This document shows positions 1 through 64,000 of a DNA stretch of 64,000 nt, piece after piece (the stretch's first letter is position 1; every line of letters starts with the position of its first letter). This stretch comes from Ignavibacteria bacterium (lineage in GTDB: Bacteria; Bacteroidota; Ignavibacteria; Ignavibacteriales; Ignavibacteriaceae): NCBI GenBank assembly GCA_030684555.1, contig JAUXVN010000128.1:1-64000 (forward strand), given 5' to 3'. The position numbers were made by a program, and so were the translations under genes. The notes beneath the pieces are model-generated. The model did no database searches, was not told the origin of the DNA, and saw only the letters and a list, made by a program, of their open reading frames with translations.

Positions 1-87
1 AACCTACCTCAAAAATTAATCTCAGAGGGAATAGATCCAAGAATACCTTGGTTATATAATTTTAAGTTAGATTTTAAATTTAAATAG
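1..87 (+). CDS. 3' end of an unidentified gene (partial at window edge)
   Basis: The first frame is open from the window edge to a TAG stop at 85-87 and gives 28 residues ending in ...PWLYNFKLDFKFK. The body of the gene lies outside the window. I do not recognise the tail. The composition (aromatic and lysine-rich, no stop) is compatible with a real C-terminus, but 28 codons are too few to be certain. No minus-strand gene competes for this stretch. Confidence 0.3.
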   Translation, partial: NLPQKLISEGIDPRIPWLYNFKLDFKFK

Positions 88-254
88 CTCAGTAAAATAA
101 ATTGTACCTAAAAAATCTCTGATTTATCGGGACGATTTCGAGACGAATTCTAAAGATTGCTTCATGAGTTTCTGCTGAACAAAGTGAATGTGTTCGCAAT
201 GACGGATACAAAATAAAGCTTTTAAGATTGGACCCATAAATGTATGTCATAATT

Positions 255-420
255 AACCTTATTACCTTAGTAACCAAGATAATCAAAAGAATATCAACCT
301 TATTACCTTATCTTCCATCGTAAAGAATTCCGATATTATTTTATCTTTATAACAATAAGGTAATAAGGTAGAGAAACAGTCCGCCGCGGCGTATCGTTTT
401 ATTACTAAGGTAATAAGGTT
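255..420. repeat. Nested inverted repeats (AACCTTATTACCTTA arms)
   Basis: The 19-mer AACCTTATTACCTTAGTAA at 255-273 is repeated as its exact reverse complement at 402-420. Inside it, a second pair (AACCTTATTACCTTAT at 296-311 and its complement at 355-369) repeats the same arm. The result is two concentric hairpins built from one 15-16 base word, with a GC-rich patch (CCGCCGCGGCG) near 381-391. It could be a decayed MITE or a paired-arm regulatory RNA. No coding sequence is associated. Confidence 0.75.
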
Positions 421-689
421 CTATTTTCTACAAATATAAACATCGTTAACATGTTAGTGATAGTGATTTTCTAAGTTCCTAAATACATTTTCGAGCGATT
501 TGTTTTTTCTGTAAAGATATTTTTTATGTTTTTAACTTTTTGCACTTCGACAAGCTCAGTGCAAGCTTTTTACTTGCAGCTTGCTGTGCTAGATAATTTA
601 AGTTTATAAATAAAGATGTAACACACTAAACCAAAATTATTCAATGATTTGTGTTGATACAATAGCCAGTTTGTGTAAGTGTCATGTGG

Positions 690-797
690 CTCTCCCTGTG
701 AAACTCTGTGCCTACTTTGTGCTCTCTGTGTAATTCAAAAAAAAAATTCTGTCACAGAGTACCACAGAGCGAAACACTGAGAACCACAGAGAAAAGA
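690..797. repeat. CTCTGTG/CACAGAG imperfect palindrome, copy 1
   Basis: The left arm (690-730) carries CTGTG words in tandem and the right arm (753-797) carries the complementary CACAGAG words, separated by an A-run. Copies of the same design stand at 4727-4845 and 34026-34146. It lies just downstream of the response regulator gene on the minus strand and could also work as a transcription end. Confidence 0.65.
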
Positions 798-829
798 AGG
801 CAGTAGACTTTGTTTATTTTTTACAATTA

Positions 830-1456
830 TTAGGTTTTGAGATATTTTACAACAGCTTCGGTGCGGGAATGCACTTGCAGCTTTTCGTAAATTTTTCTGA
901 TATGATTATGAACTGTATCGGGGCTGATAGAAAGTTCAGAAGCTATTTCTTTATATAAAAATCCTTTTGCAAGTAGTTTTAATACTTGTTCTTCTCTCGG
1001 AGTTAAAGAGTTTTGTTCCTTGAACGATTGTTTTTTTTCGCTTTGAAATGACTGAACTACTTTTCGGGCAATAATTGCAGACATTGGTGAACCGCCTTCG
1101 GAAACTTCTTTTAGAGCATTTAATATTTCATCAGGCTTTGTTAGTTTTAATAAATAACCTACCGCCCCGGCTTGAAGTGCTTTAAAGACTTTTCCTGTAT
1201 CTTCATAAACCGTAAGCATTACTACAATTATTTCGGGCATCAATTCCTTCAATTTATAAGTACATTCGATTCCGTCAATTCCGGGGAGATTAATATCCAT
1301 CAAAACAATTTCGGGGGATTTATTCGGAATATCTTCCAGGGCAATCTCTGCATCCGGGTAAGCGCCGACGCATCTGAAATCTTTCGATTGTTCAAGCAGC
1401 ATAATCAGATTATTGCGGTTTTTTTCATCATCTTCAACTATTGCTACTCTTATCAT
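830..1456 (-). CDS. NarL/LuxR-type response regulator
   Basis: Receiver plus DNA-binding response regulator of about 208 residues. The receiver runs from residue 1 to about 120, with the acidic pair EDD at 8-10, phosphoacceptor Asp54 in VLMDINLPG, and a Thr/Lys switch region (MLTVYED, LLKLTKP). The LuxR-type helix-turn-helix follows in LTPREEQVLKLLAKG...KEIASELSISPDTVHNHIRKIYEKL. I chose the ATG at 1456 over one eight codons upstream because the protein then begins right at the receiver strand (MIRVAIVEDD) and an AGGA sequence lies 7-8 bases upstream. It follows the Reg_prop sensor kinase on the same strand, 65 bases away, and is presumably its phosphorylation target. Its DNA targets are unknown. 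Confidence 0.93.
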   Translation of the reverse strand: MIRVAIVEDDEKNRNNLIMLLEQSKDFRCVGAYPDAEIALEDIPNKSPEIVLMDINLPGIDGIECTYKLKELMPEIIVVMLTVYEDTGKVFKALQAGAVGYLLKLTKPDEILNALKEVSEGGSPMSAIIARKVVQSFQSEKKQSFKEQNSLTPREEQVLKLLAKGFLYKEIASELSISPDTVHNHIRKIYEKLQVHSRTEAVVKYLKT

Positions 1457-1521
1457 AAATATCCTAAAGTTTTTCCTCAATATTAGTTTTAATAAACCAG
1501 ATTAAAAATGACCTATTATGG

Positions 1522-4500
1522 CTATAACGATTTTAAAAGATATGTTGGGATAATAATTTTTATTGATGTACCATTATCAATCATGCTATCGATAGCAATT
1601 GTACAGCCGATGCTTTCAATTCTCGATTTTATATTTTGTAATCCGTTTCCATATTTCCTTGTATTATTAACGTTGAAACCAACACCATCATCCTTCACTT
1701 CAAAAACTAATTCAATTTCATTTATTGTTAAATTGAGTTGAACAATTGATGCACCGGAATGCTTTACTACATTATTCATCAACTCCTTAACAGTAAAAAT
1801 GATGTTATGTCTAATTTCAGAAGTTACCATGTAATTAGGTAGTTTGTCCGGTAAGTCCAACCTGCATCTTATATCAGCTTTACTTAAAAAATCTGTTGAT
1901 TGCTGGCTTAAAAATCCTATCAATTCTTCAAGTAAATCATTTTTAGGATTGAGCGACCAGACAATTTCACCAAATGTGGATGATACATTTTCCGATGCGT
2001 TTGAAAGCTCTATTAATTTTTGTTTTACTTCGGAATCATCCAAATCTTTTTCTGCAACCATTTCGCTAATCATTCTTAATTCCGTTAAACGTGAACCGAT
2101 TTCATCATGCAAATCGCGGGCAATTCTTAATCGTTCCCGCTCCATAGCTGCTTCATGTTCCGATTTAATTATTCTTTCACGTACTCTGCGGTAAATAACA
2201 TAGCGTATTATTGAGCCGACAATTAATAAAACCAAAAGCACAACCACAGTTTTAAACCACCATGTCATATAGTAAGGTGGAAGGATGATAAGATTAATAA
2301 ACGCTTCGTCCGTTCCCCAAACACCGTCACTGTTTGCTCCTTTTACGCGGAATTTATATTCCCCCGGATCAAGATTTGTGAATGTTGCTTCACGTTTTAT
2401 TCCGGCTTGAACCCAATCGCTATTGAATCCCTCAAGTATGTACTGATAAGTGTTATGATTAGGCGTTGTGTATTCGAGTGCGGCATATTCAAAAGTAATA
2501 ACGTTTTGGGAATATTGAAGTATTATTTCTTTGGTTGATTCAATCGCTTGTTTTAAGGGAGATAATTCATCTTTATAAGAAACATGTTTGTTGAACAACT
2601 TGAAATCGGTTATTACAATTTGTGGTCTGTTTCGATTTGTCTGAATATCTTTTGGATAAAAAGCATTGTAACCAAGTATACCACCGAAATAAAGTTTTCC
2701 ATCCGGACTACGATAATATTCTTTTCTATTAAATTCGTTACTTTGAAGTCCCGATTCAACATCATAATTCTTAAAAGATTTTGTAACGGGATTAAAACAG
2801 CTAATTCCATTGTTAGTACTTATCCAAAGATTGCCGGCTTCATCCGGTAAAATTCCGTAAACAATATTATTTGGTAATCCGTCTTCTGTGGTGATATGTA
2901 AACAAGTGCCTGTTGCTTTTTGAAAATGATTAAGTCCGCCCCCTTCAGTGCCTATCCACAAATACCCCGGGTTTTGCTCATCTTCAAAAATAGAGAGGAT
3001 ATGATCACTACTAATTGATTTTTTATCAACAGTGTTTTGATGATAATTAGTAATCAATTGTTTTTTATAATCGAAACGTATTAATCCTCGATCGGGAGTA
3101 CCAAGCCAAAAAATATTATCGCTATCAACAAATACTGCAGAAATATCAGAATAACCGGCAGCCCCCGATTTGTTCAAGTAATCCGCACTTTTCTTTTTAT
3201 CATCATAAAGACGATAATAGATAAATATATTTTTTTTATCATCATAACGGCTTAAACCCCCGACAGTCGCAATCCAGATGATCCCCTCTTTATCTTCAAA
3301 CACATCACTAACCGCCCAAACCGGATACGATGGAACATCATAAGGATTTGTATCAATCTTTTGGGATGATTTACCGGTTTCATTAATTATTATCAAACCC
3401 ATCCGCGGGGTTGCAATCAGAAAATCACCTTTAATTGTTTTATGAATAGGCAAAAATTCTGTTCCTCTACCTTCAAGTAGTTGTTTAAATAGACTATATT
3501 TTTTTTGTAACACATCAACTGCAACCGGATAAACTTCCTTCAAAAAAACACCGGCTTTTGAATTAAACATTTTAGTATTCGGGTTATACTTCATTACTCC
3601 CCAGCCTCCGGTTCCCAACCAAAAAATACCGGATTTATCTTTACACACTGCATTAGTAAACCATTTCTCAGCCGGATCATAAAGTATTGTATATTTTTTA
3701 TCTGCTTTATCAAATACTGCAAATATTTGAAACGAGGTAATGTATAATTTGTTTTCTCTTTCCATGATGTTATTGATGAGGCATGGTCTTCCTTCCAAAT
3801 CATTAATAGGAAAGCGCTGCAATTTACCGGTTTGCGAATTATATAGGTTTAATCCAGATGCAGAGCCGAACCAGATCATACCGTCTTTGTCGACTAAGAG
3901 AGAAGTAGCATCGTTTTCATATTTCAACTCCAACCCTTTTTGATCATTAGGTAATATGTGAAAGAATGTATTACTTTTTTTGTCGTACCGGTTTAATCCG
4001 CCTTGAGCTGTTGCAATCCATAGAAGTCCATCTTTGGATTCACTAATTCCTGATATAAAATTTGAACTTATGCTAAAAGGATCACCCCGGTTAAAAGTGA
4101 ATTGTTTAACTGAATCGGTGGAGGGATCAAGTCTGTTTAAGCCGCCATCGTTTGTCCCGGCCCAAATAAATCCATCGCTGCTTTCATATAAAGATGAAAT
4201 AAAATTGCTGCTAAGAGAGGTTTCATTTTGACCTGTTTTAAAATGTTTGAATGTTTCGGTAAATCGGTTGAAAAGGTTTAAACCACCCCCGTTTGTTCCA
4301 ATCCATAATCGTTCTTTTGAATCTTCAAAAACAACCGAGACATTATTTCCGGATAATGAAGTTGAGTCAAATGGATTAAACCTGTAATATCTGAAGCCAT
4401 ATCCGTCAAAACGATTAAGTCCGTCTTTTGTCCCGATCCAAAGAAATCCTTTTTTATCCTGATAAATAGTGAAGATATAATTTTGAGAAAGACCATTATC

Positions 4501-4587
4501 GATGGTTAAATAATCCATTGTTTGTTGTGCAATAGAAGAGAAAAAAGAGAGAAACAAAACGAAGAGAGTTAAACTCAAAAATCGCAT
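1522..4587 (-). CDS. Reg_prop/Y_Y_Y sensor histidine kinase (HisKA_3 type)
   Basis: Membrane sensor kinase of 1021 residues. An N-terminal signal segment is followed by about 14 two-component-regulator-propeller repeats (the recurrent IWIGT..GGLN..D pattern) that would fold as two periplasmic beta-propellers. A Y_Y_Y immunoglobulin-like domain follows near 690-760 (YQYILEGFNSDWVQAG, LDPGEYKFRVKGANSDG), then one transmembrane helix at about 772-796. A HisKA_3 dimerisation helix has its phosphorylated His827 in RIARDLHDEIG, and an HATPase_c domain ends the protein (N-box MNNVVKHSGA, G1 DDGVGF, G2 GNGLQNIKSR). No receiver or DNA-binding domain is fused, so signalling goes through the adjacent LuxR-type regulator. 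Such propeller sensors often detect glycans in Bacteroidota, but the ligand here is unknown. Confidence 0.93.
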   Translation of the reverse strand: MRFLSLTLFVLFLSFFSSIAQQTMDYLTIDNGLSQNYIFTIYQDKKGFLWIGTKDGLNRFDGYGFRYYRFNPFDSTSLSGNNVSVVFEDSKERLWIGTNGGGLNLFNRFTETFKHFKTGQNETSLSSNFISSLYESSDGFIWAGTNDGGLNRLDPSTDSVKQFTFNRGDPFSISSNFISGISESKDGLLWIATAQGGLNRYDKKSNTFFHILPNDQKGLELKYENDATSLLVDKDGMIWFGSASGLNLYNSQTGKLQRFPINDLEGRPCLINNIMERENKLYITSFQIFAVFDKADKKYTILYDPAEKWFTNAVCKDKSGIFWLGTGGWGVMKYNPNTKMFNSKAGVFLKEVYPVAVDVLQKKYSLFKQLLEGRGTEFLPIHKTIKGDFLIATPRMGLIIINETGKSSQKIDTNPYDVPSYPVWAVSDVFEDKEGIIWIATVGGLSRYDDKKNIFIYYRLYDDKKKSADYLNKSGAAGYSDISAVFVDSDNIFWLGTPDRGLIRFDYKKQLITNYHQNTVDKKSISSDHILSIFEDEQNPGYLWIGTEGGGLNHFQKATGTCLHITTEDGLPNNIVYGILPDEAGNLWISTNNGISCFNPVTKSFKNYDVESGLQSNEFNRKEYYRSPDGKLYFGGILGYNAFYPKDIQTNRNRPQIVITDFKLFNKHVSYKDELSPLKQAIESTKEIILQYSQNVITFEYAALEYTTPNHNTYQYILEGFNSDWVQAGIKREATFTNLDPGEYKFRVKGANSDGVWGTDEAFINLIILPPYYMTWWFKTVVVLLVLLIVGSIIRYVIYRRVRERIIKSEHEAAMERERLRIARDLHDEIGSRLTELRMISEMVAEKDLDDSEVKQKLIELSNASENVSSTFGEIVWSLNPKNDLLEELIGFLSQQSTDFLSKADIRCRLDLPDKLPNYMVTSEIRHNIIFTVKELMNNVVKHSGASIVQLNLTINEIELVFEVKDDGVGFNVNNTRKYGNGLQNIKSRIESIGCTIAIDSMIDNGTSIKIIIPTYLLKSL

Positions 4588-4726
4588 TAATGATTTCTTT
4601 ATTTTTAATAATTTAAAGATATATCGACTTCAACGAAAACAAATCCTATTTTCGGTATATTAAAATAAAACTAAAGCACTAATCGAAAAACTATAACTTT
4701 TGTGAATTATTAAATTCTGAGGTAAA

Positions 4727-4845
4727 AACTCTGTGAAACTCTCTTTTCATTTCTCAGCGAAACTCTCTGGTTAGCCTTTCGCATAGTGTAGAAAACATTT
4801 AACCGCAGTGTCACACAGAGTTTTGCACAGAGTCACGCAGAGTTT
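4727..4845. repeat. CTCTGTG/CACAGAG imperfect palindrome, copy 2
   Basis: The arms ACTCTGTGAAACTCTC near 4727-4745 and CACACAGAGTTTTGCACAGAG near 4812-4832 are complementary in the style of copy 1 (690-797). It sits in the 275-base gap between the T9SS operon end (4863) and the start of the sensor kinase (4587), so it may separate the two transcription units. Confidence 0.6.
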
Positions 4846-4862
4846 AAGCTATTCCTGTTTTA

Positions 4863-7235
4863 CTATTTCATAAATAATAGTTTCTTTACCGATCTGAAGT
4901 TTCCGGATTGCAATATGTAAAAATAAACGCCGCTTGATAACTTACTTCCGTCAAACTCAACCTCATACACTCCCGGCGGTTTTTCTTCGTTAACCAGTGT
5001 TGCGATTTCTTCGCCTAGTACACCATAAATTTTCAAAGTAGTAAATCCAAAATCCGAAATCGTAAATTTTATTCTGGTTGTTGGATTAAATGGATTGGGA
5101 TAATTTTGATAAAGCACAAACTCATCCGGCATTCCTATCTCAACTTCAATTTCGTTTGAGTATTCAAAGCTGCCGTCATAATCGATCTGCTTTAATTTAT
5201 AGTTATACTTCCCCGGTATTATTCTGTTATCCGTAAATGAATAATTATGTATTTCACTGCTTGTTCCCTGCCCGGAAACTAATCCTATTTTTTCCCACTT
5301 TAACCCTGAAATTGAACGAAGTATTTCAAAACCTGCATTGTTCAATTCAGTGGCTGTTGTCCATTTCAACTCAACACTTCTGTTCTTAACCATTCCTGTA
5401 AATGATAAAATCTCAACAGGAATCCCTCCGTTATAGGAATACAATATCATTTCATAATTACCCGCAATCCAGATTTCACCGGTTTCACAATGAGCTATGG
5501 ATTCAAGGCTATTATAGATATTGTCTTCATTTAATGTCCAGTTTGTCCCTCCATCAGTTGTAAACCAAATTTGCCCTTCAGCAGCAACAGCCCATCCGAA
5601 ATTATCATCTTTAAAATAAACATCATTAAACCTGAAAGAATCTTCGGTAATATCAAGCTGTGAAATCCAGGTAATTCCACCGTCTGTAGTTTTATAAATA
5701 CTCGAAATACCACCACTTGATTCATCTGCCAGCCATCCTGTACTCTCATTTAAAAAGTAGACTGAATTAAAGAACTGTACTCCAGCAATTGATAATTGCT
5801 GCCATGTTAAACCACCATCTGTAGTCTTCACTAAATTACTATATGAACCAGCCGCCCACCCAATATCCTGGTTAATGAAATATATTGAATGAAACCAGCC
5901 GTTTGTTCCGGTATTTGTTAGAAACCATGTCTGACCGCCATTTGTTGTTTTAATAATTAAACCTGCATTACCGGCAGCCCATCCTGTCTCTGAATCAATA
6001 AAATAGATTGATCTGAGCGGAAGTGTAACACCACTGTTCTGCTGTATCCAGTTAATACCGCCATCACTAGAATGATATATACCGCCATAATGACCAGATA
6101 TCCAAACATTTTGTGTATCAGGAAAAGAAACAGAATAAAACGACCACGCTTCAGAAATATTTGTTATTGACTCCCAATTTTGTCCGCCATTAGTAGTACG
6201 AATTATTTTACCACCATGCCCTACGGCAACTCCGCTATTCCTATCTGCAAAATCAATAGAGTTAAGGTTCCGATTATCCCCGTAAGAAAGGGTTACCCAG
6301 GTTTCGCCGCCTTCGTTAGTTTTAATAATTAAGCCTGAGCCATTAACTGCATAACCCACATTTGATCCCCAAAAGGAAATAGAATTTACTCCGGCATTAG
6401 GTAAAATATTATTCCATGTTATACCCCCATTTGTTGTTTTCAGGATGTCCGAACCTGCTGCAAATGCAATTTGAGAATTTACAAATTCAAAATCGCTGTA
6501 CCGCCTTCCTGTAAAGTTAATACTCCAGCTAATTCCGCCGTTGGTAGAAATGTATATATATCCGCCGTCACCTGATAATGTACCATCTGAGCCTGCAGCA
6601 AAACCAGTTGTTGAGGAAATAAAATAAACTTTATTAAGGTCATGAATACTTATTTGAGGATATTCTGTCCAGGAATTTCCTCCGTTTGTAGTTTTTAGAA
6701 TAACTGCAGACAAATTCCCAACTGCCGCTGCCCAGCCAATTTGTGCATTCAGGAAAAAGATAGACTCTATGTATGATGTACTTAAATACTGCTCAAACCA
6801 GGTAATTCCGCCGTTGATTGTTTTATATATGCGGTTATATCCCGTTACCCATCCCACGCTGCTGTTTACAAAAGTCATATCCCAAAAAATAAAATCTTCC
6901 AAATCAGCTGCAAGAAACCAGTTATTTCCGGAGTCTGTTGTCTTAAAAATTCTACCGAAGTAGAAGTCCAAAGCCCACCCAGTATTTTCATTAATGAATT
7001 CAATATCAACTAAATAACAGTAATAACCTAAATCTTTTATTTCCCATGAAGCTCCTCCATCGGTTGTTTTTAACATCATTGCTTCATCACCGGCAGCAAA
7101 GCCTGTTGATTCACTAATAAACTCTACACATAGAAACCCATTTACTGGAGGCACAGGATTTTGCCTTGCCCACTGGGTATAACCAGCTTGAACTAGCAAT
7201 AAAAAGAAAAATAAAGTTTGTAATAACTTTTTCAT
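4863..7235 (-). CDS. T9SS-exported YCF48/Asp-box repeat protein
   Basis: Secreted protein of 790 residues. A signal peptide (MKKLLQTLFFFLLLVQAGYTQ) leads into roughly a dozen repeats of the form TTDGG..W preceded by GWA(A/V)G. This is the YCF48/Asp-box signature of a beta-propeller. From about residue 615 comes a fibronectin-like linker (VELKWTTATELNNAGFEILRS), and the last 85 residues are a type A sorting domain (YPNPFNPTT, LKIYGVLGEEIATLVNEEKPPG, LSSGVYFYIL). It should cross the outer membrane by T9SS and be anchored or released. It is the last gene of a six-gene minus-strand cluster. The short-repeat tract at 5038-5070 forms the loop between the two sorting-domain strands. Ligand or catalytic function cannot be read from the sequence. 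Confidence 0.88.
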   Translation of the reverse strand: MKKLLQTLFFFLLLVQAGYTQWARQNPVPPVNGFLCVEFISESTGFAAGDEAMMLKTTDGGASWEIKDLGYYCYLVDIEFINENTGWALDFYFGRIFKTTDSGNNWFLAADLEDFIFWDMTFVNSSVGWVTGYNRIYKTINGGITWFEQYLSTSYIESIFFLNAQIGWAAAVGNLSAVILKTTNGGNSWTEYPQISIHDLNKVYFISSTTGFAAGSDGTLSGDGGYIYISTNGGISWSINFTGRRYSDFEFVNSQIAFAAGSDILKTTNGGITWNNILPNAGVNSISFWGSNVGYAVNGSGLIIKTNEGGETWVTLSYGDNRNLNSIDFADRNSGVAVGHGGKIIRTTNGGQNWESITNISEAWSFYSVSFPDTQNVWISGHYGGIYHSSDGGINWIQQNSGVTLPLRSIYFIDSETGWAAGNAGLIIKTTNGGQTWFLTNTGTNGWFHSIYFINQDIGWAAGSYSNLVKTTDGGLTWQQLSIAGVQFFNSVYFLNESTGWLADESSGGISSIYKTTDGGITWISQLDITEDSFRFNDVYFKDDNFGWAVAAEGQIWFTTDGGTNWTLNEDNIYNSLESIAHCETGEIWIAGNYEMILYSYNGGIPVEILSFTGMVKNRSVELKWTTATELNNAGFEILRSISGLKWEKIGLVSGQGTSSEIHNYSFTDNRIIPGKYNYKLKQIDYDGSFEYSNEIEVEIGMPDEFVLYQNYPNPFNPTTRIKFTISDFGFTTLKIYGVLGEEIATLVNEEKPPGVYEVEFDGSKLSSGVYFYILQSGNFRSVKKLLFMK

Positions 7236-7316
7236 AAGTATCCTGCTGTTTAAGGATTAATAAAATTTTACTTCGGACTAGACAAAGACTCACACCTACT
7301 AAATTATGGCTTCTGA

Positions 7317-9062
7317 TTACTGTAGAAGAATCATCTTCTTAGTTTGAACATAACTACCTGCACGAAGCTGATAAAAAAATACTCCGCTTGATAACTTGCT
7401 TCCGTTAAACTCAACCACATACTCTCCCGGCGGTTTTTCTTCGTTTACGAGTGTGGTAACTACATTGCCAAGTATGTCGTACACTTTTAATAAAACCCTC
7501 ACCCGTCCTTCGGACACCCTCTCCCAAAGGGCGAGGGAAGGAATGGAATATTTAATTATTGTTGTTGGATTAAATGGGTTTGGAAAATTTTGATAAAGTG
7601 CAAATTCATCGGGTAAGGCAATTTCAACTTCAATTTCGGTTGAGTATTCATAGCTGCCGTCGTAATCAATTTGTTTTAAACGATAGATATATTTACCGGC
7701 TGATACGTTCTCATCATTGAATGAATAAGTGTTTAATTCTGTCGAAGTGCCATTGCCATTTACAAAACCAATCGTTTCAAAATTCTTTATTTTTAAATTT
7801 GAATTTTGAATTGAACGCTCTACTTCAAACCCTTTGTTGTTAGTTTCGGATGCAGTCATCCAGTTTAATCTTACATTGTTATTTTCGATAAAAGCAGAAA
7901 AATTTATAAGTTCTGCGGGAACCGCTGATGGAACATAAGCTGTTGCTTCATTGCTCCAGGCAGTGCCGGAAGGACCTGGACCGGATAGAATGGTAACTCT
8001 GTAAGTATAAATGGTGTTCAATTGAACAGATGTGTCAGAATAGTTTAATGTGTTTAAAGGAACGGTTGTCAACGTTGTATATTCACTATTATTTAATGGT
8101 AAACCTGTTTTCCTTTTAATCCTATATCCCGTGGACGGATTAGGAGAACTGCCGGCATTCCAACTCAAATTGACTTTTAGTTCTGAAGTATCTGCTTTTG
8201 CTTTTAATAGAGTGGGTGGAATGGGTCTGGATAACGGACTACTAATAATAATATCGTCGATAAACCACCCATCGGTATTGTATGAATTGCCGATAAAATA
8301 AAAACCTATCTGCATGTTGCTTTCATCAGGTAAATTGAGGGAGATTGATTCGGGTCCCAAATTAGCAGTTGGATTTATTTCCCAGATGGAAGTCCAGCTA
8401 ATTCCCTCGTCGGTAGTATAAGCACACCCAATTGTTGATGACCCTGAATACCATTGAAAACAATGGTTAAACCAAAAAAAAGAATTATAAGGATGCGTTA
8501 GGAAAATCGACTTATACATAATAAATGACGATCCATTTATTATCGGTGAGTATTTAAATTTTAATTCCGGCGATTGTCCCCCGGAGAATGTGCTGTTTGA
8601 AATTGTCCAGTTATTTAAACCTGTAGGACCTACTATTTCCCAATTTGTTAATCCATTTGAAAAACTCTCATCCATATATGGGTAATTGCCGTTTGTTTTG
8701 AAATACCAGATATCGCCAGGGTTACTTCCATTAGAATCATATTCAACAACACGCCAATAATGTTTTATACCGGGAGTTAGTGTTCCGACAGAACTTAAAT
8801 TAACCGAGTTGAAAACTGTATGTGGGAAACCACTCAAGATTAATGCAGTTGGCGACTGATTGATTACCAAGATGGAATCTGAACTAAAAAAGATTTCGTT
8901 ATAATTGACAGCAGTCGGATTAGCCCAATATAATTCATGAGCATAACCTCTAATTCCCCTGGCTCCAGGGGCGGTCATTGGGGCGAAGGCTATTTCTGGC
9001 TGTGCGTCAATTGCAAAATTTATTGATAATAAAATAATGACTATTAGGAAAATCTTTTTCAT
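7317..9062 (-). CDS. T9SS-exported protein with fibronectin type III-like domains
   Basis: Secreted protein of 581 residues with a signal peptide (MKKIFLIVIILLSINFAIDAQ). It has an immunoglobulin/fibronectin-like start, a jelly-roll region with the W-x-I-S-N-S-T-F-S-G signature typical of MAM or choice-of-anchor domains (about 140-270), a fibronectin type III domain (about 285-380), the ERS...ETIGFVNGNG linker domain and a C-terminal T9SS sorting domain (FPNPFNPTT). It is a paralogue of the protein at 13275-14999, with the same architecture and long identical stretches. Two repeat-like tracts are translated in frame: an AT-rich one at 7780-7812 and a CCCTCACCC palindrome at 7496-7541. The latter gives the peptide SLALWERVSEGRVRV. 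No enzyme motif is visible, so an adhesive or structural role is inferred. Confidence 0.87.
   Translation of the reverse strand: MKKIFLIVIILLSINFAIDAQPEIAFAPMTAPGARGIRGYAHELYWANPTAVNYNEIFFSSDSILVINQSPTALILSGFPHTVFNSVNLSSVGTLTPGIKHYWRVVEYDSNGSNPGDIWYFKTNGNYPYMDESFSNGLTNWEIVGPTGLNNWTISNSTFSGGQSPELKFKYSPIINGSSFIMYKSIFLTHPYNSFFWFNHCFQWYSGSSTIGCAYTTDEGISWTSIWEINPTANLGPESISLNLPDESNMQIGFYFIGNSYNTDGWFIDDIIISSPLSRPIPPTLLKAKADTSELKVNLSWNAGSSPNPSTGYRIKRKTGLPLNNSEYTTLTTVPLNTLNYSDTSVQLNTIYTYRVTILSGPGPSGTAWSNEATAYVPSAVPAELINFSAFIENNNVRLNWMTASETNNKGFEVERSIQNSNLKIKNFETIGFVNGNGTSTELNTYSFNDENVSAGKYIYRLKQIDYDGSYEYSTEIEVEIALPDEFALYQNFPNPFNPTTIIKYSIPSLALWERVSEGRVRVLLKVYDILGNVVTTLVNEEKPPGEYVVEFNGSKLSSGVFFYQLRAGSYVQTKKMILLQ
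7496..7541. repeat. Palindromic CCCTCACCC/GGGCGAGGG element inside a T9SS gene, copy 1
   Basis: A repeat of about 46 bases runs from CCCTCACCC through CCTTCGG and CTCTCCC to GGGCGAGGG and can fold into a hairpin. It lies inside the sorting-domain coding region between the strands ending IKYSIP and starting LKVYDILG, and is read in frame. A near-identical copy occupies the same loop of the paralogue at 13454-13500. Confidence 0.8.
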
Positions 9063-9072
9063 AACCGCCCCT

Positions 9073-11160
9073 CTATTTTGTTAAAACCATTTTATTTGTT
9101 TGAATAAAACTTCCTACTCTCAATCTATAAAAATAAACTCCGCTTGATAACTTACTTCCGTCAAACTCAACATCATACTCTCCCGGATGCTTTTCTTCGT
9201 TAACGAGTGTGGAAATTTCATTGCCAAGTATGTCGTAAATTTTTAATGTTATCAGGCGTAAAGACGGGGCACGCCCCGTCTCTACAACTGGAATGGAATA
9301 TTTAATTATTGTAATTGGATTAAATGGGTTGGGATAGTTTTGAAATAGACTAAAACCTGTAGGTAATTCTTTCTCATCAACTTTGGTTATCAATGTTGAA
9401 TTTGACCAAACACTATGTCCATAAATTCCAGAAAACAGAGTCTCATCAATAATTGCCAAAGATAATGGGTATAAATATGGCAATCCATTGTTTCTAAGTG
9501 ACCATTGGCTTCCTCTATTCTTAGACATATAAATACCATCTGGTGTTGTTCCCGCAAAAACAGTTTCTTCAAAACCGTCAATAGCAGTCACCATTTTATT
9601 TGATAGTCCTTTAAACGCCCAGGTTGAGCCGTTATTAGTAGATAAATAAATACCATATATGGCTCCTACATAAATATAGTTTCCAATTATTTTTATGGTC
9701 TGAACACTTTTAGAAGGGGTTAAGTTAATATTAGCTTCAATCCAGGAATTTCCATTATCCGAGGAAATGAAAAGGCCGTTAACTGTACCTGCATAAATGT
9801 TAAGTTCATCGCTTGCTAAAGCATTAATATAAATTGAACTTAATCCCTCATTTATCTGAAACCAATTATATCCGCCATCTGTTGATTTCCAGATACCATT
9901 CATACCAGAAGTTCCGATAAATACGTCCCCTTCTCGTATTGCTATTGATGTAATGGAAGAAGTAAAATAATTCAATTGATTCCATGTCAACCCAAAATCA
10001 GTTGAAACAAATAACTTGCTGCCTACTGAAGCAAAAAGGGAGTCGCCTTTAAATGCCATACATCCGACCGATAAAAAAGAACCAGTAATTTCCCGTGCAT
10101 TCCAAGCCACTCCCTTATCAGATGAAATGAAAATTTTTCCATCCATTCCGCCAGCTATTATTAGGTCCTCTTTTGTAATTAAAACTCCTATATTGGCGCC
10201 TAAAATATTACTATTCATCACTTCCCAATCTAACTGTGGATATTTATTAGCATGAATACCGGAAGTTAATCCGGCATAAATAGTATTATCTTTAGTTAAT
10301 AAATCATAGGTAAGCTGCCCGGAGGGATAATTGAAATTATATGAGTCCCAGCTTTCCCCTAAGTCTGTCGAAATAAACATTCCATACCAGAAAGTACCAG
10401 CAAATAAAACTGAATCTAATGCGCATAGTTTACCGGAATTGGTCGGTGTTATCGGTAAACCGGAATTACTTGAAAACCAAAGGCTATCGTTATTAGTTTT
10501 TTTAAAAACTCCATCTAAGGTATAAGCAAAAATAGTATTACCAATTATTTCGAAATCACTAATTTCTTTATTGCTTAAACCGTCGCTTCTTTCAATCCAG
10601 GAGTCTCCAAAATCTGATGAGATAAAAATTCCGTTTTCAGTCCCCGCGAAGCAGATAGAATCTTTATAAATAAAGGCTATTATATTTCGATTAGTTAATC
10701 CATTATTTATTGGATACCAGTTAAGCCCGTTATTTGATGATCTGTAAAAGCTATTGCTCATTCCAACATAAATAAAAGAATCTGCTTTTGCGAGAATACT
10801 TACAGAAGTATACGGCAGACCGTTGTTCCTGGGTTCCCAGCTTTCACCATGATTAGTTGAAACAAAAATCCCTCCTGAAATCAATCCGGTAAAGACATAA
10901 TTATCTTTCACAAGTAATGAGATAACTCCGAATTGATTTAAACCTGTATTTCGCCTTTCCCAATTTATACCGTTATTTGTTGAAACATAAACTCCCCCGG
11001 AAGATACACCTGCGTAAATTCTTTCGCCGTCAGAAACTAAAGCGCGTACACTTCCACTTTGTGGTCCATTTGTTTGAACCCATTGTGCATTAGTTAAGAT
11101 TGAAAATAAAACAACAACTGAAATAGATAAATAAAACGAATGCTTCCGTACATTTTTCAA
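9073..11160 (-). CDS. T9SS-exported Asp-box propeller protein
   Basis: Secreted protein of 695 residues. The signal peptide is followed by tandem Asp-box-like repeats (IYAG...GVYVSTNNGINWERRNTGL and variants, each 45-50 residues) that would build one or two beta-propellers. The C-terminus is a T9SS sorting domain (YPNPFNPIT, LKIYDILGNEISTLVNEEKHPGEYDVEF). The start ATG at 11160 begins MKNVRKHSFYLSISVVVLFS, a normal signal sequence. The gene is separated by 10 bases from the downstream gene and by 53 from the upstream one, consistent with a shared transcript. A 28-base palindrome at 9258-9285 is translated within the sorting-domain loop as VVETGRAPSLR. Similar propellers occur in glycosidases such as sialidases, but I see no catalytic motif. 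Confidence 0.87.
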   Translation of the reverse strand: MKNVRKHSFYLSISVVVLFSILTNAQWVQTNGPQSGSVRALVSDGERIYAGVSSGGVYVSTNNGINWERRNTGLNQFGVISLLVKDNYVFTGLISGGIFVSTNHGESWEPRNNGLPYTSVSILAKADSFIYVGMSNSFYRSSNNGLNWYPINNGLTNRNIIAFIYKDSICFAGTENGIFISSDFGDSWIERSDGLSNKEISDFEIIGNTIFAYTLDGVFKKTNNDSLWFSSNSGLPITPTNSGKLCALDSVLFAGTFWYGMFISTDLGESWDSYNFNYPSGQLTYDLLTKDNTIYAGLTSGIHANKYPQLDWEVMNSNILGANIGVLITKEDLIIAGGMDGKIFISSDKGVAWNAREITGSFLSVGCMAFKGDSLFASVGSKLFVSTDFGLTWNQLNYFTSSITSIAIREGDVFIGTSGMNGIWKSTDGGYNWFQINEGLSSIYINALASDELNIYAGTVNGLFISSDNGNSWIEANINLTPSKSVQTIKIIGNYIYVGAIYGIYLSTNNGSTWAFKGLSNKMVTAIDGFEETVFAGTTPDGIYMSKNRGSQWSLRNNGLPYLYPLSLAIIDETLFSGIYGHSVWSNSTLITKVDEKELPTGFSLFQNYPNPFNPITIIKYSIPVVETGRAPSLRLITLKIYDILGNEISTLVNEEKHPGEYDVEFDGSKLSSGVYFYRLRVGSFIQTNKMVLTK
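9258..9285. repeat. 28-base palindrome inside a T9SS gene (GTA..CGGGGC core), copy 1
   Basis: An inverted repeat centred on GACGGGGCACGCCCCGTC with GTAA and CTAC at its ends. It lies in frame in the sorting-domain loop of the surrounding gene. A second copy with GTAG and CTAC ends stands at 20659-20686 in the equivalent loop of another T9SS gene. Confidence 0.85.
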
Positions 11161-11213
11161 ATTATGCCCCTGTGTTAATTATTAAAATAAATTACTTTCT
11201 TTATAATTCTCTT

Positions 11214-13271
11214 TTACCTCATTAAAATCATTTTGTTTGTCTGAATAAAACTTCCTGCTCTCAATTGATAAAAATATACTCCGCTTGATAACTTGCTTCC
11301 GTCAAACTCAACCTCATACTCTCCCGGATGTTTTTCTTCGTTTACGAGTGTGGCTACTTCATTTCCTAGAATATCGTAAACCTTCAATGTTACAAATCCG
11401 AAATTCGCAATTCGAAATTTGAAATTGGTTATTGGGTTGAATGGGTTGGGATAGTTTGGGTAAAGAGCAAAACTATTAATGGGAATATGCACTCTATTAG
11501 TTACGGATACTGTACTTGTACTACGATAAATGCCTTGAACTGTATTTATATACAGGTAATTATTGTCGCTTACAAAAATGCTTCGAATATAAGATAGCGA
11601 TTCACCAAACTGATGCCATGTATTTCCTTTATCAGTAGACCTAAGTATTCTATTATATTCTGCCGTGTAAATATTATTTTGGCTATCGAATTCTAATCCT
11701 TCAATAATTTGCCCGGAATATATGATTCTTGTCCATGTATTGCCAAAATCATCGGATGTGAAAATACTGAATAGGGTTCTTAAGTATAATTTATTATCAT
11801 TATCTGTTTTTAGCTCAATTATTGAGAAATCATTTAGGCCTGATGCATTAATTAAATACCAGTTTAATCCAAAGTCGTTGGATCTATAAATTCCTATTCC
11901 AGGTACTCCGGCAAACAGTTGTTTATTGTTGTTTAAAGCAAGAGTGACTGGTTCAAGATTACCTGTTTCCAGCTTTGGCCATTCAAATACTGTGGTATCT
12001 AATTGACCTCTATAAATTCCTCCATAAGTAGTATCACTATTTTTCCTGGCAGCAGCAAAAAAATAATTTGAATCTTTTTCGTAAACGATAGATAAAACTT
12101 CTCCTGCTTCATCTAAACTCCATAAACTTATTTTTTTATTTTCAATTGCGGCTATCTGCTTAAACCCTCTCACAAACACAATATTATTTGCATAGGTTAA
12201 ACCTAAAGAGAGAGGAGGGAGGTATTGATATATTAAAGGTCTCCATAGTTCTCCATCATTCAAAGAATGAAACAAATCTCCTGATAAAACATAAAGGTCT
12301 CCAGATTGATTTTGTACTATATCTTTTATATTTATCGGAGTTATTTGTATTGAATGTAAAGAGGAATCTAAAATTTCTGCACGGGCAAATTCAAAGCTGG
12401 AACCAATTAGCAAGGTATTAGCAAAAAGTAAAACAATATTTGGTAATCTAACCTCGCTATTAAAAATCGCTTTCCAATCATGGCCTCTATTTGTTGTTTT
12501 ATAAATTGTGCCTGTACCCTTAGCCACATAAAGATTATTATTTTTATCTTCTATTAAACATCTATTGTAATCATTTATTGGAATTCCATTAGATGCATTT
12601 TCCCAATTTTCACCCCCATTAGTAGATCTGTATATTCCATGTTGTGTAGTTGTGAATAATTCATCGTTCATCGTACAAATGATATCGCGGATGTAATTAT
12701 TTGATAAGCCTTCGTTTTTCATTGCCCATGAATTCCCACTATCCGTCGATTTAAAGATACCTTTATTAGTACCTATATAAATATTATTTAGATTATCCAA
12801 TGCTATAGATAAAATTGATTGTATGGAATCAGGTTGGTTTAAATGAAATTCCCAGCTAGTTCCACCATTTGTTGTTCTTACCATTCCGCTATCAACAGTA
12901 ATAGCGTAAAAATGTAGTTGAGGACTCACTGCAACTGAATAAACATCCGTATCTATATATTTTGAATGTATAATCAAACCATTATCATCAACTATCATTA
13001 AATAATCTCTGCAGCCTATATACATTTTTCCATCACTTCCCATTTTCATATCCCGGTAGAAAAGAGCGGCCCCGGTATCATAAATTAAACTCCAATTTTT
13101 ACCACCATCAGCAGATTTAACTAACCCCTCAAAATTAATTGCTGCAAACAAATTATTATTTTGCCCGATAGCACCACATGCAACCCAATCTTTTGAAGGA
13201 CCCTTCACTTTTTCCCAAACCACTTGTGCATGTAGAGTAAATGATAATATTATAAATAATAAAACCAACAT
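11214..13271 (-). CDS. T9SS-exported Asp-box propeller protein
   Basis: Secreted protein of 685 residues with a short signal peptide (MLVLLFIILSFTLHAQ). It has repeated Asp-box blades (GIFKSTDSGNSWAMKNEGL, GIYRSTNGGENW, TIYKTTNRGHDW) and ends in a T9SS sorting domain (YPNPFNPIT ... LKVYDILGNEVATLVNEEKHPGEYEVEF). It is related to the neighbour at 9073-11160 in plan but diverged in sequence. In the sorting-domain loop a tract at 11393-11428 made of repeated AATTCG/AAATTT words encodes FKFRIANFGF. The stop of the upstream gene is only 3 bases before this start, so it is co-transcribed and perhaps translationally coupled. Function is unknown beyond surface export. Confidence 0.87.
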   Translation of the reverse strand: MLVLLFIILSFTLHAQVVWEKVKGPSKDWVACGAIGQNNNLFAAINFEGLVKSADGGKNWSLIYDTGAALFYRDMKMGSDGKMYIGCRDYLMIVDDNGLIIHSKYIDTDVYSVAVSPQLHFYAITVDSGMVRTTNGGTSWEFHLNQPDSIQSILSIALDNLNNIYIGTNKGIFKSTDSGNSWAMKNEGLSNNYIRDIICTMNDELFTTTQHGIYRSTNGGENWENASNGIPINDYNRCLIEDKNNNLYVAKGTGTIYKTTNRGHDWKAIFNSEVRLPNIVLLFANTLLIGSSFEFARAEILDSSLHSIQITPINIKDIVQNQSGDLYVLSGDLFHSLNDGELWRPLIYQYLPPLSLGLTYANNIVFVRGFKQIAAIENKKISLWSLDEAGEVLSIVYEKDSNYFFAAARKNSDTTYGGIYRGQLDTTVFEWPKLETGNLEPVTLALNNNKQLFAGVPGIGIYRSNDFGLNWYLINASGLNDFSIIELKTDNDNKLYLRTLFSIFTSDDFGNTWTRIIYSGQIIEGLEFDSQNNIYTAEYNRILRSTDKGNTWHQFGESLSYIRSIFVSDNNYLYINTVQGIYRSTSTVSVTNRVHIPINSFALYPNYPNPFNPITNFKFRIANFGFVTLKVYDILGNEVATLVNEEKHPGEYEVEFDGSKLSSGVYFYQLRAGSFIQTNKMILMR

Positions 13272-13274
13272 TTC

Positions 13275-14999
13275 TCACCTCATTAATATCATTTTATTTG
13301 TTTGAATAAATGAACCAGTCTTCAACTGATAAAAGTAAACACCGCTTGAAAGTTTGCTTCCATCAAACTCAACCTCATACTCTCCCGGCTGCTTTTCTTC
13401 GTTTACGAGTGTGGTAACTTCATTTCCAAGTATGTCGTACACTTTTAAGAAAACCCTCACCCGTCCTTCGGACACCCTCTCCCAAAGGGCGAGGGAAGGA
13501 ATGGAGTATTTAATTATTGTTGTTGGGTTAAATGGGTTTGGATAGTTTTGATAAAGTGCAAATTCAACGGGCAAGGCAATTTCAACTTCAATTTCGGTTG
13601 AGTATTCAAAACTGCCGTCAAAATCAATTTGTTTTAAACGATAGATGTATTTACCGGCTGATACGTTCTCATCATTGAATGAATAAGTGTTTAATTGTGT
13701 TGAAGTGCCATTGCCATTCACAAAACCAATCGTTTCAAAATTCTTTATTTTTAAATTTGAATTTTTAATTGAACGCTCTACTTCAAATCCTTTGTTGTTG
13801 GTTTCGGATGCAGTCATCCAGTTTAATCTTACATTGTTATTTTTGATACCGGCAGAAAAATTTTTAAGTTCTACGGGAACCACTGATGGGACATAAGCTG
13901 TTGCTTCATTACTCCAATTACTGCCCATCCCTGGAGGACCGTAAATAATCTGAATTCTATATGTATAATTTTTTTTCAACTGAATAGATGTATCTAAATA
14001 GCTTAATGTATTAAATGGAACATCAGTGAGTAAAGAATAATTGTTAGTGGAAATTGGAATTCCCTCTTTTCTTTCAATCCGGTAGTTACAAGGGCTCGGA
14101 GAACTGCCCGCATCCCAACTTAAATTTACTCGTAATGCGGATGTATCTGCTTTTGCTTTTACTCTTTTTGGAGGAAGCGGCCCGCCTAACGGCAACATCA
14201 GTCTCACATCATCAATGTACCAGCCATTTAAATTATTTGTATTGCCTTCAAAGTAAAATCCAATTTGCAAGTAGGTTTCATTTGGTAGTGGAAAATTTGC
14301 CATGCCGCTTATATTGCCGGAAGGGCTTGTTTCCCAGAGTTTTGTCCATGTAATCCCATCATCATTTGTGTACGCACATCCTATAGTTGATCCGGAAGCG
14401 CCATCAAAATAATAATTAAAACGTATCCCGGAGTAGACATCAGTTGCAAGAACTGTTTTATGAATTATTCTTGATATACCGTTAGAAGCCGGAATGTTGT
14501 CAAACTTTAGTTCCGGTGGTTGAGTGCCGGCAAAGGATGTGTTAGAAATTTTCCAATTGTTTATACCGTTAGGACCTAAAACCTCCCAATCATTAAGATT
14601 GGGAAAATACTCTTCTATATAACCGTTCAAAGCATAACTTCTAAAAAACCAAACATCACCCGGATTGTTTCCTGTTGAATCAAATTCAACAACACGCCAA
14701 TAATATTTTTTACCCGGTGAAAGAAGTTCTGCTATGGATACTGAATCAAATACTGTTGCGGGAAAGCCGCTTTGAACTTTAACCGAAGGATCAAGATTAT
14801 AGACTAATGAAGAATCGCTGCTTAAGTAAACTTCATTGTAAGAGATATCTGATGGATTATCCCAGTAAAGATTGCCGTATGATATTCCTCTGGCTCCTTG
14901 ACCGGTCATAGGATGTATTGCTTTTTGAGGCTGCGAAAAAGTCTCAAGAAAGATAAATCCGTTTAATGCAATTATTAAAATAATAGATAACTTTTTCAT
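13275..14999 (-). CDS. T9SS-exported protein with fibronectin type III-like domains (paralogue)
   Basis: Secreted protein of 574 residues, paralogous to the product of 7317-9062. It has a signal peptide, an immunoglobulin-like start containing the shared PMTGQGARGI motif, a jelly-roll domain with WKISNTSFAGTQPPELKF (about 140-260), a fibronectin type III domain, the ERS...ETIGFVNGNG domain and a T9SS sorting domain (YPNPFNPTT). The two paralogues share the in-frame repeat tracts at the same places (13738-13770 and 13454-13500), so these insertions predate the gene duplication or were homogenised afterwards. It lies 3 bases from both flanking genes. An adhesin or matrix role is plausible but not shown. 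Confidence 0.87.
   Translation of the reverse strand: MKKLSIILIIALNGFIFLETFSQPQKAIHPMTGQGARGISYGNLYWDNPSDISYNEVYLSSDSSLVYNLDPSVKVQSGFPATVFDSVSIAELLSPGKKYYWRVVEFDSTGNNPGDVWFFRSYALNGYIEEYFPNLNDWEVLGPNGINNWKISNTSFAGTQPPELKFDNIPASNGISRIIHKTVLATDVYSGIRFNYYFDGASGSTIGCAYTNDDGITWTKLWETSPSGNISGMANFPLPNETYLQIGFYFEGNTNNLNGWYIDDVRLMLPLGGPLPPKRVKAKADTSALRVNLSWDAGSSPSPCNYRIERKEGIPISTNNYSLLTDVPFNTLSYLDTSIQLKKNYTYRIQIIYGPPGMGSNWSNEATAYVPSVVPVELKNFSAGIKNNNVRLNWMTASETNNKGFEVERSIKNSNLKIKNFETIGFVNGNGTSTQLNTYSFNDENVSAGKYIYRLKQIDFDGSFEYSTEIEVEIALPVEFALYQNYPNPFNPTTIIKYSIPSLALWERVSEGRVRVFLKVYDILGNEVTTLVNEEKQPGEYEVEFDGSKLSSGVYFYQLKTGSFIQTNKMILMR
13454..13500. repeat. Palindromic CCCTCACCC/GGGCGAGGG element inside a T9SS gene, copy 2
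   Basis: Nearly identical to 7496-7541 and in the same sorting-domain loop of the paralogous gene. It is read in frame as SLALWERVSEGRVRV. Confidence 0.8.
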
Positions 15000-15002
15000 A
15001 CT

Positions 15003-17114
15003 TCACCTCATTAAAACCATTTTATTTGTTTGAATAGAACTTCCTGCTCTCAATTTATAAAAATAAACTCCGCTTGATAACTTGCTTCCGTCAAACTCAA
15101 CCTCATATTCTCCCGGAGGTTTTTCTTCGTTTACGAGTGTGCTAATTTCATTGCCGAGAACATCATAAATAGTAAGTTTAACATCACCGAACGCTGAAAG
15201 CTGATAACTGATAACTGTTGAGGGGTTAAATGGGTTGGGATAGTTTTGATAAAGTTGAAAAGTAGTTGGTTTAATTTCACTATCATCATTAACATCAACC
15301 GGTCGGTTAAAAAATGAAATGACTTTTTCGAGTAATAGATTCCTTTTTGATTCCGGATAAATTGTTTCGAACGGAAATCCCATACAAACAACTTTACCGG
15401 GTGTGACTCCTCCCGAAAACAAACCTTCAAAACTTACTCCGGCAAACTGGTTCGTGACGTTAGAATATTTTAACGAATTGACTCCCCCGTTAATTCCGTT
15501 AATGACATCAGGATATCGCACATTAATTGTTCCTTGACTTCCATTATCAAAATTAAAAATTCCTAAACCGTCAAAAATAGTTCCGCTAATAGATTCAACT
15601 TGATAATAAACTCCTGCTTGTCCGTTAGGAGCATCATTCACATATTGTGATTTCAAATAATTATAAATAAAATCTTTATCTGTAGTTGAACCTTTATAAT
15701 CAAGGTCCCAAGCAATTTCCGCACCGGAGACGAATAACTTTCCACCGTTTCTCAAAAATACTTTTATCGATTCTTGTTCTGCAGAGTTGAACGTTTCATC
15801 TGCTGTACTTTCATCACCAAGTATGTAATCAACTATCTGATAATTCTCAAGTGAAACTAATCCTTGCAAAATTGCTTCATTAGCTGCTGAAGAAAAAGAA
15901 TATCCATTATTAAAAAATGCTTTTCCATGCTGCCGAATAAAATTATTTGTGTTTCCTGAAGAACCTCTATCAAATCCATTTACGATTAGAACTGCATGGG
16001 GATTTTGTGAAGGAACTGCGGCTAAAACTTCTGCAAAAAGTGAATAACCGGAACTGCTAAATGCCTGAAGTCTAAAAAAAAAGATTGAATCGTTAGGAAG
16101 ATTATTTACTTCGATATTACCCGTGAATTCATCTGTTGAATCATCAAAATAAATTCCGTCTGTTCCGTAAAAAGCTTTGAATGTTTTTCCGGTTGTAGGT
16201 GAGGCAAAAATTTTAAGGCTGTTAGAACCATTCCAAAAAATACCAAAAGATTTCGGTGTGGGAGTTACATTTCCGGAAAGTGTGTAATAAGGTTTTGTGA
16301 TAATTCCTTCATCACTTACTAATACTGAAAGCACCGGATCGGATAAAAGTAAAGAGAAAGATTTTGTAATACCATTTACTAAAACTGAATCGAGAATGAG
16401 ACGAATTCCATGACTATAATCAGCATATGATTCACCGTGACCGTTATAAACGGGTTGAATCGGCTGCCCATTTAATTGATGCCAGCCATAAATTACAACC
16501 GGTTTAGGTGTGTTAGGATTTAGGTTTTGATAAATTCTGTTTGAAATTATTACATCTTTTTTTGTTCCGCCTACAATTGTTCCTAACGGATATTGGTTTA
16601 ACAGAGGAAACCGAATCGATTTTACAGAATCATTATGCTGGGCAAAAACCGGTACAGTTGTCATTTGTGCTGTCGGGGGAATCGGTTGAGGAGGCAATTT
16701 ACAAGGAGCTGATAAATATATTTGATCAACCATCTTTTTTGTAGGCATTGTACAATTAAGTGAATTTGCAATTCGCTGAGCAAGAAGCGGCGTCATTGGA
16801 ATTAAAAAGTAATCGGAATCAGAACCAACTGAAAGATAATCAGGTACAACAAAGTAGTTTACTTCATAATTATTTCCACTAATGGTAGCAGATGATGTAA
16901 CCTGTTTTAATAATCTCATAAAATCAGGAATGTTTCCACTCATAATTTGTGAATAAATCTCTTCTTCCCTCTGTTCAAGCGGCATATTCCAAATTAGATT
17001 TGCAAAGACAGTTCCCGATAGAGCATTTTGTTGGCGTGGAGGAAGTTGTAAAGTTTGTGTGTAGTTTAATTCACTGAAAAGTAAAATAGGTAATAAAAGA
17101 AATATTTTTTTCAT
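15003..17114 (-). CDS. T9SS-exported protein with a xanthan-lyase/ThuA-like domain
   Basis: Secreted protein of 703 residues and the first gene of the six-gene cluster. A signal peptide (MKKIFLLLPILLFSELNYTQ) is followed by a conserved N-terminal region (about 30-180) containing the string FVVPDYLSVGSDSDYFLIPMT, which I associate with secreted Bacteroidota proteins of unknown function. A fibronectin-like part follows at about 275-370. The glutamine-amidotransferase-like fold begins near 375 (AVLIVNGFDRGSS, VDYILGDES, VFLRNGGKLFVSGAEIAWDL), as seen next to xanthan-lyase/golvesin-type modules. The C-terminus is a T9SS sorting domain (YPNPFNPST). The loop tract at 15192-15220 is built from CTGATAACTGATAACTG. 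Catalysis is uncertain because I do not see a complete Cys/His triad. Confidence 0.82.
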   Translation of the reverse strand: MKKIFLLLPILLFSELNYTQTLQLPPRQQNALSGTVFANLIWNMPLEQREEEIYSQIMSGNIPDFMRLLKQVTSSATISGNNYEVNYFVVPDYLSVGSDSDYFLIPMTPLLAQRIANSLNCTMPTKKMVDQIYLSAPCKLPPQPIPPTAQMTTVPVFAQHNDSVKSIRFPLLNQYPLGTIVGGTKKDVIISNRIYQNLNPNTPKPVVIYGWHQLNGQPIQPVYNGHGESYADYSHGIRLILDSVLVNGITKSFSLLLSDPVLSVLVSDEGIITKPYYTLSGNVTPTPKSFGIFWNGSNSLKIFASPTTGKTFKAFYGTDGIYFDDSTDEFTGNIEVNNLPNDSIFFFRLQAFSSSGYSLFAEVLAAVPSQNPHAVLIVNGFDRGSSGNTNNFIRQHGKAFFNNGYSFSSAANEAILQGLVSLENYQIVDYILGDESTADETFNSAEQESIKVFLRNGGKLFVSGAEIAWDLDYKGSTTDKDFIYNYLKSQYVNDAPNGQAGVYYQVESISGTIFDGLGIFNFDNGSQGTINVRYPDVINGINGGVNSLKYSNVTNQFAGVSFEGLFSGGVTPGKVVCMGFPFETIYPESKRNLLLEKVISFFNRPVDVNDDSEIKPTTFQLYQNYPNPFNPSTVISYQLSAFGDVKLTIYDVLGNEISTLVNEEKPPGEYEVEFDGSKLSSGVYFYKLRAGSSIQTNKMVLMR

Positions 17115-17211
17115 TGATAAACTTCAAATTTGATAAAAGTAATCTTTTCTTGGTCTAAAATTACTCTTTATTGATTAAAAATCAACCATTACAATAGTGA
17201 ATTCACCCGAC

Positions 17212-17236
17212 GCATTGCGCCAAAAATAATGTCACC
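17212..17236. repeat. Degenerate second copy of the IS left end
   Basis: The segment GACGCATTGCGCCAAAAATA with the following ATGTCACCC resembles the true IS terminus about 46 bases further on (GACGTTGCGCCATAATATAG then GTAACCC). It may be a leftover end from an earlier insertion of the same or a related element. Confidence 0.45.
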
Positions 17237-17257
17237 CAAGGGAATTGGGAAAAAGGA

Positions 17258-18686
17258 CGTTGCGCCATAATATAGGTAACCCAAATAATTGAGGTTATCC
17301 ATGAGCGGAAAAGCTAAAAGAGAGTATTTAGAAGAAATCAAGAAACGGTATTTCACCTCTACGAAATTGGAAAAGGGACAAATTCTCGATGAGTTCTGTA
17401 CGAACTGTTCCTACAACAGAAAATATGCAATCAGATTAATCCGCAAGAAAGAATCATCGAAGCCAAAGAAAAGAGCTGGAAGACCAAATGTTTATTATAA
17501 GGAATCAATCATAAGATTTCTCAGAGATCTTTGGGTTGCAACCAATCTTGTGTGTTCCCAAAGACTTAAAGAAACTATCGCTTTTTGGCTGCCTTATTAT
17601 GCGCTTCATTATAAAAATCATCTCTCTGAAGATGATAGAGAAAAACTTCTCCGCATTTCTCCACGTACGATTGATCGCCTGCTCAAAAGAAGTAAATCCA
17701 AGCATAAGAAACTTGGGCTTTCAACAACAAAGCCAGGTTCTCTGCTAAAGAAACATATCCCGATAAAAGTAGATCAATGGGATGAGTTCCGTCCCGGATT
17801 TCTTGAAGCTGATACCGTTGCTCATTGTGGAACTTCTGTCGCCGGACAATTTGTCTATACGCTGGATGTCGTTGATATTGCAACAGGCTGGACAGAACAG
17901 AGAGCGGTTTGGGGAAAGGGACAACAAGGTGTCTTTACTGCTCTGAAAAGCATTGTTGAGCAACTCCCATTCAAGATACTTGGCTTTGATTCTGATAACG
18001 GTTCTGAATTCCTTAACTGGAATCTTCTTGAGTATTTCACAAACAGAAAAAATCCCGTCCAATACACCCGCTCCAGAGAATACCGTAAGAACGATAATGC
18101 ACATATTGAGGAAAAGAATTGGACGCATGTCAGGCAGTATCTTGGCTATCTAAGATTTGAAAACATTAACATTGTTCCATTGATGAACAATCTTTATCTG
18201 AACGAATGGAGACTTTTCTTAAACTTTTTTATTCCCTCTTTTAAGCTCATCAGCAAAGAAAGAGTTGGTTCAAAGATCACTAAGAAATTTGATCCACCGA
18301 AGACTCCTTATCAACGTCTTATGGAATCAACTTATATCAAACCAAAAATTAAGAAACAACTCACAAATACTTTTGCCTCGTTGGACCCTTTCAAGCTGCA
18401 AAACATTGTCAAAACCAAAATCATTGAAATCCTCCACCTTGCCTCTGGATAAATTGCTTCTGCTTTTTGCTGCTTCTCTTTCATGCTTCTTGATGCTTCT
18501 CTGTCGAGCTTCTTGGATTACCCACTTCAAGGACTTATCCACTTATTAACAAAGAAAGAAAAAAAGTAGCAAAAAAAGAAAGAAACCATTATTATTACTA
18601 TTATTTTTTACTTTAACAGGTTTTGAACACAGTTATTAACATATTTTATTCTTTACAATTTCGGTTACCTTTTATTATGGCGCAAC
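17258..18686 (+). mobile_element. Insertion sequence with DDE transposase
   Basis: The terminal inverted repeats are GTTGCGCCATAATATAGG (from 17259, ending near 17281) and its near complement ending at 18686 (GGTTACC...TTATTATGGCGCAAC). They differ by a few bases over about 23 positions. One transposase gene fills the interior. No clear target-site duplication is visible: the outer bases are GGAC on the left and ACGC on the right. The element inserted between the start of the T9SS operon (17114) and a repeat-rich region. The family looks like the ISNCY/integrase-core group. Confidence 0.82.
17301..18452 (+). CDS. IS transposase, integrase-core (rve) DDE type
   Basis: Transposase of 383 residues starting at ATG 17301, with GAGG 8 bases upstream; a TTG four codons earlier is less likely. 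The N-terminal helix-turn-helix region contains EFCTNCSYNRKYAIRLIRK. The catalytic core starts near residue 160 with FRPGFLEADTVAHCG (first Asp), continues with GFDSDNGSEF (second Asp) and ends with NDNAHIEEKNW (Glu), the DDE triad of the RNase H-like fold. The reading frame is intact and the element has both termini, so it may be active. The gene is on the opposite strand from the T9SS cluster and would not be read from its promoter. Confidence 0.9.
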   Translation: MSGKAKREYLEEIKKRYFTSTKLEKGQILDEFCTNCSYNRKYAIRLIRKKESSKPKKRAGRPNVYYKESIIRFLRDLWVATNLVCSQRLKETIAFWLPYYALHYKNHLSEDDREKLLRISPRTIDRLLKRSKSKHKKLGLSTTKPGSLLKKHIPIKVDQWDEFRPGFLEADTVAHCGTSVAGQFVYTLDVVDIATGWTEQRAVWGKGQQGVFTALKSIVEQLPFKILGFDSDNGSEFLNWNLLEYFTNRKNPVQYTRSREYRKNDNAHIEEKNWTHVRQYLGYLRFENINIVPLMNNLYLNEWRLFLNFFIPSFKLISKERVGSKITKKFDPPKTPYQRLMESTYIKPKIKKQLTNTFASLDPFKLQNIVKTKIIEILHLASG

Positions 18687-18950
18687 ACGCGACAATAATT
18701 AAAGAAAAAAATAATTCTGTGTTACACAATTGTAGAAACGGGACAACCCGCTGAATCGGGACAAGTTACCTCGCCACTAAGGTAATCCCACTTCATAAGA
18801 ATAAAACCTCTCCTCCCGTTGGGATTAAGAATTTTTTAAGTACGAATAATATTATCTCATCATAAATGTCCTCTACTTTTCTTTGCCCCGAAAGGGTTCG
18901 GGATAAACTCCAGAAAAGTAAAAGCAAATTTTTTAGGTGCGGTAAAAATA

Positions 18951-18978
18951 AAAAGACGCAGTTGAAACTGCGTCTTTT
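18951..18978 (-). terminator. Rho-independent terminator (orphaned)
   Basis: The stem AAAAGACGCAGTT pairs with AACTGCGTCTTTT, and on the minus strand it is followed by a T-run. It is the same hairpin as at 31095-31122, where it ends a complete T9SS gene. Here only the last codons of such a gene remain upstream of it, at 19001-19036. Confidence 0.75.
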
Positions 18979-19000
18979 ATAAATATTAGATGATTTTTTT

Positions 19001-19036
19001 TTACTTCATCAAAACAAATTTCTTTGTTGAGTTGAA
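19001..19036 (-). pseudogene. Remnant 3' end of a T9SS sorting-domain gene
   Basis: On the minus strand these bases read STKKFVLMK and a TAA stop, exactly the C-terminus of the T9SS protein encoded at 31145-33748. Upstream (beyond 19036) the similarity stops and no reading frame continues. The gene body has been deleted and the terminator kept. Confidence 0.6.
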
Positions 19037-19330
19037 ATATCAATTACCAATTTATAAGTCCGATGAGTGCAGATCGACTCATAAGTAATGTAACCATAGA
19101 GTAACTATATAGAGGTGGTTTCCTCAAGCACATGCACTCCTATAAATTAAGGTTCAGACATTTGCCCTTCCACGCTTAAAGGAAGGGTGGGTTTGCTGCA
19201 TAAAGCAAAACAGTTACACAACTCACCCAAGTCATCTCCCCGCAATGCGGGAAGAGGGCTTACATTTACAAAAACAACAAAGCATTTTTCATCCAATCAC
19301 ACAGGAATAGTTAAAGATACAATCTAATTG

Positions 19331-19978
19331 TTATAATGACGCAAAAGATTTTTTGTGTTCACTATATGTGCAGTTTGAATTTAGTGAATCAGAATGTATT
19401 CCTAAGGCAATAACTTTAACTGTCCTAAGTAGGATTTTCAGATTTAGAAAGAGAGAAACGTTTTTATAATAGAAGTAGTCCATTTTTATAAGATTAGAAG
19501 TTCCTAAATTCCTGCTGCCGAAAACCTGCCAGTATCCTGTGATACCCGGTTTTATACTTATGCTTTCTCTCTTTACATAAAGTAAAGGAGATGTTTTTTT
19601 AATTAGCTGAAGGTCTTCTAAGGATAATGGGCGTGGTCCTATAAAACTCATTTCTCCTTTTATAATATTTAATAATTGCGGCAGTTCATCCAGACCGGTT
19701 TTTCTTAAAATTCTTCCTGTTATAAGCACCTGGCAGAAAGAACCTATCTTATTAAAGATTTCACTTTCATTTTCTGAATGAACTGTATTTTTTAGCGTTC
19801 TGAATTTATAAAGAGAAAAATTCTTTTTAAAAGATAAGCCTCTCTTCTGGATAAAAATTGGATTGGATCCGGTTTCTAAAAAAACAACTAAAGCAATCGC
19901 AATTAGTATTGGTAAAAGGATTACAAGTAGAACAGCGGCTATAATTTTTTCTATCAGATAATATTTATTTTTATTCAT
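19331..19978 (-). CDS. Bacterial sugar transferase (polyprenyl-phosphate sugar-1-phosphate transferase)
   Basis: Small membrane enzyme of 215 residues of the Bac_transf family. It would transfer a sugar-1-phosphate from a nucleotide sugar to undecaprenyl phosphate, starting exopolysaccharide or O-antigen assembly. One hydrophobic helix (about 10-33) is followed by the family motifs: FIQKRGLSFKKNFSLYKFRTL, LRKTGLDELPQLLNIIKGEMSFIGPRPL and RESISIKPGITGYWQVFGSRNLG. It lacks the multi-helix N-terminal half of WcaJ-like proteins and so resembles the short PglC-like monotopic class. It is the last of three closely spaced minus-strand genes, behind two tiny membrane proteins. No other polysaccharide genes are in the window, so its pathway is open. 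Confidence 0.9.
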   Translation of the reverse strand: MNKNKYYLIEKIIAAVLLVILLPILIAIALVVFLETGSNPIFIQKRGLSFKKNFSLYKFRTLKNTVHSENESEIFNKIGSFCQVLITGRILRKTGLDELPQLLNIIKGEMSFIGPRPLSLEDLQLIKKTSPLLYVKRESISIKPGITGYWQVFGSRNLGTSNLIKMDYFYYKNVSLFLNLKILLRTVKVIALGIHSDSLNSNCTYSEHKKSFASL

Positions 19979-20014
19979 GCTTATCGGTTAGGTTTTTATA
20001 CCGTATTAATTGAT

Positions 20015-20200
20015 TTAGATAGATGATATAAAACTTAAAATAATTGTAAACAGTGTAAATGCAGCCCAAAAACCTATTGATAGAAAAATTCTCCCAAACA
20101 TTATTTCTCTTCTTCTTATCCATTTTTGGATTTCGGAATAATCGCTATTCGGATTTATATAATCTCCCATTGAAATATTCCAATCATTGTTTCTATTCAA
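20015..20200 (-). CDS. Small membrane protein of unknown function (TTG start)
   Basis: 61 residues: a polar N-terminal half (NRNNDWNISMGDYINPNSDY...IQKWIRRREIMFG) and one transmembrane helix at the C-terminus (IFLSIGFWAAFTLFTIILSF). The frame opens with TTG at 20200, preceded by GAGG about 7 bases upstream; the first internal ATG (residue 11) is an alternative. It is 36 bases ahead of the sugar transferase and 13 bases behind another small membrane protein, suggesting an operon of accessory membrane proteins. I do not recognise the family. Confidence 0.55.
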   Translation of the reverse strand: MNRNNDWNISMGDYINPNSDYSEIQKWIRRREIMFGRIFLSIGFWAAFTLFTIILSFISSI

Positions 20201-20213
20201 GTCAGCCTCGTTA

Positions 20214-20372
20214 TTATTTATTTATAAAAAAAAGATAACCCAAAATTCCAATTATAAAAAAGACATAGATTGCAAATATGATTGTCTCGAAAGACTCCGA
20301 CAGATTCGCAAAAAATATTTTTAACCTGCCGGAATAAAAAAATGGACTAAACCTTTTCCTGAACCATTTCAC
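20214..20372 (-). CDS. Very small membrane protein, GTG start
   Basis: An ORF of 52 codons, short and easily overlooked. It opens with GTG at 20372, with AAGGA about 10 bases upstream, and encodes a basic N-terminus (VKWFRKRFSPFFYSGRLK) followed by a hydrophobic segment ending YVFFIIGILGYLFFINK. An in-frame ATG just upstream is followed at once by a stop, so GTG is the only useful start. It precedes the 61-residue protein by 13 bases and shares its basic-plus-one-helix plan. Coding status rests on composition, spacing and the ribosome-binding site only. Confidence 0.45.
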   Translation of the reverse strand: MKWFRKRFSPFFYSGRLKIFFANLSESFETIIFAIYVFFIIGILGYLFFINK

Positions 20373-20464
20373 AAATACATTCCTTTCTTGCAAACAAGCT
20401 TTTGCTCGTTTATCGCAATATCAAGTATCAAACGAATCCTAATATAAAAGAAAGCTCATCAGTT

Positions 20465-21817
20465 CTACTTTATCAGCATTAATTTTTTAGATTGGGTAAA
20501 ACTGCCGGCTCCGCCTGAAGCGGTTAATCTATAGTAATAAACACCGCTCGATAAACCGTTTGCATTCCAGTCTATCTCATAAAAGCCCGGTTCTTTTACT
20601 TCATTAACTAATGTTGCTACTTCATTTCCAAGAGCATCGAATATCTTTAACGCCACTCGTAGAGACGGGGCATGCCCCGTCTCTACAACGGGAATGACAT
20701 ATTTGATTTTTGTAGAGGGATTAAAAGGATTAGGATAATTTTGTTCAAGTGAAAATTGAGAGGGAAGTCCATCAAAGTCCACTTCAATTTCATTACTATA
20801 TTCATATTTTCCGTCTGTATCTATTTGTTTTAATCTGTATATTAATTTACTTGCGCCAAACGATGAAGAAGAACTTGTGCTGAGCATAGCCGAAGCATCT
20901 GTAAATGAATACTCTTTGGGTGAATTTGAATTGCCGTTACCTTCTACAAAGCCAATTGTTTCCCAAACTTGTTCAGTATTATTTCCTTCCGACTTCTGAC
21001 TTCTGTTTTCTGACCTCTCTATTTCAAATCCATAATTATTAATTTCTGTTGCCGTCTGCCAGTTAAGTTTTACTTCTTTGTTAATTAATAGTGCTGAGAA
21101 GGAAGTAAGTTCTACGGGAAGGGGATCTCCGTTTTGATTAAAAGAAAAATCATCAACTGCAAGAATTTTATCAGTTGTTCCGGCGTCATCATTATCCTGC
21201 CATCTAAACCAAATTTCATCCCCATCAACCAAGGAGATAGCGGTAATTGTAGCGCTAATTGCTGTTTTATTACCAGATGCATTTCCGTCTAATACGTCAC
21301 CTTGAGCACCTAAAATGGAATTATTCGGGCTTGAAAAATTTAAAGCTGCTACATTCGTCCATGTGCCTGAAGTAAGATTTGATGCGTTTATTTGATAAGC
21401 AAAAGTTATTGTTTGAACACCTGCATCCGATCCCAGTTTCCATTGCTCGCCTGTATAACTTATAGGTATTTGCGTAATTGTTGAACCAGAATTATTAATA
21501 AATCTTACTCCGTAATAAATAGGAGTAGTTGTTGGACTAGTCATTGATCCTAGCGCTCTATCACTTGCTGCTGCGGCACCTAAACTATATAAAAATGGAG
21601 TTGTAAAAGAACCAGTACTTACACCATATTGCGTGCGGTTAGAATACCAGCCGGCTATGGTTGAATTATCAGTCCATGTATACGCTGGTCCTCCGGAATT
21701 TGCCAATCCATCAAAATTTTGAGAATAAGTAAAAGTTGAAGATGTTATAGATATTTGTGCAAAAGAACCATTCGAAAAGAACAGAACTGCTGCAATAACA
21801 AGTAGTTTAGTTTTCAT
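20465..21817 (-). CDS. T9SS-exported protein with a Bacteroidota anchor-type domain
   Basis: Secreted protein of 450 residues with a signal peptide (MKTKLLVIAAVLFFSNGSFA). The N-terminal half (about 25-230) contains YSQNFDGLANSG...AYTWTDNSTIAGWYS and VNNSGSTITQI-like segments, known from exported beta-sandwich proteins of this phylum, and ends in ILAVDDFSFN. Then come the ERS...WETIGFVEGNGNSNSPKEYSF linker domain and a T9SS sorting domain (YPNPFNPST, ALKIFDALGNEVATLVNEVKEPG). Two in-frame repeat tracts are visible: GACTTCTGACTTCTGTTTTC near 20990-21020 and a 28-base palindrome at 20659-20686. Function is unknown; a surface role is inferred from the sorting signal. Confidence 0.87.
   Translation of the reverse strand: MKTKLLVIAAVLFFSNGSFAQISITSSTFTYSQNFDGLANSGGPAYTWTDNSTIAGWYSNRTQYGVSTGSFTTPFLYSLGAAAASDRALGSMTSPTTTPIYYGVRFINNSGSTITQIPISYTGEQWKLGSDAGVQTITFAYQINASNLTSGTWTNVAALNFSSPNNSILGAQGDVLDGNASGNKTAISATITAISLVDGDEIWFRWQDNDDAGTTDKILAVDDFSFNQNGDPLPVELTSFSALLINKEVKLNWQTATEINNYGFEIERSENRSQKSEGNNTEQVWETIGFVEGNGNSNSPKEYSFTDASAMLSTSSSSSFGASKLIYRLKQIDTDGKYEYSNEIEVDFDGLPSQFSLEQNYPNPFNPSTKIKYVIPVVETGHAPSLRVALKIFDALGNEVATLVNEVKEPGFYEIDWNANGLSSGVYYYRLTASGGAGSFTQSKKLMLIK
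20659..20686. repeat. 28-base palindrome inside a T9SS gene (GTAG..CTAC), copy 2
   Basis: A perfect inverted repeat: GTAGAGACGGGGCA followed by its exact complement, ending CTAC. It is translated as VVETGHAPSLR in the sorting-domain loop. It has the same size and end tetranucleotides as the intergenic palindrome at 30409-30436, which has a different core. Confidence 0.88.
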
Positions 21818-21921
21818 AAAACCTCTTTAATAAAAATTTTAAAAATATTAAATACTATAAAGTTTAATAAACACTTCCTTTGTTTAAGAGGTGTTTATAA
21901 GCTGTAACTTAAAACCGTTTT

Positions 21922-22539
21922 TTATTGCGGCCTTACGGGATAAATACCATTAGATACACAAATCATATAATTCAAAGCTAAATATGACGGCATAATTGAA
22001 AATGGCTGAGAACCACCATTATTGCCTACTGTTACAGAACCTGACCCACCTGTAACCGTTACTTGCGGGGGAGCTAAAAACTCACCTGGTGCAGCATCGG
22101 GATAATATATATTGCCACCATCAGACGTTCCTAAATAATTTCCTGCGGGGTTTGTACCTCCGGTGGAAAATCCGTTTTGAATCGGAATAGCTACTTTAAT
22201 GTTAAAAGCAGATCCAGGTGTAAATGTTGCCGGATGACTATGCTGCGGCATTTGGTTTACAGTAAGAGTTACTTTCTCCATATCATTTTTAGCTGCGACA
22301 GCATAGTTGGTACCTGTTTTCTGGTTCTGACCAGCGCCGAGCGGAAAGCGACCTCTCATATCCGGCAGGTTAAAGGTTGTATTGGTAGTACCACCAAAAG
22401 TATTTCCAAGCAATGAATATAGCGCCTGGTATTGTGATACTGCTAAGGACTGACCCTGGCAAAGCATCCATCCTTCCGGTGCCCAGCTTAAAGGCCACAA
22501 CGCAATTGATGATAAATAAGGTGCATCTGCACATGCCAT
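21922..22539 (-). CDS. Phage tail collar domain (MdpB/Mtd-like) protein
   Basis: 205 residues of the microcystin-dependent-protein/tail-collar family. Diagnostic segments are GWMLCQGQSLAVSQYQALYSLLGNTFGG, FNLPDMRGRFPLG, the glycine-rich centre and PSYLALNYMICVSNGIYP at the end. The collar domain trimerises in phage and phage-like fibres. Outside phages the family occurs in secreted or surface fibres of Bacteroidota. No signal peptide is seen, and no other phage genes are present, so this is not a prophage remnant on the evidence here. A GNAT gene and a lipase gene lie directly upstream on the same strand, and the three may be co-expressed. Role unknown. Confidence 0.88.
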   Translation of the reverse strand: MACADAPYLSSIALWPLSWAPEGWMLCQGQSLAVSQYQALYSLLGNTFGGTTNTTFNLPDMRGRFPLGAGQNQKTGTNYAVAAKNDMEKVTLTVNQMPQHSHPATFTPGSAFNIKVAIPIQNGFSTGGTNPAGNYLGTSDGGNIYYPDAAPGEFLAPPQVTVTGGSGSVTVGNNGGSQPFSIMPSYLALNYMICVSNGIYPVRPQ

Positions 22540-22588
22540 AAAAGAACTCCTTTCTTTAAAAGATTGAAATACTATTTATTATTGTTAA

Positions 22589-23464
22589 TTATCCAATTTC
22601 CATACTAGTAAAACTGTAAATATTATTTAATGATATTTTATGTTCTTTTCCTTTGTACATTCTTAATGCCTCTCCAATCTTTTTCAGTTTTAGTTCCTCC
22701 GCCAGATTAATACCATCCATATTCTGTACAGGTATATCTAAATAGTACGGTGTGCCTGCCGGGTAATGTGAAACAAGAGATGTTAAAATTTCTTTAGCAG
22801 ATTCCCGATCATCAGCTATTAGCGGAGATAACCTGAAACCTTTTCTGCATGGCTTTAACAAGCCGAGCCCTTTATATTTATCATTCTCGTATTTGCCGAA
22901 CAGAAGACTTTGGGGTTGATTCAGCCATTGATTAAAGAACATCTTTCCTTCATAGGGAAAGGTTTTTCCGTAGTAATCATATACTTTATCGTAAGGAGTT
23001 AAATGCGGACTGTTGATGTTTTGAGGCAGTTCATTTAATATTCCGTCAGATATTCCTTCATAGCTTATAATTTTAAATGCCGGTTTAAAGCCCGCATTTT
23101 CATAAAGTGATACATACTCTTCCTTGCAGTTTACTCCGATGTTTCTTTCACCGGCAATATCCAGAGCAACGGATAAAAGTTTTTCCATTAAGCCGCTGTT
23201 CCGGTAATGCTCAACAACAAAATGAAGTCCAATGAAAGCAAGATTATTTGGGTATTTTATTACCGCAATTGTTCCATTAACTTTATTATCTTCTATTGCG
23301 GCAATAAAGCCGTTGTTATCTGCTTTAAAAAGAAATTCTCCATCATTTATACCGGGATTTGTTCCTGCCATGGCAGCCAGATCCGTTATGATGAACATCT
23401 CCTCAGGAAGCAGGTTCCTTATGGTAACTTCAGTTGTTTGTTGTTGTGTAATTGCTTCTTCCAT
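22589..23464 (-). CDS. GNAT-family N-acetyltransferase
   Basis: Enzyme of 291 residues. The first half is a GNAT fold: motif VTIRNLLPEEMFIITDLAAMAG at the start, FIAAIEDNKVNGTIAVIKYP (strand 4), and the acetyl-CoA loop region LHFVVEHYRNSGLMEKLLSVALD, followed by GVNCKEEYVSLYENAGFKPAF. The second half (about 150-290) resembles the acetyltransferase domain found after GNAT in two-domain proteins (SLLFGKYEN, GLLKPCRKGFRLSPLIADDR). Substrate unknown. The start ATG at 23464 has AGGGA about 12 bases upstream. It follows the lipase gene after 10 bases and precedes the collar protein gene after 49. Confidence 0.85.
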   Translation of the reverse strand: MEEAITQQQTTEVTIRNLLPEEMFIITDLAAMAGTNPGINDGEFLFKADNNGFIAAIEDNKVNGTIAVIKYPNNLAFIGLHFVVEHYRNSGLMEKLLSVALDIAGERNIGVNCKEEYVSLYENAGFKPAFKIISYEGISDGILNELPQNINSPHLTPYDKVYDYYGKTFPYEGKMFFNQWLNQPQSLLFGKYENDKYKGLGLLKPCRKGFRLSPLIADDRESAKEILTSLVSHYPAGTPYYLDIPVQNMDGINLAEELKLKKIGEALRMYKGKEHKISLNNIYSFTSMEIG

Positions 23465-23474
23465 AATAATTTCC

Positions 23475-24728
23475 CTAATATTTATAAGGGTTGTAAGGGG
23501 CTAACTCCGGCATCTTACTTAAATAAGTGTAATAACAGTGGGGGAAGTGCTGATAAATTAATTGAGTGTACCATGCACCAAAATTAATGAACAAGGTATC
23601 AGGGTTATGTAAATATGAAGCAGTAAAGCAAATAATATTATTTGATGGTCTTGCATAATTAGGTAAAAGCGGCTGTAAAGAATCTATAGTATTAACAAGC
23701 CAGTCAGGGCAAGATGCACCGAAACCACTTTTGCTGTGAGAATCTGGATAAGCTCCCCATAAAACTTTTACGCTGTCCACACACACATAAGCTTTAGGAG
23801 CTATATCCGAGACATTGTACCAATAGTAATTATTGGGATATATAGAATCATAAAACTCTACAAAACTGCTGTCGCCCACAGTAGGCGGGGCAAATGCGTT
23901 TGGAATAATTAAACTACAGACTGGTTGATTACCTGCCTGGTAAGCATTGCCTAACTGCCATGCGAGAAATGCTGATACAGCTTGCGTAAGCGCCCCACCC
24001 AGGCTATGCCCTGTAATAATAAGTGGTATGTTTTGGTTTTCAGCTTCAACAGATTGAAGATATTGTATTAAATTACCCGAACCTATAGCTCCTGAATCTG
24101 CTAAAAATTCAGGTGTAAGGCTTAGCACTTTTCTTAAAGCTTCTGCTGATCCGAAAGCTATATGCGCAGAAGTATCTGTTATATTAATATTCCGGTTATA
24201 AACATTATAATCCTTCAACGAATCATAAAGGAATTCATTCCAGGGAAATTGTTGAAAAGCCGAAAAATCTTGGAATAACTGGTTAATAAGCCCGGTATCT
24301 GAAGAGGAAACATCTGTTCCCCGTAAGACTATTGCACGAAAATACATTGTATCAACTGTTCCATAGTTTACTATAAACACAAAATTGGAGTTATCGGGCG
24401 CCATTGAAGGTCCCCATTCAAGATTCCATTGTGCAGAAGGGGAAAACGCAAAGTTAGATGGATTCGGTATTTGCGGAAATGACTTTAATCTAATTTTAAT
24501 GCTGTCAACTATATTACCTATGTTTTTAGGATCAGAATATGCCGATGTTGCAAGCGCAAGATAAACTAACCCATATTGATTAGATTGCAAAGCATTAATC
24601 AAATTTGAATCTTTCGGTGAATTGTCTTTTAATTTATCAGAACAGGAAATATTATTGATTATTAAAAAGATAGAACCCAGAGAAAAAATAAACAGTAGTA
24701 GATTTTTTTGTAGTACTTTCATGCTCAT
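23475..24728 (-). CDS. Class 3 lipase-like lipoprotein
   Basis: Lipase/esterase of 417 residues in the alpha/beta-hydrolase fungal-lipase (class 3) family. The N-terminus is a lipoprotein signal (LLLFIFSLGSIFLIINNISC), so it is probably attached to a membrane. The nucleophile elbow is IITGHSLGGAL, with Ser near 242; an Asp in NVSDIAPKAYVC (about 300) and a His in the C-terminal third (HNPD near 380, or HFPH) could complete the triad. The oxyanion part is VLRGTD. It reads away from the AraC-type gene at 25043, and the palindromic site at 24891-24916 lies between them. ATG at 24728 or 24722 are both possible starts. Confidence 0.85.
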   Translation of the reverse strand: MSMKVLQKNLLLFIFSLGSIFLIINNISCSDKLKDNSPKDSNLINALQSNQYGLVYLALATSAYSDPKNIGNIVDSIKIRLKSFPQIPNPSNFAFSPSAQWNLEWGPSMAPDNSNFVFIVNYGTVDTMYFRAIVLRGTDVSSSDTGLINQLFQDFSAFQQFPWNEFLYDSLKDYNVYNRNINITDTSAHIAFGSAEALRKVLSLTPEFLADSGAIGSGNLIQYLQSVEAENQNIPLIITGHSLGGALTQAVSAFLAWQLGNAYQAGNQPVCSLIIPNAFAPPTVGDSSFVEFYDSIYPNNYYWYNVSDIAPKAYVCVDSVKVLWGAYPDSHSKSGFGASCPDWLVNTIDSLQPLLPNYARPSNNIICFTASYLHNPDTLFINFGAWYTQLIYQHFPHCYYTYLSKMPELAPYNPYKY

Positions 24729-24890
24729 ACCTTGATATTTTATTATTTAATAATATGAAAACTTGAACTTGTGCTATTTTTATTTCTGCTATAATCAACC
24801 TGCTTGTGAGTCGGGGAAAGAAGAACTGTACAAATTGCCCAAAGCCTGGCACCCAATATATATTCTAAAAAAAAATTGTAAAGAGTTAAG

Positions 24891-24916
24891 TGGATAAGAT
24901 TGGCCAATCTTATCCA
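24891..24916. promoter_or_regulatory. 26-base perfect palindrome, likely operator
   Basis: The half-site TGGATAAGATTGG is followed by its exact reverse complement, giving a perfect 26-base dyad without spacer, centred at 24903/24904. It sits in the divergent region between the lipase gene (24728) and the AraC/TPR regulator gene (25043). Perfect symmetry of this length and the second copy at 24932-24955 fit a dimeric repressor site better than a terminator: there is no T-run and no upstream gene end. Confidence 0.6.
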
Positions 24917-24931
24917 TCAAGCTTGTTTTTT

Positions 24932-24955
24932 CGGATAAAATTGGTCAATTTTTAC
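24932..24955. promoter_or_regulatory. Imperfect second copy of the operator-like dyad
   Basis: CGGATAAAATTGG followed by TCAATTTTTAC repeats the arm GGATAA(G/A)ATTGG of the palindrome 41 bases upstream, with a weaker right half. Two sites spaced about four helical turns apart are typical for cooperative binding. Confidence 0.5.
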
Positions 24956-25042
24956 AATAGATTGGTGGGGAATATTTTTTTAGTTACTTTTGGAGAGTCA
25001 TGGGCAATGGCTATATTTATTACAACTTTTCAGTACTTAAAA

Positions 25043-26803
25043 ATGATAAAAATTCTGATACTTTTTCTATTCTTACAAGTTTTGCTTTTCGGGCAATACG
25101 GAAACAAAACCGACAGTTTAATTAGCTTAATCGTAAAATCAAACCCCGGTAATACTTCTGATATAGAAGAAGAACTTATCAAGATAATGTATATCTCCAT
25201 TTACGATTCAGCAAAGACCTTAAGCGATAAGTTACTTAAGGTTACTCCTGATCTAAAGAATAAATCTTTATACATAAAAACTCTTATTCATTCATACAGA
25301 TTTTACCCATTTGATGAGAAAATAAAAATGCTCAACGAAGCCACCGAACTGGCTTTAAGGGATGAAAACAATTATTTGCTTAACGCTTCCTATGTATTTA
25401 AAGCAATAGCCTTTAGAGATAACTCAATGGCTGACTCAGCATTAATATTTGCCATGAAATCTAGGGATCTTTCTCTTCAATACGGGAATGTAGAGGATGT
25501 GTCCGGTGCGTTACAATTAATAGCAGATGTACATTATTATGCAGGTGAATATGAAGATGCAGAAATAATCTACAAACAAATTCTTCACCAAGAGAATTAT
25601 CAAAATTCTAATTGGAGATTTAAAATCATTCAGAATAACCTCGGATTGATAAAAATAAAAGAGCGGAAATTTGATGAATCAGAGAATTATTTTTTAAATT
25701 CATTAAATCGCTATAGCAATTCTAAAATGAGTTATGCTGATTCTTCAGGGCTTCCCTATATCTATAGAAAACTGCTTGAGGTTTCTCTACTTCAAAAGAA
25801 ATACGACAAAGCTAACGAATACTATAATATAGGAAAACCTTTAACAGAAAAATTAAAACAAACAATTGAACTCTCCGGTTATTACATCGGGAAAGCCGAA
25901 ATTCTTTATCAAAATGGTAAATATGATTCTTCCCTTATTTATCTGAAGAGAGCTGAAGAGTTAGAAAAAAGTTATCCCGATTTGAAGTTCAAGATTGATT
26001 TATATACAAATTACTCAAATGTTTACGGGGAATTGGGTAAGTATGCTGATGCAAATAAGTATCTGTTGCTTCTCCTCAATTCAACACGTGAGGCGGATTC
26101 TCTCTTTAATCGTTCTAGATTAATGCATACTTTTGCCGAACATAATTATGAGACCGCCGCAAAACAGAGAGATAATTATTTGCGTGAAAGGAATCTATAT
26201 ATAGCCATATTAATTCTAGCTGCAATTTCCCTTCTTGTAATTATTATCTTTTTTATTCGATTAAGAAATTCTTATAAAATATTGATTGGGAAAAACGTAC
26301 AATTAGCATTATCCCCAAATATAGAATCATTTTCTCATATTAGTGATGATGAACAAAATACTTTCAATGATAACGAATTGGAAAAAATCGATATTCCTGA
26401 AATTGAAAAGAAACGAAGAGATATTGATAATGAGAAAATTGATGAAATAATTGGAAAGCTTGAAATAATGATGACAGAAGATAAAGTATATTTAGAACCG
26501 GATTTATCTCTAATCTCATTAGCACAGAAGCTAAAAACTAATAGAACATATCTGCTCACTGCTATTCAAAAAAAATATGATAAGAATTTCCTCAATTTTA
26601 TTAATGATTACAGGATAAAAGAGGCAATCAAAATTATTTCTTCGGATGAAGTAAAAAATCTTAATATGGCAGGGATTGCAAATAAAGCCGGATTTAATAA
26701 CCGTGTTACATTTACAAAAATTTTTAAACAGGCAACCGGAGTATCCCCTTCATTTTTTATTAATAATATTGAGGCTTCAAGAGCTGAGGCTGGTATTCAT
26801 TGA
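25043..26803 (+). CDS. TPR sensor with C-terminal AraC-type DNA-binding domain
   Basis: Regulator of about 586 residues from ATG 25043, where a clear signal/anchor sequence begins (MIKILILFLFLQVLLFGQ); a longer frame back to 24890 would put 51 odd residues before it. The periplasmic part is an array of tetratricopeptide repeats (about 60-370; AYEDAEIIYKQIL, NLGLIKIKERKFDESENYFLNSL, SLIYLKRAEELE). One transmembrane helix follows (LYIAILILAAISLLVIIIFFI), then a cytoplasmic AraC helix-turn-helix pair (LISLAQKLKTNRTYLLTAIQKKY, AGIANKAGFNNRVTFTKIFKQATGVSPS). The AraC domain replaces a kinase, a common one-component plan in Bacteroidota. It could bind the palindromes in its own upstream region. Confidence 0.87.
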   Translation: MIKILILFLFLQVLLFGQYGNKTDSLISLIVKSNPGNTSDIEEELIKIMYISIYDSAKTLSDKLLKVTPDLKNKSLYIKTLIHSYRFYPFDEKIKMLNEATELALRDENNYLLNASYVFKAIAFRDNSMADSALIFAMKSRDLSLQYGNVEDVSGALQLIADVHYYAGEYEDAEIIYKQILHQENYQNSNWRFKIIQNNLGLIKIKERKFDESENYFLNSLNRYSNSKMSYADSSGLPYIYRKLLEVSLLQKKYDKANEYYNIGKPLTEKLKQTIELSGYYIGKAEILYQNGKYDSSLIYLKRAEELEKSYPDLKFKIDLYTNYSNVYGELGKYADANKYLLLLLNSTREADSLFNRSRLMHTFAEHNYETAAKQRDNYLRERNLYIAILILAAISLLVIIIFFIRLRNSYKILIGKNVQLALSPNIESFSHISDDEQNTFNDNELEKIDIPEIEKKRRDIDNEKIDEIIGKLEIMMTEDKVYLEPDLSLISLAQKLKTNRTYLLTAIQKKYDKNFLNFINDYRIKEAIKIISSDEVKNLNMAGIANKAGFNNRVTFTKIFKQATGVSPSFFINNIEASRAEAGIH

Positions 26804-26855
26804 GTAATTTTAAGTATTTCAGAATGAATGCATGGTTGGAGTGTGTCATGCTGAA

Positions 26856-29800
26856 TTAACAAAATTCTATTTTATTTATCTCTTTCATTATGCGGTCGGT
26901 TTCTGATAAGGCGATTATTATTTTTTGATAATGCTCTATATCTTCATTGGTTAAGACCCGCCCTTTACGATCTTTAAGCCATTTTTGTGCAGGCTGATAA
27001 CCCCCTATATATAAATTCCATGCGGTTTCGGGGACTTTACCGAAATATTGTTCGCTGTTTATCCAGACTTCACCTATCGAAACTCCGTTCTCTTTTATGT
27101 ATGTTATTTTTTCAACTTCGCATGTACCGTCTTTTGGAAATGTTGTAATAAACTTGTTTACTACAGGGGATTCCAATAAATGTAGTTCTCTAAGTTCGGT
27201 GCCAAGATTAACAAGTTTTTTGAAGGTGGTTTTATCTTTTGGATATGGAACACGGGGAAAATCTATCTTTAAAAACTCTTTATATTTTTCTCTGTAGGAT
27301 GGGGAGTGGAGCACTGCATAAATATAATCCAATATCTCTTCAGGCTCGGTTTTGCCGGTTATCTTTTCTATCTCTTTAACAATTCCCTGATTTAAGTTTG
27401 GGACTTTTGAACCGTCTTCGGAGTAGAGGTAAAGAGGAAAGATGTATCCCCATTCTTTGGTTTGCAGTGAAATTGCTCCGCTTTCGATCATATTTTTAGT
27501 AACTAAAATATGTTGAAAATCAAAAGTGCTCTGCTGTCTAACTGTAATAATTCCGTAGTTATCTTTTAGGAAATGCTTAAAAGTTTTTTCTCTCGGATAA
27601 GCCAAGAAACCTTTAGCTCTTCCAGTATAAGCAGAATCTCTTATATCAAACGGACGATAAAGAATTGGCTTAATTTCGTAACCAATTAATAAATCTTTTT
27701 TAGCCCATTTAATGGTCCAGTCTCGACCGTCAATTGGTAACGATAATATGGATCTTATTAATGATTCCTCATTAAGTTCAAAGGTTCTTATTATTTCTAG
27801 CAATTCTTTTGTTTTTATGGGAAAGCAAATTTTATCTCTTTTTGATTGTATACCAGAGTTAAATTCGTTCATTAACTCATCTAACTTAATCCAGCTTTTA
27901 TAAACTTCATTTGATTTAAAATCTTTTGGTACGAAGAAAAAGTTTGGTTCTTGTATCTCTATATTATCCCATTTAATTACATCAATATCAGTATCAATAA
28001 GTTCTTTAAACTTTACTTCACGTTTTCCATAAAGCTCTGCAAACTTAACAACTGCGGGTTTATCTTTTTTTTCATTTTTTCGAATCATTATAGAGATAGA
28101 AACTCCCTGCATAATATCAAAGACATTTTCATCTTTACTTCCATCGGGGGCGGTTTCTTTTTTCTTTGCGTTACCGTGTAAATCAAGAATATAAATTTTA
28201 TCAAATGTTTCGAGGAGATGTTTTCTCATTTGTCGATGAGTAATGCCGTCAAGAAATGAATTGTTGGTAATCATAGCAACAATACCGCTCCCATTCTTTT
28301 CAATATGGTGTTCTGCGTAACGGATAAATTTTATATAATCATCATCAAGATTTATTTTTCTCTCGTTCAAATCCTTCTTATAAACTTTTATTAAATCTGT
28401 AATCCATTTCCCTTTATTTGAAGAACTGACACTGTAAGGGGGATTACCGATAACAACCATAATAGGTGTATCATTTTTAATTTGGGCAGCTTCTTTAGAT
28501 TCTTCGGCGATGCTTTCGGCAAACCCGAAACCGGTAAATAAATCAAGTTTATTATCGGCTTCTTCTAATGAGTTAGTAAGGTAAATTCCGAGACGTTTAT
28601 TAAAGTGTTTAAAGCCGGTTGCTTTAAAAGCCATGCTGAGTTTAAGATGTGCAATAGTATATGGCGCCATCATAATTTCGAATCCATGAATACGCGGCAG
28701 TAAATCGTGATGAACGTAAGTCGTCCATCTTCCAATTTGTCCTCTATCTTTTAAGTTTTGGTAAATATTAGTGATAACCGCACTTAAAAAAGTTCCTGTT
28801 CCTACAGCCGGGTCAAGAATCTGAACTTTATGAATTCCGCTTTCAGTTTTAGTTGTATCGGCTAATCCGTTAAACAAACCAAATTCTTTTGAAAGAAGAT
28901 AATCTACAGAACGGACAATAAATTTTACTACCGGTTGAGGAGTATAATAAGCGCCTAATTTCTTACGGAGGTCAGCATCATATTCCCTCAAGAAATCTTC
29001 ATAAAAGTGAATAACGGGGTCGGAACCTTCTTCAGAATTTCCCCACAAGTCATCTCTAAAATACTGCTTCATTAATTCGGGTAAATTTGCATGAGAAAAA
29101 ACTTCACACAGCTCATCGACAATAAACTCAAGGCGTTTGTCGAAATCGGGACCAACAATATGATCGAAAAAATGACGAAGGAAAGGATTTGATTTTGGAA
29201 CAAGTTCACGGGCTTCTCTACGGGAAAAATTTTCCGGGGAAGTATCGTGGTATCGTGCAACAAACAATCCGTAAACTAAAGTCTGAGCATACATATCAGC
29301 AAAAGAGTCGTCATTTAAATCGTGAACCAATAACTTTTGAAGAGTTTTATATATCTTTTTGATTTCGGAATTTTTTTCTGAATCATTTGAAAGAAACCGT
29401 AATAAATTTTCACGAATACGTTGAGCCTTGCCCCCCATAATTTTAGCAAGATGAAGTCCGTTTTTAATCGGTTCTTTTTGGGATAAAGTGAAGTCAACTA
29501 ATGTTTTTGAAAGATGTTCAAAATTTTGAGGGTGGTAAGAAATAGTTCTTTTATGGAGATCATAGTCGGCAATTTTAATCGGTTCATCATACCGCTGACC
29601 ATTTCTGTAAAACCGGAATTCAAGGTAGTCGGTAAGTACTAAATTCATATAACCGAAGTACCTTACCATTTGTTGGGATTTTTCAATTTTATCTAATGAA
29701 ATGCCAATATCTTTTGTTTCGATGTATAGAATGGGTATATCAAACTTTAGAATAACAAAATCGGGTTTATTACCCCCTTTAGCTTTAGGATCGTGATCAA

Positions 29801-29936
29801 ATCTTGTAACATTAATAGTTTGAAATATATCTTTTAATAAAATCTCGAAATCGGTTCTGTAACCCATTTCGGAAGTTTCCGGATTATTAAATTTTTTTGA
29901 AACGGAGTTTAAATAATTTTCAAATGTTGTTTTCAT
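26856..29936 (-). CDS. Single-chain restriction-modification enzyme (type IIG/ISP-like)
   Basis: Fused restriction endonuclease and adenine methyltransferase of about 1026 residues. The N-terminal PD-(D/E)xK nuclease shows Asp59 in KPDFVIL and Glu73-x-Lys75 in YIETKD. A helical part leads to the N6-adenine methyltransferase: SAM motif VQILDPAVGTGTFLSAVI at about 370 and catalytic motif VIGNPPYSVSS near 495. The C-terminal third is the specificity region of type ISP/IIG proteins (LYRPFDIRDSAYTGRAKGFLAYPRE, IFPLYLY). LlaBIII-like ISP proteins also carry a helicase, which I do not see here. The start is set at ATG 29936 (MKTTFENYL), three codons inside the longest frame. It stands alone without accessory genes, so it should act as a self-contained defence enzyme. 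Confidence 0.9.
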   Translation of the reverse strand: MKTTFENYLNSVSKKFNNPETSEMGYRTDFEILLKDIFQTINVTRFDHDPKAKGGNKPDFVILKFDIPILYIETKDIGISLDKIEKSQQMVRYFGYMNLVLTDYLEFRFYRNGQRYDEPIKIADYDLHKRTISYHPQNFEHLSKTLVDFTLSQKEPIKNGLHLAKIMGGKAQRIRENLLRFLSNDSEKNSEIKKIYKTLQKLLVHDLNDDSFADMYAQTLVYGLFVARYHDTSPENFSRREARELVPKSNPFLRHFFDHIVGPDFDKRLEFIVDELCEVFSHANLPELMKQYFRDDLWGNSEEGSDPVIHFYEDFLREYDADLRKKLGAYYTPQPVVKFIVRSVDYLLSKEFGLFNGLADTTKTESGIHKVQILDPAVGTGTFLSAVITNIYQNLKDRGQIGRWTTYVHHDLLPRIHGFEIMMAPYTIAHLKLSMAFKATGFKHFNKRLGIYLTNSLEEADNKLDLFTGFGFAESIAEESKEAAQIKNDTPIMVVIGNPPYSVSSSNKGKWITDLIKVYKKDLNERKINLDDDYIKFIRYAEHHIEKNGSGIVAMITNNSFLDGITHRQMRKHLLETFDKIYILDLHGNAKKKETAPDGSKDENVFDIMQGVSISIMIRKNEKKDKPAVVKFAELYGKREVKFKELIDTDIDVIKWDNIEIQEPNFFFVPKDFKSNEVYKSWIKLDELMNEFNSGIQSKRDKICFPIKTKELLEIIRTFELNEESLIRSILSLPIDGRDWTIKWAKKDLLIGYEIKPILYRPFDIRDSAYTGRAKGFLAYPREKTFKHFLKDNYGIITVRQQSTFDFQHILVTKNMIESGAISLQTKEWGYIFPLYLYSEDGSKVPNLNQGIVKEIEKITGKTEPEEILDYIYAVLHSPSYREKYKEFLKIDFPRVPYPKDKTTFKKLVNLGTELRELHLLESPVVNKFITTFPKDGTCEVEKITYIKENGVSIGEVWINSEQYFGKVPETAWNLYIGGYQPAQKWLKDRKGRVLTNEDIEHYQKIIIALSETDRIMKEINKIEFC

Positions 29937-30064
29937 ACATAACAAAAGTAATAAAAATTAGTGTAAAATTTAGCAGTTAAAATCATTCAGTGTTTAATTT
30001 ATTCAGGTTATGTATCGAAAATAGAAAAACATCCCAAAGCTGTTGAGAACCACTTCTCGAAAGC

Positions 30065-30160
30065 AGGAAACGGTCGCGACCGTTCCTTACATTTTAGAAA
30101 TTGGACATTCTATAGAAAGTTCCTCCGGCTTTCGAGAAATGGTTCTCGACCTCCTTGGAA
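30065..30160. repeat. Dispersed repeat with GGTCGCGACC palindrome, copy 1
   Basis: It starts with the near-palindrome AACGGTCGCGACCGTT context (30065-30090), continues with ACATTTTAGAAATTGGA and ATAGAAAGTTCC, and ends with GGTTCTCGACCTCCTTGGAA. The whole 95-base unit recurs at 30409-30506. Confidence 0.8.
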
Positions 30161-30174
30161 TAAAACTAACTTTT

Positions 30175-30233
30175 TTATTGATGTGAATTTGAATTGCCAT
30201 TACATTCAAAAAAACCTATCGTTTCCCAAGTTC
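30175..30233 (-). pseudogene. Fragment of a T9SS substrate gene (ETIGFV domain)
   Basis: On the minus strand this stretch encodes TWETIGFFECNGNSNSH and then a stop, matching the WETIGFVEGNGNSNSPKEYSF segment of the protein at 20465-21817. Immediately upstream of the fragment is a CCGAGGTTTTG palindrome (about 30241-30275), the same repeat type that interrupts this loop in the intact gene at 31145-33748. The rest of the gene is gone. Confidence 0.6.
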
Positions 30234-30408
30234 CCAAACATCCGAGGTTTTGAAAACCCCGGAGGTTTTTTATGTAGCATCTACTAACCCTGATGTCATG
30301 CTGATGTATATCAGCATCTGTTTGCTGTCGAGAAATAGTTCTCTACCTCCTTGGAATTATGGTCTCCATGTTTTATGATTTATTATTAACTGAGAATTAT
30401 CCATTTGT

Positions 30409-30506
30409 GTAGGGAACGGTCGCGACCGTTCCCTACATTTTAGAAATTGGATATCCTATAGAAAGTTCCCACGACTGTTAAAAAATTGTTCTCGACCTCC
30501 TTGGAA
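30409..30506. repeat. Dispersed repeat with 28-base GTAG..CTAC palindrome, copy 2
   Basis: The first 28 bases (30409-30436) form a perfect inverted repeat, GTAGGGAACGGTCG plus its complement ending CTAC. The remaining 70 bases match copy 1 at 30091-30160. The palindrome has the same length and end tetranucleotides as the in-gene palindrome at 20659-20686. Confidence 0.85.
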
Positions 30507-30873
30507 AAAGTATCCTCAGCCTTTAAATATCATAAGTCAGCCGATAAAAAAATATCACCAACCTATGAATTTTATAGGAGGGACATCAAAAAGGAAGGGA
30601 AACAGTAAGATTTTTATAGGTTCTCCTATTAAATTAATAGGAGGACCTATTCAGAAATAGAAAATCAACTAAAATGATAGCCTCATTAGTTTTTTTCATT
30701 CTGAGCTTTAGGAGTTTATATCACCCCTTCGGGGTTTTGTGGTATTGTCTTTCGATTAGCTATTATCATTTCACCCCGTTGCGTGAAAGGATTTTTTTAA
30801 GTACGAATAATATTATCTCATCATAAATGTCCTCTACTTTTCTTTGCGAAAGAAAAGTAGCAAAAGAAACAGG

Positions 30874-31051
30874 CACTTTAAATAATTGCTTGTATTAGGG
30901 AATTGATTTTTCTGTACTGCAAAGATTTCCTACGGAAAAATTCCCGACTTGTCGGGACAAACAGATTTTTCCGCTTAACGGAAATCTTTGCTAGGTAAAT
31001 TTGATGAATGTTTGATTGAACCTACGTCTTACAAAGCAATTATTTAAGGTG
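30874..31051. repeat. 178-base MITE-like hairpin element
   Basis: Outer arms: CACTTTAAATAATTGCTTGTA at 30874-30894 and its near complement at 31030-31051. Inner arms: GCAAAGATTTCC at 30919-30930 and GGAAATCTTTGC at 30980-30991, with CCCGACTTGTCGGG in the middle. No ORF is inside. The related segment at 18880-18925 lacks the element, which supports its insertion here. Confidence 0.7.
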
Positions 31052-31094
31052 CAAAACATTAAGTAAAAGCAAATTTTTAGGTGCGGTAGAAATA

Positions 31095-31122
31095 AAAAGA
31101 CGCAGTTAAAACTGCGTCTTTT
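31095..31122 (-). terminator. Rho-independent terminator of the GLUG-repeat gene
   Basis: The 13-base stem AAAAGACGCAGTT / AACTGCGTCTTTT with a 2-base loop is followed on the minus strand by a run of T. It starts 22 bases after the stop codon at 31145. The stem ends in T on both sides, so it could also work on the plus strand. Confidence 0.85.
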
Positions 31123-31144
31123 ATAAATATTAGATGATTTTTTT

Positions 31145-33748
31145 TTACTTCATCAACACAAACTTCTTTGTGGAAGTAAAATTATTTGCTGTTAGTCTAT
31201 AGATATAAATTCCGGTAGCTAACTCATTCGCATTAAAGTTTACTTGATGATATCCGGCTTCTTTGTTTTCGTTGTTGATTAGTGTTTTTACTTTTTGTCC
31301 GACAATATTATAGACTTCCAAAACAACTTTTGAATCCATCGGAAGAGCATATTTTATTGTTGTACTCGGGTTAAAAGGATTCGGGTAATTCTGATAAAGT
31401 GCAAACTCAGTCGGAATGTTGTTTAATTCAACTTCTACAATATCGCTATATGAATATTTACCATCGTTATCGATTTGTTTAAGACGATAAGCAAACTTTC
31501 CTGTGGTTGTAGATTTATCCGTAAAGCTGTACTCTTTAGGTGAGTTGCAGTTACCATTTCCTTGAACAAATCCAATGGTCTCAAAACCTCCGAGGTTTTG
31601 GTTACCGTTTTCATCCTCCAAACCTCGGAGGTTTACAGCACGTTCAACTTCAAATCCATAATTATTTACTTCCGTTGCTGTTTGCCAAATAAGGTTTACA
31701 TTATTACCAACAATCGAAGCAGTGAAGGAGGTTAATTCTACGGGGAGGGGATTATCATTCCCGCCTCCAATACCAAAATCACTAAAACTTGTAAAACCGT
31801 TCCAAGTTAGTTTAGTACCAGCAATAAAATTCGCTACACCATAATCAGTCCAAATCCCACTTGCATTATTGCGCTTAATTAAATGTAATGTTTCATAGTT
31901 AGTTACTCCAGCTAAATCTGCAACATCAAACGATATTGAATATGTACCATCGACACCTCCACTGTTTACCGTTACAGTCCAATAGTTTGATGCCATATTT
32001 GTTAGACCCCCTGGTGGGGTTCCTCCAGGATTTGATGTAATGACATCGACTGTTAAATCTAACGGAGCGGCATTTGCACCCGTAAATTGTATTGTTGTTC
32101 CTGTTCCAGTATAATCAATAGGATCAAGATTATTACTCGGAATAACCGCTGTTACACTAGCAGTAGGTTTGACCCTAATTAAAATATCATCAATATATAA
32201 ATCACTTTGGTTTGCAATACTGAAGCAATGCCAACCAATATAGTATCTACCAGAACTTATGACAGAGATAGTTCCCGTACCTTTGGTATAAGTAGTAGTT
32301 GTTATGTCCTCTTTACTAAATACTGCAGCAGATGTCATACTCGCAGAAGATTGAGATAAACCATACTTTACTTCAAGTTTTTCGGATCCAAAACCACCTT
32401 CTTGTCTGTACCAAAAGGATACTTCATAGTCTGTACCTGAAACTAGATCAATACCTGGACTAAATATCCAATCATTTGCTGGGCTTGAATTAATATATTG
32501 ATAACGTAAAGAATTTAGTGATGAATGTGGATACAGTGTTGAATTTGTCCATTGTCTTTCATCTTGATTAGTGTTTTCAATTTTCCAACCATAAGGTAAT
32601 TCCGGTGCTGCTACTCCATCAAAATTTTGAACATAAGGCGGTGTTCTATTGAATCTTAAGTTCGGGTAACCATTATTTACAGAACCATCCAAGCCCCAAT
32701 AGTCGTTGGTCCCATTCGCTATTTCATTGATAAAATCCCAACCCGCAGTTGTAAATGTGGACATGGTTTTCATTTGGGAAGTTGATTTGCCTGTTCCACC
32801 TTTTGAATTTGCCTTTTGCGAGGATTCAGTATCCCAAAAACAATCTGTTACAACTGCATTATTACTTTTATTTCCGATAAACCCTCCATGATCCACATGA
32901 CTTCCGGTGACCAAACCTGTTGAGTAGCTCTTTGAAATAGTCGAACTAGCAAAATGTACTCCAACAAAACCACCAACTAGTCTTTCCGCCACAGATCCTG
33001 GTGCAGCAGTACAATGGACAGATCCAGTAGCATAACAATTTTTGATAGTTGCCGCATTATTATTCTCACCAACGAAACCACCGACATAAATACTACCAAT
33101 CACGGATGCAGTGGAATAACTATTTGAAATAGAAGACCAATCATTACGTCCGCAGAGACCTCCAGTAGAAAAACTTGTTCCAGTAACCGTTCCGCCTGAA
33201 TAACTATTTATAATGGTTGAAGTGCTTAAATTTGCTCCAACAAGTCCACCAGTAGCATCAGTTCCAGAGATAACTCCGAAAGAACTGCAGTTTGAAATTG
33301 TTGAAAAATAATTACCCCCTACGAGTCCACCGACACCAATTTTTCCTGTAATATTTACGCTTGATAGATTAACACTCGCTATGTTAGTACCATTGGTTTT
33401 CCCGAATAATCCAATATAATCCGTGGTGGCTCTATTGATAAATAAACCGGTAATAGTATAATACTGCCCATTATAACTTCCAGTAAAATTTGTTGTATTA
33501 TCTCCAATTGGTATCCAACCTTCGCCTGTGAACCAGGTTGAAGTTGAAGAAGCGTCAATGTCGGCAGTTTGAATATAGTGTGAAGCCCATCGAGAGGAGT
33601 TCTCGGCAATCCAATAAAGGTTATTTAAATTTGCGATTTGATAAGGATCAGCCAAAGTTCCACTTCCTGTGGAAGGCGAAGTTGCAGTTTGTGCTTCACA
33701 AACAGAAAAAGTAATTATTATAATTAAGAACGTAAGTATTTTTTTCAT
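31145..33748 (-). CDS. T9SS-exported GLUG-repeat protein
   Basis: Secreted protein of about 867 residues. ATG 33748 is chosen because it follows AAAGGAAG by 6 bases and starts a signal peptide (MKKILTFLIIIITFSVCEAQ); an upstream in-frame ATG adds only 12 residues. Repeats of the GLUG type fill about 100-320 (GGLVGGNYFSTISNCSSFGVISG, KNCYATGSV). A jelly-roll choice-of-anchor J domain follows at about 380-530 (VQNFDGVAAPELPYGWKIEN), then a beta-sandwich, the ERA...FETIGFVQGNGNCNSPKEYSF domain and a T9SS sorting domain (YPNPFNPST). A double palindrome is translated in frame at 31582-31634. GLUG repeats occur in adhesins and IgA-peptidase-like proteins, so surface adhesion is likely but unproven. 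Confidence 0.88.
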   Translation of the reverse strand: MKKILTFLIIIITFSVCEAQTATSPSTGSGTLADPYQIANLNNLYWIAENSSRWASHYIQTADIDASSTSTWFTGEGWIPIGDNTTNFTGSYNGQYYTITGLFINRATTDYIGLFGKTNGTNIASVNLSSVNITGKIGVGGLVGGNYFSTISNCSSFGVISGTDATGGLVGANLSTSTIINSYSGGTVTGTSFSTGGLCGRNDWSSISNSYSTASVIGSIYVGGFVGENNNAATIKNCYATGSVHCTAAPGSVAERLVGGFVGVHFASSTISKSYSTGLVTGSHVDHGGFIGNKSNNAVVTDCFWDTESSQKANSKGGTGKSTSQMKTMSTFTTAGWDFINEIANGTNDYWGLDGSVNNGYPNLRFNRTPPYVQNFDGVAAPELPYGWKIENTNQDERQWTNSTLYPHSSLNSLRYQYINSSPANDWIFSPGIDLVSGTDYEVSFWYRQEGGFGSEKLEVKYGLSQSSASMTSAAVFSKEDITTTTYTKGTGTISVISSGRYYIGWHCFSIANQSDLYIDDILIRVKPTASVTAVIPSNNLDPIDYTGTGTTIQFTGANAAPLDLTVDVITSNPGGTPPGGLTNMASNYWTVTVNSGGVDGTYSISFDVADLAGVTNYETLHLIKRNNASGIWTDYGVANFIAGTKLTWNGFTSFSDFGIGGGNDNPLPVELTSFTASIVGNNVNLIWQTATEVNNYGFEVERAVNLRGLEDENGNQNLGGFETIGFVQGNGNCNSPKEYSFTDKSTTTGKFAYRLKQIDNDGKYSYSDIVEVELNNIPTEFALYQNYPNPFNPSTTIKYALPMDSKVVLEVYNIVGQKVKTLINNENKEAGYHQVNFNANELATGIYIYRLTANNFTSTKKFVLMK
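31582..31634. repeat. Pair of AACCTCCGAGGTT palindromes inside the GLUG gene
   Basis: CAAAACCTCCGAGGTTTTG at 31582-31600 and CAAACCTCGGAGGTTT at 31619-31634 are each self-complementary and flank a 18-base spacer. They encode the segment NLRGLEDENGNQNLGG just before FETIGFV. A non-coding relative stands near 30241-30275. Confidence 0.8.
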
Positions 33749-34025
33749 GACGCTTCCTTTTGGTTTATTAAATTTCATTTGCAATATGAAACTTGTAGTG
33801 TCTTTCTACAATCCCACGTTTGGGGGGTGACAAATGTGATTAGTATCATAGTTGGTGAGGAAAGCCGGTGAATGAATCGCCCATATTGAATGAGCTAAAA
33901 TATTGCAACGGAAATATTTTAAATAGAGCAGATTATATTATTCCGTCCCAATGGGGGCTTAAATTATTTTGCTTTGTTGTGTGTATTATTAAGTCACCTT
34001 ACGCAAGAATTGAAAAAAAGATACT
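33749..34025. other. Upstream region of the GLUG gene, no gene seen
   Basis: It contains the ribosome-binding site of the GLUG gene (AAAGGAAG at 33755-33762). Further upstream is an unassigned stretch including GGGGGGTGAC and the string ATTCCGTCCCAATGGGGGCT, which looks like dispersed-repeat sequence. No reading frame with family features is present. Confidence 0.4.
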
Positions 34026-34146
34026 TTCTCTGTGGTTCTCTGTGCCTGCTCAGTGTTTCTCTGTGTTATTTGTTGGTCTTTATTACACAGAGTGCCACCG
34101 ACCTGCCTGTTGCAGACAGGGAAGTCTCAGAGTTACACAGAGATAA
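34026..34146. repeat. CTCTGTG/CACAGAG imperfect palindrome, copy 3
   Basis: The left arm carries TTCTCTGTGGTTCTCTGTG and a third CTCTGTG; the right arm carries ACACAGAGTGCCACCG and GTTACACAGAGAT. Within it is CCTGCCTGTTGCAGACAGG, a smaller hairpin. It lies between the end of the response regulator gene (34193) and the upstream region of the GLUG gene. Confidence 0.65.
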
Positions 34147-34192
34147 AACTTTTACGCCAGCCTATGCAGGCGCAGGCAGGTAAGGTGACTTA

Positions 34193-34819
34193 TTATATTT
34201 CGCCACGCATAGATTTTGTAATAACTTCGGCTTTTGAGTTGACGTAGAGTTTTTTGTAAATGTTACTTCGGTGATTCCTTACTGTCTTGGGACTTATGAA
34301 TAATTCATCCGCAATTTCCTGACTGCTTTTTCCTTTTCCGATTAGATTAATAATTGCTTGTTCAGATTGAGTCAATTCATTCTTTCCATTTGATTGTGAA
34401 ATTGATTTAAGAAGAATGTGAGAGACTTGAGGACTCAAATAAAATTTATCATTTGATACATCGTTAATAGAGTTTACAATATCATTAACAGCACTTTCTT
34501 TAAGCACATAACCTTTAATGCCAAGCTCAAAAACTTTTTTAATCAGTCTTTCTTCTTTATACATAGTGAGAAAAATAATTTTTGTTTTAGGAAAATCTCT
34601 TAAGACTGTTTTTGCAACTTCAAAACCGTCAAGTACGGGCATTTGCACATCGAGAATGGCAATATCGGGTTGTTTCTCTTTAATTAATTTTATTGCTTCT
34701 TCCCCGTTTGATGCCTCCCCCATTACTTTGAAATTAGACTGCTTTTGTAAAATTTGCACTAACCCTTCACGTAGTAAAGGATGATCATCTGCAATAACAA
34801 GTTTGATTATACTATTCAT
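34193..34819 (-). CDS. NarL/LuxR-type response regulator
   Basis: Response regulator of 208 residues. In the receiver, DDH lies at 11-13, the phosphorylated Asp57 in IAILDVQMP, Thr in FLTMYKEE and Lys in YVLKES. The LuxR helix-turn-helix is ELTQSEQAIINLIGKGKSSQEIADELFISPKTVRNHRSNIYKKL. The start ATG overlaps the natural stop of the upstream kinase frame by four bases (ATGA), a mark of translational coupling, although that kinase frame is broken upstream by a frameshift. It would relay the signal of the TPR/PAS kinase to DNA. Targets unknown. Confidence 0.93.
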   Translation of the reverse strand: MNSIIKLVIADDHPLLREGLVQILQKQSNFKVMGEASNGEEAIKLIKEKQPDIAILDVQMPVLDGFEVAKTVLRDFPKTKIIFLTMYKEERLIKKVFELGIKGYVLKESAVNDIVNSINDVSNDKFYLSPQVSHILLKSISQSNGKNELTQSEQAIINLIGKGKSSQEIADELFISPKTVRNHRSNIYKKLYVNSKAEVITKSMRGEI

Positions 34820-37055
34820 AATTTTTCCATTGGAATTGAGATTTTTATTTTAGTTCCTTTCGGGTCATTCGATTTGATTTCGATTTCACCGTTTAACATC
34901 TGAACCCGCTCATCATATTTCTCAAGCCGAATCCTTCTTTAGATTTTTCTTTTTTCGAATTTTCTATACCTTTTCCGTCGTCAGCAATTGTAACTAATAT
35001 TTTGTCATTATTATTCTTTATTTCTAAAAGGGCGTTGCTTGCTTCAGAGTGCTTCAAAATGTTATTTACCGCTTCTTGAATAATTCTGAATAAGTTAATT
35101 TCATTCTCTTTACTAAGTTTATTATCTATTTGTTCAATGTTGAATTTAAAATCGGTTTTAGAGGTAGCCCCGGACTGCTCCAAAGTAGTTATAATTGTAT
35201 CAGTTAAACCCAATCTTTCAAGATGAGCGGGTCTTAAGTTAAATGCAATTTCTTTAGTTGTATCTAAAACGATCGAACTCAATTTATCAATTTCAGAAAA
35301 TTGTTTTTTTAAGTTTTCGTCAAGAGCATCATTCTGTAATCCGAGTAAAGCTCTATTTTTTATAAGAAGAACATTTTGCCCCAAACCATCATGTAAATCC
35401 CCCGCTATTCTTTTTCGTTCTTCCTCTTGATAATGAATCAACTGTTTTGTAAAAGACTGTTGTTCAGCAATTTGAATTTTAATTTCTTCTTCTTCCTTAA
35501 TATCAGAAATATCTTGAACGGTACCTGAAAGTTTTTCAATAACCCCATGTTCATTTCTCATAACTATTTTTTTTAATTTAATCCACTTCGGGTTATTATT
35601 GAAAATTAGTCGCACTTCAATCATATTTTCAGAAATATTATCTTCACTCAAATCGAAAAATCGTTCAAACTTAAATTTATCATCAGTATGAATATTATAA
35701 AGTATCATTTCTAAACCAATACTTTTAGTATTCGGAATATTGAATATGATATAGAATTGTTCTGAGAATGTTAATTGATTATTAAGTGGATTTAATTCCC
35801 AATTAGCAAGTTGAGCAGTAGATTGTGCATCTTTAAGATTCCGTTCACTTTCTAACAAAATATTATTTAGTTTTTCCAACTCAGCCTGTTTTGCCAGAAC
35901 ATGCATGTTTTGGGAATCAAGTAGAGTGTTGACTTTTTTAAGTTTACGATTAATTAAATAGACATAAAAAAGCATTATCGCTATAAAACTAATTGCAAAA
36001 ATTAGCAGCAAGTTGAATTCCTTCTGAAATGAAAAACTTTTTGAAAGGTTTTGCTGTTCTTCTTTTAAATGTTGATTTTCAAAGGTTTTTCTTTCCGAGT
36101 CATATTTGACTTTAAGTTCGCTCAACTGCAGTGAAGACCGCTCCAGATACAAACTTTCGGTTATTCCTTTTGTTATTTGCATGTAGTTTGCGGATTTTTT
36201 CCAATTACCTTGTAATCTGTAAATTCTCGCTAAATTTTCATAAACATTTCTCAAAAGAGTTTTATATCTCTCTTTTTTACTTATAACAAGTGTTCGGTTA
36301 AAAATATTTAACGCACTTTTATAATCACCTTGCTTTACGTATCTATAACCTAGATTGTTAAGGTAAAGAACCAGAAGCCAATTGTCACCGATTGATTCAG
36401 CAATTTTAATTGATTCTTCCAACTTACCGGCAGCATTCAGGAAATTAGCGAGATAATATTTATGTGATTTATCCTGGGGGTTTTCTGCAATAACAAGAGA
36501 CTGAATTGTTAAAGCTTTTTCGAGAAATTCCTTTTTCTCATCTTCATTTTTTGCCAGCATCCACTTAACATAGAATACAAGTGCAAGTGATTCATAATCT
36601 TTAGAATTTTTTAGTAATTCATCGACTTCTGAAAAATAATCTTCAAGCGGAAGCAGGTCGGCAAAGTAATATGCTCGTCGCAGTTTCAGTTTAGTTTTTG
36701 CAATGTTCAAAGTATCCTTTGCAGATTCAAAAATCCTTAAGGCTTTGAAATAGGAGTCGAGAGCATAATCATAAATGGATGTTGTAAAATAGATATCACC
36801 GATTTTAACATGAATTTTTGCTGCTTGAAGCGTATCTGATTTTTCAACCTCTCTTTTTAAGTCTGATTGAAACTTCTTTATTAAAGAATTATTACTTATT
36901 CCGAGTATGGTAAATTCGGTATTGATAATTCGCCGAATATCATCATGCTGATCAAAAGGGTTGTAAATTTCTAAACTGTCCGTAACACTCTGCGGAGTCA
37001 CAGAAATGAAACAGCCAACCGTTAACCAAATGAGAAATACATTTTTAATTGTCAA
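34816..37055 (-). CDS. TPR-PAS sensor histidine kinase, frameshifted near the C-terminus
   Basis: Sensor kinase (HisKA_3 class). The readable frame has 720 residues and stops at 34893. It has an N-terminal signal segment, TPR repeats (about 60-300), a transmembrane helix near 350-370, a PAS-like domain at about 410-520, His555 in RKRIAGDLHDGLGQ, an N-box (EAVNNILKHSEAS), G1 (DDGKGIEN) and G2 (EGFGLRNM). Directly after NMM the frame runs into a stop. One extra base near 34911 would restore ERVQMLNGEIEIKSND...ISIPMEKL and end at 34816 with an ATGA overlap onto the regulator gene. So the true gene is about 32 residues longer, and a one-base deletion, real or technical, breaks it. The signal is unknown. 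Confidence 0.85.
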
Positions 37056-37609
37056 AAACCTTGGACTCCTAATTAATATAAGTTCGGAATGATGGTTCAG
37101 TTATTTTCTACTAAAAATTGATGCAAATATAAATTATATATTTTAATATCTGTCATTACAGAGGAAGAAAATTAGTTATTTCTTTATGATGTGGGAGATG
37201 GAATATCCTATGCCAAATCAAAATATGCTGCAGATGGCAACTTACATTTTCTTGTAGAGGGAAAGTTGTCACGGAGGAAAGGATTAACGTTTGTCTATTT
37301 TAGAAGTTAATAAAATAAATATTCGTCCGCATTAGGTGGGATTAATCCCCGTTTAGCCGGGCACGCTTGTTCGAAAATCGTGTCCAAAAAATCAAGAATT
37401 TAATTGAGGAGACTATCCAATCGATGATTGTACTTTTAAGTTTCGTTTTACAGGTTTATGTATTAATCAACCGTCTCACCCCAAAGATGTAGTTCCTTTT
37501 TCATCCCATCGAACGATTGTTTTGGCTTTATTCCGATGATAGTTTAAAATCGAATTTGAAGTAATAACTTCAAAAAAAAATATCAACCCAATTTTTAAGG
37601 AGAACATCG
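37056..37609. other. Upstream region of bacterioferritin, no gene seen
   Basis: 554 bases without a convincing reading frame. The last part holds AAGGAG 8 bases before the bfr ATG and an AT-rich promoter-like stretch (ATTGTTTTGG ... GATAGTTTAA near 37515-37545) resembling the Bacteroidota TTTG and TAnnTTTG elements, though the spacing is uncertain. No IRE-like or riboswitch structure was recognised. Confidence 0.4.
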
Positions 37610-38089
37610 ATGAAAGGTAATGAAAAATTAATTACGGTTTTAAATTCGCTTCTGGCAGATGAACTTACTGCCATTAATCAGTACATGGTACATTCCGAGA
37701 TGTGTGAAAACTGGGGTTATAATAAACTTCACCTCGCTATTAGAAAACAGGCAATGGATGAAATGCACCACGCCGAATGGCTTATCGAACGAATCATTTT
37801 TTTTGATAGTGCTCCAACAGTGTCTAAACTCAATTCTATAAAGATCGGTAAAACTGTTTCGGAAATGATTCGTAACGACGACCAAGATGAACTTGATGCG
37901 GTACACTCTTATAATGAAGCAATCAAACTTGCCCGTGAGGTTGATGATCAAGGGACTGTTGACCTACTATCCAAAATTCTTAAAATGGAAGAAGGTCATG
38001 TTGATTGGGCTGAAATACAACGTGCACAGATTGATCAAATGGGTATGGAAAATTATTTAGTCAATCAAACTGAAAGTCCGGCTAGTTAA
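37610..38089 (+). CDS. bfr: Bacterioferritin
   Basis: Iron-storage ferritin of 159 residues, forming 24-subunit cages that oxidise Fe(II) and store ferric mineral in the cytoplasm. It starts MKGNEKLITVLNSLLADELTAINQY, very close to the canonical bacterioferritin N-terminus. All diiron ligands are visible: Glu18, Glu51, His54, Glu94, Glu127 and His130 (EEGH). Met52 in DEMHHAEW is the haem-binding methionine between subunits, which separates Bfr from ferritin Ftn. AAGGAG stands 8 bases before the ATG, a strong ribosome-binding site. The gene is followed 100 bases later by the polyketide synthase operon but is probably a separate unit. Confidence 0.95.
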   Translation: MKGNEKLITVLNSLLADELTAINQYMVHSEMCENWGYNKLHLAIRKQAMDEMHHAEWLIERIIFFDSAPTVSKLNSIKIGKTVSEMIRNDDQDELDAVHSYNEAIKLAREVDDQGTVDLLSKILKMEEGHVDWAEIQRAQIDQMGMENYLVNQTESPAS

Positions 38090-38189
38090 ATCTTTGCGTT
38101 TCATCGAAACAAGTCCAAGAGGTTTTGACTCTGGGAAATTATAAAGAAAGACAAACTAAAAAAATTGTAACATTGGGAATTATAAAATT

Positions 38190-39254
38190 ATGCCTTCATT
38201 AGCATCCGTATCGAAAATTGATTTTCCTTTTAAAGTTGATCAACAAAAAGTAAAACAATATGCCAAGGAATTATTTGCACCATCTTTTCCGCAAGTGGAA
38301 AGAATGATGAGTGCTTTTGATAACACAGAAATAAAAACAAGAAATTTTTGCAAACCACTTGATTACTATTCCACTCTCCATACATTCCAGGAACATAATG
38401 CAGAATATATTAAGGTCTCTCTTGAATATTCTGTTAAAGCAATTGAAGAATGTATTTCTTCAGCACAAATTAATAAGAATGAAATCACAGATATAATCTT
38501 TATTTCAACTACAGGACTTTCCACACCGAGTTTAGATGCACTCATCATTAACGAAATGAAACTGAACCAGAATATCAGCCGCACTCCAATATTCGGCTTA
38601 GGCTGTGCGGGAGGTGTTGCGGGTTTTTCAAAAGCGAGCATTCTGGCAAAAGCTAATCCTGATGCGGTTGTGTTACTTGTAACTGTGGAATTGTGTTCTT
38701 TGACTTTTTTACGAAATGATTTCAGCAAAAGTAATTTCATCGGATCAAGTTTGTTTGCTGACGGTGTTGCTGCATGCATTATTACCGGAGATAACCATAC
38801 AAATAAAACAAAAAACGCAATTACTTTTCTTGCCACACAAAGCAAATTGTATTATGATACACTTGATGTGATGGGATGGGAATTTCTTGACAAGGGATTT
38901 AAGGTTTTATTTTCACAAGATATCCCAACTATCATATCAGAAAATATTAGGAACGATGTTGATTCATTTTTAGAAAAACATCAATTGACACTTTCAGATA
39001 TAAAGAATTTTATTTTTCATCCCGGAGGTAAAAAAGTATTAACAGCTTATGAAGAGGCATTATCGGTAGAGGGAGATTTTCTGAAAAATACAAGAGAAGT
39101 GATGAAGGATTACGGCAACATGTCCAGTGTTACCGTTCTATATGTATTGGAAAGATTCTTTTCTCAAGGTTATGAAGAAGGTTACGGATTAATGTTGTCT
39201 ATGGGCCCGGGTTTCTCGAGTGAAATGCTTTTGCTTAAAATGAATAAAAACTAA
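38190..39254 (+). CDS. Type III polyketide synthase (alkylpyrone/chalcone synthase-like)
   Basis: Homodimeric ketosynthase of 354 residues that would extend an acyl-CoA starter with malonyl-CoA and cyclise the product to a pyrone or resorcinol. The catalytic triad is seen at Cys139 (GLGCAGGVAGF), His277 (FIFHPGGKKVL) and Asn310 (YGNMSSVTV). The C-terminal GYGLMLSMGPGFSSEMLLL is the family's closing signature. FabH-like KAS III enzymes share the triad but not this ending, so type III PKS is preferred. One base separates its stop from the ATG of an ICMT-like methyltransferase, the partner that methylates alkylpyrones in the Bacillus BpsA-BpsB pair. The chain length of the product cannot be read. 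Confidence 0.92.
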   Translation: MPSLASVSKIDFPFKVDQQKVKQYAKELFAPSFPQVERMMSAFDNTEIKTRNFCKPLDYYSTLHTFQEHNAEYIKVSLEYSVKAIEECISSAQINKNEITDIIFISTTGLSTPSLDALIINEMKLNQNISRTPIFGLGCAGGVAGFSKASILAKANPDAVVLLVTVELCSLTFLRNDFSKSNFIGSSLFADGVAACIITGDNHTNKTKNAITFLATQSKLYYDTLDVMGWEFLDKGFKVLFSQDIPTIISENIRNDVDSFLEKHQLTLSDIKNFIFHPGGKKVLTAYEEALSVEGDFLKNTREVMKDYGNMSSVTVLYVLERFFSQGYEEGYGLMLSMGPGFSSEMLLLKMNKN

Positions 39255-39255
39255 A

Positions 39256-39768
39256 ATGACTTTCCTTCTTTTCATATCGTTTATCATTCTTTTGCGGATC
39301 GGGGAATTATTACTTTCTAAAAGAAATGAGAAATGGCTTTTGCAAAATGGTGCAATTGAATATGGAGAAAAGCATTATCCGTTTATTGTAGTTCTGCATG
39401 TTTCGTTTATAGTCTCATTGATATTTGAATATTCCATGCTGCAAACTGTATCATATAGTTCCTTTCTAATCGCTTTTTATTTCTTACTCATTGCAGTTAA
39501 AATTTGGATTATTCTATCATTGGGAAAATTCTGGAACACAAAAATTTATCACATTCGGAAATTTCCCTTAATAAAAAAAGGACTGTATAAATATTTTAAA
39601 CATCCGAATTACATAATTGTAATTGCTGAAATAGCTGTTATTCCCCTGGCATTTCATCTCTATTATTCCGCAATTATTTTTTCCATACTCAATGCGATTA
39701 TGTTGTTCGTAAGAATTAATGAAGAAAATAAAGTTTTGGAAAATTGCGATGAGGTGGCATTAGTATGA
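39256..39768 (+). CDS. ICMT-family membrane methyltransferase
   Basis: Integral membrane protein of 170 residues with about five hydrophobic helices. The SAM-binding motif of the isoprenylcysteine carboxyl methyltransferase family is in the C-terminal third: LIKKGLYKYFKHPNYIIVIAEI (the conserved RHPxY-like segment) and later RINEENKVL. Without prenylated proteins in bacteria, this family usually modifies small lipids. Placed directly behind a type III polyketide synthase, the likely substrate is the alkylpyrone or alkylresorcinol hydroxyl group. It is co-transcribed with the synthase because the genes are one base apart. Confidence 0.87.
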   Translation: MTFLLFISFIILLRIGELLLSKRNEKWLLQNGAIEYGEKHYPFIVVLHVSFIVSLIFEYSMLQTVSYSSFLIAFYFLLIAVKIWIILSLGKFWNTKIYHIRKFPLIKKGLYKYFKHPNYIIVIAEIAVIPLAFHLYYSAIIFSILNAIMLFVRINEENKVLENCDEVALV

Positions 39769-39865
39769 TGGACATGAGACAATATCGTGTAAAGATAAAA
39801 TCATTTCGGTACATCATCCATGATTAACTGTAAATAAATACTAAAAAATATTTGGAGAATAAACG

Positions 39866-40020
39866 TTGGGAAAAATGAAATTAGTCGCAGCATTAGTTAT
39901 TGCGGGGATTGTTGGTCTGCAAAGTATATCGATAACAAAAGACCGGATTATGTAGAAGCATTCTGGAACCTTGTAAACTGGGAAGAAGTAACCAAAAGAT
40001 ATGAAAGCTCTTTAAAGTAA
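39866..40020 (+). pseudogene. Frameshifted small secreted protein gene
   Basis: An ORF from TTG 39866 (GGAG just upstream) or ATG 39875 encodes [18 protein letters not shown], a signal-like start, then hits a stop. In another frame, from about 39920 to the TAA at 40020, there is a good continuation, [32 protein letters not shown]. Joining the two would give a protein of about 50 residues with a frame change near 39920. I do not recognise the family, and it may be a broken gene or chance. Confidence 0.4.
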
Positions 40021-40069
40021 ATATGAAATTATTAAATCCATGATAATTAAAAAATAAAAGGTATAAAAA

Positions 40070-40906
40070 ATGAAAAATCTAACATCAAACACATTCACCA
40101 CGGAAGACGGAACAGTAATTTACTTCAAGGATTGGGGTTCTGGACAACCAGTCGTTTTCTGTCATGGATGGCCACTCAATTCTGATGCATGGGAAAGTCA
40201 GATGGTTTACTTAGCATCCAACGGTTATCGCTGCATCGCTCATGATCGCCGTGGACACGGCCGTTCGAGCCAGCCATGGAACGGTAATGATATGGACACT
40301 TACGCTGATGATCTTTCGGAACTCATCGAAACACTCGACCTGAATGGAATCACCCTGATAGGTCACTCAACAGGTGGTGGAGAAGTTGCCCGCTACATCG
40401 GACGCCATGGCACTAAACGTGTTGCCAGGGTAGTACTTATGGGTTCAGTGACACCGATAATGCTCAAGACGGATGCTAATCCCGATGGCTTGCCAATCAA
40501 AATATTCGATGACATACGTGCAGGTGTCACCGCCGATCGTTCACAGTTCTTCAAAGATATCACAACACCATTCTACGGTGCGAACAGAACGGGAGCGAAG
40601 ATTAGTCACGGTGTCCGCGATGCATTCTGGTTTCAGGCAATGCAAGGTGGTCTTAAAAACGAGCTAGACAGCATAAAGGCGTTTTCCGAATCGAACTTCA
40701 CCGAAGACCTTAAAAAGTTCGATATACCGACATTAATTATTCACGGCGATGACGATCAGATTGTGCCAATCGGCGCTTCCGCTCACGTATCGGTACAACT
40801 CATCAAAGACGCGACACTGAAAATTTACCCTAATGGTCCGCATGGTCTTGCAGACACGTTTAAAGACAAGCTCAACGCCGATTTACTGGAATTCATTAAA
40901 TCATGA
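40070..40906 (+). CDS. Alpha/beta hydrolase of the non-haem haloperoxidase/arylesterase type
   Basis: Enzyme of 278 residues with the cofactor-free haloperoxidase fold. The oxyanion region is [15 protein letters not shown], the nucleophile Ser100 lies in [19 protein letters not shown], the acid near 227 in [12 protein letters not shown], and the catalytic His in [14 protein letters not shown] near 258. Such proteins are esterases that can also form peracids; the halogenating activity in the name is a side reaction. Base composition is noticeably richer in G and C than its neighbours, with codons such as CGC and GGC, which suggests recent transfer. No signal peptide is seen, so it is cytoplasmic. 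Confidence 0.9.
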
Positions 40907-40962
40907 TCCTGCTTTGTTAATGCCGTTACCAAACAGAAAAATGTCGTGCTCATTGGTAATAA

Positions 40963-41105
40963 ACTGAAGTTACGCACTTTGTGATTTCTTAGTGTCTTTG
41001 TGCCTTGGTGGCAAAAGAAAACATAAGAAATTGAGCCACAAAGGCACTAAGTCACCAAGTTTCATTAAAATAATTCACAAAATTTAATTCATGTGTATCG
41101 TCAGT
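40963..41105. repeat. MITE-like element, copy 1
   Basis: A 143-base element with terminal arms ACTGAAGTTACGCA on the left and a weaker TGTGTATCGTCAGT on the right. Internally a long imperfect hairpin pairs CTTAGTGTCTTTGTGCCTTG with a CAAAGGCACTAAG-type arm. It is about 90 percent identical by eye to the copy at 42553-42696 on the other side of the peroxidase gene, and contains no coding sequence. Confidence 0.82.
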
Positions 41106-41143
41106 AATTAAAAAAATAATTATAAGTTAAGGAGTTATATAAA

Positions 41144-42532
41144 ATGAACAACCAACAAAACATTCTTTTTAAGTTGATGTGCGCCTGCATTATTTTCATA
41201 GTTGTGTTTGCCCCTTCAGTCGCCTTTACGCAACAAGGGAAAATTATTTCAAGTTATGGTCCGACTAATCAGACTGAAACTTTCGATCAAATTAAAGCGG
41301 CGCGTATGGCTGTTAAATCTGAGCGCGCAAAACAGCATATGGAAATGTTAAACTCCCGTTATGATCTTTCAAAGAAAACTACTGCTGAAACCGTCATGTC
41401 AGGAGGAAAACCTATTCCAATAGGACCGACAGCCAACCTTAACGGAGTAACATGGGAACAGCTAAATAAAATGACTCCGGAACAAATCAAAGAGAAGGGA
41501 ATTTTTCCGTATAAACCCTTACCGTTTCCTGATCATGCGGAAGGTGGAATGCTCTTTCCGGTGATGATAACTAAACCGCTTCCAAGATTAGTTCGCTTTG
41601 ATTTGGATTTCGATCTACCCGAACATATTCTTCCTGACCCGGCTCCGGCAATTTACCTGACAACCCGTCCAGACCTTGGTGATGTAGCAAAGGGAGAACT
41701 GATCACAATCGACAATTACTATGAAATTTTTAACGGAATTCTAAATCCAAAACAACTTGAAGGTTTACGCCTCCTGGTAACTCAGTTTCCACAACAACAA
41801 TTCAACGCTACGGAAGACAGACGAACAGACAATCACGATGGTAAGCTGGGCGTAACATGTTTTGACTGTCATGCCAACGGTCATAGCAATGGAGCCACTC
41901 ATCTTGTTGGAGACATCCGACCTCAAGAATTTCGCCATCGTATTGAAACGCCAACATTGCGGGGAGTCAATATCCAACGCTTGTTCGGTTCGCAGCGTGC
42001 TATGAAAACGGTTGAAGATTTCACCGAGTTTGAACAGCGTGCTGCATATTTTGATGGAGACCATGTTATGGCTGCTAAAAAAGGTGTGAACGTTTTAGAG
42101 AGAGGTTCGCAGGTACATTTCATGGCGGAATTTATGGCGATCCTTGATTTTCCTCCGTCACCTAAACTAAATATTTACGGCAAACTTGATCAGACAAAAG
42201 CTACTCCAGGTGAATTACGCGGTGAGGCGCTTTTTAACGGCAAGGCTCAATGCGTTTCTTGTCATCCCGCACCATACTATACTGATAACAGTATGCATGA
42301 CCTGAAGGCTGAACGTTTTTATAAACAGGAACTCGCAAATGGAATGATGATGGCGCACGACGGCAAAATCAAAACATTCCCTTTGAGAGGAATAAAAGAT
42401 TCTCCACCTTATATGCACGACGGAAGGTGTTTTACCCTTGAAGATATTGTAGAGTATTTTAATCTGATTCAACAACTCGATTTGAAATCCGAGGAGAAGA
42501 AAGATCTTGTTGCTTTCATGCGCGCTTTATAG
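41144..42532 (+). CDS. Di-haem cytochrome c peroxidase / MauG-family protein
   Basis: Exported protein of 462 residues. A signal peptide (about 1-29: LMCACIIFIVVFAPSVAFTQ) sends it to the periplasm. Two haem-binding sites are visible: Cys239-x-x-Cys242-His243 in CFDCHANG and Cys370-x-x-Cys373-His374 in CVSCHPAP. Further family segments are FRHRIETPTLRGVNIQRLFG and FPLRGIKDSPPYMHDGRCFTLEDIVEYFN, the latter holding the distal methionine/histidine region. It should use electrons from a small cytochrome to reduce hydrogen peroxide, or perform MauG-like chemistry. AAGGAG stands about 12 bases before the start. MITE-like repeats lie just upstream and just downstream. Confidence 0.92.
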   Translation: MNNQQNILFKLMCACIIFIVVFAPSVAFTQQGKIISSYGPTNQTETFDQIKAARMAVKSERAKQHMEMLNSRYDLSKKTTAETVMSGGKPIPIGPTANLNGVTWEQLNKMTPEQIKEKGIFPYKPLPFPDHAEGGMLFPVMITKPLPRLVRFDLDFDLPEHILPDPAPAIYLTTRPDLGDVAKGELITIDNYYEIFNGILNPKQLEGLRLLVTQFPQQQFNATEDRRTDNHDGKLGVTCFDCHANGHSNGATHLVGDIRPQEFRHRIETPTLRGVNIQRLFGSQRAMKTVEDFTEFEQRAAYFDGDHVMAAKKGVNVLERGSQVHFMAEFMAILDFPPSPKLNIYGKLDQTKATPGELRGEALFNGKAQCVSCHPAPYYTDNSMHDLKAERFYKQELANGMMMAHDGKIKTFPLRGIKDSPPYMHDGRCFTLEDIVEYFNLIQQLDLKSEEKKDLVAFMRAL

Positions 42533-42552
42533 AAAAAGATATTTCATAAATA

Positions 42553-42696
42553 ACTGAAGTTACACACTTTGTGATTTCTTAGTGTCTTTGTGACTTGGTG
42601 GCAAAAGAAAACAAAAGAAATTGAGCCACAAAGGCACTAAGTCACCAAGTTTCACTAAAAATAATTCACAAAATTCAACTCATGCGTAACTTCAGT
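42553..42696. repeat. MITE-like element, copy 2
   Basis: A 144-base element whose arms ACTGAAGTTACACA and TGCGTAACTTCAGT are complementary over 13 of 14 positions, with the same internal hairpin as copy 1. It starts 20 bases after the peroxidase stop codon and ends 25 bases before the acetolactate synthase gene. Confidence 0.85.
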
Positions 42697-42721
42697 AACT
42701 AATTGTAATGGAACAAATTGA

Positions 42722-44362
42722 ATGAAGACTTCAGACCTATTTATTAAATTATTGGAAAATGAAGGGGTGAAATACATTTTCGGCATACCCGGCGAAGAAA
42801 ACCTTGACTTCCTAAATTCTCTGAAGAATTCAACAATAAAATTGATTTTAACACGGCATGAACAAGGCGCCGGTTTTATGGCGGCTACTTACGGAAGATT
42901 AACCGGCAAACCGGGAGTTTGTTTATCTACATTGGGACCCGGCGCTACAAATCTAGTTACACCTGCTGCTTACGCACAATTGGGTGGAATGCCAATGGTA
43001 ATGATTACCGGACAGAAACCAATTAAAAAAAGTAAACAAGGTAAATTTCAGGTTCTGGATATTGTTGACATGATGCGTCCCCTAACTAAATACACTCACA
43101 GAATTGTGGATGGGAATAATCTCCCATCCGTTGTGCGGGAAGCATTTAGAACAGCAGAACAAGAAAGACCGGGCGCAGTACATATTGAATTACCGGAAGA
43201 TATAGCGTCGGAGGAAGTTGATTTTAGATTTTTCGACATTCACCCAATCCAAAGACCTATTGCTGATAGCAAAGCAATTGAACAAGCTTCTGAAATAATA
43301 AAAAAATCTAAGCTGCCGCTGTTACTAATCGGTGCAGGAGCCAATAGAGAAATAACTTCCGGTTCTTTAACAAAATTTATTGAAAAGACTGGGATTTATT
43401 TTTTCAATACACAAATGGGAAAGGGAGTAATTGATGAAAGACATCCATTGTTTTTAGGTACAGCAGCATTATCTGCTGATGACTTTGTTCACTGTGCAAT
43501 TGAGAAAGCCGATTTAATAATTAACGTGGGACATGATGTAGTTGAAAAACCTCCTTTTTTTATGGAAGAAGGAAAAACAAAAGTAATCCACATTAATTTT
43601 TTCCCGGCTGAAGTTGATGATGTTTACTTCCCTCAATCAGAAATAGTCGGTGATATCGCTACTTCGATAAATAAATTAACCGACATGCTTTCTAAACAAT
43701 CGCATTGGGATTTTTCTTTCTATGGCAGAGTAAAAGCGGAAGTCGATTTACACCTACCGAAATATTTTGAAGATAACAGATTCCCGGTTTTGCCACAAAG
43801 AATTGTAAAGGGTGTAAGAGATACAATGCCTGCGGATGGTATAGTTACTCTTGATAATGGAATATATAAAATATGGTTTGCAAGAAACTATCAAACCTAT
43901 CAACCTAAAACACTTTTATTGGACAATGCCCTTGCTGCAATGGGAGCCGGTCTTCCTTCTGCAATTGCTGCTAAAATTGTTTATCCAAATAAAAAAGTGC
44001 TTGCGGTTTGTGGAGACGGCGGTTTCATGATGAATTCTCAAGAGTTAGAAACTGCAGTAAGGTTAAAATTAAATTTAGTAGTAATCATTCTAAATGATGG
44101 TTCTTACGGAATGATTGAACTGGCACAAGAGAAATTAGGCTTCGAAAATTTTGGACTTACTTTTGGAAATCCCGATTTCGTAAAATACGCTGAGAGTTAT
44201 GGGGCGTATGGTCATAGAATAACTAAAACTGAAAACTTGAATGCTAAACTTGATGAATGCCTCAATACAAACGGTGTTCATGTTATAGATGTTCCCGTTG
44301 ATTATTCTCTTAACTATACAATCCTTCATAAAGAAATTAAGGAAAAAACCTGCACGATTTAA
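42722..44362 (+). CDS. Thiamine-diphosphate enzyme, acetolactate synthase-like
   Basis: ThDP-dependent enzyme of 546 residues that would condense two pyruvates to acetolactate. The N-terminal ThDP domain has the activating Glu47 in TRHEQGAGFMA, the central domain is at about 185-335, and the C-terminal ThDP-binding motif is GDGGFMMNSQELETAVRLKLNLVVIILND near 430-458. There is no neighbouring regulatory (small) subunit gene, so this is nearer the catabolic AlsS type or a related 2-oxoacid enzyme than the biosynthetic IlvB/IlvN pair. No acetolactate decarboxylase gene is in the window. The segment MGKGVIDERHPLFLGTAALSADDFVH is characteristic of this group. Confidence 0.9.
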   Translation: MKTSDLFIKLLENEGVKYIFGIPGEENLDFLNSLKNSTIKLILTRHEQGAGFMAATYGRLTGKPGVCLSTLGPGATNLVTPAAYAQLGGMPMVMITGQKPIKKSKQGKFQVLDIVDMMRPLTKYTHRIVDGNNLPSVVREAFRTAEQERPGAVHIELPEDIASEEVDFRFFDIHPIQRPIADSKAIEQASEIIKKSKLPLLLIGAGANREITSGSLTKFIEKTGIYFFNTQMGKGVIDERHPLFLGTAALSADDFVHCAIEKADLIINVGHDVVEKPPFFMEEGKTKVIHINFFPAEVDDVYFPQSEIVGDIATSINKLTDMLSKQSHWDFSFYGRVKAEVDLHLPKYFEDNRFPVLPQRIVKGVRDTMPADGIVTLDNGIYKIWFARNYQTYQPKTLLLDNALAAMGAGLPSAIAAKIVYPNKKVLAVCGDGGFMMNSQELETAVRLKLNLVVIILNDGSYGMIELAQEKLGFENFGLTFGNPDFVKYAESYGAYGHRITKTENLNAKLDECLNTNGVHVIDVPVDYSLNYTILHKEIKEKTCTI

Positions 44363-44479
44363 TAAATAAATTGAATGATGCAACCCGTTATAAATAGGCT
44401 TCAATTTGAATCGAAAGTAAATTATTTCAAATTAAAAAAGAGGTTTTCCATTAATGAATAAGAAGAAGAGAAAAAAACG

Positions 44480-44700
44480 TTACTTAACTACTATTTCCCC
44501 TTTAAAAGCTTTCTGCATCTCTGCAAAATTTGTGTAGCTCGAAACTCTGTTTCGACAATAGGAATATTTGCGAAACATAATTTCGCATTACACCGACTCA
44601 CCTTTAAACGCTTTTTGCATTAAGCTTTGAAAAAGATTTTCTAACTCCAACTCTGATTGTTTCTGCTTTTCTTTTAATGCTTCTGTTTTGTTTACTATCT
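44480..44700 (-). pseudogene. Duplicated 3' ends of hsdS
   Basis: On the minus strand 44588-44700 encodes VNKTEALKEKQKQS...LFQSLMQKAFKGESV and a stop, a second version of the hsdS C-terminus. A further shorter copy (44480-44518) encodes MQKAFKGEIVVK. The block 44521-44700 is a direct repeat of 44701-44880, period 180, and carries the REP-like palindromes with it. These tails lie downstream of the true hsdS stop at 44768 and are not expected to be translated. Confidence 0.75.
44535..44586. repeat. REP-like palindrome pair, hsdS region copy A
   Basis: GTAG leads into TCGAAACTCTGTTTCGA (44539-44555), followed by a second palindrome, GCGAAACATAATTTCGC (44570-44586). It is of the same family as the palindromes in hsdM and in the RAYT gene. 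Confidence 0.8.
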
Positions 44701-44714
44701 CTGCAAAATTTGTG

Positions 44715-44766
44715 TAGCTCGAAACTCTGTTTCGACAATAGGAATATTTGCGAAACATAGTTTCGA
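44715..44766. repeat. REP-like palindrome pair, hsdS region copy B
   Basis: The same pair as 44535-44586, shifted by 180 bases. Its right arm abuts the hsdS stop codon at 44768. Confidence 0.8.
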
Positions 44767-44767
44767 A

Positions 44768-45961
44768 TTACACCAACACACCTTTAAACGCTTTTTGCAT
44801 TAAGCTTTGAAAAAGATTTTCTAACTCATGCTCTGATTGTTTTTGTTTTTCTTTTAATGCTACTGTTTTGTTTACTAGCTCTGCGAATTGTTGCTGAAGA
44901 CGAAGTGGAGGCAAAATTATTGGCAAACTTCCGAGACCTTTTGTATTGATATTAAATTGACCAGCGGTAGTTGAACATTTACTTCGTATAACATTTCTAT
45001 AATTTGAATTGCCTAATAGATAAACTAAAAAGAGTGGGTTGGCATTTCCCTGTTTTACAACGGCACGAATGAGATAAGAAGCAAATACATATTTACCTTC
45101 CAGATCAAACAATGCACATCGTCCAACAAAGTGAGGATTCCCATTAGTCCTTACAAACAAAATGTCCCCATAATTTAGAACAATTTGGTCCTCCTCTTTA
45201 GTTGATAATTCGACCGTCTTCAAATCACATAAATCAACTACACCTTGAATGACGTTTGGTATTCTTAATACGGGAATACCTTGTTGGGAAGATTTAACAG
45301 ATGTGCCATACTGAAATTTCTCGACCAATTTATCAAATGAATAAATCTTCCACCCTTTCGGATTCTTAACCGGATCGCCAAACATTTCTATAAAAACAGA
45401 CTGCAAAAATTCATCTGTTAGTTTGTTTGCTTCTTTCCGTTTCTGTTTTGCTCTGTCTGCTTGTTCTAATATTTCTGCAATTTGTTTTTGGATTGGGAGT
45501 GGTGGGAGTGGAATTTGGATTTTTGAAACAGCGTCTAAACTAATTGAAGGATAGCTCTCATCTTTAATTAATCTACTTGGTTTAAAATAACTCAACCAAC
45601 TAGCCAAGTATTTTGAGTCCAGATATTCATTAGGATAAATCACTGCAAGATGCGAAACTACATATGCAGATGATCTCAATACAACCACACGATCTTTCAT
45701 TGCTGACATTCCACTTTTAGCAATAAGAATACATCCTTTTGAAAAAAGTTTTAGACGGTATTTATTTGCCTTTTCTTCTTCAATCTTTTCTAATTGATCG
45801 TAGTTATTTCCATCTAACAATTTTTCTAATGAACCTGCTCGAATAAATGGATAACCTTTATCCGAAAAGTTTTCAGAACCTTGAGGAGCACCTTGCCCGG
45901 CAGTAATAAAAGCTACCTCACCTAAAGATTTAACCTGCCAGTTTGAGGGGAGTTTATGCAT
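44768..45961 (-). CDS. hsdS: Type I restriction-modification specificity subunit S
   Basis: DNA-recognition subunit of 397 residues that directs the M and R subunits to a bipartite target. It has two target-recognition domains (about 1-150 and 205-345), each followed by a conserved helical spacer. The central one is PLPPLPIQKQIAEILEQADRAKQKRKEANKL, the terminal one PPLRLQQQFAELVNKTVALKEKQKQSEHELENLFQSLMQKAFKG. The dimension and spacing are normal. The terminal spacer has been duplicated downstream (44480-44700), so recombination could swap C-terminal ends. The gene follows fic after 382 bases, unlike the tight junction of hsdM and fic, so it may have its own promoter. Confidence 0.92.
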   Translation of the reverse strand: MHKLPSNWQVKSLGEVAFITAGQGAPQGSENFSDKGYPFIRAGSLEKLLDGNNYDQLEKIEEEKANKYRLKLFSKGCILIAKSGMSAMKDRVVVLRSSAYVVSHLAVIYPNEYLDSKYLASWLSYFKPSRLIKDESYPSISLDAVSKIQIPLPPLPIQKQIAEILEQADRAKQKRKEANKLTDEFLQSVFIEMFGDPVKNPKGWKIYSFDKLVEKFQYGTSVKSSQQGIPVLRIPNVIQGVVDLCDLKTVELSTKEEDQIVLNYGDILFVRTNGNPHFVGRCALFDLEGKYVFASYLIRAVVKQGNANPLFLVYLLGNSNYRNVIRSKCSTTAGQFNINTKGLGSLPIILPPLRLQQQFAELVNKTVALKEKQKQSEHELENLFQSLMQKAFKGVLV

Positions 45962-46343
45962 ATATTAATTCCATCGAACTCATCCCAAGCCCTTCTCCCC
46001 GCAAGCGGGATCTCAGACTTAAAAAGAGAAGGGAGTAAAACAGGAACACAAAAAGTTTATTTTGCCGGTTGTTATTCTTCATTTAAATGTAATCGCATCC
46101 AACTTATTTGATAATGTTAATCTATTATGATAATGTTTATTGAATTGTCTAAAAATTGCTTAAAATCGAAAGCATATAGGTAATAACTATCCTTCTGCAC
46201 CTAATTAATAGACAAAATACCTAATTAATAAGATCTTACTCGATCACTTGTACCTAACTTATTAAAAAAATGAGGAAATGGTTCAAAATCAACTCTATCT
46301 ATGTAATAAGCATCGTTCATTACATAGTTAACTATGTTATTAC
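45962..46343. other. Intergenic region between fic and hsdS
   Basis: 382 bases without a gene. CCTTCTCCCCGCAAGCGGG near 45990-46008 together with GAGAAGG downstream forms a hairpin. Three copies of ACCTAATTAATA-like words occur at 46199, 46219 and 46252. A dyad (TAGTTAACTA, within 46322-46337) lies just before the fic stop. These repeated words could be a promoter/operator for hsdS. Confidence 0.35.
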
Positions 46344-47387
46344 TTAGATCTTTTTCCACCTGGAATCTCTACCCATTTCAGTGCATTTAAGTTTGCCGTT
46401 TTTTCTTTCATCCCTTAATATTTTTCTAATCATATCCAGACTAACGCCCGGACATAAATTCTGAATATCCTTAACAGTGAATTCTCCTTGAATACTTTTC
46501 AGAATATCAAAGACTAAAGAAGTTTTACCGCCGCGAGCGGATGAAATCAATCCAACTCTGTTTTCAAAATCTTTGTATGCTTTTAATAAAATGCCGAGAA
46601 AATATTCCCACCAGGGAACTAAATTATGCTTGCTTTCGTGCCAGCCTTGCGATGACTTATTAAGAGCATCGTAGTAACTCTCTTTATTATCTTCAATCAG
46701 TTTTTCAAGACTTATAAATCTTCCAACTTCATAACCGGATTTATACAACAGCAAAAGTGAAAGTAAACGGGACATTCTGCCATTGCCGTCATTAAAAGGA
46801 TGAATGCAAAGAAAATCAAAAACATAAGTTGCGATAATTAATAATGGCTCAAGCTGTGATTTATCCAATTCAGAATTAAATAAAGTATGCAGCTTATCCA
46901 TTGCAGTTGGAGTTTCAAAAGCTGAAAGAGGTTTGAATCTTACAATTTTACTCCCGTCCGGATGAATCTCTGCAATCTCATTTTCAGTAGCCTTATAATT
47001 ACCCCCGGGCATTGCTGAAAGTGCATAAATATCTCTATGAAATTGTAAAACTATGTTTGAAGTAACAGGTATATGTTCAAAACTGGAATGAATAGTATTA
47101 AGAACATTTCTGTATCCGGCAATTTCCTGCTCTGATCTGTTGGTAGGCGTAGTTTTATTAGCAGCGATAGCTTTTATTCTTTCTAACGGTGCAGAGATTC
47201 CTTCAATTCTGTTTGATGATTCAATGCTCTGAATTATTGCAGTCTGCTTTAATGTCTCAAGCAATTGAGGAGACTGCTCTTTGAACAGATCCTGTTTACC
47301 TTTGTACTCACCAATTAACCGGACAGTCTGTAACACATTATGAGTGATTGAAATTGATTCGATATAATTATTTAGAAATGATTTCAT
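46344..47387 (-). CDS. Fic-domain protein (AMPylator-type) in the type I operon
   Basis: Fic protein of 347 residues. The catalytic motif HPFNDGNGR is at 196-204, and the protein would transfer a nucleotide monophosphate from NTP to a protein hydroxyl. The N-terminal helix carries the inhibitory motif SNRIEG (Ser58-x3-Glu62-Gly63), so it is an autoinhibited class II Fic. A winged-helix-like C-terminus (about 280-347; TVKDIQNLCPGVSLDMIRKILRDERKNGK) may bind DNA. Its first base overlaps the last base of the hsdM stop, a tight coupling. Fic genes are repeatedly found in type I R-M operons; their job there is not settled. Confidence 0.92.
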   Translation of the reverse strand: MKSFLNNYIESISITHNVLQTVRLIGEYKGKQDLFKEQSPQLLETLKQTAIIQSIESSNRIEGISAPLERIKAIAANKTTPTNRSEQEIAGYRNVLNTIHSSFEHIPVTSNIVLQFHRDIYALSAMPGGNYKATENEIAEIHPDGSKIVRFKPLSAFETPTAMDKLHTLFNSELDKSQLEPLLIIATYVFDFLCIHPFNDGNGRMSRLLSLLLLYKSGYEVGRFISLEKLIEDNKESYYDALNKSSQGWHESKHNLVPWWEYFLGILLKAYKDFENRVGLISSARGGKTSLVFDILKSIQGEFTVKDIQNLCPGVSLDMIRKILRDERKNGKLKCTEMGRDSRWKKI

Positions 47388-48910
47388 TATTTGGATAACA
47401 ACTTTTTAATTGAATTAATATCAACGGTAATTTCTTTTTCCAAACTTAATACTTTTTCCATTATCAGATCAGGTTTTTCATAAACAACTTCTTCATACAC
47501 TACAGGTTTATACCTTGAGATTGAGAGATCGTATTTATTCGCTTTGATATCATTAACATCAACAAGAATTGCTTTTTTGTAATCCGAAACTCCGTTTCGG
47601 GCTTTTGTCGAATCGGAGATTCGACTTACAGTCCAGTGCTTAACAATGTCCGGAATATCATTCTTATCGGATTTATTTCGTTTATCATCAAGAGTAAAAC
47701 CGTCACCTGCCATATCGTAGAACCAAACATTATCTGTTGTGCCGCCTTTCTGAAATACTACAATTGCAGTTGATACACCTGCATATGGTTTAAATACTCC
47801 TGAAGGCATAGAGATAATTCCTTCGAGCTTACATTTATCAATCAGGATTTTACGGATATCAATATGAGCGTTGCTTGTTCCAAACAATACACCATCGGGC
47901 ACGATAACTGCTGCTCTTCCACCGGTTACAAGCAGATCATAAATCAATTCAACAAAAAGAAGCTCGGTCTTTTTAGTTTTGGTTTTAAATCTTGGGTTAA
48001 CATCTGTTTCATCAATGGAGCCTTTAAACGGCGGATTTGCTAAAACGATATCGTACATTTCTTTATCATTGTACGACTTAGAAAGTGTATCTGTGTATTT
48101 AATATTTGGATTATCAATTCCATGAAGCATTAAGTTCATCGCACCGATACGTGTCATAGTAGAATCAAAATCATAGCCTGTTAGAGCATGAATTTTGAGA
48201 AACTTAAAAAGCTTTTTATCCGTTATCTTGTCACCGATTAAATGATGCGGCATTCCCTCCTCATCATACTCAAGAACATCATTGCTTGTATTTTGCTCAA
48301 GTATGTGCATATAGGCATTGAATAAAAATCCTGAAGTACCGCAGGCAGGATCACAAATCCTATCACCGATTTTAGGATCAACAAGCTTAACCATCATTCT
48401 GATTATGTGGCGCGGAGTTCTGAACTGTCCGTTTTTACCGGCAGTGGCAAGTTGTCCAAGCAAGTACTCATAAAGATCACCCTGCACATCAATGTTTTGT
48501 TCTGTTATGTGAAGGTCTTCAATAATATTTACAGCCTCTTGCAGCAGTGATGCTTTTGGTAAAGCAAAATATGCATCCTGCATATGCTGTGTGAAAGTAC
48601 TTGTTTCGGAACCAAGATTACGAAGGAACTCAAAAACTGTATCGCGGATATGTCTTAACATCTGATCGCCGGGTAATTGCGACCAGTAGGACCATCTGCA
48701 TTTTTCATTTCCTTTAAATACAGAAATGAATTTTTCATTTCGTCTCTTTGCCATTGCAGCATTTGTATTATCATTATCCACAAGCCGTTTAAGGAATATC
48801 AGATAAGACATTTGTTCAATAGCAGTAAGTGGATTTGATATTCCACCAGACCAGAACTTATCCCAGAGAGCATCTATTTTTTGTTTAAGGATGTTACCAT
48901 TTGTCAGCAT
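47387..48910 (-). CDS. hsdM: Type I restriction-modification methyltransferase subunit M
   Basis: N6-adenine methyltransferase subunit of 507 residues. The N-terminal HsdM_N helical domain (LKQKIDALWDKFWSGGISNPLTAIEQMSYLIFLKRL) is followed by SAM motif ICDPACGTSGFLFNAY near 190 and catalytic motif VLANPPFKGS near 285. With HsdS it methylates the host site; with HsdR it forms the restriction complex. Around residues 429-442 two REP-like palindromes (47584-47600 and 47607-47625) are translated as RISDSTKARNGVSDY within a variable loop before the conserved ANKYDLSISRYKP tail. The catalytic domain is intact. It lies between the RAYT gene and fic. Confidence 0.93.
   Translation of the reverse strand: MLTNGNILKQKIDALWDKFWSGGISNPLTAIEQMSYLIFLKRLVDNDNTNAAMAKRRNEKFISVFKGNEKCRWSYWSQLPGDQMLRHIRDTVFEFLRNLGSETSTFTQHMQDAYFALPKASLLQEAVNIIEDLHITEQNIDVQGDLYEYLLGQLATAGKNGQFRTPRHIIRMMVKLVDPKIGDRICDPACGTSGFLFNAYMHILEQNTSNDVLEYDEEGMPHHLIGDKITDKKLFKFLKIHALTGYDFDSTMTRIGAMNLMLHGIDNPNIKYTDTLSKSYNDKEMYDIVLANPPFKGSIDETDVNPRFKTKTKKTELLFVELIYDLLVTGGRAAVIVPDGVLFGTSNAHIDIRKILIDKCKLEGIISMPSGVFKPYAGVSTAIVVFQKGGTTDNVWFYDMAGDGFTLDDKRNKSDKNDIPDIVKHWTVSRISDSTKARNGVSDYKKAILVDVNDIKANKYDLSISRYKPVVYEEVVYEKPDLIMEKVLSLEKEITVDINSIKKLLSK
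47584..47625. repeat. Two REP-like palindromes inside hsdM
   Basis: CCGAAACTCCGTTTCGG (47584-47600), preceded by GTAAT, and GTCGAATCGGAGATTCGAC (47607-47625), followed by TTAC, the complement of GTAA. Both are read in frame. Confidence 0.88.
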
Positions 48911-48920
48911 TATATAACCT

Positions 48921-48943
48921 GTAGGTCGAAACTCCGTTTCGAC
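48921..48943. repeat. REP-like palindrome flanking the RAYT gene (3' side)
   Basis: GTAG followed by GTCGAAACTCCGTTTCGAC, 11 bases upstream of the hsdM start and 29 bases beyond the RAYT stop. It is in inverted orientation relative to the copy at 49851-49877. Confidence 0.88.
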
Positions 48944-48971
48944 AATTAATAATTAGTAAAAATAAATTTAA

Positions 48972-49841
48972 TCACATACTCAAGTACTTAAAATTACAAT
49001 AAGAATACTTCCAATCCTCCCACTTTTCACAAAGACCAGCTTTAACGGGATTATTAAGAACGTACATAACAATTCGTCTCAACTCCTTTTCATCACGCAC
49101 AACGTGATCATAACTTTCGTGCTGCCAAAATGCACCGGAGCGATTTAACAACTTATTACATTTTACTGCAGTAAACTTTTTTAAATCCTGCAATATTTTA
49201 GTAACAATGTAATCCGAAACTCCGTTTCGGGAGTACTGTTCCTCATTCTCTGAGCTAACAACTAAATTTTTGTTGTTATTAACTTGTTGATTATTTTCTT
49301 CTGGTTTGTCTGTCGTCGAATCGGAGATTAGAACTACAGATTTGTCTGTTCTCGAATCGGAGATTCGACCTACAGATTTGTAATTCGAAACTCCGTTTCG
49401 AGAATTTAATAAACTATCATCTGTAGTATCTGTAGTATCAGAAATCCCATTTACAATTGGTGTAAAGACCTGATGAACGTGATTGTACATAATTGTATAG
49501 CAGATTAAATCATAACTTTTCTCATCATAGAAATGCATCGCATCTTTTACAATTTGTGCAACACTATTTTCCTTTAACCATATAGGACCGTAATCTGAAC
49601 CATCCAACAATTTATCAAATTTACCAAAATATGCCGATTGGTATTTTTTATATTCTTCGAGCCGTTTTGTTTTATTAGTGTACCCGGCAATTACTTTTAG
49701 TTGTTGTTCTCTTTCTTCTTTTAATCTTTTAATTGTTTCAATAGGCAAAGAACCATTTAGTCTGTATGTAACAAAAAAAGTATACCCCGGTGGTTGGTAG
49801 TGAGGAAGATTTCTGTGGTAATATGTTTGAAATTGTTTCAT
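48972..49841 (-). CDS. REP-associated tyrosine transposase (RAYT, Y1_Tnp)
   Basis: Single-strand transposase of the IS200-like Y1 family, 289 residues. The N-terminal part HRNLPHYQPPGYTFFVTYRLNGSLP is a RAYT hallmark. The metal-binding HUH motif is NHVHQVF (His121, His123), and the candidate catalytic tyrosine is Tyr244 in WQHESYDHVVRD, followed by VMYVLNNPVKAGLCEKWEDWKYSY. Between them residues about 131-213 are a low-complexity insert not usual in the family. It contains four REP-like palindromes in frame (peptides RNGVSNYK, VGRISDS, LISDST, RNGVSDY). The gene is bracketed by inverted REPs at 48921-48943 and 49851-49877, the standard RAYT layout. It separates an hsdM fragment from the complete hsdM. 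Confidence 0.9.
   Translation of the reverse strand: MKQFQTYYHRNLPHYQPPGYTFFVTYRLNGSLPIETIKRLKEEREQQLKVIAGYTNKTKRLEEYKKYQSAYFGKFDKLLDGSDYGPIWLKENSVAQIVKDAMHFYDEKSYDLICYTIMYNHVHQVFTPIVNGISDTTDTTDDSLLNSRNGVSNYKSVGRISDSRTDKSVVLISDSTTDKPEENNQQVNNNKNLVVSSENEEQYSRNGVSDYIVTKILQDLKKFTAVKCNKLLNRSGAFWQHESYDHVVRDEKELRRIVMYVLNNPVKAGLCEKWEDWKYSYCNFKYLSM
49214..49402. repeat. Four REP-like palindromes inside the RAYT gene
   Basis: CCGAAACTCCGTTTCGG at 49214-49230, GTCGAATCGGAGATTAGAAC at 49314-49333 (decayed right arm), CTCGAATCGGAGATTCGAC at 49351-49369 and TTCGAAACTCCGTTTCGAG at 49384-49402. Each has GTAG or GTAA, or its complement, at the outer edge. Two of the cores are CTCCG and two are CGGAG, so both orientations occur. 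Confidence 0.88.
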
Positions 49842-49850
49842 CTTAGTTTA

Positions 49851-49877
49851 GTTACTCGAAACGGAGTTTCGAGTTAC
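49851..49877. repeat. REP-like palindrome flanking the RAYT gene (5' side)
   Basis: GTTACTCGAAACGG and its complement, a 27-base dyad with GTTAC and GTTAC ends. It lies 9 bases upstream of the RAYT start and directly next to the truncated hsdM fragment. Confidence 0.88.
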
Positions 49878-49886
49878 AATTTGAGG

Positions 49887-49970
49887 AAGCGAATTCGAAA
49901 TTCCACCCGACCAGAATTTATCCAAGAGAGAGTCTGCTTTTTGTTTTAGGTTATTACCGTTAGTGAGCAT
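49887..49970 (-). pseudogene. Truncated 5' end of an hsdM gene
   Basis: From ATG 49970 the minus strand reads MLTNGNNLKQKADSLLDKFWSGGISNS, closely matching the first 26 residues of the complete HsdM (MLTNGNILKQKIDALWDKFWSGGISNP). Similarity ends where the REP palindrome begins. The fragment follows the SIR2-PIN gene by 9 bases, the place where hsdM would be expected in the operon. It differs from the intact start at roughly one base in six, so it is not a fresh duplication. Confidence 0.8.
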
Positions 49971-49979
49971 CTCTTATAA

Positions 49980-52346
49980 CTATTTACCCTTTCCTTTTCT
50001 TCTTGCGTGCGCACGTCTCTGTTTATCAGCATATTTTTTCTTGTTTTTATCTTTTAGTCTTAATTTGGTTAATTGTGCTTTAGTTTCTTTAAGTTCATAT
50101 TGCCTGACATCTAAGACTATCTTTAATTCAGAAACTTCCTTTTCTTTTGCTACTAGTTTTTCTTTCAGACCTTCTTCTAAAGAATAAACAAACAATGGTT
50201 TGTCTAAATCAAAATATTCATCGATCGAGGAAGTATGCAAGTTACCATCGATATATTTATTAAAATCATTTAATCCTTTTTTATATGCTTGCTCTGCTCG
50301 GTTTATTAAAGTTGAAAAAAAATCTTGATATTTAGATTTATCTATAAAGTATTCTGTTGAGCGAAAATATGTTGAAATCAGCACTTCCTTAAACGCCATT
50401 GGTTTATTAATACGAGGAGACATTCTAATTAGAAATTCATATAAAGCATCGGGTCTAATTACAATATTCCTATTTACGTCTAATTCACATTCACGAGCTA
50501 TTTTATTCAAAAACCCACCTTGAGATAGAAAAGAACATTCACTCTTATTTGAGGCATCAAGTAGTGACCAGTTATGAATAATCACATAAGCTTCTGCTTC
50601 AGATTTTTTCCTAAAGGATGATTTATCAAACTTGTTATTTTCATCCGCTTTTTGTTCAATAAAATCGAATACTTTTTCTTTTTCATATTTTATTTGATCA
50701 GCATTTTTACCAAAAGAATCTATATCAATTTGAAATATTCCATATTTCTCAGATAAAAATTGAGAAACTATATCTTTATTACTTAAATTTTTATTAAATA
50801 TTATTTTCAAGTAGTCTTCAAAATTAATATGATCATTTGAGGCACAATAACGAATATAGCCATCAAGAAATGCATTCCTTTTATAAGGATAATTCCCGAT
50901 GGCTGCACTTAATACTGCCACAGATTGGTCCCCATTATCATTTATTAGTTTTTTTGCCCACTCTGCATGAAAATAAACCTCATCTATCAAACACGAAGTA
51001 GTAACTAATTTAATTTGGTTTTCCTTACAAGCACCAACTACAGCATTAAAAAAATCATAATCTAAACAAGAATGGGCAAGTAGTGGAATGATGACTGTTG
51101 AATCCACTAAAATTGCTCTATTACTTAAAAATTGTTTACGAAATTCTTCTCCGATTGGATCAATTTGTAATGCTTGGATGGAAAAATATGCTTTAGAATA
51201 ATACTCTAGTATATTTTCTTGAACTTTTGTAGGACTCGTCAACATATCAGAAATATACTTTATAAAATAGAATCTAACTGGATGATTGCTAATGTCCTTT
51301 GCTCTTAGATTTATCAATTTAAACAAGATAGAGGCTTGTTGTATAATTATAGGTTTTTTCTCAAAAATCATTTTTATTATCTCTATAGCTCTCTCTGAGA
51401 ATAAATCTATTATAACATCAACAGCAGCTTTCTTGACTTGTTCAATATGTTGAGAATCAATCCCATCAATGTTTTTAACAAAGTTATTTGCAATTTCAGT
51501 TACATAACTTTCCAATAAGTCATCATATTGATGGTTATATCTTTTGACATATTGGAATAATTTCACAGTTCCTTTATACGAAGCATTATCAACTCGTTCA
51601 ATGAAATTAACATCAACTAAATCTACCAACGCACTTTCAATGATTTTTAAGAATGAATCGCTCTTTACACCCAATAATTTATTTAGGGCAGTCAGTAAAT
51701 CCTTTTGCGAAAACACAACCTTATAGTATGAATCATTAATGATTGTTAATAGGATTGATTTTATAGAGTCAATATCAAGGTTTTCTTCACTTTTACTAAG
51801 CTGAAATTTATGCCACATATATAAACTTTGAGCGCGTTTTAGATCGGTTTCATCTCTTTTAATTATCTGATCTTGATCTGTCCGAATAAATTTAGAAATG
51901 GCTTCAAGGATATTTGTCAGTTCTTTGTGCGTACCACTCTTATTCGTATAATGGAAAACCTTTATGTTACATCGATTGTTTAAATCTCGAATTTGAGAAT
52001 TTGACACATCCGACAAGATGGCAAATATCGGGACCTGTCTTCTAAAATTTGCAGTTAATGATTTTAGAAGGTCGACAATGTAAGGGTCATTAATTGAATA
52101 ACCCACGATAAAAAACTTTTGTGCAAGGAAATAGCTTTTCAGAAAATCTCTATAGTATTTATTTTCATCCTTATGCTGATAATTATCATACTGATCCTCT
52201 GTTAAGATCAATGTTTCGGGTTTTTCAATGGCTCCGTGTATTTTAATTATGTACGTAAGCGTATCCGGGTCAAATCTTTCAAGATCATCTTTCGAGTTTG
52301 TCAAGGTAGTGTACGTTTTATTATTGTTTGTAAGATGCCTTGACAA
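49980..52346 (-). CDS. SIR2-PIN protein, main fragment (frameshifted)
   Basis: 788 residues that continue the SIR2 domain begun at 52351-52689. SIR2-type motifs are IKIHGAIEKP (catalytic His in the usual G-A/S context) and FIVGYSINDPYIVDLL near 79-94. A long helical region follows (about 150-400). A PIN-like nuclease fold is suggested by AILVDSTVIIPLLA (Asp415), TSCLIDEVYFH (Asp/Glu455-456) and SEAEAYVIIHN (Glu583-Glu585) at the expected order. The C-terminus is coiled coil and ends in a very basic tail (KKKYADKQRRAHARRKGKGK). ATG 52346 is only the first codon available after a frameshift; the real start is at 52689. PIN assignment is inference from motif order. Confidence 0.7.
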   Translation of the reverse strand: MSRHLTNNNKTYTTLTNSKDDLERFDPDTLTYIIKIHGAIEKPETLILTEDQYDNYQHKDENKYYRDFLKSYFLAQKFFIVGYSINDPYIVDLLKSLTANFRRQVPIFAILSDVSNSQIRDLNNRCNIKVFHYTNKSGTHKELTNILEAISKFIRTDQDQIIKRDETDLKRAQSLYMWHKFQLSKSEENLDIDSIKSILLTIINDSYYKVVFSQKDLLTALNKLLGVKSDSFLKIIESALVDLVDVNFIERVDNASYKGTVKLFQYVKRYNHQYDDLLESYVTEIANNFVKNIDGIDSQHIEQVKKAAVDVIIDLFSERAIEIIKMIFEKKPIIIQQASILFKLINLRAKDISNHPVRFYFIKYISDMLTSPTKVQENILEYYSKAYFSIQALQIDPIGEEFRKQFLSNRAILVDSTVIIPLLAHSCLDYDFFNAVVGACKENQIKLVTTSCLIDEVYFHAEWAKKLINDNGDQSVAVLSAAIGNYPYKRNAFLDGYIRYCASNDHINFEDYLKIIFNKNLSNKDIVSQFLSEKYGIFQIDIDSFGKNADQIKYEKEKVFDFIEQKADENNKFDKSSFRKKSEAEAYVIIHNWSLLDASNKSECSFLSQGGFLNKIARECELDVNRNIVIRPDALYEFLIRMSPRINKPMAFKEVLISTYFRSTEYFIDKSKYQDFFSTLINRAEQAYKKGLNDFNKYIDGNLHTSSIDEYFDLDKPLFVYSLEEGLKEKLVAKEKEVSELKIVLDVRQYELKETKAQLTKLRLKDKNKKKYADKQRRAHARRKGKGK

Positions 52347-52350
52347 AATA

Positions 52351-52689
52351 TTATCGTAGGTTAGTTGTGAAATAGCTCCGGAAAGGGAAACTTGAGATAA
52401 AATTGTAAACTCTCCCTTGTATTTTTGTATCAGTAATCTTATAATTGATTTTTTTCAGTAACCAGTCCTGTCCGTGCTTGTGCCATATCTCATTAAAAAA
52501 TTTGGGGTAATCAGCTTTTGCGTGATATTCTTCCATAAAATTTGTAATATCAAGATTTTCACTTTTCATATCACTATAAATACCATCAGCAAGTTGCTTC
52601 CAACTGGGTAATCCAATTTCACAAGATGGTCCAGCCCCCACTAAAGCAAAACAATTACCACTGTTAATGTAATTTATTAGATCTTCCAT
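52351..52689 (-). CDS. SIR2-PIN protein, N-terminal fragment (SIR2_2 NADase-like start)
   Basis: 112 residues with the SIR2_2 nucleotide-binding start FALVGAGPSCEIGLPSWKQLADGIY (GAGxS motif) and, at the end, SYFTTN before an artificial-looking LR and stop. Removing one G of the GG at 52359-52360 on the plus strand joins this frame to the next (TTNYDNILSRHL), restoring the canonical catalytic TTNYD motif and a single protein of about 903 residues. Such SIR2 domains are defence NADases that cut NAD+ after phage sensing. The gene starts 32 bases after the hsdR stop. Confidence 0.75.
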   Translation of the reverse strand: MEDLINYINSGNCFALVGAGPSCEIGLPSWKQLADGIYSDMKSENLDITNFMEEYHAKADYPKFFNEIWHKHGQDWLLKKINYKITDTKIQGRVYNFISSFPFRSYFTTNLR

Positions 52690-52721
52690 ATTAAGAGTCC
52701 CAAAAGTTTGTAAATTATTAA

Positions 52722-55487
52722 TTATTTTATGAGGTATCCTATTAACTCAAACAAGTCATTCACATCCTCTTCTGCAAACAATTTAGCAACTGCATTACTT
52801 CCAAAGTTAGTAAATGGTTCTTCATAAAGATCTGCCGGTTCAAGTTTTCTTCTTTGAACAAATACATTTTGTACCGCTCTTAGAAAACGAGATTGATCCG
52901 CATTGTAATTATGTTCTAATATGAAAGCATCAAAAGCTTTTTTAACAACGTCTTCATAGCTTGGAATTTTCTCAATGTTTAAAGCGTGTTTTAAGAAATC
53001 AACAAAGCTACCAACTTTAACTCCGTATGCCTTTAACATATTTTCTTCATCAAGGGTAATGTCTTCTCCTTTTAATTCTTTACTAAGTGTAAGTTCAAGA
53101 TCAAGTAAGTCATCAATACTGAGAGCCTCACCTTTTTTAAGTTTTATAATGGCAGGATGTTTATCTGCAAGTTCAAGAATCTTTTCTTCAATGCGTTTTC
53201 TATATTCTTCAATATAAACCTTCTGGTTATCTTTTCTAATAATTACCCAGCGGCGTGATTCAATTATGTCATCAAGTCCAAGTTCAATAACCAAAGAAGG
53301 TCTTTGCATTTTGTATTTCATAATCGGAGCAAGAGTTTCTTTGGCACTATCAAGTTTTTCTAATGTAAGGGTGTTCCAAAAGTTAGGTGTCGAATCTGAG
53401 ATTCGACCTACAAGAATTTCATTTACCAAACGGATATGTTGCGCAACTTGAGCAAGGTTTGTTGGCAGCAATGAAATATCTTCTTTGATTGAATCTATTG
53501 CCGCAGCCAAATCTTTTCTTTGCAGGAAGTTCAATCCCAATCTTTCCATCTTGCTGATAAAGAAGGCTTCATCGTTATTCATTCCGGGAACAAATCTTAG
53601 AAGCGGCGCAACTTTTAATCTTAGAAATTCAATCTTATCGCGGGTGATAAAATTCCAGAAATCATTTTGCCAGGCAAACTTAACATCTTTATATACCTTA
53701 TGTACAGAGAATGAATCGAGAGGGATATCTGTTATATCAGAACGTAAATTATTTATAATACGTTTTGCATCATCGCTTTCCTGATCACCCAAGAACATTT
53801 GGAGTTTAGCCAGCCGAGTATTGAAAATTGTAACTCTTATCGGAATCTGCTTATTAGTATCATCAATCTTTACTTGCTCAAAGTTCTGCCAGTAGTCTAT
53901 AATTAAAAAGCTTTCCTTCTTACCATTTGGAAGCCAGCCATAAACTTTACACGCTTCGTGGCTTCTTGTACCTCGACCAATCATCTGCCAGAATTTAATC
54001 TGAGAGTTGACCGGTTTCATAAAAGCAAGGTTAACTATCTCGGGGATGTCAACTCCCGTATCAAGCATATCAACAGAGATTGCAATCCGTGGCATATCTT
54101 CCTTCTTGAACTTTTCAAGTAGAACATCAGCCCTTTCCATTTTGGAATCAATAACCTGAACTAGATTAGGGTACTGCGGAAACATTTCGTTAAAAACCTC
54201 TGACAATCGCATAGCGTGGTTATGAGTAACAGCGAAGAGAATCGTTTTGCCCGGATATTGTCCTGATTTATCTTTCAAACAATTATCCATAAACTCTTCC
54301 CACTGGGCACGAAGAGTATCTTTGTTCGTTACCTTTCTTTCAAGATCAGTACCTTCAAAGTTTAATTCATCAGGATCAATTCCATTTGAACGCAATATCG
54401 ATTTTTCTTCTTCTGAGAGATCAATCCCTTTAACACCTTTTCTCTGGAACTTTGCTTGAGCAGCATAAACACTAAAATCTACCAGGTATTTTTCTTTAAC
54501 TGCCTCATCGAATGAGTAGAGAAAAGTAGGACTCTTACCTTCACAATCAAAAAATTTGAAAGTATCGCGCTTGATAAACTCAGCAGGAGTTGCTGTTAAA
54601 CCAATTTGAATTGCATCAAAGTAAGCAAGCACATCAGTGAACTTATTATAAATGGAACGATGACATTCATCAGTGATAATAACATCAAAATCGGCGGGGG
54701 TAAATTTATTGTAGCAAAGTTCTAAGGTCTGAAGAGTAGAAACATATACGCGAGCATCAGTGGAAAGGTCATAAGTTCTAATCCTGGTTCTCGATTCGTT
54801 TGGTAGATGCTGTTTAAATCCATCGGTTAGAGCTTGAGTTACTAAACTATCTCTATCGGCTAGAAATAAAATCTTCTGTGCTGCATTTGCTTTGAGCAAA
54901 ACATCAATCAGAGCCACAGCTGTTCTGGTTTTACCGGTACCAGTAGCCATCACAAGAAGTGCTTTACGTTTCTTCTTAATATCAAATGCATCTGCTATTC
55001 TTCTTATTGCTTCGGCTTGATAAGAGCGATTAACGATTGTTTCTTTAATTTGGATTGAAATTAGCGGTTTACGATTTTGTTTAAGATGTAAAAGTCGTTC
55101 AAGATTTTTGCGGGAGAAAAAACCGGCAACGTGTCTTTCAGCAGCATTCTCGGAATCCCAGAAGAAAGTATCATCTCCATTACTTAAAAATGCGAATGGG
55201 CTGAATGATTGTTTCTTCTCTAACTCCTGAACATATTCCAGTACTTGCTGTTTACCTACTCGTGGATCGCGACTGGTTCTCTTGGCTTCAATAACAGCGA
55301 GAACATCGCCATTAGCTTTGTACAAACAGTAATCACTAAATCCGGTTACACGAGTTTTATCATAATTCTGAACAGGAATTTCAAATCCAACGTGGGTATG
55401 ATCTGCAAGATTCCATCCTGCTTTTATTAGAAGCGGGTCTATAATAGAGTAACGGGTTTCTTTTTCACTGATATTAAGCGGTGTCAA
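52722..55487 (-). CDS. hsdR: Type I restriction endonuclease subunit R
   Basis: Motor and nuclease subunit of 921 residues. The nuclease motif is near the start (FSDYCLYKANGDVLAVIEAKRTSRDPRVGKQQVLEYV, with Asp and Glu-x-Lys). An SF2 helicase follows with Walker A VMATGTGKTRTAVAL, DECH box ITDECHRSIYNKF, motif III GLTATP and motif VI MIGRGTRSHEACK. The rest is the R C-terminal helical region. It translocates DNA when it meets unmethylated sites and cuts at a distance. Around residues 694-700 a REP-like palindrome (53389-53407) is translated as VGRISDST. The gene is at the upstream end of the operon. Confidence 0.95.
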   Translation of the reverse strand: MTPLNISEKETRYSIIDPLLIKAGWNLADHTHVGFEIPVQNYDKTRVTGFSDYCLYKANGDVLAVIEAKRTSRDPRVGKQQVLEYVQELEKKQSFSPFAFLSNGDDTFFWDSENAAERHVAGFFSRKNLERLLHLKQNRKPLISIQIKETIVNRSYQAEAIRRIADAFDIKKKRKALLVMATGTGKTRTAVALIDVLLKANAAQKILFLADRDSLVTQALTDGFKQHLPNESRTRIRTYDLSTDARVYVSTLQTLELCYNKFTPADFDVIITDECHRSIYNKFTDVLAYFDAIQIGLTATPAEFIKRDTFKFFDCEGKSPTFLYSFDEAVKEKYLVDFSVYAAQAKFQRKGVKGIDLSEEEKSILRSNGIDPDELNFEGTDLERKVTNKDTLRAQWEEFMDNCLKDKSGQYPGKTILFAVTHNHAMRLSEVFNEMFPQYPNLVQVIDSKMERADVLLEKFKKEDMPRIAISVDMLDTGVDIPEIVNLAFMKPVNSQIKFWQMIGRGTRSHEACKVYGWLPNGKKESFLIIDYWQNFEQVKIDDTNKQIPIRVTIFNTRLAKLQMFLGDQESDDAKRIINNLRSDITDIPLDSFSVHKVYKDVKFAWQNDFWNFITRDKIEFLRLKVAPLLRFVPGMNNDEAFFISKMERLGLNFLQRKDLAAAIDSIKEDISLLPTNLAQVAQHIRLVNEILVGRISDSTPNFWNTLTLEKLDSAKETLAPIMKYKMQRPSLVIELGLDDIIESRRWVIIRKDNQKVYIEEYRKRIEEKILELADKHPAIIKLKKGEALSIDDLLDLELTLSKELKGEDITLDEENMLKAYGVKVGSFVDFLKHALNIEKIPSYEDVVKKAFDAFILEHNYNADQSRFLRAVQNVFVQRRKLEPADLYEEPFTNFGSNAVAKLFAEEDVNDLFELIGYLIK
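53386..53411. repeat. REP-like palindrome inside hsdR
   Basis: The dyad GTCGAATCTGAGATTCGAC (53389-53407) is followed by CTAC, the complement of a GTAG lead-in. It is read in frame as GRISDST. Confidence 0.88.
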
Positions 55488-55913
55488 AACTAATCCTTTA
55501 GTCTTTTAGAACGTATTTAATTATTGACTTACCAACTAACTCACCACCCCTGAATTAACAGAAGCAAAACAGAAGGGAGTTAAATTACCACTCGTAGTCT
55601 GAAGCATTCACAACGTAACAGGTAAAATTACAAAATTTTAATTTTAAGTCTATCCTAAATTGAAGGATTTCTCTCGACAATCATAAAATAAACCATCCTC
55701 AATATTCAATAAACACAAGAATGATGTTTTTGTGCTTTAATAGATTAAGTTTTGTCATTTAGTCGCTCGATTCTTAGCATCATTAAGCGAAAGTAAGAAG
55801 TGTCAGGAAAGTTCTGAAAGAATTTTCAGAAATCAACCTTCAAGAGAAAATTTCAGAGATAGTGAGTAATTGATTGTAAATGTGAAAACATTTCATTTCC
55901 AACCTTTCTCTTG
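55488..55913. other. Upstream region of the type I operon
   Basis: About 425 bases without a gene. It must contain the promoter of the hsdR-led operon. I see AT-rich sequence and no clear operator; the segment GAAAGTTCTGAAAGAATTTTCAG near 55810-55832 has weak dyad symmetry. Confidence 0.4.
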
Positions 55914-55953
55914 TTGCGGGGGCAGTTCGCCGCGGCGAATTGAACCTACATCC
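55914..55953 (-). repeat. Partial copy of the initiator tRNA 3' half with an inserted palindrome
   Basis: TGCGGGGGCAG and TTGAACCTACATCC reproduce the acceptor/T-arm end of the adjacent tRNA (GCGGGGGCAGGAC, TTGAACCTACAACC). In place of GAC there is a 14-base palindrome, TTCGCCGCGGCGAA. It looks like a tRNA end left by an integration event or a tRNA copy invaded by a small palindrome. Confidence 0.65.
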
Positions 55954-55964
55954 AGTTTACATAT

Positions 55965-55991
55965 AAAAAAATCCGGATGAACCGGATTTCT
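55965..55991 (-). terminator. Terminator of the initiator tRNA
   Basis: On the minus strand AAATCCGG, a four-base loop and CCGGATTT are followed by a T-run directly after the tRNA 3' end. The structure is complete and well placed. Confidence 0.8.
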
Positions 55992-55995
55992 TTTG

Positions 55996-56068
<73 letters not shown>

Positions 56069-56132
56069 ATATATTTTAATTTTAGATGACAAATATAACT
56101 TTTTTAACTATGCAAGTCAAACCTATCTTTTT

Positions 56133-56825
56133 TCACATTTTGTATTTCTTGAGTTCCCTCTCCAATTTTTGATAATCCGGAAGGATTTTTGCCACTTCCC
56201 GCCAATATTTATTTGAATGATTTAGATGAATCAAATGACATAACTCATGAATAATTATGTAATCGATCAATCTTTCCGGCAGTTTTATCAATTTGTAATT
56301 GAGATTGATATTTTTCTTGCTTGAGCAGCTTCCCCATTTGGTAGCCTGATTACGAACTGTTACTCTATTAAAACTAAATCCGAACCTTTCCCCTAACTCT
56401 TGTAAGCGTTTTGGTAAAAATACTTTTGCATATTTTTGGATATACCATTCATATAATTTCAGTTTATCTGTTTTTGAGTTTTTCGGACTGGTAATAATAA
56501 GCTCTGAATTGCCTTCATACTTAAAATTATGAAATTTATCTTCCGCAGTTTTTGAGTGTACGATTTCTAATTCATTCCCAAAAAGTAACGGTTTCTCCTG
56601 CAATTTTTTTAGTTTTGAATATCGATCTTTAATCCAGGGGAGTCTTGAATTGAAAAACTTTTCAGCTTCAATTGATTTTACTCCAAGCGGAATAACTACT
56701 TCTAATTTTCTATGTCGTGTTATTCGAAGCTGAAGATATTTAGCTCGTTCACTATATCGGAAAAAACATGGAATTTCTTCTTTTTCAATCTGAACAGAAA
56801 TAATGAAATTTGCTACACTTCCCAT
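56133..56825 (-). CDS. YgjP-like metal-dependent hydrolase (M48-type HExxH)
   Basis: Protein of 230 residues of the YgjP/DUF45 family. The zinc motif is IIHELCHLIHLNHSNKYW near 190-207 (HELCH plus the downstream His). Before it stands the family signature VTVRNQATKWGSCSSKKNINLNYKLIKLP. The N-terminal half contains YSERAKYLQLRI and PLGVKSIEAEKFFNSRLPWI, typical of the family. The cellular substrate is not established. It lies 8 bases downstream of cysS on the same strand and is likely co-transcribed. Confidence 0.88.
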   Translation of the reverse strand: MGSVANFIISVQIEKEEIPCFFRYSERAKYLQLRITRHRKLEVVIPLGVKSIEAEKFFNSRLPWIKDRYSKLKKLQEKPLLFGNELEIVHSKTAEDKFHNFKYEGNSELIITSPKNSKTDKLKLYEWYIQKYAKVFLPKRLQELGERFGFSFNRVTVRNQATKWGSCSSKKNINLNYKLIKLPERLIDYIIIHELCHLIHLNHSNKYWREVAKILPDYQKLERELKKYKM

Positions 56826-56833
56826 TTCAATTC

Positions 56834-58255
56834 TTAATGAACTTCAGATATTTTATAAGTTGTTCCATCTTTAGAATCTTGCAGAGTGATTGAGAGTTCT
56901 TTAAGTTCATCTCGGATTTTGTCAGACAAAGCAAAATTCTTTTCCTTTTTTGCTTGAATTCTCAAATCTATTAAAAGCTTGATTAGCTTTTCTTCCAATA
57001 CTTTATTTGAATGAGTTTCAACTTTTTGATTCAAGTCGATAATTCCTAAAACATCTTGAGCTGTTTTTTCAAGGAATCCTTTTAACTGCTCAACTAAGTC
57101 ATTGGAAATATTTGAATTAATATCCAACAAACGATTCGCTTCTTTTACAAAATCAAAAATTACAGCAGACGCTTTAGATGTATTGAAATCATCATCCATA
57201 GCCTCTTCGAAGCCTTTGTAGAAAGGAGCAAAATCAAATACAATGTTATTGGTTGAATTTGAATTCTTATTCAAATCGTTTATGCGATATATCAGATTTT
57301 CAACTTTTTCTAATCCTTTTTTTGAGGCATCGAGTAGAGAATCCGAATAATTTAATGGTCCTGCATAATGTGTTTGGGAGAAGAATAATCTAATAACTCC
57401 TGCAGAATAATTTTTCAACACTTCACGTGTAGTGAAAAAATTACCGAGCGATTTTGACATCTTTTCGTTATCAATATTTAAGAAACCGAAGTGCATCCAA
57501 TATTTTGCAAAAGGTTTCCCCGTAACTGCTTCGCTCTGAGCAATCTCATTTTCATGATGCGGAAAAATTAAATCATTTCCCCCTGCATGAATATCAAATG
57601 ATTCACCGAGATGCTTGCAGCTCATTGCTGAACATTCAATATGCCAGCCCGGTCTGCCGTTTCCCCAGGGGCTTTCCCAATATGGCTCACCGGTTTTTGC
57701 TCTTTTCCATAATGAAAAATCAAGTGGATTTTTCTTTGATTCATTAATTTCAACACGCGCACCTGATTCAAGATCTAAAATATTTTTGCCGCTTAGTTTG
57801 CCGTATCCTTTAAACTTTACAACATCGTAAAAAACATTTCCTTCAACATTGTAAGCAAAACCTTTTTCTTCCAATTTTGAAATAAGAGCGATTATTTCGC
57901 TCATATGTGCTGTCGCTTTTGGATTTACAGATGCCCGCTTCACACGTAATTTGTCAATATCCTCAAAAAAAGCTTTGCTATAAAATTCGGCGATCTCGTC
58001 TGAAGTTTTTCCCTCAGCATTAGCTTTGTTGATTATTCTATCGTCAACATCTGTCAGGTTCATAACAAATGTTACATCATACCCTTTATATTCAATATAT
58101 CTACGAATAATATCCGACATAATAAATGAGCGTGCATTACCAAGATGAAAATAGTCGTAAACAGTAGGTCCGCAGACATACATTTTGACATTAGATTTAT
58201 CTAACGGAACAAATTCTTCTTTTTTTCTTTTAAGCGTATTATAAATATTGAGCAT
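56834..58255 (-). CDS. cysS: Cysteinyl-tRNA synthetase
   Basis: Class I aminoacyl-tRNA synthetase of 473 residues that charges tRNA-Cys. The HIGH-equivalent is VYDYFHLGNAR, the first zinc cysteine lies in MYVCGPT, the second group in CSAMSCKHLG with the GGNDLIFPHHENE segment, and KMSKSLGN binds ATP. The anticodon-binding helical region follows. ATG 58255 is preferred to one nine codons upstream because the protein then starts MLNIYNTLKRKKEEF, as in the family, with GGA about 8 bases upstream. Confidence 0.96.
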   Translation of the reverse strand: MLNIYNTLKRKKEEFVPLDKSNVKMYVCGPTVYDYFHLGNARSFIMSDIIRRYIEYKGYDVTFVMNLTDVDDRIINKANAEGKTSDEIAEFYSKAFFEDIDKLRVKRASVNPKATAHMSEIIALISKLEEKGFAYNVEGNVFYDVVKFKGYGKLSGKNILDLESGARVEINESKKNPLDFSLWKRAKTGEPYWESPWGNGRPGWHIECSAMSCKHLGESFDIHAGGNDLIFPHHENEIAQSEAVTGKPFAKYWMHFGFLNIDNEKMSKSLGNFFTTREVLKNYSAGVIRLFFSQTHYAGPLNYSDSLLDASKKGLEKVENLIYRINDLNKNSNSTNNIVFDFAPFYKGFEEAMDDDFNTSKASAVIFDFVKEANRLLDINSNISNDLVEQLKGFLEKTAQDVLGIIDLNQKVETHSNKVLEEKLIKLLIDLRIQAKKEKNFALSDKIRDELKELSITLQDSKDGTTYKISEVH

Positions 58256-58324
58256 TTTTTCCACTCTGTTTTTGATTAACAAAAATAATGATTCCGGTGG
58301 GTTTATTGAAAAATATTATTAGAA

Positions 58325-59305
58325 TTATTTTCTTAACTCACTTAATAAAGCAATTATATCTTGAGGAAGCTCGGTATCAAATCTCACAAATTCTTTAGTA
58401 ATTGGATGAACAAAACCGAGAGTCTTGGCATGAAGCGCTTGACGAGGCATCATTTGAAGTAAATTTTCAAACCGGTTTTTCATTTTTGGTAATTGAGAGC
58501 CGTAGACTAAACCTCTTCCTCCATAAGTAGGATCACCAAAAATTGGATGATTTATGCTTGAGAGGTGAACTCGTATCTGGTGAGTTCTTCCTGTTTTAAG
58601 ATTTAATTTTAGAAGAGACGCAAAGTCGAATTCTTCAATAACTTCAAAATAAGTTAAAGCGGTTTTCCCATCTTTTTCACTAATTGTAAATTTTTTACGG
58701 TCGGTATTGCTTCGAATTAAATTCTTATTGATCTCGCCCTTGGAGGTTTTCATTAATCCCCAAACAATTGCCCAGTATTCTCTTTCTATCGAATGAGCAG
58801 CAAACTGCTTTGCCAAAAAAGCATGTGTAACTTCATCTTTTGCAACAACAAGTAAACCGCTCGTATCTTTATCTATCCGATGTACAATCCCCGGACGCGA
58901 TAATTCATTGGTCTCACTCAATTTTGAGGTATGATGTAAAAGTGCATTTACAAGAGTTCCGGTGTAATTTGCATACGCCGGATGTGCCACCATTCCTGCC
59001 GCTTTGTTTACAACGATAAAATATTCATCTTCAAAAACAATATTTAACGGAATATTTTCAGGCTCGTTATCTTCAGGTCTCGGAGAAATTGGAATTGTAA
59101 CTTCAATTATATCGAATGGATTTACTTTATAATTTTGTTTAACAACTTTATTATTAACGAGGACTAACCCTGAATCTAATAATTTCTGAATTCTGTTGCG
59201 GGTAGCATTTTCAAGTTTATGTGTGAGGTGAACATCAATTCGTTCCTTCTTTTGACCTTCAGGAACTTCAACCCTGAACATCTTCTCTGTTATCAGGTTT
59301 GCCAT
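58325..59305 (-). CDS. rluD: RluD-family 23S rRNA pseudouridine synthase
   Basis: RNA-modifying enzyme of up to 326 residues. An S4 RNA-binding domain (about 20-70; ATRNRIQKLLDSGLVLVNNKVVKQNY) precedes the synthase domain with catalytic Asp145 in VHRIDKDTSGLLVVAKD and the signatures LKTGRTHQIRVHLSSINHPIFGDPTYGG and RQALHAKTLGF. RluD-type enzymes modify helix 69 of the large subunit; RluA/RluC-like specificity cannot be excluded. The frame overlaps the end of lspA by 38 bases when started at 59305. A second ATG at 59281 leaves 14 bases of overlap and fits the family's usual N-terminal length. Confidence 0.92.
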   Translation of the reverse strand: MANLITEKMFRVEVPEGQKKERIDVHLTHKLENATRNRIQKLLDSGLVLVNNKVVKQNYKVNPFDIIEVTIPISPRPEDNEPENIPLNIVFEDEYFIVVNKAAGMVAHPAYANYTGTLVNALLHHTSKLSETNELSRPGIVHRIDKDTSGLLVVAKDEVTHAFLAKQFAAHSIEREYWAIVWGLMKTSKGEINKNLIRSNTDRKKFTISEKDGKTALTYFEVIEEFDFASLLKLNLKTGRTHQIRVHLSSINHPIFGDPTYGGRGLVYGSQLPKMKNRFENLLQMMPRQALHAKTLGFVHPITKEFVRFDTELPQDIIALLSELRK

Positions 59306-59969
59306 TGTCTTTTTGTTCGTTACCTTCCGTAGGATTATCAGAATTAATTGAGATTTCCGATTTATAATCGAATTCTAAATTTTCAGTTTGATTATTTTCT
59401 AAACTCAGTTCTTTATCTTCGCCCAATATCTCTTGATGTTGCCGATAGAATATCAGCAATACAAGGACTCCGATTGATACAGCCATATCGGCAATATTGA
59501 ATATGGGCCATCTGTCATAACTTCTTCCAAATATTTCAAAGTTGAAGAAATCAAAATCTAAAAAGTCAACAACTTTGCCATAAAATAATGGTGCATAGCC
59601 ATAAAAGAGTCCGTAAAAAACTCTATCTATTAAGTTACCAACAGCTCCGCCCAATATTAAAGCTAAAGAAAATCTTAAACTAAAACTTTCATTACGCACA
59701 TGATAGAGATAAAATAACAGACCAATACTCGCAACAACTGAAAAAAGAGATAACCACAATTTTACACCATCACCAAAGTCGATTCCGAATGCCATACCGG
59801 GGTTTTCGACAAAAGTGAATTGGAAAAAATCTCCGATTATAGGAATTCTCTGCCCGTAGTACATCCCCTCATAATTAATATTTATGAAAGGGATTGAGAA
59901 ACCTTTAACTAAAATTTTGGTGAGTTGATCTAATACTACTATAACTAATGTATAATAAAGAACCTTCAA
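59268..59969 (-). CDS. lspA: Signal peptidase II (lipoprotein) with an acidic tail
   Basis: Inner-membrane aspartyl protease of 233 residues that removes the signal peptide from prolipoproteins. Four transmembrane helices; the catalytic aspartates are Asp115 in GGAVGNLIDRV and Asp161 in FNIADMAVS, with the conserved VENPGMAFG loop. From residue 180 a tail of about 54 residues rich in Glu, Asp and Asn (NNQTENLEFDYKSEISINSDNPTEGNEQKDNG) extends into the cytoplasm, which most LspA proteins lack. It overlaps the start of the rluD frame and belongs to a run of minus-strand housekeeping genes. Confidence 0.95.
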   Translation of the reverse strand: MKVLYYTLVIVVLDQLTKILVKGFSIPFININYEGMYYGQRIPIIGDFFQFTFVENPGMAFGIDFGDGVKLWLSLFSVVASIGLLFYLYHVRNESFSLRFSLALILGGAVGNLIDRVFYGLFYGYAPLFYGKVVDFLDFDFFNFEIFGRSYDRWPIFNIADMAVSIGVLVLLIFYRQHQEILGEDKELSLENNQTENLEFDYKSEISINSDNPTEGNEQKDNGKPDNREDVQG

Positions 59970-60052
59970 ATTATATACTTTCCTAAGAACGATTCCAATC
60001 GAAAGCAGTTCAAATCTTTGATGCTTGAACTATCTTTCAAAGTTGGATAATT

Positions 60053-60814
60053 CTATCTTTTCTTTTCTTGACGTAATTTAATTGGTGTGCATAATTGACT
60101 ATGCGGAACCGCTTCAAGTCTTGCTTTTGGAATCAACGGACAAGTTTCGCAAAGATGCTGCGGTTCATCAACACACTCAACGCAAATCCCATAAGTTCCG
60201 GCTTCAATTCTTTTCAATGCAACTTCGAGATAACCGAGAAATTTATTTTCTCTTTGTGCATAGAGAAATGTTTTTTCTCTTTCCATTGCATCTGTCCCTT
60301 GTTCAGCCATATGAAGCGAATAGGGGGAATTTTCATTAATATATTCACCTGTTGTCGGATCCATCATCTGATCACGAAGATTTTGTAATTGATCAAGAAT
60401 TTCATTTCTTTTATCTAAAATAATTTTTTTGAAATGCTCTAAATCTTTTTTACCGTAACCTTTAATTTTAATTACTTTCTTCGGCGGTTCAGGTATGGGA
60501 GCTTCTTCAACTTTTTTCTTTGATACTTTCACTTTTTTTTCTGTCGTCTTTTTATCTGTCATCTTCTTTTCTATTTTCTTATTTAATTTTGGTTTAGACG
60601 GAGCTGCTTTAACAATCGCCTTTTTTACAACTTTAGCAGATTTTGCTACAGCTTTTTTAACCTTTGGTTTTGCTGTAAGTTTAGCTGCATTTTTTTTAAC
60701 TTCTTTAACAGCTTTTACATTTTTTGCTTTTGGAGCAACTTTTTTTGGAGGTGCTTTTTTAGCAGTTGCTTTTTTTACTGCAACTTTTTTTGCGGTAGTT
60801 GTTTTTTTTGCCAT
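60053..60814 (-). CDS. TraR/DksA-type zinc finger protein with a histone H1-like tail
   Basis: 253 residues in two parts. Residues 1-115 are almost only Lys, Ala, Val, Pro and Thr (KKATAKKAPPKKVAPKAK...), a histone-H1-like basic tail that should bind nucleic acid. Residues 117-253 are a DksA-like coiled coil (FKKIILDKRNEILDQLQNLRDQM) and C-terminal zinc finger. The finger has five cysteines: Cys211, Cys214, Cys222, Cys225 and Cys242, where the fourth ligand of the canonical CxxC-x17-CxxC pattern is Ile245. The pair at 211/214 may compensate. DksA proteins bind the secondary channel of RNA polymerase. It lies between ileS and lspA. Confidence 0.85.
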   Translation of the reverse strand: MAKKTTTAKKVAVKKATAKKAPPKKVAPKAKNVKAVKEVKKNAAKLTAKPKVKKAVAKSAKVVKKAIVKAAPSKPKLNKKIEKKMTDKKTTEKKVKVSKKKVEEAPIPEPPKKVIKIKGYGKKDLEHFKKIILDKRNEILDQLQNLRDQMMDPTTGEYINENSPYSLHMAEQGTDAMEREKTFLYAQRENKFLGYLEVALKRIEAGTYGICVECVDEPQHLCETCPLIPKARLEAVPHSQLCTPIKLRQEKKR

Positions 60815-60829
60815 GTTATTATCTCCTCT

Positions 60830-63800
60830 TTAGGATATTAATTTTTCTATACTAATTTTACAATATAAATCGTTTATGTTCCAATCCTGAATGAAACCCT
60901 CTTCATTAACAACACTGTTTACGGATTCGGCTAAGGTTTCATTCGCAATATAGTCATTGAATTGATTGATTGCATTAAAAAGCGTCTCATCTGCAGAAAA
61001 ATTTATACGAATTCTGTCGGTCACTTCAAATCCGGCATCCTTTCGCATATTTTGGACACGATTTACAAACTCTCTTGCTAGTCCTTCCAGAATTAATTCT
61101 TCAGATAATTCTGTATCAAGGGCAACTGTTACTCCATCCTGGCTTTCAACTGACCACCCAGTAATTTCAGAACTTATTATTTCTACATCAGGCAGTGTAA
61201 TCAGAACATCAACTCCATTCAAATTTAGGGAGATTTCTTTCCCTTCTTCCAAGGATTTAATTTCATCTTTTCCGAAAGAACGAATTGCGTTTGCAACCGG
61301 ATTAACAATTTTCCCAAACTTTGGTCCGATTGACTTAAAATTAGGTTTAGCTGATTTATTTACTATACCAGAATCGTCTGCAAGTACTACAAGTTCTTTA
61401 ATATTCAACTCTTCTAAAATAACTTCCTGCATTTGAGTTAATGCATCTTTTTTATCATCTGCAACAACAACCATAATTTTTTTGAGAGGTTGTCTTACTT
61501 TAAGATTCAATTTTGCTCTCATTGCTCTTGTTATATAAACAACGTTTTGAGCAATTTCCATTTTACTTTCTAAAGATTTATCCATAAAAGTATGCTCAGG
61601 GAAATATGAAAGATGAACTGAATCAAATTCCTCTTTTTTCGAAATATTGTTTAAATTTTGATATAATTCCTCAGCAAGAAACGGAGTAAAAGGGGAAATT
61701 AATTTCGCTATCGTATTCAAACATTCGTATAAAGTTTGATATGCAGATAGTTTCTGAATATTCATTTCAGATTTCCAGAAACGGCGGCGGCTTCTTCTTA
61801 CATACCAATTGGAAAGTTGATCAATCGTAAATGATGATACAAGTCTTACGGCTTTAGTAACATCGTACGATTCAATATATCCTTCAAATTCAGATACTAC
61901 CGAATTAAGTTTAGATATTATCCATCTGTCAATTTCAGGTCGATCTTCGTATGGCAATAAGGCTTCTTTGAATTTGAATCCATCAATATTTGCATATAGA
62001 GCAAAGAATGAATAAGTATTCATCAAAGTACCGAAAAATTTTCTCTGTGTTTCTGCAAGAGATTCTTCATCAAAAAGAGTTGGACGCCACGGTGGACTAT
62101 TAAATACTAAATACCAACGTGTTGCATCCGAACCATATTTATCAAATAACATGAACGGGTCAACCGTATTCCCTTTTGACTTCGACATCTTCTGACCATT
62201 TTTGTCAAGAATCAAATCATTCACGAGTACATTTTTATAGGCTACTTTGTCGAATAACATAGTGCTTATTGCATGCATAGTATAAAACCAGCCGCGTGTT
62301 TGGTCAATTCCTTCAGAGATAAAGTCGGATGGGAAATTCTTTTCAAACCATTCTTTATTTTCAAATGGATAATGATATTGCGCAAATGGCATTGCACCGG
62401 AATCATACCAAACATCTATTAGTTCAGGTGTACGTTTGAATAGTTTACCATTCTTTTCAAAATAAATTTTGTCAACAAAAGGTTTGTGAAGGTCAATATT
62501 ATCAAGGTCTCGAACCGAAATTCTTTTTCCTTCTTCTTCAATAAATCCTTCTTTTAATTCTTCAATACTACCAATAGCAATGATCTCACCATCTTCACTT
62601 AACCAAATTGGAAGTGGTGTCGCCCAAAATCTGTCACGTGATAAAGCCCAGTCTTTATTATCTTCTAACCAATTACCGAATCTGCCTGAACCGACTTCCG
62701 GAGGATACCAATTAATAGTTTTGTTTAGTTCAACCATCCGTTCAGCAATTGCAGTTGTGCGAATAAACCAGGATTCACGTGCATAATAAATTACCGGGAC
62801 ATTATCGAATCGCCAGCTAAATGGATAAGAGTGTTCGATCGTTTCTTTTCTATAGAGTTTTCCTTCAGCACGAAGTTTCTGAATAATTCCAGCATCCGCA
62901 TCTTTAACGAATTGCCCTGCAAAATCAGTAATCGCTTCGGTAAAAAGACCTCCGCGTGTTACAGGTTGCAACATTGGAAGATTAAACTTTTTAGATATTT
63001 CATAATCGTCAGCACCAAAAGCCGGAGCAATATGAACTATTCCCGAACCATCTTCAGTGCTTACAAAATCACCCACTACAACGTAAAACGCTTTTTTATC
63101 AACGGGGACATATGGCATCAATTGTTCGTATTCTTTACCTTCTAATGCGGTGCCTTTAAATTCCTCGATAATCTCATAATCACCATCAATGACTGAAAGT
63201 CTTGCTTTTGCAAGAATTATATTTTTTTCTCTATGTTTAATTTTCACATAGTCAACATCAGCGCCGACTGCAAGGGCAACATTTGAAATCAAAGTCCAAG
63301 GAGTAGTTGTCCAAACAAGAATTGAAGCATCTTCATCCTTCAATTTAAAAAAGATATAAACAGATGGATCTTTTGTCATCTTGTAACCAAGCGCAAGTTC
63401 GTGTGAAGAAAGAACAGTCTCAGATCTTGGACATTGCGGAACAATTTTATAATCTTTATAGATTAAACCTTTATCAAATAAAGTTTTTAACGACCACCAA
63501 ACAGATTCAATATAATTGTTAGTGCAGGTAACATAAGCTGTTTCAAGATCAATCCAGTATCCCATTCGGGTTGTCATTTTTTCCCAAAGGTCTTTATATG
63601 TGAAAACAGAATCACGACAAGCTTTATTATATTTTTCGACTCCGAAAATAGGGATTTCACTTTTGTTTTTTATACCAAGAGCTTTTTCAACTTCAATTTC
63701 AACCGGAAGACCGTGTGTATCCCAACCTGCTTTTCGATGAACCTGATATCCTTTGAGTGTTTTATATCGACAAGCCATATCTTTTAAGGTTCGAGCCATT

Positions 63801-63976
63801 ACATGATGAATGCCGGGTTTTCCGTTAGCAGTTGGCGGACCTTCATAAAACGTAAATGATTTTTCTTCACTTCTCGAAGTGATACTTTTCTCAAATATTT
63901 TTTGATCTTCCCAGAACTTTAATATTTTTGATTCAACTGACGGGTAGTGAATATTTTCAGGATACTGCTTGAACAT
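60830..63976 (-). CDS. ileS: Isoleucyl-tRNA synthetase
   Basis: Class I aminoacyl-tRNA synthetase of 1048 residues that attaches isoleucine to tRNA-Ile, with an editing domain removing valine. The HIGH-type motif is GKPGIHHVMARTLKDM, followed by GWDTHGLPVEIEVEKALG; editing-domain strings are VWTTTPWTLISNVAL and GSGIVHIAPAFGADDYE; KMSKSKGNTVDPF is the ATP loop near 597-609. The sequence type and the absence of the C-terminal zinc-binding cysteines point to the eukaryote-like IleS2 group. It is complete: the ATG at 63976 starts MFKQYPENIHYPSVE. 15 bases separate its stop from the DksA-like gene start. Confidence 0.96.
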   Translation of the reverse strand: MFKQYPENIHYPSVESKILKFWEDQKIFEKSITSRSEEKSFTFYEGPPTANGKPGIHHVMARTLKDMACRYKTLKGYQVHRKAGWDTHGLPVEIEVEKALGIKNKSEIPIFGVEKYNKACRDSVFTYKDLWEKMTTRMGYWIDLETAYVTCTNNYIESVWWSLKTLFDKGLIYKDYKIVPQCPRSETVLSSHELALGYKMTKDPSVYIFFKLKDEDASILVWTTTPWTLISNVALAVGADVDYVKIKHREKNIILAKARLSVIDGDYEIIEEFKGTALEGKEYEQLMPYVPVDKKAFYVVVGDFVSTEDGSGIVHIAPAFGADDYEISKKFNLPMLQPVTRGGLFTEAITDFAGQFVKDADAGIIQKLRAEGKLYRKETIEHSYPFSWRFDNVPVIYYARESWFIRTTAIAERMVELNKTINWYPPEVGSGRFGNWLEDNKDWALSRDRFWATPLPIWLSEDGEIIAIGSIEELKEGFIEEEGKRISVRDLDNIDLHKPFVDKIYFEKNGKLFKRTPELIDVWYDSGAMPFAQYHYPFENKEWFEKNFPSDFISEGIDQTRGWFYTMHAISTMLFDKVAYKNVLVNDLILDKNGQKMSKSKGNTVDPFMLFDKYGSDATRWYLVFNSPPWRPTLFDEESLAETQRKFFGTLMNTYSFFALYANIDGFKFKEALLPYEDRPEIDRWIISKLNSVVSEFEGYIESYDVTKAVRLVSSFTIDQLSNWYVRRSRRRFWKSEMNIQKLSAYQTLYECLNTIAKLISPFTPFLAEELYQNLNNISKKEEFDSVHLSYFPEHTFMDKSLESKMEIAQNVVYITRAMRAKLNLKVRQPLKKIMVVVADDKKDALTQMQEVILEELNIKELVVLADDSGIVNKSAKPNFKSIGPKFGKIVNPVANAIRSFGKDEIKSLEEGKEISLNLNGVDVLITLPDVEIISSEITGWSVESQDGVTVALDTELSEELILEGLAREFVNRVQNMRKDAGFEVTDRIRINFSADETLFNAINQFNDYIANETLAESVNSVVNEEGFIQDWNINDLYCKISIEKLIS

Positions 63977-64000
63977 ATGAATAATAATCTATCTAAATTT

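Follow-up and report, generated by a model that had tools for sequence, protein, structure and literature searches.

REPs of Escherichia coli occur as hundreds of dispersed copies. The corresponding enzyme, TnpA-REP (REPtron; PDB 4er8), has an HUH/Tyr fold, and its gene is adjoined by GTAG-tagged hairpins but has no REPs of its own inside. The enzyme binds hairpins as single strands and recognises and cleaves them via GTAG, and the E. coli REP stems are bulged (PMC8266576). In REPINs and BIMEs, two REPs are paired in inverted orientation, separated by a short spacer and tagged at the outer ends. Palindromes are also found within genes, as a 2013 study showed for intragenic GTAG REPs (PMC3733652); like Rickettsia palindromic elements, these are short and are read in frame in unrelated genes. 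For TnpA-REP subclass 2.4, the equivalent of RAYT group 4 in Bertels et al. 2017, Quentin et al. 2018 described REPs that lie in frame in the segment from the HUH to the Tyr motif; this subclass has the motifs NH[IFV]H, WQ and YIxNNP, and its REPs are placed in a variable loop distant from the active site (PMC6006769). A fixed border of the insert, a match between internal and flanking REPs and conservation of the hairpins at the DNA level are not reported in the main text of that study.

Here we analyzed a stretch of 64,000 nucleotides from an Ignavibacteria bacterium (the window), containing a RAYT gene in which tagged REP-like hairpins are part of the reading frame, between the HUH and Tyr motifs, and which has the same hairpins at its flanks; the palindromes lie where the original prediction had placed them (Table 1). 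The motifs NHVH (HUH), FWQ and YVLNNP (Tyr) are nearly invariant in 17 homologues, and a profile built from these had TnpA-REP (4er8) as its sole match in PDB (E 2.8e-7). The predicted structure gave the same best match in Foldseek (TnpA-REP with a REP hairpin, E 2.5e-5), and residues 134-208, between the HUH strand and the following helix, are predicted to be disordered (pLDDT < 50). Residues 213-280 match NCBIfam REP_Tyr_transpos (NF047646, E 3.8e-19) with 69 bits, which falls short of the 80-bit cut-off, and a search against Pfam gave no match, both probably because the insert splits the domain. As in subclass 2.4, a variable insertion with in-frame REPs is situated between beta3 and alphaC, and GT[AG]G-tagged REPs, including the double-foot form, flank the gene; in the Tyr motif a V replaces the I of the published YIxNNP. 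Judged by motifs, insert and REPs, the RAYT fits subclass 2.4/group 4; a tree placed it among the homologues found here. In-gene hairpins had been called unusual, but for this family they are not, as they belong to subclass 2.4 in the description by Quentin et al. 2018 (PMC6006769).

A relative, G161, has an orthologous RAYT that is about 90% identical in the C-part and about 52-55% in the N-part. For the C-part dN was 0.04 and dS 0.96, and substitution rates show the core protein to be under purifying selection. As dS was similar in the N-part (1.25), the C-part and hsdM (1.15), the gap in identity reflects a difference in constraint, and we rejected the idea that recombination with a breakpoint in the insert had made RAYT a mosaic. 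Viral spread of RAYT was also rejected, as viral contigs contained no relative. The source genome has a second, distant RAYT of 218 aa (L157, on contig C31 of G000; 41% identity), which lacks a long insert.

Table 1. Features of the RAYT locus and the surrounding restriction island (positions in the window; a point marks features given without strand).
Feature	Position	Strand	Remarks
Outer inverted hairpin pair, tagged, downstream of hsdS	44534..44591	.	
Inner inverted hairpin pair, tagged, at hsdS 3' end	44714..44771	.	
hsdM, type I methyltransferase	47387..48910	-	
In-frame inverted hairpin pair within hsdM, tagged	47579..47629	.	VSRISDSTKARNGVSDY
Flanking REP-like hairpin, 3' side of RAYT	48921..48944	+	GTAG-tagged
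RAYT/TnpA-REP gene	48972..49841	-	289 aa; HUH (NHVH) residues 120-123, Tyr motif YVLNNP at 260
In-frame insert, about residues 130-211	49209..49454	-	REP-like hairpins and spacers; predicted disordered
In-gene hairpin GTAA-tCCGAAAC.tcc.GTTTCGG	49209..49232	+	gene strand reads RNGVSDY; 3' border of insert
In-gene GTAG-tagged hairpin	49317..49337	-	single mismatch in stem; translates to VLISDS
In-gene hairpin GTAG-GTCGAATC.tcc.GATTCGAG	49350..49373	-	read as VGRISDS
In-gene hairpin GTAA-TTCGAAAC.tcc.GTTTCGAG	49380..49403	+	read as RNGVSNY
Decayed REP remnant	49432..49454	-	read as VNGISDT
Flanking hairpin, 5' side of RAYT	49851..49877	-	tags at both ends, GTAA variant on both feet ('double foot' form)
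31-codon duplicate of hsdM start, upstream of RAYT	49878..49970	-	about 78% identical; layout also in G161
Single REP in frame in hsdR	53388..53411	-	VGRISDS, 21 nt net

All four in-frame palindromes inside RAYT carry the GTAG/GTAA edge ascribed to them earlier, and the stem at 49337 (minus strand) proved imperfect. The decayed remnant coincides exactly with the 5' border that the insert has in homologues, 18 nt downstream of HxH. Compared with shuffled sequences, the flanking and hsdR hairpins folded clearly better, and the in-gene hairpins better less strongly. In the window RAYT the internal REP pair has expanded to about two pairs. Tandem in-frame amplification of an internal REP unit was also seen in other RAYT genes (L059, 392-545; L066, 5399-5595), with two units of 81 nt and several of 42 nt or multiples thereof.

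RAYT relatives, drawn from the order and from 84,980 species genomes, were found in Ignavibacteria, Bacteroidota, Poribacteria, Chloroflexota, Planctomycetota and others. A tagged hairpin was present in the HUH-Tyr segment of 31 of 93 related RAYT loci, as compared to 0.16 on average, and at most 3, when the codons of the 93 loci were shuffled. Tagged edges were the rule, and among loci with an insert of at least 90 nt a tagged hairpin was found in 21 of 28, which bears on the two kinds of counterexample considered in the original prediction, i.e. copies lacking a GTAG-type edge and homologues having the insert but no palindromic DNA. There is a single insert site, after ..TPI and before the conserved IVTKIL segment, at which the last tag frequently ends; in 19 of 20 loci the first GTAR tag is read in codon frame 0, and it often follows HxH at a distance of 18 nt. 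With codon frame and insert borders shared between loci, the element can therefore be written as TPI-[V ... Y]-IVTKIL. A tree of 86 RAYTs (homologues found here, built without the insert) requires 7 changes of the internal-hairpin trait, compared to 23.6 when the trait is shuffled, and in one supported clade (98*) 18 of 20 RAYTs have the internal hairpin. The exceptions, L027 and L051, lack an intact internal copy yet keep the flanking REPs, and the internal hairpin is consequently not essential. Since site and frame are common to the clade, an invasion of the transposase by repeated random insertion is unlikely to be the whole story.

The same conservation of site and frame throughout the clade speaks against neutral hitch-hiking, according to which REPs insert anywhere near RAYT and only in-frame copies in tolerant loops survive, the internal hairpins being functionless. 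Tagged hairpins are moreover found at 8.7 per kb in the insert but merely at 0.39 per kb in the remainder of the RAYT ORFs. The predicted disorder of the insert, on the other hand, fits such neutral carriage, and Quentin et al. 2018 consider the effect on activity to be little (PMC6006769).

The hairpins were also compared at the level of DNA. Across 17 internal hairpins of differing sequence 98.5% was paired, with a covariation score of 0.86 vs. 0.19 for shuffled sequences, and the encoded peptides differ (VGRISDS, VERKSSF, VGQHAML, VGRDLSR). An internal arm agreed with the flanking arm of its own locus in 6.14 of 7 bases, vs. 4.54 +/- 0.19 when permuted (29 loci), the match being exact in about half of the loci and not in the other half. 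The hairpin sequence hence varies between loci but tracks the REPs flanking the same locus. Hairpin similarity follows RAYT relatedness too, so that co-inheritance explains part of this match. In three related pairs, which were picked because both members carry the hairpin, tags and stems had 0 substitutions in 104 positions, as compared to 337 in 1830 for the protein core (P 2e-9), and in the two pairs that have a spacer the spacers changed faster than the core. This pattern of unchanged stems and diverging spacer and core is a further argument against neutral hitch-hiking. Based on their frequency among the loci, the single site, the tracking of flanking REPs and the lack of substitutions, the internal hairpins look conserved or homogenised as DNA, and the encoded peptide is predicted to be disordered.

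Conservation of the internal stems could be a result of homogenisation rather than of selection, if gene conversion or re-insertion keeps the internal hairpins equal to neighbouring REPs and the internal copies themselves are under no selection. Loops switch in concert at orthologous positions (tcc in the window, gct in G161), the REPs of an island are largely of one loop type that differs between orthologous islands, and several RAYTs are flanked by REP arrays. Several loci, e.g. L046 and L059, nevertheless have intact tagged internal hairpins with arms unlike the flanking ones, and we regard homogenisation as a serious rival that is still rather unlikely to be the answer.

The RAYT is part of a type I restriction island with hsdR, a split SIR2-type gene, RAYT, hsdM, Fic and hsdS. 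The palindromes had been taken for a genome-wide family, and this view did not hold. The window contains 12 instances of the pattern GTAR-NN-CGA-N9-TCG (0.13 expected), and 12 of the 15 matches in the 4.34-Mb genome are inside 44534-53411, i.e. within 9 kb; with one weak A+T-rich site as exception, all palindromic pattern matches in this genome are in that interval. A search of the 4.34-Mb genome did not find the many dispersed copies by which REPs and REPINs are recognised, and in this the window REPs differ from REPINs/BIMEs, with which they share the inverted pairs, short spacer and outer tags. In G161, 5 of 6 core matches are within the orthologous island, and in another relative (G071) the identical core is dispersed in 31 copies. 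In the source genome the REPs are confined to the surrounding restriction island, new in-frame copies included.

Such copies are found in hsdM and hsdR. HsdR has a clean insertion of seven residues, VGRISDS, that corresponds to one 21-nt REP immediately following CTT and is missing from three homologous HsdR proteins; CT is a known cleavage dinucleotide of TnpA-REP (PMC8266576). The inverted pair in hsdM is present at the same site in G161 and G060, and in G078, whose island is without RAYT and without such REPs, a different insert occupies that site. In-frame REPs in loops of hsdM and hsdR are what neutral hitch-hiking would give, and many genes are known with intragenic GTAG REPs (PMC3733652); weighed with the conserved site, frame and stems, we find this explanation a serious one, albeit rather unlikely. 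Compared with those intragenic REPs and the Rickettsia elements, the palindromes here are hosted by the transposase gene and their site is a conserved one within a clade, and unlike subclass 2.4 as published, the window REPs are also present in hsdM and hsdR and are restricted to one restriction island. In the main texts of the published work we did not find the fixed border, the match to the flanks, the stem conservation or the confinement to a restriction island.

Part of the hsdS 3' end is present as a tandem duplication (44534-44930, period 180 nt), with an inverted REP pair after each copy. G161 has an orthologous island, in which hsdM is 86% identical and RAYT and the hsdM fragment are laid out as in the window. 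The first 31 hsdM codons are duplicated upstream of RAYT in two distant genomes (49878-49970 in the window, 8352-8440 in L042), as though insertion of the element had brought back the start of the gene. As a general rule, a RAYT bringing a replacement gene end was rejected: among the flank comparisons listed, the duplicated end (hsdM) was seen only in the window and its ortholog G161, and the other listed loci have REP repeats on both sides. The SIR2-domain gene (49980-52689, minus strand) resembles ThsA/LmuA defence proteins, and what appears to be a frameshift near 52346-52351, due to decay or to an assembly error, splits it into ORFs of 112 and 788 aa. Another, different type of palindromic element, about 200 nt long (GAACTCAT..CCTTCTCTT..AAGAGAAGG..AGTGAGTT), is found at the hsdM ends in G078 and G060 and at the hsdS ends in G060 (L154, 12950-13320, reverse complement; L155, 8880-9190 and 11720-11930), beyond which the gene end recurs as a diverged duplicate, and 45975-46040 in the window may be a degenerate copy. 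The orthologous restriction islands, some having RAYT or REPs and others not, provide a natural series on REP insertion into coding genes.

Hairpins that are placed within the coding sequence and fold as single strands would also be compatible with autoregulation, the feedback or decoy idea of the original prediction, where RAYT would bind to the hairpins of its own gene or of the transcript, or RNA hairpins would slow translation, thereby limiting the dose of transposase. To our knowledge no RNA binding is known for RAYTs, which counts against this; likewise the hairpins are positioned mid-gene rather than at the gene start, the RAYT gene is kept in relatives without the hairpin, and the flanking REPs alone could do the job. 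Although single-stranded GTAG hairpins are bound by TnpA-REP (PMC8266576), we consider autoregulation possible but quite improbable.

Taken together, we think it fairly probable that the window encodes a RAYT of the subclass 2.4 (group 4) kind with a built-in, in-frame cognate REP pair of putative function. Outward-GTAR-tagged hairpins are present at a fixed HUH-Tyr site, in a variable loop that is predicted to be disordered. By analogy with E. coli TnpA-REP, the RAYT would recognise the hairpins as folded single strands through GTAG, and it may move REP copies, mostly nearby. The internal pair may have been acquired early in the clade, as an old insertion in a permissive loop, and could have been retained as a donor or template copy that permanently couples the enzyme gene to a matching substrate; we propose that it is retained because the enzyme gene then stays linked to this substrate whenever the locus is transferred. 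That the pair is a functional cis element, i.e. the enzyme's own substrate built into its gene, conserved as DNA and co-evolving with specificity, we suggest only tentatively, at somewhat less than an even chance. If this holds, enzyme and substrate would be inherited and transferred as one unit. How REPs are matched to domesticated transposases is a question made testable by a gene that contains its own substrate.
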